Shown here: positions 1-36,719 of the stretch, piece after piece
Position numbering within the stretch: position 1 is the stretch's first letter
Layout of the letters: every line of letters starts with the position of its first letter
Assembly: GCA_003696625.1 (NCBI GenBank)
Contig: RFGR01000030.1
Span: forward strand, 1 to 36,719
Source: Planctomycetota bacterium
GTDB taxonomy: Bacteria; Planctomycetota; UBA1135
Reading direction: 5' to 3'
Length of the DNA stretch: 36,719 nt
Translations under genes and position numbers: made by a program
The notes under the pieces: model-generated
Databases searched by the model: none
Seen by the model: the letters and a program-made list of their open reading frames with translations, nothing else
Told to the model about the DNA's origin: nothing

Positions 1-108
1 AAAAAAGTCCTGCATTCCAGGGCACCCTACAACCGCAGCTCGGGTCCGTCCATCCCGGCGGGATCGGCGGCGAGGCCGCTTGGGTCGGCCGTCCAGGTTC
101 GCCCGGCC

Positions 109-885
109 TTACAACCCAGCCACCGCCTGGTTGGCGTCGATCCTCTCCCGGACCTCGGTGACGACCTCGTCGACCGTGCGGCCGCTGGTCATGACCCGGA
201 TCTCGGCCCGCTGATACTGCGGGGTGCGCTCCTCCAGCAACGAGCGCAGCCGGTCCATCGCCTCGGGGTGGGCGTGCATCGGGCGCAGATCGCCCTGGGC
301 GACGACCCGATCCATGTGGTCCTCGGGCGTGGCTTCGAGCCAGACCGTGCGGCAGGAACCCAGCAGCCGCTCGAAGGTGTTCGGCGCCGTGACCACCCCG
401 CCCGGTACGGCCAGAACGCCGCTGCCGTGGCGGCCGAGCCATTCCTCGAGGGCCTCGCTCTCGAGGCGCCGGTAGCCGGCGGTGCCGTGCAGCTCGAAGA
501 TCTCCGGCACGGTCAGGCCGGCCTTCTCCCGGATGAGATCGTCCAGTTCCGAGAACGGGACCTCGAGTTCCTTCGCCAGGCGCAGGCCGACGGTGCTCTT
601 GCCGGCCCCGCGCAGGCCGATCAGGGCGATCCGGTGGGTCGGGACGCCGCGGCCGGGGAGATCGCAGAGTTCCCGCAGCGGGATGCAGAGGGCGTCGGCC
701 AAGGCGGCCAGCTTGCCGATCGAGGGGTTGGCGCGGGCGGCCTCGATCTCGACCAGGAACCGACGACTGAAACCGGCCCGGGTGGCGGTCTCCTGCAGCG
801 ACAGGCCGCGGGCGTGGCGGACACGGCGCACCCGGTAGGCCAGGGCTTCGAGCAGGCGGCGGGGCGGGGGGAGGGATTGGGACAT
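109..885 (-). CDS. boxR: BoxR/BzdR-type benzoyl-CoA-responsive repressor (XRE HTH + shikimate-kinase-like domain)
   Basis: This 258-residue protein has an N-terminal XRE-type helix-turn-helix (about residues 15-75, with GLSLQETATRAGFSRRFL as the recognition region) followed by a shikimate-kinase-like P-loop domain (about 85-250, Walker A GLRGAGKST). That fusion is the hallmark of BzdR and BoxR, repressors of benzoate degradation that use the kinase-like domain to sense benzoyl-CoA. It is divergent from boxC and boxB, exactly the genes such a regulator controls, so the assignment is strong. The linker is short; I recall family members as slightly longer. The ATG at 885 has only a weak GGGAAA upstream. 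Inferred: it binds the 886-1013 intergenic region and represses boxCB, possibly also itself, until benzoyl-CoA is present. Confidence 0.88.
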   Translation of the reverse strand: MSQSLPPPRRLLEALAYRVRRVRHARGLSLQETATRAGFSRRFLVEIEAARANPSIGKLAALADALCIPLRELCDLPGRGVPTHRIALIGLRGAGKSTVGLRLAKELEVPFSELDDLIREKAGLTVPEIFELHGTAGYRRLESEALEEWLGRHGSGVLAVPGGVVTAPNTFERLLGSCRTVWLEATPEDHMDRVVAQGDLRPMHAHPEAMDRLRSLLEERTPQYQRAEIRVMTSGRTVDEVVTEVRERIDANQAVAGL

Positions 886-1013
886 CGATTTCCCAGGGCC
901 TTTGGATAGGTTAGGAGGGCCGAACCGGCGAGGCGAGAAATAAAATGCCCTATTTACGCAAAATCAGGGATAAAAGGTGCACTTTTTGGTGCTCAAGCTA
1001 GAATGCCCGGGAC
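886..1013. promoter_or_regulatory. boxR-boxC divergent promoter/operator region
   Basis: This AT-richer 128-base gap separates two divergent genes. On the plus strand TAGAAT (999-1004) is a good -10 hexamer 9 bases before the boxC ATG, so the boxC mRNA would be leaderless or nearly so. A TGCA element (978-981) followed 6 bases later by GGTGC resembles, only loosely, the TGCA-N6-GGNTA repeats I recall for BzdR operators. It sits where a -35 would be, a sensible position for repression. The operator call is inference. Confidence 0.45.
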
Positions 1014-2678
<1,665 letters not shown>

Positions 2679-2682
2679 TCCG

Positions 2683-4098
2683 ATGACCTCGATCGACTAC
2701 AGCCAGAAGATTCCGAACAACGTCGACCTCGCCTCGGACAAGCGCCTGCAGCGGGCGCTCGAGAAGTGGCAGCCCGACTACCTGAGGTGGTGGCACGAGA
2801 TGGGGCCGACCGACTTCGAGACCAACGAGGTCTACCTGCGGACGGCGGTCTCGGTCGAACCGGACGGCTGGGCCCACTTCGGTTACGTGCGCATGCCCGA
2901 GTACCGCTGGGGCATCTTTCTCGAACCGCAGCAGCCGGACCGCCGCATCCCCTTCGGCGACCGCTACGGCCAGCCGGTCTGGCAGGAAGTGCCGGGCGAG
3001 TACCGCACCGAGCTGCGCCGGCTGATCGTTACCCAGGCCGACACCGAGCCGGCCTCGGTCGAACAGCAACGGATGCTCGGCCATACCGCGCCCTCGCTCT
3101 ACGACCTGCGCAACCTGTTCCAGGTCAACGTCGAGGAAGGCCGTCACCTGTGGGCGATGGTCTATCTGCTGCACCGCTACTTCGGCAAGGACGGCCGGGC
3201 CGAGGCCGAGGAGCTGCTCGAGCGGCGCAGCGGCAACCCGGACCGGCCGCGCATCCTCGGCACCTTCAACGAGCCGATCGACACCTGGCTCGACTTCTTC
3301 TGCTTCACGATGTTCACCGACCGGGACGGCAAGTTCCAGCTCCTGGCCCTGGCCGAGTCCGGCTTCGACCCGCTGGCCCGCACCTGCCGCTTCATGCTGA
3401 CCGAGGAGGCGCACCACCTCTTCGTCGGCCAGACCGGCATCGGCCGCGTCATCCAGCGCACCTGCGAGGTGATGCGCGAGCACCCGGACGCCGACCCGAG
3501 GGAGCACGGCGCCATCCCGCTGCCGCTGCTGCAGAAGTACGTCAACTTCTGGGTCTCGAGTTCGACCGACCTCTACGGCTCCGAGGTCTCCTCCAACGCC
3601 GCCAACTACTTCGCGGCCGGGCTCAAAGGCCGGGCTTGGGAAGAGAAGAACTACGAGGACCACGTCGCTCTCGACGGCAGCTACACGATCGAGAAGGTCG
3701 AGGACGGCCGCATCGTCCAGGAAGAGGTGCCTTTGCGCAACGCGATGAACGAGGTCCTGCGCAGCGACTACCTGTTCGACAACCAAAAGGGCGTCGACTA
3801 CTGGAACAAGATCGTCAAGAAGCACGGCATCGACTTCGAGTTCCGCCTGCCGCACCGGCGTTTCCACCGCCGGATCGGCATGTACACCGGGGCCTGCTTC
3901 GACCTCGACGGCAACCCGATCGACGAGGCGGCCTGGAACGCCCGCAAGAGCGAATGGCTGCCGACCGAGGAGGACCGCGCCTTCGTCGCCTCGTTGATGC
4001 AGCCCTGCCTCGAGCCGGGGCGTTTCGCGGCCTGGATCGCGCCGCCGGCCAAGGGCCTGAACGGCCAGCCCCTCGACTTCGAATACGTCCGCCTCTGA
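2683..4098 (+). CDS. boxB: Benzoyl-CoA 2,3-epoxidase, di-iron oxygenase subunit BoxB
   Basis: BoxB is the class I di-iron oxygenase component that, with the reductase BoxA, epoxidises benzoyl-CoA using O2 and NADPH. The 471-residue length is normal. The expected ligands are visible: E122, E152 and H155 (EEGRH), D213, and E242 and H245 (EEAHH). They lie at a constant offset of 2 from the ligand numbers I recall for Azoarcus evansii BoxB, so the site looks intact. The gene begins 4 bases after boxC, so the two are cotranscribed. BoxA is not adjacent, unlike many box clusters, and must be elsewhere for the enzyme to work. Confidence 0.95.
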   Translation: MTSIDYSQKIPNNVDLASDKRLQRALEKWQPDYLRWWHEMGPTDFETNEVYLRTAVSVEPDGWAHFGYVRMPEYRWGIFLEPQQPDRRIPFGDRYGQPVWQEVPGEYRTELRRLIVTQADTEPASVEQQRMLGHTAPSLYDLRNLFQVNVEEGRHLWAMVYLLHRYFGKDGRAEAEELLERRSGNPDRPRILGTFNEPIDTWLDFFCFTMFTDRDGKFQLLALAESGFDPLARTCRFMLTEEAHHLFVGQTGIGRVIQRTCEVMREHPDADPREHGAIPLPLLQKYVNFWVSSSTDLYGSEVSSNAANYFAAGLKGRAWEEKNYEDHVALDGSYTIEKVEDGRIVQEEVPLRNAMNEVLRSDYLFDNQKGVDYWNKIVKKHGIDFEFRLPHRRFHRRIGMYTGACFDLDGNPIDEAAWNARKSEWLPTEEDRAFVASLMQPCLEPGRFAAWIAPPAKGLNGQPLDFEYVRL

Positions 4099-4113
4099 GC
4101 GGACCGGCGGTCC

Positions 4114-4770
4114 GTGCAGCGGCCTCCCTTCCCGGTCCGGCACGAACTGGCGGGCTGGCAGCTCTTCTGGGCCGGCCTGGAGTCGTCGCGGCCGGTCGCC
4201 CCGGCCGCCGTGGCCCGGCTCCGGGCCGAGGCCGCGGCCGCCCTGCGGGCGCGGTTGGCCCCCGCCGAGCTGACCGCGCAGCCGGCGGTGGCGGCTCTGC
4301 GGCGCTTGTTCCGGGCCGCCGGCACCGACCCGACCCGCTATCGCCCGGCCTCCGAGGCGCTGGCCCGGCGGGTCCTGAAGGGCGGCGAACTGCCGGCGAT
4401 CCATCCGCTGGTCGATCTGAACAACGCCTTGTCCCTGGCGTTGCTCTGCCCTTGTTGCGTGATGCGGGCCGGCAGCTTCTCGCCGCCCTTCACCTGGCGG
4501 GCCGGCCGCGCCGGCGAGAGCTACGAGTCGCTGCGCGGAGGCGACTTCGGCCTGGCCGGCCGACCGCTGTTGGTGGACGAGATCGGTCCGGCCGACACGC
4601 CGATCACCGGCACCACCCGGGTCGGGATCGAGCCGGAGACCACCGCCGCCACCCTGGTCGCCTACCTGCCGGACGGCGTCGTCGAACCCGCTGACGCCGA
4701 GGCGGCCCTGACCGACCTGGCCGGCCGGGCCGGGATCGACGTGGGCTGGACCGGTCTCAGCCGCGGCTGA
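4114..4770 (+). CDS. B3/B4 tRNA-binding-domain protein
   Basis: This 218-residue protein looks like the stand-alone B3/B4 domain family, related to the B3/B4 domain of the phenylalanyl-tRNA synthetase beta chain. Typical signs are the LVDLNNALSLAL segment (family: D-x-N-N-x-x-S), the later GGDFGLAGRPLLVDEIG stretch, and a C-terminal ATLVAYLPDGV segment. Such proteins are thought to act in tRNA editing or aminoacyl-ester hydrolysis, but few are characterised. The GTG start at 4114 lies 15 bases after the boxB stop, so it probably rides on the boxCB transcript. Any functional link to benzoate metabolism is unknown. A 7-bp GC hairpin overlaps its stop codon. Confidence 0.75.
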   Translation: MQRPPFPVRHELAGWQLFWAGLESSRPVAPAAVARLRAEAAAALRARLAPAELTAQPAVAALRRLFRAAGTDPTRYRPASEALARRVLKGGELPAIHPLVDLNNALSLALLCPCCVMRAGSFSPPFTWRAGRAGESYESLRGGDFGLAGRPLLVDEIGPADTPITGTTRVGIEPETTAATLVAYLPDGVVEPADAEAALTDLAGRAGIDVGWTGLSRG

Positions 4771-4781
4771 TCGCCCGCGGC
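4760..4781 (+). terminator. GC hairpin at the end of the boxCB-B3/B4 unit
   Basis: GCCGCGG (4760-4766) and CCGCGGC (4775-4781) form a perfect 7-bp stem around an 8-base loop that includes the stop codon. No clear T-run follows. It could be a weak intrinsic terminator or an RNA-stabilising hairpin. Confidence 0.4.
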
Positions 4782-4818
4782 GCCGGTCGATCGTCTTCCC
4801 GGGCGTGGCGGCCGCGCC

Positions 4819-4842
4819 GGCTCGAGGTTCACGGCTCGAGCC
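4819..4842 (-). terminator. Hairpin at the end of the DCC-family gene
   Basis: GGCTCGAG (4819-4826) and CTCGAGCC (4835-4842) form a perfect 8-bp stem overlapping the stop of the minus-strand gene that ends at 4829. It lies in a 58-base convergent gap together with the 4760 hairpin. No T-run is seen. Confidence 0.35.
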
Positions 4843-5713
4843 GCCAGCTCAGCTCGGGGGGAAGGATCGGACAGGCCGCGGCAGGGCGGGCGAAGAGCCT
4901 GGTGCGCACCGCCGCCAGCCGATCGTAGATCCGGTCGGCGAGGGCGCGGGGCAGGAGGCGCAGCAAGAAACCGAGCGGCCGCCAGGCCCCGCCCAGCCGG
5001 CCGGCCAAGTGGACCACCGCGGCGCTGCGGACCAGGGGAGCGCCGTCAGCGCGGACCACGACCAGGCTGTCCGGGAACCCGGCCGCGGCCTCGCCCGGGA
5101 ACAGGCCGGCGAAGGTTCGGCCGCCGAGGGGGGCGAAGCGGAGGACCGCCGCCCGATCCTCGCGCAGGAGGAACAGCACCGCGCGATGACAGAGGCCGCA
5201 GCCGCCGTCGAAGAAGACCCGCTCGGCCGCGGCGGCGGGTCGCGCCGGAATCCAACCGGGTTCGGCGGCGGCCAGGACCAGGAGCAGGCTGCCGGCCAGG
5301 TCAAGCGGGTGCGGAGCCCAAGAACCGCCTCCGGCCTTCACCAGGAACAGGGCGAACAAGCCGGCCCGGGTGAGGAGCAGGATCCGGCCCGGCGGCCGCC
5401 AGCCGATCCCGGCGACACCGGGCGGCGGCACGATCCAAGCCTGGCGGGCGTAGAGGAGGGCCAGAGCCAGGAGGCCGGGATCGTCGGCGAGGCCGGCGAG
5501 GGCGGCGAAGGCGGCGAACAGCCCGCTCAGGGCCGCCGCCGCCGGCCGCGCGGTGCGCTGGGGGAGGAGCAACAGGCCGGCGAGCAACGGGAAGCAGCCG
5601 ACCGCCGACGCCGCCAGCAACGGACCGGCGGCGGCGACGGCGGTCAGGGCCAGCAGGACCCGGAAGAGGGTCCAGTGGCCTGGCGTCCACGAATTCCGCT
5701 CCGGACTTATCAT
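4829..5713 (-). CDS. Membrane protein with C-terminal DCC (thiol-disulfide oxidoreductase-like, DUF393) domain
   Basis: This 294-residue protein has an N-terminal half (about residues 15-155) rich in hydrophobic helices, probably 4-5 membrane segments. Its C-terminal half carries FFDGGCGLCHRAV, the DxxCxxC signature of the DCC/DUF393 family, followed by the usual VVRADG and RLLPRALADRIYDR motifs. DCC proteins are presumed thioredoxin-fold thiol-disulfide oxidoreductases, with substrates mostly unknown. I place the start at the ATG at 5713 because AGGGGG lies about 7 bases upstream; an in-frame upstream start at 5749 would only add a non-conserved tail. A TAGGAT hexamer (5733-5728) fits a very short leader. 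It is divergent from, and almost touching, the VOC gene. Confidence 0.75.
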   Translation of the reverse strand: MISPERNSWTPGHWTLFRVLLALTAVAAAGPLLAASAVGCFPLLAGLLLLPQRTARPAAAALSGLFAAFAALAGLADDPGLLALALLYARQAWIVPPPGVAGIGWRPPGRILLLTRAGLFALFLVKAGGGSWAPHPLDLAGSLLLVLAAAEPGWIPARPAAAAERVFFDGGCGLCHRAVLFLLREDRAAVLRFAPLGGRTFAGLFPGEAAAGFPDSLVVVRADGAPLVRSAAVVHLAGRLGGAWRPLGFLLRLLPRALADRIYDRLAAVRTRLFARPAAACPILPPELSWRLEP

Positions 5714-5759
5714 GCTCGGCCCCCTGCATCCTAGGAGACCCCAGCCCAAACGCCCCGCC

Positions 5760-6443
5760 TTGTCCGACCGCCGCCAGACCTACCCGAACTCCGTCATGAT
5801 CACTTGTCGCGACATGAAGGCCAGCCTGGCCTTCTACTGCGACGGGCTCGGTTTCGAACTCAAGGAGGCCTGGCCGAGCAAGGAAGAACCGCAGTGGGCC
5901 AGCTTGGTCCTCCACAACCAGTCCCTGATGCTGAGCGCCGACGTCGAGATGGAGGGGGAGGCCTGCGAACACGATCCGGAGGCGGCCGCCCGCTGGTCCG
6001 AGGCGTTGCGCGAACTCCGGGCCGGCACACCCGGCGCCGGCGTCTTCTTCTACTTCATGGTGCCTGACGTCGACGCCTGCCACGCCGACATCACCGCCAA
6101 GGGGATCGAGCCCGAGGCCGAGCCCAGGAGCCAGTTCTACGGCCTGCGCGACTTCCCGCTCCGCGACCCGGACGGCTACCGACTGCAGATCTACCAGCCG
6201 ATCAAGATGGAGCGCTGCCAAAGCTGCGGCATGCCGCTGGCCGACGCCGAGCCGGGCCAGATGTACTGCGACTACTGCACCGACGAAGACGGTCAGCTCC
6301 GCTCCTACGAGCAGGTCTTCGAAGGCACCGTGACCGGCTACTTCATGGGCATGCAGAAGATGGGGCGGGCGGAAGCCGAAGCCGCCGCCCGCGAGCATTT
6401 GGCGAAGATGCCGGCCTGGGCCGGCCGCAAGGTCGAGGCCTGA
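5760..6443 (+). CDS. VOC-family (glyoxalase-like) protein with C-terminal zinc ribbon
   Basis: The N-terminal ~135 residues form a vicinal-oxygen-chelate/glyoxalase-like domain (YPNSVMITCRDMKASLAFY at the start; FPLRDPDGYRLQIYQP at the end of the second betaalphabetabetabeta unit). The C-terminal ~70 residues are a putative zinc ribbon: CQSCGMPL, then YCDYC, then an EQVFEG...REHLAKMPAW helical tail. The substrate is unknown. I chose the TTG at 5760 because it gives a short natural lead-in (SDRRQTYPNSV). The ATG at 5712 overlaps the divergent gene's start codon and lies inside a TATCAT -10-like hexamer (5708-5713), and the ATG at 5796 would cut into the first strand. None of these starts has a clear Shine-Dalgarno sequence. 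The domain assignment is firm, the start is not. Confidence 0.8.
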   Translation: MSDRRQTYPNSVMITCRDMKASLAFYCDGLGFELKEAWPSKEEPQWASLVLHNQSLMLSADVEMEGEACEHDPEAAARWSEALRELRAGTPGAGVFFYFMVPDVDACHADITAKGIEPEAEPRSQFYGLRDFPLRDPDGYRLQIYQPIKMERCQSCGMPLADAEPGQMYCDYCTDEDGQLRSYEQVFEGTVTGYFMGMQKMGRAEAEAAAREHLAKMPAWAGRKVEA

Positions 6444-6459
6444 GCCGGCCGGTCAGGCC
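6437..6459. terminator. Bidirectional hairpin shared by the convergent VOC and MscS genes
   Basis: GGCCTGA (6437-6443) and TCAGGCC (6453-6459) are perfect inverted repeats. Each arm contains one of the two converging stop codons, with CCGGCCGG between them. The symmetric placement suggests a shared bidirectional terminator, although no T-runs are present. Confidence 0.45.
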
Positions 6460-7355
6460 GCGTCCCCGACCTTGTGCAGGTGGACGTCGGTCTGCGGGAA
6501 CGGGATCGAGACGCCGGCGGCGTCGAAGGCCTCCTTGGCCTTCTCGAGCAGGTCCCAGTAGACCGCCCAGTAGTCGCCGGTCTTCACCCACGGTCGGCAG
6601 AGGAGGTTCACGCTCGAATCGGCCAGCTCGCCGACGGCGATCACCGGCGCCGGTTCCTGCAGGATCCGCGGATCCTCCGCGCACAGCCGCTCGAGGATGC
6701 TCTTGGCCTGTTTGAGGTCGTCGCCGTAGCCGATGCCGAAGACCAGGTCGATCCGGCGGGTGTCGTTGGCCGAGTAGTTGACGATCGTGCCGGAGGTGAT
6801 CTGGGAGTTCGGGACGATGATCCGCTTGTTGTCGCCGGTCTTCAGCCGAGTGGAGAAGACCAAGATCTCCTCGACCACGCCGACCGTGCCGCCGGCCTCG
6901 ACGAAATCGCCGACCTGGAACGGCTTGAAGAACATGATCATCACCCCGGCGGCGAGGTTGCCGAGCGAACTCTGCAGGGCCAGACCGACCGCCAGGCCGC
7001 AGGCGCCGAGGACGGCGACGAAGCTGGTCGTCTCCACCCCGAGCTTGCCGACGGCGGAGATGAAGACCATGACCAACAGGCCGGTGCGGGCGATGTTGGC
7101 GAGGAAGCCGGCCAGGGTGGCGTCCACCTTGGCCCGGACCAGCGCCGTGCGCACGCCGCGGGTGATCCAGCCGACCACGATCAGGCCGATGACGAGGGTC
7201 AGCAGGGCGCCGACCACCTTCGGGCCGTAGGTCTGGACGAATCCGACCAGCCAGTCCATCACCGCGTTGACGTCGGTGAGATCTTCGGGCGGCGAGCCGG
7301 CGGCCGGCGGGTTCTCGGCGGCCTGGAACAGGAGAAGGAACGGGAGTCGGAACAT
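6453..7355 (-). CDS. mscS: Small-conductance mechanosensitive channel, MscS family
   Basis: This 300-residue protein has the layout of MscS. There are three N-terminal membrane helices (about residues 33-150), the third being the Gly/Ala-rich pore helix (GACGLAVGLALQSSLGNLAAGVMIMFFKPF region). The beta domain follows (FQVGDFVEAGGTVGVVEEI; IIVPNSQITSGTIVNYS), then a mixed alpha/beta cytoplasmic vestibule. E. coli MscS has 286 residues, so this is a minimal family member. It would open under membrane tension to release solutes during osmotic down-shock. A short Pro-rich stretch after the first hydrophobic residues (PPAAGSPPEDLTD) may be a periplasmic N-terminal tail. It is divergent from the J-domain gene and convergent with the VOC gene. 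Confidence 0.93.
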   Translation of the reverse strand: MFRLPFLLLFQAAENPPAAGSPPEDLTDVNAVMDWLVGFVQTYGPKVVGALLTLVIGLIVVGWITRGVRTALVRAKVDATLAGFLANIARTGLLVMVFISAVGKLGVETTSFVAVLGACGLAVGLALQSSLGNLAAGVMIMFFKPFQVGDFVEAGGTVGVVEEILVFSTRLKTGDNKRIIVPNSQITSGTIVNYSANDTRRIDLVFGIGYGDDLKQAKSILERLCAEDPRILQEPAPVIAVGELADSSVNLLCRPWVKTGDYWAVYWDLLEKAKEAFDAAGVSIPFPQTDVHLHKVGDAA

Positions 7356-7446
7356 GGGTCGGGAGTCGGAACGGGGGGAGAGCGGGGGCGTCCCACTCTA
7401 GGCTCCGCCGGACCGCCCATCGCCGCCGCGCCGGCAGAATGCGGCC
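7356..7446. promoter_or_regulatory. Divergent mscS / J-domain gene promoter region
   Basis: CAGAAT (7435-7440) ends 6 bases before the ATG at 7447, the spacing expected of a -10 box for a leaderless mRNA. On the minus strand TAGAGT (7400-7395) is a candidate -10 for mscS with a leader of about 30 bases. No good -35 box is visible for either. Confidence 0.4.
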
Positions 7447-8445
7447 ATGGCGCGGCGTCGTTTCCCGGTTCCCTGTCCGGACTGCGGGCGGCGTCCGCTC
7501 GCCAACGCCCTGCCGGTGGTGGAGCTGCGCCGCTTCGGCCCTGGCACCCTGCCGCGGGTGGTGCGGGTGGTGCAGCTCGGCTGCCGGCTTTGTCTGCTGC
7601 GCCGGCTGTGGGCCGGGGTGGGGGCCCTCCTCTCCGCCGAGGCCGGGCCGCTGGTGCTCCTCGTCCTCCCGCTGGCGCTTTTCCACGCCTTTCGGGCTTC
7701 CTTGTGGAGCCTGTTGATCTGGGTGATCGGGCCGACGATCTGGCTGCGTCGCGCCCTGGAGGAAGCCGGAATCCCCTGGCGGGAATTCGTCGCCGGGCCG
7801 GCCGCCGCCGAACCGCGGCCGCCGCTCGACCTGCCCGGCCGCCGGGAACTGGCCGCGGCGCTGGCCGTCCTCCTGCGCGGCATGGCGGCCATCGATGGAG
7901 CCTCCGGGCGGCGCGAGTGGGCGGCGGTCCGCTCCTACCTGCGCTACTTCTGGGCGGACGAGCCGGAGGTCGCGGCCGCCGCCGATCCGGGTCCGGAACC
8001 GCTGGCGCCGCCCGGGCCGGCCGAGATCCGGGCCGCGGCCGAGGTGATCCGCCGTCTCACCGGCCGCGGCGACGCCCGCCTGATCCTGCAGATGCTGCTT
8101 GGAATCGCCGAACAGGAGGGTGGAGTGAGTGAGGCGGAGCGGAGCTTCCTGCTCGAGGCGGCCCGCCTCTGCGGCCTGCCGGAGGAGCTCGCCGCCGAAT
8201 GGATCGGTCTGCCGCCGCCGGAATCGCCGCCGGCCGCCGACGATCCGTGGCAGGTGCTCGGCCTTCGTCCCGGTGCCTCGCGGGAAGAGGTTCGAAGCCG
8301 CTACCTCCTGCTGGTCCGCCGGAACCACCCCGACCGGGTCGCCCACCTCGGCCCGGCCTTCGCGGCGGCGGCGAACCGCCGGATGGCGGCGATCAATGCG
8401 GCCTACCGAACGCTGACTCGAACAGGGCGGTCGGGGCGGGGTTGA
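7447..8445 (+). CDS. Zinc-ribbon, membrane-segment, TerB-like and J-domain protein (DjlA-like)
   Basis: Four parts are visible in 332 residues. First is an N-terminal zinc ribbon with C10/C13 and C46/C49. Next is a hydrophobic segment at about residues 55-95. A helical, acidic TerB-like region follows at about 130-255 (AALAVLLRGMAAIDG; LLGIAEQEGGVSEAERSFL). Last is a C-terminal J-domain with the HPD tripeptide at 294-296, which would stimulate a DnaK ATPase. TerB plus a terminal J-domain is the DjlA-type arrangement; the zinc ribbon in front is less usual. It probably recruits DnaK to the membrane. Its last 53 bases overlap the end of the convergent downstream gene. Confidence 0.75.
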   Translation: MARRRFPVPCPDCGRRPLANALPVVELRRFGPGTLPRVVRVVQLGCRLCLLRRLWAGVGALLSAEAGPLVLLVLPLALFHAFRASLWSLLIWVIGPTIWLRRALEEAGIPWREFVAGPAAAEPRPPLDLPGRRELAAALAVLLRGMAAIDGASGRREWAAVRSYLRYFWADEPEVAAAADPGPEPLAPPGPAEIRAAAEVIRRLTGRGDARLILQMLLGIAEQEGGVSEAERSFLLEAARLCGLPEELAAEWIGLPPPESPPAADDPWQVLGLRPGASREEVRSRYLLLVRRNHPDRVAHLGPAFAAAANRRMAAINAAYRTLTRTGRSGRG

Positions 8446-9430
8446 GCAAGGGCACCGGCGGCCGCTCCGGGTCGGCCTCCTCCAGCCAATGCGGCGCGGT
8501 CTGGTTCGGGGCGTCGGGATGGAAGAGCGCGGCCAGATAGCGGAGCTGGAGACGGCCGAGCGGCCCTTCGCCGCTGGATCCGGCGTAGCACAGGATCTGA
8601 TGGGTCCGGCAGTGGTCGTAGGCGTCGAGCAGCCGCCGCCAGGTGGCGAAGCGGGCCGGCCGGATGTTCACCGCCCGGGCGTCGAGGGCCTCGATCTCGA
8701 TGGTCGAGTAAATGGCCGCGTCCCAAGAGACCCCGCCCGGGTGGGCGGCCAGGGGGCGCCGCGTCTCCTCCACCAGGGCCGGATCCTCGAGCAGAGCATG
8801 GGGCAGGGCGGAGCAGATTCGCAGGCAGGACTCCGGCGGCGGCATCGGATCCTCCTCGTAGCTGTGTAGGTCGACCACCTCGACCGCGCCGGTTTCGGCC
8901 AAGGCGGCGAGGGTCCGGTCGTCCCAGGCCGGATCGGCATCCACCGACAGCCGGAGGCCCGGATCTGTGCGAATCCAGGCGAGCAATCGCTCGACCTCGA
9001 ACGGGCGGCCCGCCGCCTGCTGGTGGAGGGAAAAGCGAACCGGCCGCAGCTTCCGTCCGAGGGCCTCGGCCAGAGTCCGACCCTGTTGAGCCAGGCCGAG
9101 GGCGAGGCAGGCCGTCTCGACCGCCCAGCGCTGACCGTTCGTGAGGTTGCATTCGTCCAGCCGATGGGAAAGAAGGTGGAAGGGCCAGCGGCCGAGGATC
9201 GATTCGGAAACGCCCTCCCAGGACGTCCGCTCGACCGGGAGCGGATAGCCCCGGACGATCTCGCCCCGACCGGTGGCTCCCCGGCCGGCGGCGACGACGA
9301 TGTCCTCGTCCAATCCGGGAAGGCGGATCTCCTCGACTTCGACCGGAAGATCGGCGATCCGCGAAAAGGTGCTGGTTGCGGAGTCGGCGGCTGCAGGAAA
9401 CGGGTCCATGTCCGGGGCGGCGGCGGACAC
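8393..9430 (-). CDS. Divergent enolase-superfamily-like protein (MLE/dipeptide-epimerase branch)
   Basis: This 345-residue protein resembles the muconate-lactonizing/OSBS branch of the enolase superfamily. The barrel strand RLSVDADPAWDD matches the first metal-binding Asp region (family DANxxW), and AVNIRPARFATWRRLLDAYDHCR matches the late strand and helix (family VNVKxxRxGG, then CR). However, the catalytic K-x-K strand is replaced by VRFSLHQ, and the later Lys by Arg. It may therefore be an inactive or repurposed member; the reaction is unknown. The GTG start at 9430 has CCTAATTCC just upstream, and an ATG lies 7 codons in. The end overlaps the convergent J-domain gene by 53 bases. The superfamily call rests on two motifs and overall layout. 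Confidence 0.5.
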   Translation of the reverse strand: MSAAAPDMDPFPAAADSATSTFSRIADLPVEVEEIRLPGLDEDIVVAAGRGATGRGEIVRGYPLPVERTSWEGVSESILGRWPFHLLSHRLDECNLTNGQRWAVETACLALGLAQQGRTLAEALGRKLRPVRFSLHQQAAGRPFEVERLLAWIRTDPGLRLSVDADPAWDDRTLAALAETGAVEVVDLHSYEEDPMPPPESCLRICSALPHALLEDPALVEETRRPLAAHPGGVSWDAAIYSTIEIEALDARAVNIRPARFATWRRLLDAYDHCRTHQILCYAGSSGEGPLGRLQLRYLAALFHPDAPNQTAPHWLEEADPERPPVPLLNPAPTALFESAFGRPH

Positions 9431-9527
9431 CTGGAATTAGGCCCCGGCAGAACGGAGCGCCAGTCCTGGAGACCGCTCGGGACCGCCGGCGTTCACCGCG
9501 GCAGGACCTTGCGCGCAGAAGATTGCG

Positions 9528-11210
9528 CTATTGCAAGGTGAACGGGAACGATGTTTCCTCGACCGGGACGCCGGCCTCGATTACCGCGGCGGCCAAGGTC
9601 CAGGGGCCGAGGGCGCCGGGGGGCAGGCTCGAGGGCACCGGGAAGGCGAAGGGCACGGTGCGATGCTGGAAGGGGGTCAGCGGCCAGCGGCCCAGGTCGA
9701 GCAGTCGGAGGTTGCCGGCAGCCGGAACCGCCGCGATCGCGATCAGAGGATCCTCGGGCCGGTTGGTCGTGCTCTCGAGATCCAGGTCGAAGGCCAGAGT
9801 GCCGCCGGCGCCGAGGGTGGTCGGGCCGGTCGGGGTGGCGGTCAGGTCGACCCGGGGCCGCCGGTGGAACACCAGATTGCCGATCGACTGGTCCCAGTTC
9901 GTCACGCCGAGGTCGAGTTCCTCCGACCAGGTGCAGCGGACCACGACCTGGTTCTGCGGGGTGCGGTCCAGCGCGATCCAGCCGTCCTCGAGGTCGGCGC
10001 TCCAGGCGTTGGGCGGCAGGACGACGCCGTCCGCCTGGACGCCGATCACCTCGTGCAACGGCGCCGGGCCGGGCGTGAAGAGGCGGCCTCCGTTCGGCGG
10101 CAGGACGAGGTCGGCGGTGCGCAGCGCCCGGTTGTCGAGGTCGCCGAAGAAGAGCGCCTCGACCACGCTGGCCTTGGCCGAGGTCCAGGCCGGGGCGGCC
10201 GGGATCGCGCCGCCGTCGTTCGGGTAGATGCGGGTGCCGCCCCACCAGATGCCGCCGGCGACGTCGGCGAAGCCGTCGAGATGCAGGTCGGCGAAGGCGA
10301 TGGCCGAGACCATGCCGCCGTAGTCGCTCCAGTAGGGCGTGGTGGCCAGGCCAGTGCCCAGGTTGCGGTAGATCTTGAACACCCCTTGGCCGCCGCCGAG
10401 CTGGTTGTTGTCGGTCACGCCGAGGTCCTGGTCGCCGTCGCCGTCGAGGTCGCGCCAGGCGAGGCTGTTGCCGTTCTGGTTGTTGTTGTCGGTCGAGGTC
10501 CAGCCGGGGGTGGCGGCCAGGCCGCCCGGCCCCTGGAAGAAGACCTGGTTCGGTCCGCGGGCGCCGCAGACGGCCAGGTCGAGGTCGCCGTCGCCGTCGG
10601 CGTCGCCCCAGGCCACATCCATCGCGAAGCCGGCCGGGCCGAGCCAGCCGGGGGTGGCCTGCAGGACGCCGCCTTGGTTGAAGTAAACCCGGCATTGCTC
10701 GGGCGATCCGTAGTAGGGTTCGCCGACCGCCACCGCCAGGTCGAGGTCGCCGTCGCCGTCGGCGTCGCCGAAGTCGCAGCTGAAGGTCGGGAAGCGGTCG
10801 GCGCTCTGCCAGGAGGGCGTGCTCTCGAGCGCGCCGCCGAGGTTCCGGTAGAGCTTGACCCGGCCGCGGTCGCCGAAGCCGTTCGGGCCGAGGAACACCG
10901 ACACCGCCACGTCCGGCCAGCCGTCCTGATCCACGTCGCCGACCGAGAGGTGACCGTGGTAGTCGAGGTCGGCCGACTGCCAGGAGGGGGTGGGCGGGAA
11001 CCCGCCGGCGCCGTCGTTCAGGTAGACCTCGACCCGCTGGCGGAGGATGTCGTTGCCGTTCGCCACGACCAGGTCGAGGAAGCCGTCGCCGTCGATGTCG
11101 GCGAAGGCGCCGCCGGTGGCGACGCCGCCGGGGTAGGATTCCCAGTCGGCGGTGGTGGAGTAGGGGACGGGCCCCTGGGCGGCGGCGGCGAGGAGAAGGG
11201 GGAGGAGCAT
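9528..11210 (-). CDS. Secreted FG-GAP/VCBS-repeat protein (seven-bladed propeller type)
   Basis: This 560-residue protein starts with a short signal peptide (LLPLLLAAAAQ) and then carries about seven repeats with Ca-binding DxDGDGxxD loops (ADIDGDGFLDLVVANG, GDVDQDGWPDVAVS, GDADGDGDLDLAVA and similar). This is the VCBS/FG-GAP pattern of an integrin-alpha-like propeller. The last ~110 residues form a beta-rich domain starting LGAGGTLAFDLDLES. The role is probably an extracellular or surface structure; the ligand is unknown. I place the start at the ATG at 11210 because everything upstream in that frame runs antiparallel-free through the neighbouring gene without a signal peptide. A GATACT hexamer (11223-11218) ends 7 bases before it. 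The next gene upstream is of the same class and also 560 residues. Confidence 0.8.
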   Translation of the reverse strand: MLLPLLLAAAAQGPVPYSTTADWESYPGGVATGGAFADIDGDGFLDLVVANGNDILRQRVEVYLNDGAGGFPPTPSWQSADLDYHGHLSVGDVDQDGWPDVAVSVFLGPNGFGDRGRVKLYRNLGGALESTPSWQSADRFPTFSCDFGDADGDGDLDLAVAVGEPYYGSPEQCRVYFNQGGVLQATPGWLGPAGFAMDVAWGDADGDGDLDLAVCGARGPNQVFFQGPGGLAATPGWTSTDNNNQNGNSLAWRDLDGDGDQDLGVTDNNQLGGGQGVFKIYRNLGTGLATTPYWSDYGGMVSAIAFADLHLDGFADVAGGIWWGGTRIYPNDGGAIPAAPAWTSAKASVVEALFFGDLDNRALRTADLVLPPNGGRLFTPGPAPLHEVIGVQADGVVLPPNAWSADLEDGWIALDRTPQNQVVVRCTWSEELDLGVTNWDQSIGNLVFHRRPRVDLTATPTGPTTLGAGGTLAFDLDLESTTNRPEDPLIAIAAVPAAGNLRLLDLGRWPLTPFQHRTVPFAFPVPSSLPPGALGPWTLAAAVIEAGVPVEETSFPFTLQ

Positions 11211-11242
11211 TCCCTCAAGTATCCCTCGGGAACGGCGCCCGG

Positions 11243-12925
11243 TCAGGGAAGAAGATCGATCCGGACCGCTCGGGCCACGAACCCGGCTCCGCCGCCGTTC
11301 GGCCGGAAGCTGACGGCGGTCAGCCAGAGCGGACCGGGTCTCTTCAGCGTCGAGCCGGGCGGCACCGCCAGCTTCGCCTCCGCCCGAGCGAGCAGGTCGA
11401 GCGTGCCGCGGGGATCCTGAAAGGCCGTCGGGTATCGGCCGTCTTCCATTTTCCAGAAGAGCGGATCCGGAGTCAGGGGCAGGTAGGCGCCGCGGAAAAA
11501 GTTCGGGCCGGGGCCGGCGCGGGAAGCGAGCAGGGCGTAGGAACACCCCGCTTCGCCGAGCGGAAACTGGAGTTCGAACTCGATCGTGCCGCCGGCGGCG
11601 AGGGAGACCGCGCCGGCGCTCGGCCGCAGGATCGGCTCGTGGTCGAAGCGCCAGCAATCGACGCGACCGCCGTGGGTCCGGCCGCCGGGGTCGGCGAAGG
11701 GGGCGCCGAGCAGGAGTTCGGCCCGGCCGTCGCCGTCGAGATCGCCGGCGGCGAGGGCGTCGCCGAGGGTGTCGCCGCTGCCGGCCCCGGTCAGCTCCCA
11801 GAGCTTGCGGCCGTCGCCGGCGCTGAAGAGGATCACGCGGCCGCAGCTGGCGAGTTGCTTTTCCTTGTCGTCCCAGTACGGGATGCCGACCAGGTAGTCG
11901 GCGAGCCCGTCACCGTCGAGGTCGCCGCAGGCGGCCACCCGCTGACCGAAGGCGTGGCTGCGGCCCTCGAAGTGCTGGTAGAGGGGGGCGCCGGTGCGAC
12001 CGGAGAGGACCCAGGCGGCGCCGGGCGCCAGGCCGGCGTTCGGCGCGCCGACCAGCAACTCCGGCACCCCGTCGCCGTCCAGGTCGTCCAGGCCGGCGAT
12101 CGCGTAACCGAAACGCGCCTCCTCGCTCGGGCCGTCGAAGGCGGCAAGGAGGGCGCCGCCGGCGCCGGAGAAGACCTCCACCCGGCCGGTGTTGGCGAGG
12201 CCGCGGTCGGCGTAGGGCGCGCCCACGGCCAGGTCGGCGGCGCCGTCGCCGTCGAAGTCGCCGACCGCGGCCAGCGCCGAGCCGAACTTGTCGTTGGCGC
12301 CGCTGCCGGCGAAGACGGTCAGAACCGCCCCGGTCGCGCCCGAGAGAAGCCAAGCCGTACCGGCGTTGAGCACCCCGTTCGGATCGGCGCCGGGGGCCCC
12401 GGCCAGGATCTCGGTGACGCCGTCGCCGTCGAGGTCCGGCACCGGAGCCAGGGCGTCGCCGAGGCGGTCGAGGGAGGCGGCGCCGTCCACCCGCCAGAGC
12501 AGGCGACCGTCGTCGCCGGACCAGGCGAGGACCGAGCCCGCGTGACCGGAGGCGTTGCCGGCCCCGGCGACCAGGTCCGGCACGCCGTCCCGGTCGAGAT
12601 CGCCGGGCGCGGCCAGGGCTGAGCCGAGCCAGTCGCCGGCGGCTTGTCCGATCAGGGAGCGGAGCAGCCGGCCGTCGGCGCCGCTGCGGATCTCGACCAC
12701 GCCGGCGTCGGTGCGGGCGTAAGGATCGGCGCGCGGGATTCCGAGCGCGTAGTCGGCGGCGCCGTCGCCGTCCACGTCGCCAACCACGGCCAGGCCGCGA
12801 CCGCACTCGTCCCCCGCTTGCGCGCCCCGGTGGCGCTGGAGAAGCCGTCCGCCGCTTTGCGCCGGCGCCGGGGCGACGCCGAGCAGGAGGATGGGGGGCA
12901 GGAGCAGCAGGGAGTGGAGGCGCAT
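11243..12925 (-). CDS. Secreted FG-GAP (integrin-alpha-like) repeat protein
   Basis: This 560-residue protein has a signal peptide (MRLHSLLLLPPILLLGVAPAPAQ, cleaved near residue 23) and about seven FG-GAP repeats. Each has the form G-D-x-x-G-D-G-x-x-D, then VGAP, then a strand such as VEVFSGAGG or AWLLSGATG. This is the true integrin-alpha style, unlike the VCBS style of the next gene. The C-terminal ~120 residues begin SLAAGGTIEFELQFPLG and resemble the C-terminal domain of its neighbour, suggesting a shared anchoring or sorting domain. The ATG at 12925 is chosen because the signal peptide begins there. Function is unknown; surface adhesion or matrix is a guess. Confidence 0.8.
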   Translation of the reverse strand: MRLHSLLLLPPILLLGVAPAPAQSGGRLLQRHRGAQAGDECGRGLAVVGDVDGDGAADYALGIPRADPYARTDAGVVEIRSGADGRLLRSLIGQAAGDWLGSALAAPGDLDRDGVPDLVAGAGNASGHAGSVLAWSGDDGRLLWRVDGAASLDRLGDALAPVPDLDGDGVTEILAGAPGADPNGVLNAGTAWLLSGATGAVLTVFAGSGANDKFGSALAAVGDFDGDGAADLAVGAPYADRGLANTGRVEVFSGAGGALLAAFDGPSEEARFGYAIAGLDDLDGDGVPELLVGAPNAGLAPGAAWVLSGRTGAPLYQHFEGRSHAFGQRVAACGDLDGDGLADYLVGIPYWDDKEKQLASCGRVILFSAGDGRKLWELTGAGSGDTLGDALAAGDLDGDGRAELLLGAPFADPGGRTHGGRVDCWRFDHEPILRPSAGAVSLAAGGTIEFELQFPLGEAGCSYALLASRAGPGPNFFRGAYLPLTPDPLFWKMEDGRYPTAFQDPRGTLDLLARAEAKLAVPPGSTLKRPGPLWLTAVSFRPNGGGAGFVARAVRIDLLP

Positions 12926-13018
12926 GGGGCAGCCAGTCGAAATTACCGGAAAAACCACCGCTCGAGGGGCCTTCCGGTCGCGGACCTCGACGAAAGTCGC
13001 GGCCCGCGGAGCGGCGGC

Positions 13019-13024
13019 TAGGCT
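13019..13024 (+). promoter_or_regulatory. -10-like hexamer for the AlkA-type gene
   Basis: TAGGCT ends 9 bases before the ATG at 13034 and fits the window-wide TA-N3-T pattern close to start codons. No -35 box is evident. Confidence 0.35.
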
Positions 13025-13033
13025 GGGCGCGCA

Positions 13034-13669
13034 ATGAAGCCGACATCGGCCCAGCTCCGCGCCTTGGCCCGCCGCGATCCGGCCCTCGGTCGGGTGATGA
13101 GGCGGATCCGGCCGGGCTTCCCCGGCTTCCCGGCCGGGAGCATGCGTCGTTGGTCGCGCTACCAGATGCTGGCCCGGGCGATTGTCTTCCAGCAGCTTGC
13201 CTATCGGGCCGCGGCGACGATCTGGGATCGCTGCTGCGCGCTCACCCCCGGCCCGGGCTTCCCGCGCCCGGAGGAGCTGGCGCGGATCAGCGACGCCCGC
13301 CTGCGTTCGGCCGGCCTGTCGCGCAACAAGGCCCTTTCGGTTCGCGACCTGGCGGCGCGGGTCGCCGACGGCTCCCTCCGCCTGCGGTCGATCCATCGCG
13401 CCGACGACGCCGAGGTGCTCGAACGCCTTTGCTCGGTGCGCGGCATCGGTCCTTGGACGGCGCAGATGTTCTTGATCTTCAAGCTCGGCCGGCTCGACGT
13501 GCTGCCGACGACCGACCTCGGCGTGCAGGAGGGGCTGAAGATCCTCGACGATCTGCCGGCGCGGCCGACGCCGGCCGAACTGGCGGCGCGCGGCGCTGTC
13601 TGGGCGCCGCTGCGCAGCGTCGCCGCCTGGTATCTGTGGCGGCTGGTGGATGGGGAGGTGGACTGGTGA
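13034..13669 (+). CDS. alkA: DNA-3-methyladenine glycosylase II, AlkA-like (HhH-GPD)
   Basis: This 211-residue base-excision repair glycosylase removes alkylated purines from DNA. The HhH-GPD signature is clear: LCSVRGIGPWTAQMFLIFKLGR is the helix-hairpin-helix, followed by LPTTDLGVQ with the catalytic Asp at residue 161. The front half carries the usual ARAIVFQQLAYRAAATIW helix. It lacks the N-terminal TBP-like domain of E. coli AlkA and is the short form common in many bacteria. The stop codon overlaps the GTG of the next gene, so the two are translationally coupled. Confidence 0.88.
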   Translation: MKPTSAQLRALARRDPALGRVMRRIRPGFPGFPAGSMRRWSRYQMLARAIVFQQLAYRAAATIWDRCCALTPGPGFPRPEELARISDARLRSAGLSRNKALSVRDLAARVADGSLRLRSIHRADDAEVLERLCSVRGIGPWTAQMFLIFKLGRLDVLPTTDLGVQEGLKILDDLPARPTPAELAARGAVWAPLRSVAAWYLWRLVDGEVDW

Positions 13670-15087
13670 GTGACGATCGAGGGCCGCGCGGCGGCATGGA
13701 GTTGGAGGAGTTTCGGCGCCGAGGCAAGGAGCTGATCGACTGGATCGCCGATTACTGGCAGCGGATCGAGGAATTCCCGGTTCTGGCGCGGGCGGCGCCG
13801 GGCGAGCTGCGGGCGGCCCTGCCGGCGGCCCCGCCGGAGGAGCCCGAACCCTTCGCCGCGGTGATGGCCGACGTCGAGCGGTTGATCCTGCCCGGGATCA
13901 CCCACTGGCAATCGCCGGGTTTCTTCGCCTACTTCCCGGCCAACGTCTCGCCGCCCTCGGTTCTGGGCGAGCTGCTGGCGGCCGGCCTCGGCGTGCAGGG
14001 AATGCTGTGGGCGACCAGCCCGGCCTGCACCGAGCTCGAGACCCACGTCCTCGACTGGCTGGTCGGCCTGCTCGGCCTGCCGGAGCGCTTCCTCTCCACC
14101 GGCGCCGGCGGCGGGGTGATTCAGGACACCGCCTCGAGCGCCACCCTGTGCGCGCTGCTGGCGGCGCGGGCGCGGGCCGGCGGCCCGGCGCCGGATCTCG
14201 TGGTGTACGGCAGCGACCAGGCCCACAGCTCGCTGGCCAAGGCGGCGCGGATCGCCGGCTTTGCCGCCGAGCGCCTGCGGCTGCTGCCGGCCGGCGCCGG
14301 CGGGCGGCTCGAGCCGGCGGCCCTGGCCGCGGCGCTGGCGGCCGACCGCGCCGCCGGACTGCGCCCCTGTTTCCTCGGAGCCACCGTCGGCACCACCTCC
14401 TCGCACGCGGTCGATCCGGTGCGCGAGCTGGGGCATTTGGCCCGCGAGCACGGCGTCTGGCTGCACGTCGACGCCGCCCACGCCGGCACCGCGGCGCTGT
14501 GCGAGGAGTTCCGCTGGCTGCACGACGGCCTCGAGCTGGCTGACAGCTACTGCTTCAACCCGCACAAGTGGATGTTCACCAACTTCGACTGCGACTGCTT
14601 CTGGGTCGCGGACCGGGAGCCGTTGCTGGCGGCGCTGAGCATCTTGCCGGAGTATCTGCGCAACCCCGCCACCGAGTCCGGTGCGGTGATCGACTACCGC
14701 GACTGGCAGGTGCCGCTCGGCCGCCGCTTCCGGGCGCTCAAGCTGTGGTTCGTGCTCCGCTGCTTCGGCGCCCGCGGGCTGCGGGCCGCGGTGCGCCGGC
14801 ACGTCGCCCTGGCCCGGGAGTTCGCCGGCTGGGTGCGCGAGGACCCGGCCTGGGAGCTGGCGGCCGAGCCGCCGCTCAACCTGGTCTGCTTCCGCCACCG
14901 CGGCGGCGACGAGCGCAACCAGCGGATCCTGGAAGCGGTCAACACCGCCGGCCGGGTGTTCCTGACCCACACCCGGCTGGACGATCGCTTCACCCTGCGC
15001 CTGAGCGTCGGCCAGACGCACACCGAACGGCGGCACGTCGAACTCGCCTGGCGCGAGCTGCGCGCTGCGGCGGCCGTTGTCGGGTGA
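13666..15087 (+). CDS. PLP-dependent aromatic-L-amino-acid decarboxylase family (group II)
   Basis: This 473-residue group II PLP decarboxylase is closest in motifs to aromatic amino-acid (DDC/tryptophan/tyrosine) decarboxylases. Visible motifs are WQSPGFFAYFPAN and ATSPACTELETHVLDW near the N-terminus, GGVIQDTASSATLCALL at the cofactor phosphate site, LHVDAAHAG with the ring-nitrogen Asp, and FNPHKWMFTNFDCD with the PLP lysine at 301. It removes CO2 from an aromatic amino acid; the exact substrate cannot be read from sequence. I take the GTG at 13666, because GGGGAGGTGG lies just upstream and it overlaps the alkA stop (GTGA). An ATG at 13696 is a weaker alternative. No amine-use genes are nearby. 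Confidence 0.9.
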   Translation: MSDDRGPRGGMELEEFRRRGKELIDWIADYWQRIEEFPVLARAAPGELRAALPAAPPEEPEPFAAVMADVERLILPGITHWQSPGFFAYFPANVSPPSVLGELLAAGLGVQGMLWATSPACTELETHVLDWLVGLLGLPERFLSTGAGGGVIQDTASSATLCALLAARARAGGPAPDLVVYGSDQAHSSLAKAARIAGFAAERLRLLPAGAGGRLEPAALAAALAADRAAGLRPCFLGATVGTTSSHAVDPVRELGHLAREHGVWLHVDAAHAGTAALCEEFRWLHDGLELADSYCFNPHKWMFTNFDCDCFWVADREPLLAALSILPEYLRNPATESGAVIDYRDWQVPLGRRFRALKLWFVLRCFGARGLRAAVRRHVALAREFAGWVREDPAWELAAEPPLNLVCFRHRGGDERNQRILEAVNTAGRVFLTHTRLDDRFTLRLSVGQTHTERRHVELAWRELRAAAAVVG

Positions 15088-15375
15088 GCTGGTGGGAGTC
15101 GAGGGGTCCACGTCCCGCGTTCGGCCAGGAATCAGGCCGATCTCGCCTGACGCGTCATCTCCTCGAGGCAAGGTGGTACTGCCGAGGGATAGACTGATAC
15201 GGAGCCATGCCTGCTCAATGCACAATCCTTATTGGCCTTGTGGCCTCAGGTTGTTGCCTCGGGCTATGCCGCGAAGACGGCTCGGATCGTCGTTCCGCGA
15301 GGTGGCAAGGTTTGGGTTTCCGCGTCCAATCCACTGGGCCCGGCACTCTGCATCCAGGCAACCGGAGGAGCGCCC

Positions 15376-16467
15376 ATGAGCTATCTGAGGAGTTATTTGG
15401 TCGTCAGCCTGGCCCTCTTGGCGCTATGGAAACTGGCCCTCCCGTTTGTTCAAGGGGGCGGGAGCCTGTCGGTTGCGGGAGGGATTGGTCTGCTTGCCGA
15501 GGTAGGAATCGCGGCCATGCTATTGGCCGCGCCCCATTCCGTCTGGGGTTGGGTGGCCGGTGCTCTTTTCTTCCTGTCCTCGGCAGTCGCTTTTCTTTCG
15601 ACGCCAGATGTCGGGTGCAAATGCCTGGGGCCGGTCGTCGTCTTGCCCGCGGCGCGGGCGATCCTGGCCTTCATTCTCCTGGCCCACTTCAGCTGTGGGA
15701 TCGTTGCCGTCCGGAGGGGAGAGGCAGGAGCCAGAGCGAAAAACCAAGAAGGGAAGAGGACTTCCACGGTCGTCGGTGCAGTCTTGGCCGCGACGGTGAT
15801 CATGTCCATCGGAATCCTGGGGAAGGCACGGACGAATGAGCGGATCCCCCAATCCAGCAGGCCGGGTATTCACGCCCTGCCACCGATCATTCTCCCCGCG
15901 GATTCGGCCTCTCTCGGCGATGGCTCGATTCGGCAGTCCATGATTGATCCCGGGCCGGAAGCCTGGACGTTGGGTGAGTTCAAGGGAAGAATCCGATACC
16001 AGTCAGGAGAACGGCCGGATTCCGGCTTCCTCCGGATGGCCGGGAGTCCCACATCGGACAAGGAGGATTGCCCGGTTGTCCGGGGAGCTTTCCCCCTACC
16101 AGGAAGCTTGGGGCCGCCGACCGTCCCGGAGTGTCTTTTTCTCGATTCGGCGCAATTCGTTCAATCTCCAGGTTCGGTCTCTTGGTCTGGTGAGGTACTG
16201 GAAGTCACTTTGCTGGATAGGACAGAGGTTCGCTTCAAGGTCACGGACCTTGCCGGGCGGCCGGTTCCAGGCGTTTCGGCGGGAGGAAATGCGGACCTTC
16301 CATTCAGTCGGCTTCGCCGGGCGAGCGGTTCGGTCGCGGCACCGGTTTCGGATGAGGAGGGCCTGATCTCGGTTCGCGTCCCCGGGCCTGGCGCGATGCG
16401 CCGAATCGTCTTTTCCAAGCGTCGGTTCGCAGTGGAGCACTTCCATCGATTTCGTCCGAGGTGCTGA
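15376..16467 (+). CDS. MauE/DoxX-like membrane protein with periplasmic C-terminal part, probably frameshifted
   Basis: The first ~125 residues contain four hydrophobic segments and DVGCKCLGPVVVLPAARA, which matches the Cys-x-Cys-x-G motif and final helix of MauE-like proteins. A fifth hydrophobic segment (VVGAVLAATVIMSIGIL) follows. The rest looks extracytoplasmic, ending in a carboxypeptidase-regulatory-like beta domain (VRFKVTDLAGRPVPGVSAGG). The ATG at 15376 has GGAGGAG 6 bases upstream. Reading stops at 16467 just where the beta domain should continue, and the next frame (open from 16367) carries on with a similar sequence. I therefore think this is the front part of a longer protein broken by a +1 frame change. 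Codon and base use are less GC-biased than in the neighbours. Confidence 0.6.
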   Translation: MSYLRSYLVVSLALLALWKLALPFVQGGGSLSVAGGIGLLAEVGIAAMLLAAPHSVWGWVAGALFFLSSAVAFLSTPDVGCKCLGPVVVLPAARAILAFILLAHFSCGIVAVRRGEAGARAKNQEGKRTSTVVGAVLAATVIMSIGILGKARTNERIPQSSRPGIHALPPIILPADSASLGDGSIRQSMIDPGPEAWTLGEFKGRIRYQSGERPDSGFLRMAGSPTSDKEDCPVVRGAFPLPGSLGPPTVPECLFLDSAQFVQSPGSVSWSGEVLEVTLLDRTEVRFKVTDLAGRPVPGVSAGGNADLPFSRLRRASGSVAAPVSDEEGLISVRVPGPGAMRRIVFSKRRFAVEHFHRFRPRC

Positions 16468-16483
16468 TGTCCTGGACTCGGCC

Positions 16484-17128
16484 GTGGTAAGGATCAACCC
16501 GGTCCCAGAAGGCGAAATCGAGGTTGTCCGACCGGATCTTGGGGCTGGTGATTCGCCAGGATTGGTTGCCGTGCCATTCCGCTTCCTGGGCGGAATTGGC
16601 TCTGACCCGCCCCCTAGAATCCCCATCAAGTTGTCTTGCCAAGACGGCTCCGCCACCTGGGTCCAGCTCTACTGGAGCCCATCAGAGGGCTATTCCCTTG
16701 GTCAATTCGCGCCTGGGTACTACTCGGTTCAAGCCGACCCTGGCCACGAGGCAATTCAACTCGGTGCCACTCCCAGGTTGGTTGCCGACGTCCCCTTCTT
16801 CGTTCCTCAAGAGCCGGGGGAAGCTGCATTGGTTGAACTCCCAGTACATCCGAATTCCACCTTTGCCACCGTCCGGTTCGTGGATTCATGGGGAGTCCGG
16901 CGACGAACCCGCGCGAAAATCGGCGCCGAACCACTTGGGCTCGTGACCCCTAGGGCGCTGGTCAGCGAGCAGAAGATGTTCTTGCACTTCGATGAGCGTT
17001 ACTCGGTCATCGCGATCAACCCGGAGAACGGTGTTCCGCGTCTGATCCTCCGCGGCCTCGTGCCGCCCCGCCTGAGTGGTGGCGGCGAGTGGGAGGTCAA
17101 ACTACCGACCCTGGACGAGGAGGAATAG
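16484..17128 (+). pseudogene. C-terminal part of the frameshifted MauE-like/regulatory-domain protein
   Basis: These 214 residues form a beta-rich sequence with no signal peptide of its own (starts VVRINPVPEGEIEVV; later LPVHPNSTFATVRFVDSWG). The frame is open from 16367, before the preceding gene ends at 16467. Without a frame break the two parts join as an AVEHF / IDFVRGADVLDSAVVRI junction, natural for repeated carboxypeptidase-regulatory-like domains. The GTG at 16484 has no Shine-Dalgarno sequence and no promoter-like hexamer, so independent translation is unlikely. A sequencing error is an alternative to true decay. Confidence 0.5.
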
Positions 17129-17432
17129 ACGGCGCAACCATGGATGCGACTGGGGCGCACAGCCGCGATCAGGCCTCGGCCTCAGCTTGTCGGGGAATCC
17201 AGGAGTGCCGCGAGCACACCTTCAGCCGGCCTGACCTCGAGGAAGTGACCTCCTGCCCTTGCCCGGGCCCTCGCAGACCTTCGCATGCAACTGCGAGTGA
17301 CTCGGCCTTCTTCCCGGGCCCGCGGCGCGGTTCCGCCCATCGCGTCGGATTGGGATAGGTTGGGGCCGGAAAGGCCGACGCCAGCCGGCCCGCCAGGGCA
17401 GGGAGCGGAGCCGCCCGTTGGCCGGCCGCCCC
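17129..17432. other. Gene-free gap with nested inverted repeats
   Basis: I see no credible gene in this 304-base gap between two convergent units. It holds nested inverted repeats: CTCGCAG (17270-17276) with CTGCGAG (17291-17297) inside GCCCGGG (17261-17267) with CCCGGGC (17313-17319). They could end transcription of the plus-strand gene or belong to a small RNA; neither is supported further. Confidence 0.3.
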
Positions 17433-17789
17433 TCAGTCCCGCCAGGCCTTCACCACCTTGCCGTCGGGCCCGAACTCGACGAAGGCGGTGTGGCGGATCT
17501 CGCGGTTGCTGTCCGAGTCGAAGACGAAGATCAGGTGGCCGTGGGACCGCTTCTTCTCCACGTAGTGCCATTTCCAGATCTCGCTGCCGTCGTCCAGCCG
17601 GGTGGTGATGTCCGGCTCCCCGAGCAGGGCGCGGACGTACTCCCGATCCTTGCCGGGTTCGATCTGGTCGAGAGTGGTCTGGCTGACATAGGTGCCGCTG
17701 ATCGACGAACTGGAATCGGCGGCAATGACGCAGGCCGGCGCCGCCAGGGCGCCGGCCGCGAGGAAGGCGAGGGCGAGGGGGCGTGCCAT
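17433..17789 (-). CDS. BamE/SmpA-OmlA-like small exported lipoprotein
   Basis: This 118-residue protein starts with a signal peptide ending LAAPAC (probable lipidation at Cys20, though Pro before Ala-Cys is not ideal). The mature part contains IEPGKDREYVRALLGEPD, the helix-turn-helix signature of the SmpA/OmlA (BamE) fold, followed by beta strands (EIWKWHYVE, LIFVFDSD, AFVEFGPDGKV). BamE assists outer-membrane protein insertion, but many small lipoproteins share this fold, so the exact role is open. It lies 23 bases after the acyl-CoA dehydrogenase gene on the same strand. GATACT (17801-17796) ends 6 bases before its ATG, so it may have its own leaderless promoter. Confidence 0.7.
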   Translation of the reverse strand: MARPLALAFLAAGALAAPACVIAADSSSSISGTYVSQTTLDQIEPGKDREYVRALLGEPDITTRLDDGSEIWKWHYVEKKRSHGHLIFVFDSDSNREIRHTAFVEFGPDGKVVKAWRD

Positions 17790-17812
17790 GCCCCCAGTAT
17801 CGCACCGGCCGC

Positions 17813-19054
17813 TCAGGTGTTGGCGATCTCGTAGTCGGCGGCGTAGGTTTCCTGGACCTCGGTCGGAATGACCTCGTTCAGGTAGTCGTAGGATCCGACT
17901 TCCTTGGTCAGGTTACGGGCGATGACCATCCGCTGGACCTGGTTGGTACCCTCGTAGATCTGCAGGATCTTGGCGTCGCGGTAGAACTTGGCGATCGGGT
18001 AGTCTTCCATGAAGCCGTAGCCGCCGAAGACCTGGACCGCGTCGGTCGCCACCTGAACGGCGACGTCGGAGGCGTAGCACTTGGCCATCGCCGCCAGCTT
18101 GTTGACCGCCTTCAGGTCGCCGGCGTCGGCGGCGGCGGCGCAGGCGTAGACCAGCCAGCGGGCGGCCTCGGTTTTCATCGCCATGTCGGCCAGCATCTGC
18201 TGGACCATTTGCAGGCTGGCGATGGTCTGGCCGAACTGGCGGCGGCGGTTGGCGTAGACGTTGGCCAACTCGAGGGCGCCGGCGGCGGTGCCGACCGCTT
18301 GGGCGGCGACGCCGGGCCGGGCCAGGTCGAGGGTCATCATGCTGTGCTTGAAACCCAGGCCAGGGGTGCCGCCGATCAGGCGGTCGTCGGCGACGAAGAC
18401 GTCGTCGTAGGCCGTCTCGCAGACCGGCACCGAGCGGATGCCCATCTTGTCCTCGGTCTTCTTGATCGAGAAGCCGGGGTCGGTGTTCTCGACGATGAAG
18501 GCGCTGATTCGACGCGAGCGCGAGTCGGGGTCGGTGACGGCGAAGCAGGTGATGATGTGGGCGCGGGAGCCGTTCGTCGTCCACTTCTTCTCGCCGTTGA
18601 TCTTCCAGCCGCCGTCCACCTTCTGCGCCCGCACCGACAGGCTGGCCGCATCGGATCCGGCGAACTTCTCGCTCAAGGCGAAGGCGCAGTAGGCCTCGCC
18701 GGCCGCCACCCGCGGCAGGTACTTTTCCTTCTGATCGTCGGTGCCGCCGACGATGATCGGGAAGCTGCCGAGGGCGTTGACGGCGAAGGCGACGCCGAAG
18801 GCCGGGTCGGCCTTCGAGAACTCCTCGACCACCAGGGCGAGACCGAGGACGCCGTTCTCGCTGCCGCCGTACTGCTTCGGGATCCAGGTGCCGAGGAGGC
18901 CGGCGTCGACCGCGGCCTGGAAGCCGTCTTCGTTGAAGCTGTGCTCCTTGTCGTGGCGGGCGGCCTGGGGCAGGAGGTACTTGCGGGCGATCTCGCCGGC
19001 CACCTCCTTCAGGCGGAGCTGGTCGTCGGTGAACTGGATGTTGGGAAGGGCCAT
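17813..19054 (-). CDS. Acyl-CoA dehydrogenase (FAD, short/branched-chain type)
   Basis: This 413-residue flavoenzyme oxidises acyl-CoA thioesters to trans-2-enoyl-CoA and passes electrons to ETF. Family motifs are complete: the N-terminal helical domain, the FAD-binding strand (CAFALSEKFAGSD, WKINGEKKWTTNG), the GVAAQAVGTAAGALELA helix with RRQFGQ, and the C-terminal QVFGGYGFMEDYPIAKFYRDAKI. The catalytic base is the Glu of IYEGTNQ, as in short-chain and butyryl-CoA dehydrogenases. I use the ATG at 19054, which has GGAG about 9 bases upstream, over the in-frame TTG at 19072. A TAGAAT hexamer (19087-19082) is its likely -10. Substrate chain length is not predictable. Confidence 0.93.
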   Translation of the reverse strand: MALPNIQFTDDQLRLKEVAGEIARKYLLPQAARHDKEHSFNEDGFQAAVDAGLLGTWIPKQYGGSENGVLGLALVVEEFSKADPAFGVAFAVNALGSFPIIVGGTDDQKEKYLPRVAAGEAYCAFALSEKFAGSDAASLSVRAQKVDGGWKINGEKKWTTNGSRAHIITCFAVTDPDSRSRRISAFIVENTDPGFSIKKTEDKMGIRSVPVCETAYDDVFVADDRLIGGTPGLGFKHSMMTLDLARPGVAAQAVGTAAGALELANVYANRRRQFGQTIASLQMVQQMLADMAMKTEAARWLVYACAAAADAGDLKAVNKLAAMAKCYASDVAVQVATDAVQVFGGYGFMEDYPIAKFYRDAKILQIYEGTNQVQRMVIARNLTKEVGSYDYLNEVIPTEVQETYAADYEIANT

Positions 19055-19081
19055 GGGGTCTGCTCCATTCAAGGGGGCGGC

Positions 19082-19121
19082 ATTCTAGCCCGGCGCCGGG
19101 GGAGCCGGCCGGGCTTAGAAT
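19082..19121. promoter_or_regulatory. Back-to-back TAGAAT -10 elements between acyl-CoA dehydrogenase and mutS
   Basis: The 104-base divergent gap holds two exact TAGAAT hexamers, one per strand: minus 19087-19082 for the dehydrogenase and plus 19116-19121 for mutS, 28 bases apart. They give leaders of roughly 20 and 30 bases. No clear -35 boxes are seen. Confidence 0.5.
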
Positions 19122-19158
19122 CCCTGGTCCCCGCCCGGCGCCGCGCCGGGTCAGGCCG

Positions 19159-21843
<2,685 letters not shown>

Positions 21844-21903
21844 GGGATCCGGCCCGGTTTCCTGGACCCCGGTTCGGGCCTGGAGCGTAGCCACTCCTTT
21901 CGA

Positions 21904-21944
21904 GGTCGGTTCCAAGCCGACCGGTTCGGTCCCTTCGTGGACCG
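21904..21944. other. Two tandem hairpins between mutS and the sigma-factor gene
   Basis: GGTCGG (21904-21909) pairs with CCGACC (21917-21922), and CGGTCC (21927-21932) pairs with GGACCG (21939-21944), each around a 6-7 base loop. TTT-poor sequence follows. They lie in the 206-base gap and may terminate mutS or fold in the sigma leader. Confidence 0.35.
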
Positions 21945-22043
21945 GATTTCTCCTGCCCAAGGACAGATCGCCCATTCCCGCCCCCTCAACGGAAAAACAG
22001 GCGGATTCCGCTGCGATTCGGCCCCCTACACCGTAATGAGCAC

Positions 22044-22049
22044 TAGAAT
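22044..22049 (+). promoter_or_regulatory. -10-like TAGAAT for the sigma-factor gene
   Basis: An exact TAGAAT abuts the annotated ATG. With the usual 6-7 base distance to +1, transcription would begin inside the first codons and favour translation from Met6 at 22065. Confidence 0.4.
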
Positions 22050-23222
22050 ATGGCCCAATACCAGATGCCGGACCACACCATCCCGTTCGACCGCCTTGCC
22101 GAGGGGCTCACCCCCGACACCTTCGACGACCAGGCCCCGGGTTTGGTCGCCAGACTCGATCGCCGGCGGGTGCGGGTGGTGTTCGACTTCCCCCGCAAGC
22201 CGTTGCCGCTCCGCTCCGGCCGGAGGGTGGACCCGATGGGCTTCTACCGGCAAGAGGTCCTCCGGATTCCGGCGATGGATCGCGAGGAGGAGATCCGCTT
22301 CTGCATGGCCCTTGAGATCCTCTGGCGGCGGCTGCAGAAGGCGCGCCGGGCCGCCGGCTTCTCGGCCGAGGACGCCGCCCGCTACCCCAGCGTCGCCTGC
22401 GACGACTGCCCGAACTGTCCGCCGGGCCGCGAGCGCGCCTTCGCCGGCTGCATCCGCCGCGATCTCGCTCCGGCCAAACGCGAGCGGCTGCGCCTCCGCC
22501 ACGAGGAGTTCGTCACCGCCCGCAACGAACTGATCGCCCGCAACCTGAACATCGTCTTCCGCCTGCTCGACCGCTATCGCAAGGTCTCGGTGGCGCCCGA
22601 GGACATGATCCAGGAGGCCAACCTCAGCCTCTTCCGGGCAGTCGAAGGCTTCGACTTCCGGCGCGGTGTCCGCTTCAAGACCTACGCCGGCTACTGGGTC
22701 AACCAGGCCTTCTTGAACGCGATCTACAACCAGAGCCGCGTCGTCCGGGTTCCGGCCTACATCCAGAAGGCGATGAAGAAGATCCACGACGCCCGCGGCG
22801 CGGTCGCCGACCTGGCCGATACGGCCGGGCTGGCCGAGGCCACCGGCGTCGCCCCGGAACTGGTCCAGACCGCCATCGCCGGCAACCGCTTCACCCTTTC
22901 GCTCGACAAGACGGTGGACGGCGAGTCCGGCGCCCGCATGGTCGATTTGATCGAAGGCGGGGAGGAACCGGAGAAGCTGCCCGATCTCGGCGAGCGGGCC
23001 CGTCTGGGCGAGCTGCTCGAGCAGGCCTTCGCCGAGCTGAACGAGCGCGAGCGACGGGTCCTCCAGCTCCGCTACGGGCTCGGCACCGGCAAGCCGGCCA
23101 CCCTGGCCGCGGTCGGCCAGGAACTCGGGATCAGCCTCGAGCGGGTCCGGCAGATCCAGAAGGGAGCGCTGGAGAAGCTGCGGCTGGGCGGCTCCTCGCA
23201 GTTGTTGGAACAATTCGCCTGA
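22050..23222 (+). CDS. RNA polymerase sigma-70 factor with a four-cysteine cluster
   Basis: This 390-residue group 1/2-type sigma factor has region 1.2 (FYRQEVLRIPAMDREEEIRF), region 2 (ARNLNIVFRLLDRY; PEDMIQEANLSLFRAVEGFDFRRG; FKTYAGYWVNQAF), region 3, and region 4 (LNERERRVLQLRYGLG; LAAVGQELGISLERVRQIQ). Between regions 1.2 and 2 lies an unusual CX2CX2CX10C cluster (C117, C120, C123, C134), which may bind zinc or an iron-sulfur cluster. TAGAAT (22044-22049) touches the ATG at 22050; if it is the -10, the real start is probably the next Met at 22065 (MPDHTIPFDRL). It could be a housekeeping-like or an alternative sigma; the N-terminus is short for RpoD. Confidence 0.9.
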   Translation: MAQYQMPDHTIPFDRLAEGLTPDTFDDQAPGLVARLDRRRVRVVFDFPRKPLPLRSGRRVDPMGFYRQEVLRIPAMDREEEIRFCMALEILWRRLQKARRAAGFSAEDAARYPSVACDDCPNCPPGRERAFAGCIRRDLAPAKRERLRLRHEEFVTARNELIARNLNIVFRLLDRYRKVSVAPEDMIQEANLSLFRAVEGFDFRRGVRFKTYAGYWVNQAFLNAIYNQSRVVRVPAYIQKAMKKIHDARGAVADLADTAGLAEATGVAPELVQTAIAGNRFTLSLDKTVDGESGARMVDLIEGGEEPEKLPDLGERARLGELLEQAFAELNERERRVLQLRYGLGTGKPATLAAVGQELGISLERVRQIQKGALEKLRLGGSSQLLEQFA

Positions 23223-23225
23223 GCG

Positions 23226-23239
23226 GCCCCGTTCGGGGC
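23226..23239 (+). terminator. Short GC hairpin after the sigma gene
   Basis: GCCCC (23226-23230) and GGGGC (23235-23239) form a 5-bp stem with a GTTC loop just after the sigma stop codon. The CAGAAT hexamer of the next gene begins at its last base. It is too short to be a confident terminator. Confidence 0.3.
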
Positions 23240-23244
23240 AGAAT
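23239..23244 (+). promoter_or_regulatory. -10-like CAGAAT for the thioredoxin-like gene
   Basis: CAGAAT ends 6 bases before the GTG at 23251, the spacing of a leaderless transcript. No Shine-Dalgarno sequence is present. Confidence 0.35.
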
Positions 23245-23250
23245 GGCCCC

Positions 23251-24165
23251 GTGCGGATCGCTCTCCTGTTCGCCCTCTTTCCCGGCGCCCTCGCGCCGCT
23301 GCCCGCCGCTCAGCAGGGTGGCGACGAGCCGGCGCCGATCTACGACGAGACCGCCGACGCCGCGGCCCTGATCCAGGATGCGGTCGCCCGCGCCGCCCAC
23401 GCCAACAAGCGGGTCCTGATCGTCTGGGGCGGCGACTGGTGCGTCTGGTGCCGACGCCTTCACCACACTCTCGAGCGAGGAGAACTGGCTCGGGAGATTC
23501 TCTACGAGTACGAGCTGGTGCCGGTCGATTCCCGGAGCAACGCCGAGCTGGCCTCCCGCTACGGCGCCGACCTCGCCAAGGGAGTGCCGTTCCTCACCGT
23601 CCTCGACGGCCGGGGCCGAGTGTTGGCCAACCAGGAGACCGGCGTCTTCGAACAGGGCGAGGGCCACGACCCGGCCCCGATCCTGAACTTCCTGCGCCGC
23701 TGGGAGGCGCCGCCGCTGGACGCGGTCCGGCTCTACGCCGAGGCCCGGGTCCGGGCCGCCCGGGAAGGCAAACGGATCCTGATCCGCTTCGGCGCTCCGT
23801 GGTGAGGCTGGTGCCACCGGCTCGAGGAGTTCCTCGAGCGCCCGGAAATCGCTTCGCTGCTGGCCCGCGACTACGTCCCGGTCGAGATCGACATCGACCG
23901 GATGCTGAAGGCCAAGGCGCTGGAGAGGTCGTTCCGGGGCGACCGTGGTGGCGGCATCCCCTGGTACGCGATCGTCACGGCCGGCGGCCGGGTCCTGGCC
24001 ACCGCCGACGGCCCCCGGGGCAACGTCGGCTGCCCGGTGACGGCGGAGGAGATCGCCCACTTCATGGCCACCCTCCGATCGACCCGACAGCGGCTCGGTG
24101 ACGCCGAGCTGACCCGGATCGAGCAGGCCTTGCTTGAGAACGGCCGGCGCCTGCGCGGCGGCTGA
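23251..24165 (+). CDS. Exported tandem thioredoxin-like protein, candidate selenoprotein (UXXC, TGA = Sec185)
   Basis: Read through one in-frame TGA (23803-23805), this is a 304-residue exported protein with a signal peptide (RIALLFALFPGALAPLPAA) and two thioredoxin-like (Thioredoxin_7-type) domains. Domain 1 has DWCVWCRRL (C64, C67). Domain 2 reads APW-TGA-GWCHRL, so the TGA sits exactly at the first Cys of CXXC, giving U185-G-W-C188. The same frame stays coding for 119 more codons (PEIASLLARDYVPVEIDID; IPWYAIVTAGGRVL), with the cis-Pro loop present. A perfect inverted repeat at 23820-23839, 14 bases after the TGA, has a GU-containing apical loop as bacterial SECIS elements do. The GTG start follows CAGAAT by 6 bases. 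The alternative is a nonsense mutation or sequencing error. Confidence 0.72.
23806..23845 (+). promoter_or_regulatory. Candidate bacterial SECIS element
   Basis: GCTCGAGGA (23820-23828) and TCCTCGAGC (23831-23839) are perfect complements, best drawn as an 8-bp stem with an AGUU loop. The apical loop begins about 22 bases after the TGA and has G in its first two positions, within the general rules known for bacterial SECIS. Caution: the repeat comes from the codons for LEEFLE with CTC-GAG usage common in this genome, so it could arise by chance. A competing 5-bp hairpin lies at 23807-23821. Confidence 0.45.
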
Positions 24166-24185
24166 GTTCTCGCCGGTCGCCGGCC

Positions 24186-25427
24186 TCAGCGCACCTCGGC
24201 GTGGCAGCTGATGCAGAGATCCCGCCGGCCGTCCTTGCGGGTGTGGAAGGCGAATTCGTCGGTGCCGTGCGGCTGGTGGCAGGTGATGCACTGCATCCGG
24301 CCGTCCCGGCCGAGCGGCAGGTCCGTGGGCCAGGCGTAGCCACCGGTGGTCTTCGGCCGCACCAGCGGGTGCGAGGACCCGTGGGCGTTGGCGCCTGGGT
24401 GGCAGCTCAGGCAGGCGGTAGTGCCGGCGTACTCGAGCGGGGCCAGGTCGGGGTGGGGCACCTTGCCCGGGCGGCCGGCCGTGCCGGTCGCCGCCGCCGG
24501 CAGATCCTCGGCGAGGTCGGCGAAACGGACCTGCCCGCCGCCGCTCTCGCGTTCGCGGGCGGCCCGCTCGGCCTCGATCTCGGCCGGAGCCGGGGCTCGA
24601 ACCTCGAGCCGGACCGGGTCCGGGGTCAGGATCTCGAGCCAGCCGTCGCCGCCGGTGGACGCCACCACCAGGTTGGCCCGCACCAACGGCGCCACCGGTC
24701 CGCTCGTCCCAAGATGGGCGGAGGCGTCGGCGATCCGGACCTCGTGGATGCTGCGGCCGCCGTCGTGCGACCAGACCTCGACCGGCAGGGTCTCCGGCGG
24801 CTCGTGCCCGAGCGGCAGACGGAGAGACAACTCCGAACTGTAGTACCGGTCGCCGGTGCCGCTGGCGCGGCCGCCCCAGGCCACCCGCGCGCCGATCGGG
24901 CCGTCGGCGGTCAGGTGCACCACCGCGACCACCCCCAGCGCCGACTGCCGGCGCTCGACCTCGATGCGGGGCTCCCGGGAGGCCTCGGCGACGGGACGGT
25001 CCCCCCGCTCCAGCGGCACCATCTGCCAGGGATCGCGGCCGACCCGGACCCAAACATACTCCGCCCGATCCAGCAGCGCGGGATCGACCGCCGCCCCGCG
25101 GTGGCGGGCCGGGGCCGGATCCCGGAGCAGCAGCGGTCGCTGGGCGATGAACTGCTCCTCGGGCCGGAACTCGCTCCGCTCGCGGTCCATGAAGTTCGGC
25201 GGCGCCACCGGCGTGGCGTCGAACGGGTTCGAGGCCAGATCCAGGCGCGAGCGCTGGACGTGGCAGGAGGTGCACTTTCCTTGGTCGAACGGTGCGTGGC
25301 CGTGCAGGCGGCTGCCCGGCTCCGGCTGATGGCAGGAGATGCAGGTGTCCGGACCTGATTCGTCCGAGACTTGGAGATTCGGGGCCGCAAAGGCGACGCC
25401 GGCGCTGAGGAGGAGGGGAACCAGCAT
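24186..25427 (-). CDS. Pentaheme c-type cytochrome with central beta domain
   Basis: This 413-residue exported protein (signal MLVPLLLSAGVAFAA) has five CXXCH sites: CISCH and CTSCH near the N-terminus, then CLSCH, CITCH and CISCH in the last ~80 residues. Between them lies a region of roughly 250 residues with no heme motif and a beta-rich, Ig- or DOMON-like appearance (EYVWVRVGRDPWQMVPLERG; VEVWSHDGG). It probably works in the periplasm or at the surface as a domain-separated electron carrier. GGAGAGGACCTCCC precedes the ATG. It is the last gene of the minus-strand cytochrome series and is convergent, with a 20-base gap, with the candidate selenoprotein. Confidence 0.85.
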   Translation of the reverse strand: MLVPLLLSAGVAFAAPNLQVSDESGPDTCISCHQPEPGSRLHGHAPFDQGKCTSCHVQRSRLDLASNPFDATPVAPPNFMDRERSEFRPEEQFIAQRPLLLRDPAPARHRGAAVDPALLDRAEYVWVRVGRDPWQMVPLERGDRPVAEASREPRIEVERRQSALGVVAVVHLTADGPIGARVAWGGRASGTGDRYYSSELSLRLPLGHEPPETLPVEVWSHDGGRSIHEVRIADASAHLGTSGPVAPLVRANLVVASTGGDGWLEILTPDPVRLEVRAPAPAEIEAERAARERESGGGQVRFADLAEDLPAAATGTAGRPGKVPHPDLAPLEYAGTTACLSCHPGANAHGSSHPLVRPKTTGGYAWPTDLPLGRDGRMQCITCHQPHGTDEFAFHTRKDGRRDLCISCHAEVR

Positions 25428-25485
25428 GGGAGGTCCTCTCCTCTGCGGCCGGCGCGACCCGGACTTGAACCCGAATGACCCTCCC

Positions 25486-25511
25486 GGCCGCCGGCGCGGC
25501 GGCCGGCGGCC
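25486..25511 (-). terminator. Strong GC stem-loop between the barrel and pentaheme genes
   Basis: GGCCGCCGG (25486-25494) and CCGGCGGCC (25503-25511) form a perfect 9-bp stem with an 8-base loop in the 108-base gap. No T-run follows on the minus strand, so it may attenuate or protect the mRNA rather than fully stop transcription. Confidence 0.45.
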
Positions 25512-25535
25512 CCCGGCACAGCCGGTGGGCGGAGG

Positions 25536-27686
25536 TCAGAAGTCCGCGCTCAGGGTCAGGGAGACGCTCCGGACCCGTTCCGTGGTCCCGGCCGATCCGG
25601 CCCGACTGGTCCAGATCGTGGTCAGATCGAGATAGGTGGTCTTCCGCAGGGTCCAGCGGACTTGGGCGAAGGTGGTTTCGGTCGGCCCGAGCAGGACGCC
25701 CCCGGTCTCGTGGCGCACGTCGAGCTGGACCAGGAGCTGCCCGCCGGCGAAGGGCAGCCAGTCCAGCCGATAGCGCTGGGTCAGTCCGGTGTTGGTCAGG
25801 GCCTGCGACCAGTACTCGAGATCGGCGACCACGGTCAGCAGCTCCGAGGGTCGATAGACGAACTCGGCGCCGGTCATCTGGCTGTCGGTGTCGGTCACGC
25901 CGACCCCGACTTCACGAATCTGGAGGAGGTCGATCTGCTCCTCGAGCAGCACCTCCAGGTCCTCGCGGACCGGGGCGTGGACCGAGGCCAGCAGGGAATC
26001 CCGGTCGGAGCGGCGGTCGGCCAGAAACTCCTGCTGGTGGGCCCGGGTGGCCTGCAGCGAGGCCAGGATGTCGTGGGCGAAGTTGGCCGAGGCCCGGCCG
26101 GTGAGGGCGTCGTTCCGGGCGTAGGGGCGCTGATCCCGGTCCTCCTCCCGCCGGGAGAGAGAGACGTCGAAGCTCAGCCGCTCGTTCGGCAGGAAGGAGA
26201 GCGATCCGGTCCGGGTGTCGAGGAGCCGGGAGACGAAGACCGGGTCGTCGTAGTCCTCGTGGCCGGCCTGGGCGCTGGCGGCCAGCCAGTAGAGGGGACG
26301 CCAGGTCGTGTTCAGGTTGACACGGAGGGCGTTCTCGTCGCGGGTCAGCCGGCCTTGGTCCCGGCGCTCGGTGCGCCCGACGCTGCCGTCGAGGATCATG
26401 GACCAGGAGTCGCTCGGCCGCAGGGCGAAGGAGAGATCGGCGCGGTCCTGCCGCTCCTTCGAGCCGTTGCCGAGGCCGCCTTGCCGGCCGTAGGCCTGGA
26501 TCTCGCTCACCTCCACCGCCGGCGCCGCCGGCGCATGGGCGGTGTTGACCACCTTGAGATACCGGGAGGCCAGCCCGGCGACGTCGATCTCGAATCGCTG
26601 GCGGCCGGCGTCGTAGCGGAACGGGGCCGAGAAGCGCTCCAGCTTCCAGGACAGATTGTCGTTCGAGCTGTAGACGCTCCACTGGAACTGTCGGGCTTCG
26701 GCCGCGCTCAGGGCGACGTCGGTATAGAGGCGGATCTCGTCCACGGCGACCGGCACCGGCCCTTGATCGAAGCCGATGTTGCGGTCGATGCCGCCGCCCG
26801 AGGCGACGCCGCCGATCGGGACGCCGGCGCCGGCGGCGAGGTTGCCGTCCACGAGCTGGGCGTTGACCGGCAGGGTGCCCAGGGTCGGGGTGTCGTCGAT
26901 CGCGTACAGGCCGGCGGCGAGCGGAATCCGGTCGAGGCCGCCGCGATTGCCGCGTTCCGTGATGTCGTACTGCGAGTGGAGCAGGCCGATCGAGGCGGTG
27001 ACTGTGTTGTCCTCGCTCGCCCAGTCGGCGTTGAGGCCGGCCAGCAGGTCGCGCCGGTCCTGGGTCTGCCGAAGCTGGTGGTCTTCGAGGCCCTGGCGGA
27101 GGATCTCGCCGTAGTAGCTGAAGCCCTCGACGTTGTGCTCGAGGCGGTAGATCGAGCGGGTCTCGATCGAATCCAGGCCGCGGTCGTCCTTGGAGCGGGT
27201 CTGTTCGGACTGGAGGCTGATCTGAGGCAGGTTGGTCGGGTGATAGACCAGCCGGCCGAAGACGTTGTCGCGGATCAGGGTGTTGTCGAAGCCGCCGCCG
27301 GAGAGGGAACTCGAGCGCCGGTCGGCGCTGAGGTTGATGTCGAACAGGGAGCCGTTGCGGTTGAGGTCGACCGACGGCTGGTGGCTGAGAGTGACGCTCC
27401 GCGTCTCCTGGCCGAGCGCCCGACTGGTCGTCGCCCGCCGGATGCTGCGGTCGGAGGCGCGCAGTTCCCAGCCGTCCGACAGCCGCCTGGAGCCGGCGAG
27501 GTCGATCAGGGTGGTGGCTTCGGTGGTGGTGGATTCCTCGGCTCGAGTCTGGCCGAGCACCTGGCGCAGTCGGCCCCGGTCGCCGATGGCGCAGCCGCCG
27601 CCGAGGGCCGCCAGCAAAAGCAGGGCGGCCAGGCCGGCGGGGGCGAACGCCCCCCGCCGCGGCGGGGGAACGGGGGGAGGCTTCAC
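25536..27686 (-). CDS. Outer-membrane beta-barrel protein with lipobox and discoidin-like insert
   Basis: This 716-residue protein is dominated by alternating amphipathic strands (SIGLLHSQYDITERG; SFDVSLSRREEDRDQ; LVQLDVRHETGGVL) and ends SVSLTLSADF with a terminal Phe, as outer-membrane barrels do. The N-terminus is a lipoprotein-type signal (LAALLLLAALGGGC, Cys32). Around residues 305-403 is an insert like an F5/8 type C (discoidin) domain: VDEIRLYTDVALS, FQWSVYSSNDNLSW, ASRYLKVVN, VEVSEIQAYG. Its place between multiheme cytochrome genes suggests the porin of an electron conduit, by analogy with MtrB/PioB and Geobacter OmbB. I see no clear homology to those, so this is inference. Its ATG overlaps the previous stop (ATGA). 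Confidence 0.7.
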   Translation of the reverse strand: MKPPPVPPPRRGAFAPAGLAALLLLAALGGGCAIGDRGRLRQVLGQTRAEESTTTEATTLIDLAGSRRLSDGWELRASDRSIRRATTSRALGQETRSVTLSHQPSVDLNRNGSLFDINLSADRRSSSLSGGGFDNTLIRDNVFGRLVYHPTNLPQISLQSEQTRSKDDRGLDSIETRSIYRLEHNVEGFSYYGEILRQGLEDHQLRQTQDRRDLLAGLNADWASEDNTVTASIGLLHSQYDITERGNRGGLDRIPLAAGLYAIDDTPTLGTLPVNAQLVDGNLAAGAGVPIGGVASGGGIDRNIGFDQGPVPVAVDEIRLYTDVALSAAEARQFQWSVYSSNDNLSWKLERFSAPFRYDAGRQRFEIDVAGLASRYLKVVNTAHAPAAPAVEVSEIQAYGRQGGLGNGSKERQDRADLSFALRPSDSWSMILDGSVGRTERRDQGRLTRDENALRVNLNTTWRPLYWLAASAQAGHEDYDDPVFVSRLLDTRTGSLSFLPNERLSFDVSLSRREEDRDQRPYARNDALTGRASANFAHDILASLQATRAHQQEFLADRRSDRDSLLASVHAPVREDLEVLLEEQIDLLQIREVGVGVTDTDSQMTGAEFVYRPSELLTVVADLEYWSQALTNTGLTQRYRLDWLPFAGGQLLVQLDVRHETGGVLLGPTETTFAQVRWTLRKTTYLDLTTIWTSRAGSAGTTERVRSVSLTLSADF

Positions 27687-29095
27687 TTCAGGGGCAGGCC
27701 GGGCAGGAGGAGGCGGTCAGGGGCTCCCGGGGCCGGGACCAGCGCACGGACCCGAAGCTGGAAACGGTCGATCACCGCCAGGGTCGAGGCACCGGGACAG
27801 GCGGCCCAAATCCGCCGGCCTTCGGGGTCGAGAGCCAGGTCGGCGGCCGCCGCGGGGAGGTCGGTCGGGCGGCTGAGCTGGCCGGTGCCGAGATCGACCG
27901 CGACCAGCGAGGAGGGCTGGGCCAGGGCGACGAAGACGCGGTTTTCCTGCGGATCGAACAACACCGCGCCGAGGCCGGCGCCGACGTGCCAGGACTGTCG
28001 GACCTCGAGCGAGGCGGCGTCGAGGATCTGGAGAACTCCAGCGCGGGAGGAGACCACCGCCAGCCGCTGGCCGTCTTCGTCCAGGTCGAGATCGACCGGA
28101 CCGGCCTCGAGCAGACGGGTCGCGACCCTCTCCTGGCTGTCGGTCGAGAAGACCTGCAGCTCGTTCGCCTCGGGCAACAGGAGGTAGAGCCGGCGCAGGG
28201 CCGACGAGGTGATCGAACGCCCCGGCGCGCGGGTGGTCGGCGTGCGCTCGCCGAGCATCATCGACGGCAGCTCGAAGAAGCTGAGTTCGCGGCGGCCGGC
28301 CATGCTGACAGCGATGCCGGCACCGAGCGGCAGGTGACTGGCCCAGACCGGGCCGCCGCCGGCCGGCAGCCGCCGCTGGTCGCGAATCTCGCCCCGGCTG
28401 AGATCGAAGACCACGACCTCGTCGGTGCTCCGGTCCACCGCCAGGAGTTCGTTCGAGGCCAGCCCCCGGACCAGCCCGACGACGGCGTGGCCGGGCAGCA
28501 ACGTCCGGTGCGCCCGCTGCTGGATCCGGTCGAAGACGCAAACCCCGCCGGAGCGGCCGTCGGCGGCCAGGACCATGTCGAAGGGAAGCAGCGGCTCGGC
28601 CAGCGACAGCGACCAGGCCGGCGAGAAGGTGACCGGCTCCGGGCTCGATCGGGCGAGGTCGAGGTGGAGCAGGAGATCGACGGAGTCCTCGTCCTCGAGC
28701 GAGAGCGGCAGCGGTAGCAGGAGGCTGGCGTTCTCGAGCAACAGCGGCACGCCGCCCTGGTCCGGATCGTCGGACCAGACGTGGTCAAGGACGACGCGGA
28801 GGCCGCGATAGAAGCCGGCCGGCACCCGGCCGGTGGCCAGCCCGCGGTCGCCGGCTCCGAGCGGCACCCGGTTCCGGTCCAGGCCGAGGGCGTACTCGCC
28901 GGCGGCTCCGGCCAGGGTGAGGCCGGCGAAATCCGCGACCCGGCGGCTGGGGCCGCCGGCGACCGCGAGGTGGACGGTGACGGTGGCCCGGCCGCCGCCC
29001 TCGGGCCGGGGAGGCGGCGCCTCCTGCCGCCGGACCGCCGGCGCCGATTCGCAGGCGGCCAGCAGCAGGGCCAGCAGCGCCGAGCAGACCTTCAT
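27683..29095 (-). CDS. Lipoprotein with YVTN-type beta-propeller
   Basis: This 470-residue protein begins with a lipoprotein signal (MKVCSALLALLLAAC, lipobox LAAC, Cys15). After an N-terminal beta domain (TVTVHLAVAGGPS, about residues 30-180) come repeats of a YVTN/WD-like propeller: NELLAVDRSTDEVVVFDL, NELQVFSTDSQERVA, GVLQILDAASLEVRQSW, NRVFVALAQPSSLVAVDL. No heme motif is present. It is probably a surface or periplasmic scaffold for the neighbouring cytochromes. The ATG at 29095 overlaps the preceding stop by 4 bases (ATGA), and its own stop overlaps the barrel gene's ATG in the same way, so the three are tightly coupled. An upstream in-frame start at 29149 would lack the signal peptide. 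Confidence 0.75.
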   Translation of the reverse strand: MKVCSALLALLLAACESAPAVRRQEAPPPRPEGGGRATVTVHLAVAGGPSRRVADFAGLTLAGAAGEYALGLDRNRVPLGAGDRGLATGRVPAGFYRGLRVVLDHVWSDDPDQGGVPLLLENASLLLPLPLSLEDEDSVDLLLHLDLARSSPEPVTFSPAWSLSLAEPLLPFDMVLAADGRSGGVCVFDRIQQRAHRTLLPGHAVVGLVRGLASNELLAVDRSTDEVVVFDLSRGEIRDQRRLPAGGGPVWASHLPLGAGIAVSMAGRRELSFFELPSMMLGERTPTTRAPGRSITSSALRRLYLLLPEANELQVFSTDSQERVATRLLEAGPVDLDLDEDGQRLAVVSSRAGVLQILDAASLEVRQSWHVGAGLGAVLFDPQENRVFVALAQPSSLVAVDLGTGQLSRPTDLPAAAADLALDPEGRRIWAACPGASTLAVIDRFQLRVRALVPAPGAPDRLLLPGLPLK

Positions 29096-30507
29096 CGTCC
29101 GTAGTTCAGGCGGTTGTAGCTCTTGCTGCCGTGGCAGGTCGGCCAGCACTGACCGCCGTTGTTGTTCTGCTGGTACTGGTTCAAGCCGGGATTGGCCCCG
29201 ATCCGGATCAGGCTCGGCAGCGAGTGGGAACCGTGCACCTCGTGGCAGGCGGCGCAGGGCCGTTGCTTCTTGTCCACGTGGAAGGTGTGACCCTTGCTGA
29301 AGGCGGGTCTGTTGAAGCGGCTGTAGCCCTTGATCGTGTCGCTGGCGCCGTCGTTGGCGTAGGTGTCATAGCGGTGGCACTGGAAGCAGATCAGGTCGGG
29401 GGGAGTGATCTGCTTCTGGGTGTTCGCCGGCCAGCTTCCGGCCAACAGCGCCCGCTGGTCGCTGCCGTGCGGCCCGGCCGGAGACTGCGGATCGGGGCTG
29501 CGATGGCAGTCGCTGCACAGCACCACAGACGTGGCGGTCCAGCCGTTCACGAAGGAGCCGGCGCGGATGTTCGGGTCGTTGCCTTGCGCCTCGACCGGAT
29601 GGTAGGAGGGATTGTTCGGGTTGAGTTCGACCGCCAAGTCCTCGGCGCCGACCGGCAGGGTGGTCCAGCCGGAGTGGCACTTGAAGCAGACCTCGTATTC
29701 CTTGGGGCCGCTGAGCAGGTTCTGATCGCCGTCCACCCAGGTGTAGATCGGGCTGGTGCCGGCGGCGCCGTTCGTCACCCGGACCGAAGAGACTCCGCGC
29801 AGCGGCTCGCCGGCCACCGGCGGCTGAGTGCCGCCGGTGTTCTCGCGCGCCGCGTGTGGATTGTGGCAGTCCTCGCACTCGGCGTGCCGGTTGCCGCCGG
29901 CGAAGTTGCCGGGGGTGCCGCCCTCGCCGGCGTCGTGCTTGCCGTCGATGGTCGCGACCGGGTGGGCGTAGGCGCGCTGCAGTTCACCGGCGATGTCGTC
30001 GGCGGCGGGCCCGTTGCCGTCATGGCAGGTCAGGCAGGAGTTCTGCTCTCGGGCCACAGCCATGCGCGGGATCAGGCCGGAGGCGTCGGCGAAGCCGTGC
30101 GGGTCGTGGCAGTTCAGGCACTTGCCCTGGTCACCGGCCGGGCGCGCCGGCGGCACCGGGCCCGGCCAGCGGAAGGCGTTCGAGGTGGCGTGGGCGTTGG
30201 CCGTAGCCTCGCCCTGCCCGAGATAAACCTTCTCGGCGCCGGCGCCGGCGTGGCAGACGAAGCAGAGGTTGTCGTCGTTTGCCATCGGCAGGAGCATGTC
30301 GTGGGCCGGCAAACTGGTGCCCTGGTCGCTGGCGTGGGTGTAGTGACACTGGCTGCAGTCGCCGGTTTCGACCCCGGCGCGGCCGGAGACGCCGCGGACC
30401 GGATCACCGTGCAGGGTCAGCTCGAAGGTGCCGCCGAAGTAGGCGGCCGCAGCCGACAGGCCGGCCGAGGCCAGGCCGACGACGGCAAGGGCGGCGACTC
30501 GTTTCAT
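29092..30507 (-). CDS. Nona-/decaheme c-type cytochrome with a C-terminal CX3CH site
   Basis: This 471-residue exported cytochrome (signal MKRVAALAVVGLASAGLSAAAA) has nine CXXCH sites in order: CSQCH, CFVCH, CLNCH, CLTCH, CEDCH, CFKCH, CSDCH, CFQCH, CAACH. A tenth, CWPTCH, has three residues between the cysteines (C454-H459). CX3CH hemes are known in a few multiheme proteins, so ten hemes are possible. Several sites are followed by PH or THAS, the doubled-CXXCH pattern. I use the ATG at 30507 (MKRV), which overlaps the previous gene's stop (ATGA), over the GTG at 30519. Probably the main electron carrier paired with the downstream propeller lipoprotein and barrel. Confidence 0.88.
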   Translation of the reverse strand: MKRVAALAVVGLASAGLSAAAAYFGGTFELTLHGDPVRGVSGRAGVETGDCSQCHYTHASDQGTSLPAHDMLLPMANDDNLCFVCHAGAGAEKVYLGQGEATANAHATSNAFRWPGPVPPARPAGDQGKCLNCHDPHGFADASGLIPRMAVAREQNSCLTCHDGNGPAADDIAGELQRAYAHPVATIDGKHDAGEGGTPGNFAGGNRHAECEDCHNPHAARENTGGTQPPVAGEPLRGVSSVRVTNGAAGTSPIYTWVDGDQNLLSGPKEYEVCFKCHSGWTTLPVGAEDLAVELNPNNPSYHPVEAQGNDPNIRAGSFVNGWTATSVVLCSDCHRSPDPQSPAGPHGSDQRALLAGSWPANTQKQITPPDLICFQCHRYDTYANDGASDTIKGYSRFNRPAFSKGHTFHVDKKQRPCAACHEVHGSHSLPSLIRIGANPGLNQYQQNNNGGQCWPTCHGSKSYNRLNYGR

Positions 30508-31457
30508 TGGTTGTGGCACTGCTGGCAGGTCGAGAGGCGACGGAGGCCGTCGGCGTAGATCAGCGAGTCAACCCGACCGGAGCCGTGCGCCTTGTGGCAG
30601 GACAGGCAGGTCACGCGGTCGTCGCTGCTCGGCACGATGTCGTCGGTCGGGGTCTCGACCCGGACTCGGTTGGTGATCGGGCCGGCCCAGTGGGAGTAGT
30701 CGGCGTGGTCTTTGCCGAAAATGGTCTCCTCGTTCGGGTGGCGCAGCCAGGGGCGGGAAGCGCCGCCTTCCTCGCCGGCGGTCTTGCCGTGGAAGTTGTC
30801 GTGGCAGGAGTTGCAGAACTCGCCCATGCCCGAGCGGTCCTTCAGGTTGGCAGGCACATAGACCTGGGCCGGGTTGCTGCCGTTGGCCGAGACCAGCTCG
30901 TCCACCACCACGACCACGTTGCCGTTGTCGGCGGAACCGGGCGGGTCGAACAGCAGGTTGCGGTAGTTGCTGTTGCCGTGGACGTCGTGGCAGCTCGAGC
31001 ACTCGAGGGAGAAGGACTCCGACGAGCCGGGGGCCTGCAACGGCGAGGCCGGGCGCAGGTCGTGGCCGTGGTCGTTCGGGACGCCGGCGCCGCCGGTGAA
31101 CCAGCCGCCGGCCGGATCGGCCACGTAGCTGACCGGTTCGAGCACGTCCGGCGCCGCCGGGTCGGTGCCGTCGTGGCAGTAGAGGCAAAGCTCGGTGGGC
31201 GAGCCCATCCGCAGCAGGTTGTCCGCCGGCTCGGCCACCCCGTCATAGCGCATCGGCTGTCCGTGCAGCGAGTTGTGGGTGGTGTGGCAGTCGCTGCAGA
31301 CCAGGTTGTCGCCGTGGTGCCAGCCGCCGGCGCGGGGGCCGGCGGCCGGAAAGCCGCCGCCCAGTCCGGCCCGGGGCCGGGCTGGACGGACCGGCTCCTG
31401 CGGCGGCGCCAGCAGGAGCGGAACGGCCAGGGTGGCGAGGAGCAAGGACATGGGCAA
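30504..31457 (-). CDS. OmcS-like hexaheme c-type cytochrome (copy 2)
   Basis: This 317-residue exported cytochrome has six CXXCH sites: CSDCHTTHNS, CLYCH, CSSCHDVHG, CNSCHDNFH, CLSCHKAHGSG, CQQCH. Order and surroundings match what I recall of Geobacter OmcS: first site followed by THNS, third by PHG-type His, a WC/FC-x2-CH-x2-H fourth site, then LRHP, then CLSCHxAHxSG with a short C-terminal site. OmcS polymerises into conductive filaments, so this may be a filament-forming or related cytochrome. The start is either TTG at 31457 (AGGA 6 bases upstream) or ATG at 31451. It begins a coupled operon with the next three genes and is a paralogue of the hexaheme gene upstream. Confidence 0.85.
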   Translation of the reverse strand: MPMSLLLATLAVPLLLAPPQEPVRPARPRAGLGGGFPAAGPRAGGWHHGDNLVCSDCHTTHNSLHGQPMRYDGVAEPADNLLRMGSPTELCLYCHDGTDPAAPDVLEPVSYVADPAGGWFTGGAGVPNDHGHDLRPASPLQAPGSSESFSLECSSCHDVHGNSNYRNLLFDPPGSADNGNVVVVVDELVSANGSNPAQVYVPANLKDRSGMGEFCNSCHDNFHGKTAGEEGGASRPWLRHPNEETIFGKDHADYSHWAGPITNRVRVETPTDDIVPSSDDRVTCLSCHKAHGSGRVDSLIYADGLRRLSTCQQCHNQ

Positions 31458-31531
31458 GATCTTTCCTAGCTCTCCGCGCCGATCAGTGCCAGTCGCTTTG
31501 AGCCTGGGAAGCGGCTGTCGATAGCTACGAC

Positions 31532-31558
31532 GAGGCCCCCGGCATCACCGGGGGCCTC
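31532..31558 (-). terminator. Strong hairpin between the two OmcS-like genes
   Basis: GAGGCCCCCGG (31532-31542) and CCGGGGGCCTC (31548-31558) form a perfect 11-bp stem with a 5-base loop, 27 bases after the stop of the first hexaheme gene. The T-run is lacking. It is the best terminator-like structure in the window and may lower expression of the downstream operon. Confidence 0.65.
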
Positions 31559-31584
31559 GCGCTCAGGAGTTCAGCTCAGCGGGA

Positions 31585-32643
31585 TCAGCTCCCCTGGACG
31601 TGGCACTGACCGCAGAGGGCCTCCTTCTGGGTGGCGTCGGTGTCGCCGTTCTCGGTGATCGTACCGGTGCCGCTCATCCAGATCAGGCCGAAAGCGTTGC
31701 CGTTGCCGTGCGACTTGTGGCAGGACATGCAGCTCGGAGTGATGTCGGCAGCCGAGCCGTCCCAGACGCCGCTGGCGGACATGACCTTGACGTGGTTGGT
31801 GTGGCCGGCGAAGACGGCGAGGCTGGAGTGGCCGCCGCCGAGAGCGCCGATGTCGACCCCGGCGACCGGGTGCCGGTGGAACTCCTCGTAGGCGGAGCCG
31901 GTGGCCACGCCGCCGACTTCCGTGCCGCCCGGAGCGCCGTAGAAGTTGGTGTGGCAGCCGCCGCACCACTTGCCGTAGGTCGAGGCGTTGGTGTCCGGCT
32001 CGTTGTAGTTGATGTCGTTGAAGTCGTAGGAGTTGGCCGCGGTCTCGAAGACGTCCAGCGCCAGGTTGTTGGTGCCGATGGCGTAGGTGACCTGGGCGTA
32101 GGCGAAGCCGGTGCCGCCCGGATCCATCTTCATGTTCCGGTAGGTGTTGACGCCGCCGGCGTAGCCGTGCTGGTTGTGGCAGTTGACGCAGTTGAGGCCG
32201 TGGCCGGTGCCGTTGTCATCCTCGGGCTTCCAGGTGCCGCCCGGAGCGGTGTCGAGGGTGTCCAGGGTGTGGCCGGTGGCCGGTTGGCCGATGACGCCGT
32301 CCCGGTTCAGGAAGCCGGCGTTCCGGACGATGCCCGGGTACTTGCCGCCGTTGGCGTCGAGGACGTCGGGGGCGACGGAGCTCTGGTCGTGGCAGCTCAG
32401 GCAGAGGTCGTTGACCTCGGCGCGCAGCAGGTACTCGTGCGGAGTGGTGTCCGGAGTGAGGAAGAAGCCGGAGCCGTCCGGGTTGTAGCCGTGCTGCTGC
32501 GAAGCGTGCATGACGTGGCAGTCACTGCAGATCAGGGTGGCGCCGGTGTGGAAGTCACCGGTCGTATCCCCGACCGTGGCCGCCGGAGCCAGCAGGAGCC
32601 CGAGGGGCAGGCTGGCGAGGAGGACCTTCGTTGCGAGGTGCAT
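31585..32643 (-). CDS. OmcS-like hexaheme c-type cytochrome (copy 1)
   Basis: This 352-residue exported cytochrome (signal MHLATKVLLASLPLGLLLAPAA) has six sites in the OmcS order: CSDCHVMHAS, CLSCH, CVNCHNQHG, WCGGCHTNF, CMSCHKSHGNG, CGQCH, with the conserved HRHP segment between sites four and five. Loops are rich in Gly, Asn, Thr and aromatic residues, more so than in copy 2, as is common in abundant extracellular or filament cytochromes. The ATG is preceded by AAGGGAAACC, a good Shine-Dalgarno. It appears to be transcribed alone, between a candidate promoter at 32785-32812 and the terminator at 31532-31558, which suits a highly expressed product. Filament formation is inference. Confidence 0.88.
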   Translation of the reverse strand: MHLATKVLLASLPLGLLLAPAATVGDTTGDFHTGATLICSDCHVMHASQQHGYNPDGSGFFLTPDTTPHEYLLRAEVNDLCLSCHDQSSVAPDVLDANGGKYPGIVRNAGFLNRDGVIGQPATGHTLDTLDTAPGGTWKPEDDNGTGHGLNCVNCHNQHGYAGGVNTYRNMKMDPGGTGFAYAQVTYAIGTNNLALDVFETAANSYDFNDINYNEPDTNASTYGKWCGGCHTNFYGAPGGTEVGGVATGSAYEEFHRHPVAGVDIGALGGGHSSLAVFAGHTNHVKVMSASGVWDGSAADITPSCMSCHKSHGNGNAFGLIWMSGTGTITENGDTDATQKEALCGQCHVQGS

Positions 32644-32878
32644 GGTTTCCCTTGTTGCTGGAGGAGGTTGGTTGAGCGGGGAGCCCGGGTGCGATGGGGG
32701 AAGGCCATGCCCCGGAGGCGGAACTCCCAGAGATCAGCCAGCGGCCGGTTGCTTGGAGAAGCGGGGACCAAGCGCTGGCCCTCTTAGATAAGTTCTTGCT
32801 AAAGTCGGCCAAGGGGAGTTCTCGGACATTTTGTGACGGAACTGTGGCAGTAAAAACTCCGACGCGCGGCCGAAAACC
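32644..32878 (-). promoter_or_regulatory. Promoter and leader region of the first OmcS-like gene
   Basis: On the minus strand TTGGCC (32812-32807) and TATCTA (32790-32785), 16 bases apart, are a moderate -35/-10 pair, giving a leader of about 135 bases. The surrounding 90 bases are notably AT-richer. I looked for a c-di-GMP/cGAMP (GEMM) riboswitch in the leader and did not see its conserved GCAAAGC core. Confidence 0.4.
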
Positions 32879-33979
32879 TTAATCCAGACCGAACGGGTCG
32901 GCCGAGAAGCCCAAAGATTTCGGCACTTCGCCGAGGAGGGAATCTTCTTTCCCGGATGGGGCGCCCGGCGGCAAGTTCTTGCGCACCTCCCGAAAGAACT
33001 CGAAGGCCTGGATCCGGCCCGTGCCCTTCTCGGCCACGTAGAGGATCTGGCCGTCGCCGGCTGCCAGGTCCACCGGTCGGTAGGTGTCGCCGGGGCGGGT
33101 TCCCAGTCCCCCGAACTGGAACAGGAACTTGCCCATCGAGTCGAAGACCTTCACTGCGTGCTGGATCGCGTCGCAGACGACCACCAAACCGGCCGGGGTC
33201 ACAGCGATCGCAGCCGGGGCCGAGAAGTTCATCTTGCCGTCGGCGTGGCGACCCCAGCCGAACTGGTACTCGCGGTCCGAGGCCCGAAAGGCCTGGACGA
33301 CGAAAGCGTCGCGGCTGCCCGGCGGCGGGGTTCCCCGCTCGAGGACGTAGAGCAGGCTGCCGTCCGGCGACCAGGCCGCCCCGGAGGGGGAGGAAAACCG
33401 GCCCCGACCGTAGCCCTTCCGGCCCAGCCGCCAGCGTAGGGCGCCGCTGTCCGCCTCCAGGCAGAGGACCTGGCCGGCCTCGGCGTCGCCGACCAGGATC
33501 GAGCCGTCCGGTGCCAGATCCAGGAAACTGAGGTTGGCCCGCCCGGTGGCCCCGGGAACCTCGATGTCGTCGAGCCAGTCGCCGCGGTAGTTGAAGCGGC
33601 GCAGGGCGCCGACTCGGGCGAAGGTGACCCAGATCCGGCCTTCGAGATCGACCACCAAGTTGCCCGGATTCCGCATCGCCTGCGGCCCGCCGAAGGCGAA
33701 CTTCGGGAACAGGTCGGGTGTGAACATCCCCGCCCGCCCCTGGCGCTGATCGAGGGCGACGACCTCGTGGGCGACCCGGTCGTAGGCGACCCCGGCCAGG
33801 TCCTCGAACCGGCCCTCGAACAGCCACGACCAGGCCGAGGTCAGGGGCCGGACGGTCCAGACGATCTCGTTTTCGAAGGCGCTGCGGGTGCGGGTGCCGC
33901 CCTCCTGGGCGGCGAGGCCGCCGGCGGCCAGGGCCAGGAAGGCCGCGGCTACTGCAGGACGTCGTGACAAGAGACGCAC
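32879..33979 (-). CDS. Exported NHL-repeat beta-propeller protein
   Basis: This 366-residue protein has a signal peptide (MRLLSRRPAVAAAFLALAAGGLAA) and NHL-type repeats typical of a six-bladed propeller: AMRNPGNLVVDLEGRIWV, ANLSFLDLAPDGSILVGD, FSSPSGAAWSPDGSLLYV, FSAPAAIAVTPAGLVVV, YRPVDLAAGDGQILYVAEKG. No heme site is present. NHL proteins often sit beside multiheme cytochromes in Geobacter-like genomes, presumably as assembly or surface partners. I choose the GTG at 33979, because it begins the signal peptide; it lies inside the 16-heme gene (31-base overlap), indicating coupling. Further upstream the frame is only a shadow of the cytochrome. Confidence 0.8.
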   Translation of the reverse strand: MRLLSRRPAVAAAFLALAAGGLAAQEGGTRTRSAFENEIVWTVRPLTSAWSWLFEGRFEDLAGVAYDRVAHEVVALDQRQGRAGMFTPDLFPKFAFGGPQAMRNPGNLVVDLEGRIWVTFARVGALRRFNYRGDWLDDIEVPGATGRANLSFLDLAPDGSILVGDAEAGQVLCLEADSGALRWRLGRKGYGRGRFSSPSGAAWSPDGSLLYVLERGTPPPGSRDAFVVQAFRASDREYQFGWGRHADGKMNFSAPAAIAVTPAGLVVVCDAIQHAVKVFDSMGKFLFQFGGLGTRPGDTYRPVDLAAGDGQILYVAEKGTGRIQAFEFFREVRKNLPPGAPSGKEDSLLGEVPKSLGFSADPFGLD

Positions 33980-35241
33980 AGATCCCGGCGCGGGTCGTCC
34001 CGGAGGAAGAAGGCGTGCTGCGTGCCGTGCGGATCGTGGCAGGACAGGCAGTCGACCGGCAGACCGTTCCGCGGGTCGATCACGTCCTCGCCCATCGGGT
34101 GGGAGCGCATCTGCAGGTTGGAGTGTCCCTCGTGGCAGACCGCGCAGGTGCCGATGATGCTGGCCCGGATCAGCTTCGGCTGAGCGGAGGCGTGCGGAGT
34201 GTGGCAGCCGACGCAGTTGCCGTCGTTGTAGCTCAGGTGGCTGGCCGTACTGGCCTCGGCCCGCTGCTTGATTTCGTCGTGACAGCTCAGGCAGACCTCG
34301 CGCGGCTTGGCGGCCAACAGGGCCTGCTGGTCGGAGGCGTGCGGGGTGTGGCAGGCCAGACACATGCCTTCCTCGGCCGGCGCGTGGGCGACGACCTGGT
34401 TCGGCACCTTGGTGACGTCGTCGTGGCAGGTGAAGCAGAGATCCGGCGGCTCGTCGAGGGTGGTCCTGGCGTCCTCGGCCTCGGTGTCGTGACACATGTC
34501 GCAGGCCAGTTCCTCGAACGGCGGGTGCTCGAGGGTGCGGATCAGGGTGGCGTTCGGCGAGTGGTGCGGGGTGTGGCAGGAGGTGCAGTCCAGCTCCGCC
34601 AGCGGCGCGCCCAGGTGCTGCTCGGACAGGTCCTCGTCCTCGAGGTCGTGGCACTGCCCACAGAGTTCGGCGCCCTCGGCCACCACGTTGCCTTCGCCCT
34701 GGCCGGCGTGCGGATCGTGGCAAGCCAGGCAGTCGCCCATCATGAACGGCCCGTGCACCGTGCCTTCCTCGTTCTCGGTGGCGGCGACCAGGTCCTGGTG
34801 GCACTTGCCGCACAGGTCCATGCCTTCGGCCTGAAGGCCGCGCGCCAGCTCCGAGCGGTGGGGGTTGTGGCAGCTCGTGCACTGGCCCTCGGCCGCCGGC
34901 GAGTGGACGAAGGGGGACTCCAGCCGCTGCGGGAAATCGGCGTGGCAGGTGAAGCAGAGACCGCGCAGGTCGCCGGTGAGCAGCGAGCCGTGGCGGCTGG
35001 CGTGGGGGTTGTGGCAGGAGAGGCAGCGGCCTTGTTCGACCGGAGCGTGGACGAACTCCTCGCCTTCCCGGGCCGGACCGACGTGGCCCTCGTGGCACTT
35101 GGCGCAGAGCACGGACTCGTCGGCCGGCAGGCCGAGGCGCGCCCGCTTCTCGACCAGCCCGCCCTCCTCCTGGGCGCCGGCGGCGGCGGCGAGGCCGAGG
35201 ACGGCGAAGACGGCGAGGGAACGGCGCGTAACGTCGATCAC
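33949..35241 (-). CDS. 16-heme c-type cytochrome (doubled CXXCH motifs)
   Basis: This 430-residue exported protein (signal VTRRSLAVFAVLGLAAAAGA) has sixteen CXXCH sites. Two kinds alternate: CxxCHxPH (for example CLSCHNPHASRHGSLL, CLACHDPHAG, CLACHTPHASDQQALL) and a simpler LCxxCH. This is the doubled-CXXCH (Paired_CXXCH) pattern, giving about eight two-heme modules of 45-50 residues in a chain, as expected of a periplasm-spanning or surface electron wire. The GTG at 35241 overlaps the previous stop (GTGA) and has GGAGG 7 bases upstream, which settles the start. The density is about one heme per 26 residues. Confidence 0.9.
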   Translation of the reverse strand: MIDVTRRSLAVFAVLGLAAAAGAQEEGGLVEKRARLGLPADESVLCAKCHEGHVGPAREGEEFVHAPVEQGRCLSCHNPHASRHGSLLTGDLRGLCFTCHADFPQRLESPFVHSPAAEGQCTSCHNPHRSELARGLQAEGMDLCGKCHQDLVAATENEEGTVHGPFMMGDCLACHDPHAGQGEGNVVAEGAELCGQCHDLEDEDLSEQHLGAPLAELDCTSCHTPHHSPNATLIRTLEHPPFEELACDMCHDTEAEDARTTLDEPPDLCFTCHDDVTKVPNQVVAHAPAEEGMCLACHTPHASDQQALLAAKPREVCLSCHDEIKQRAEASTASHLSYNDGNCVGCHTPHASAQPKLIRASIIGTCAVCHEGHSNLQMRSHPMGEDVIDPRNGLPVDCLSCHDPHGTQHAFFLRDDPRRDLCVSCHDVLQ

Positions 35242-36719
35242 TTCTCTTCCTCCAGGTCGTGGCACTGGCTGCAGTCGCCGTTGTTGAACGGCACGTGGAC
35301 CTCGGGCAGCAGCATGCCGCGGCCCTTGCCGCCGTGCTTGTCATGGCAGCTCAGGCAGTCCATGTCGGTGCCGGCCAGGCCGAGGTGCTTCTCGCGGAAC
35401 AGCGAGGTGGTCAACGGATGGCAGTCCGCGCACAGCTCCGGCGGCGCCTTGCGCTCGAGGTGAGGCAGGTTGCTCTGGTGGCCTTCGTGGCACTTCAGAC
35501 AGTCGCCGCGGGTGACGGGGGCGTGGACCGTGTCCTGGCGCGAGGCCTCGTCGTGGATGTCTTGGTGACAAGTCAGGCAGACCTGCTGCGGCGGCCGCCG
35601 CAGCATCGCCAGGTTGGTGCCGCCGTGGGGCAGGTGGCACTGGAGGCACTGGCCTTCGGCCACCGGCCGGTGGGCGACCTCGGCCGCCTCGAGGTCGCGC
35701 ATGGCCGAGGCGTGGCAGCCGAGGCAGACCTCCTCGGCCGGTGCCTTGAGCAGGCTGCCGTGCCGCGAGGAGTGCGGGTCGTGGCAGGACAGGCACAGCT
35801 TCCACTCGACCGGCTCGTGCTTGACCTCGCCGATGGCGTCCGGGACGTGGTTCTTGTGGCAGCTCAGGCAGTTGTCGCCGCCCTTCTGGAGCAGCAGCTT
35901 CTCGTGCTCGGAGCCGTGCGGGTCGTGGCAGGAGGAGCAGGCGCCCATCGCCACCGGCGCGTGCGGGGTGCCGATCGAGATCTCGTCGATCAGCTCCTGG
36001 TGACACTCGGCGCAGAGCTGGTCCTGGCGGGCCTTGAGCAGGCGGGCGATGCCGGTGCCGTGGCCGTCGTGGCAGGTGTCGCACATCTCGGCCGGGGCGT
36101 GCGGAACCTCGGCCTCGTCGATCGCGGCCGCCTTGTCCTCGTGGCAGGTCTCGCAGAGTTCCCGGCCGGGAGCGGCGACCAGCAGCGACTCCTCGTCCGA
36201 GCCGTGTCCGCTGTGGCAGTCCAGGCACTGGCCGGCCAGAACCGGCGCGTGGCCGGCGCGCAGCTCGGAGAGATCGGTGTGGCACTCGGTGCAGGTCACC
36301 CGCGGCACGTCGCGCAGCACCGGCGCCGCCGGGCCGGCGTGTGGGTTGTGGCACTCGAGGCACATGTCCTCGCCGACTCCCATGTGGGTGTTGGCGAGAT
36401 CCTCGCCCGGGACGGACTCGTGACAGGAGCGGCAGGTGCTGCCGGCGTCGCCGGCCTTGAGAGCGGTCGAGGCCTCCTCGTGGCAGGCGTTGCAGTTGCC
36501 GTCGCGGGTGGTCGGGTGCGCCGCCAGGCGCAGACTGGCGTGCTGATCGGCCTGGCCGTGCGAGGCGTGGCACTCGGTGCAGCGGTCGCCGTTCAGCGGA
36601 ATGCCGTCGTGGGCGGCGCTCATGGCGCCGGCGCCGGAGTCGTGGCAGCTCAGGCAGACGCCTCCTTCGACCTGCCGCAGCATGCCGCCGTCGCTGCCGC
36701 CGTGCGGGCGGTGGCAGGT
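35238..36719 (-). CDS. Large multiheme c-type cytochrome, at least 20 hemes (5' end outside the window)
   Basis: At least 493 residues are visible, with twenty complete CXXCH sites and a twenty-first cut at the window edge (the first visible residues are TCHRPHGGS, the tail of a CxTCH motif). The frame is open to the end, so the methionine at 36683 is internal and not the start. Sites alternate between CxxCHxPHG/GHG and LCxxCH, the same doubled-CXXCH modules as in the next gene. The last site, CSQCHDLEEEK, is followed directly by the stop, which overlaps the 16-heme gene's GTG. It is likely periplasmic or surface-exposed and acts with the 16-heme cytochrome and NHL protein. Confidence 0.9.
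   Translation of the reverse strand, partial: TCHRPHGGSDGGMLRQVEGGVCLSCHDSGAGAMSAAHDGIPLNGDRCTECHASHGQADQHASLRLAAHPTTRDGNCNACHEEASTALKAGDAGSTCRSCHESVPGEDLANTHMGVGEDMCLECHNPHAGPAAPVLRDVPRVTCTECHTDLSELRAGHAPVLAGQCLDCHSGHGSDEESLLVAAPGRELCETCHEDKAAAIDEAEVPHAPAEMCDTCHDGHGTGIARLLKARQDQLCAECHQELIDEISIGTPHAPVAMGACSSCHDPHGSEHEKLLLQKGGDNCLSCHKNHVPDAIGEVKHEPVEWKLCLSCHDPHSSRHGSLLKAPAEEVCLGCHASAMRDLEAAEVAHRPVAEGQCLQCHLPHGGTNLAMLRRPPQQVCLTCHQDIHDEASRQDTVHAPVTRGDCLKCHEGHQSNLPHLERKAPPELCADCHPLTTSLFREKHLGLAGTDMDCLSCHDKHGGKGRGMLLPEVHVPFNNGDCSQCHDLEEEK

Follow-up and report, generated by a model that had tools for sequence, protein, structure and literature searches.

The stretch of DNA analysed here (the window; 36,719 nucleotides) comes from a Planctomycetota bacterium. 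At positions 23251-24165 of the plus strand it carries a frame with a single internal stop codon, a TGA at 23803-23805 (codon 185) that lies in the context RFGAPW-TGA-GWCHRLEEF. Read through this codon, the gene has the following features:

23251-24165, plus strand: predicted selenoprotein gene, GTG start, 304 residues plus the terminal TGA (24163-24165)
23251-23310, plus strand: probable N-terminal signal peptide VRIALLFALFPGALAPLPAA, read from the sequence, with similar N-termini in homologues
23338-23700, plus strand: thioredoxin-fold domain 1 (PF13899), from Pfam (9.2e-12 with the first part alone) and the AlphaFold2 model
23440-23451, plus strand: CVWC redox motif of domain 1 (Cys64, Cys67), from sequence and alignment
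23587-23589, plus strand: probable cis-Pro of domain 1 (Pro113), a near-invariant column
23713-24162, plus strand: thioredoxin-fold domain 2 (PF13899), the domain that is conserved and catalytic, from Pfam (1e-21 for the read-through protein, in two stretches), alignment and the AlphaFold2 model
23803-23805, plus strand: TGA predicted to be read as selenocysteine (Sec185), position 1 of UGWC, from the homologue alignment
23812-23814, plus strand: Cys188, predicted resolving Cys of UGWC, an invariant column
23820-23839, plus strand: candidate bSECIS hairpin, stem 23820-23827 with 23832-23839, loop AGUU at 23828-23831
23959-23961, plus strand: probable cis-Pro of domain 2 (Pro237, in GIPW), an invariant column

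Pro113 and Pro237 are residues that we take to be the cis-prolines from what is general knowledge of the thioredoxin fold. Upstream, a gene for a sigma-70-family factor (22050-23222, plus strand) ends 28 bases before the selenoprotein start, and co-transcription is possible. A short GC-rich inverted repeat, GCCCCGTTCGGGGC, occupies 23220-23250 directly before the GTG and may act as a terminator or in the control of translation.

The encoded protein belongs to the Thioredoxin_7 family (PF13899), since the read-through protein scores 77.2 bits against a gathering cut-off of 27. The part after the TGA reaches only 0.022 in Pfam when it is searched alone, because the TGA splits the active-site motif. 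In an AlphaFold2 model built from 74 sequences (pLDDT 96.9; pTM 0.91) the secondary structure corresponds to two successive thioredoxin folds. The active-site contexts are GDWCVWC in domain 1 and APW-TGA-GWC in domain 2.

More than 90 Planctomycetota proteins are homologous over the whole length of the gene, on both sides of the internal TGA. In about 80 homologues a cysteine (APWCGWC) is aligned with codon 185, while a TGA is found at exactly this position in approximately 29 distinct sequences from several families, two of them from L030; a phylum-wide search also recovered TGA members beyond the order. The nearest TGA relative, L022, is 53% identical. Treating U and C alike in building the tree, at least seven changes between the Cys and Sec states are needed at this site. 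The column of Cys188 is invariant among the aligned homologues, and the domain 2 motif is present in every full-length relative, whereas the CXXC of domain 1 has been lost in many. Judged from this alignment, the conserved active site is that of domain 2. The initial annotation had placed the TGA on a redox cysteine, the first of the second CXXC, in a secreted protein of two thioredoxin-like domains, and had described the frame as continuing with a thioredoxin-like half to 24165. Both statements are borne out by the alignment, in which the position holds either Cys or TGA and the downstream half is homologous up to the terminal stop codon. The open frame of 119 codons after the TGA is weak evidence when taken alone, because about 10% of random stretches of this length stay open at 71% GC. 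On homology and the conserved hairpin described below, the downstream frame is nevertheless judged to be beyond chance. An apparent TGA site in L110 was discarded, as the frame lies outside the homologous gene. A homologue match in genome G230 (L188) contains one in-frame TAG, which a simple search placed away from the APWxxWC motif.

Selenocysteine insertion in bacteria depends on a hairpin for which a published model gives a loop of 3-9 nt, a G within the first two loop positions and a distance of 16-37 nt from the UGA (PMC13188914). The hairpin of the window, GCUCGAGG-AGUU-CCUCGAGC, agrees with this model in loop size, loop G and distance: the 8-bp stem starts 14 nt and the tetraloop 22 nt after the UGA. 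The initial annotation had recognized an inverted repeat with a GU loop at a SECIS-like distance; the distance stands, but a loop of two nucleotides cannot close, and the 8-bp stem with its AGUU tetraloop takes its place. Counting the window, 25 distinct TGA relatives have a near-identical hairpin at the same distance, and the Cys relatives lack it. Hairpin strength at each site was measured against 500 synonymous recodings, a comparison chosen because codons can vary while the protein remains unchanged. In TGA homologues (n=21) the hairpin is stronger than in the recodings (median p 0.024), whereas in Cys homologues (n=81) it is not (median p 0.66); the Mann-Whitney p of 3e-11 for this difference ignores relatedness and is descriptive only. 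In the TGA genes the codons CTC-GAG-GAG-TTC-CTC show almost no variation and are used above background. The pair that closes the loop is A-U instead of G-C in L042 and L049, through changes on both sides. A covariation count on the hairpin gave only two pairs changed on both sides, because the helix hardly varies. Other UGA sites have other hairpins: the four further sites checked in the same genome (SelD and three WUGPC proteins) use different stems with similar GU or GGU loops, and stems of another sequence, with loops that start with G, are seen in L025 and at domain 2 of L030. No clear hairpin was found in L031 and no standard one at domain 1 of L030. Judged by sequence comparison, the SECIS of the tandem protein is unusually well conserved.

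The genome encodes the machinery that such a site would require. A tRNA-Sec gene (selC; 71.9 bits, anticodon TCA, i.e. UCA), selA (458.8 bits), selD (321 bits) and selB (above the family cut-off) are all present, which were the four genes that the initial annotation had singled out as a check. SelD (L018, contig C38) is itself a selenoprotein with an in-frame TGA at the canonical site CSGUAAKIP, and its gene adjoins that of tRNA-Sec. A search of the genome for the pattern W-TGA-x-x-C returned three further convincing UGA genes (L137, L142 and L158), all TlpA-like with WUGPC. Selenocysteine machinery and selenoproteins have been reported in Planctomycetota before (PMC4807772). Among 61 near relatives, tRNA-Sec is above the cut-off in 56 and selA in 57, carriers of the Cys form included; since nearly all have the machinery, its co-occurrence with the TGA is uninformative. 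Viral and plasmid collections were also searched and yielded nothing useful. What is expected of a bacterial selenoprotein is found here on three counts: a UGA in frame at a functional position where homologues have Cys, a complete set of selA, selB, selC and selD in the genome, and a hairpin that agrees with the bSECIS model. We put the probability that codon 185 is a selenocysteine in a thioredoxin-fold protein at about 0.95, and by comparative standards the predicted mechanism of its insertion is secure. None of the outcomes that the initial annotation had named as fatal to its proposal (lack of sel genes, an assembly error, homologues ending at the TGA) occurred.

Other readings of the TGA have to be weighed against this. 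If it were an ordinary stop codon, the gene would encode a one-domain protein of 184 residues, followed by a remnant or an untranslated stretch. TGA is indeed the usual stop codon here and ends 18 of the 21 window genes examined. However, the downstream half is conserved including its invariant residues, many genomes have a TGA at this same catalytic position, the hairpin is under constraint at the RNA level, and the truncated product would terminate right at the domain 2 active site, so that we regard this reading as very improbable. A reassignment of UGA to Trp (or Cys) in the lineage, which would need no SECIS, would likewise explain why the frame remains open past the TGA. Yet the 21 window genes contain 121 TGG and only this one in-frame TGA next to their 18 TGA terminators, tRNA-Sec, selA, selB and selD are encoded in the genome, and the aligned residue is Cys, not Trp; reassignment is hardly credible. 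A sequencing or assembly error for TGC or TGT, conceivable in a draft assembly of 186 contigs, has a negligible chance of being correct, as the same codon and the same hairpin occur in independently assembled genomes at only about 33-53% protein identity.

The gene product would thus be an exported selenoprotein with two thioredoxin domains. UGA 23803-23805 is predicted to be read by SelB and Sec-tRNA(Sec), directed by the hairpin at 23820-23839, and Sec185 would take the place of the nucleophilic cysteine in the UGWC active site of domain 2. By analogy to thioredoxin-fold UxxC enzymes, Sec185 would attack a disulfide or another oxidised substrate outside the cytoplasm, and Cys188 would then resolve the selenenylsulfide. 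A periplasmic reductase is the most likely role of the protein, with electron flow and substrate inferred. The genome encodes a DsbD transmembrane domain, while VKOR and DsbB were not found in it; this favours the reductive direction, even if an absence from a genome that is 90.5% complete is not firm. The electron source is probably the DsbD-type transporter, which is suggested by its presence, and we give a reductase direction with DsbD as donor about an even chance. The neighbourhood does not help to narrow down the substrate: no shared neighbour was evident among the unannotated ORFs around five TGA relatives, and no conserved gene neighbour points to one.

In a rival version of the same selenoprotein the two domains would form an obligatory relay, with CVWC of domain 1 as the reductant of UGWC in domain 2. 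The pairing of CxxC with UxxC recurs in L022, L025, L031, L170, L174-L176 and L178, and both domains are modelled together at high confidence, which is in line with such a relay. However, many TGA relatives are without a CXXC in domain 1, therefore an obligatory relay cannot hold for the whole family and appears doubtful for the window protein. As many relatives lost this motif and keep domain 2, domain 1 is not essential to the family. In the preferred reading domain 2 is the catalytic unit, and domain 1 may hand electrons to it or may broaden the substrate range.

A specific role in cytochrome c maturation was also considered. Six ORFs at 24186-36683 on the minus strand, with 5-20 CXXCH motifs each, form a dense cluster of multihaem c-type cytochromes next to the gene, and the selenoprotein might reduce these motifs. 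CcmG and ResA are known thioredoxin-fold reductants of apocytochromes. Against it stand the location of the cytochrome genes on the opposite strand and the lack of any multihaem ORF in the 78 homologue loci (0/78, with flanks up to about 5 kb). With the proximity not conserved, we rejected a role deduced from the gene neighbourhood and consider cytochrome maturation improbable.

Several relatives carry more than one predicted selenocysteine. At L030 (1534-2373) a tandem Thioredoxin_7 protein has a TGA at the first cysteine of both CXXC motifs (UGWC and UGWC). L036, L037, L039, L044, L046 and L190 are single open frames in which a TlpA-like UGPC domain is followed by a Thioredoxin_7 UxWC domain, and two selenocysteines are therefore predicted per chain. 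In L045 the Thioredoxin_7 and TlpA-like domains occur in reverse order. It seems likely that Planctomycetota possess a modular class of exported selenoproteins with several domains that has not been catalogued. In this class, Thioredoxin_7 and TlpA-like domains would be shuffled into chains that carry one or two selenocysteines each (CxWC with UGWC, UGWC with UGWC, UGPC with UxWC), and most Thioredoxin_7 sites would have a single, almost invariant SECIS cassette in common, which itself would have dictated the residues LEEFL beside the active site. Standard gene calling stops at the TGA and loses the catalytic half, hence such proteins are probably misannotated in Planctomycetota. The family offers a natural series (Cys/Cys, Cys/Sec, Sec/Sec and lost/Sec) in which the contribution of selenocysteine to an extracytoplasmic thioredoxin can be tested, and its SECIS is so strongly constrained in sequence that a direct dissection is feasible. 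The double-Sec fusions suggest that these little-studied bacteria invest heavily in extracytoplasmic redox chemistry based on selenium.

Several known systems resemble the protein in part. Single-domain disulfide isomerase-like proteins of the Thioredoxin_7 type, such as PDB 3fk8, share fold and motif with each of its domains; 3fk8 is the best sequence match (2.8e-20) and ranks first among the single-domain fold matches listed, with a TM of 0.79 by target length. The window protein differs from this type by having two such domains per chain, the second one with a predicted selenocysteine, and none of the 50 structure matches listed covers the whole tandem (TM by query length at most 0.38). The Trx7/PDZ selenoprotein NF041199 also has a Thioredoxin_7 domain and is a listed selenoprotein (PMC13188914, Table 1; PMC9312934), however its motif is CxxU and it contains a PDZ domain, whereas the window protein has UxxC and reaches 14.3 bits where the cut-off is 300, and is thus not a member. 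The thiol:disulfide interchange selenoprotein of PF13098 shares UxxC in a thioredoxin fold of the superfamily, and PF13098 is a weaker secondary match than PF13899; it is listed with one selenocysteine and without a tandem form. DsbH (NF043050; Thioredox_DsbH, PF03190) is similar in fold and probably also acts reductively in the periplasm, but it is a single domain with a model of 166 positions, and with 44.2 bits against a cut-off of 190 the window protein does not belong to it. Prx-like/TlpA selenoproteins (PF00578; UxxC or UxxU, one or two selenocysteines) are represented in the same genome by the general type of the three WUGPC proteins, and their TlpA-like domain is fused to the Thioredoxin_7 UxWC domain in the relatives described above, whereas the window protein is without it. 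No model of NCBIfam 20.0 is passed by the window protein.

The most comprehensive inventory found, from 2026, lists 119 prokaryotic selenoprotein families, among them many thioredoxin-fold UxxC ones and the Trx7/PDZ family with CxxU (PMC13188914). Neither the tandem Thioredoxin_7 selenoprotein nor the predicted double-Sec relatives are in this inventory; an earlier mention is possible in the supplementary list of PMC4807772, in subscription papers or in preprints. The initial annotation had known of no described family that pairs a CXXC with a UXXC domain in a secreted protein. This is right in so far as the tandem architecture and the double-Sec relatives are uncatalogued (PMC13188914; PMC9312934; NCBIfam 20.0), but too broad in so far as the Cys/Cys version is widespread in Planctomycetota and selenocysteine in thioredoxin folds is common. 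Thus, with its predicted UxxC site in an exported tandem of thioredoxin folds, the protein is a new variant of a principle that is not new.
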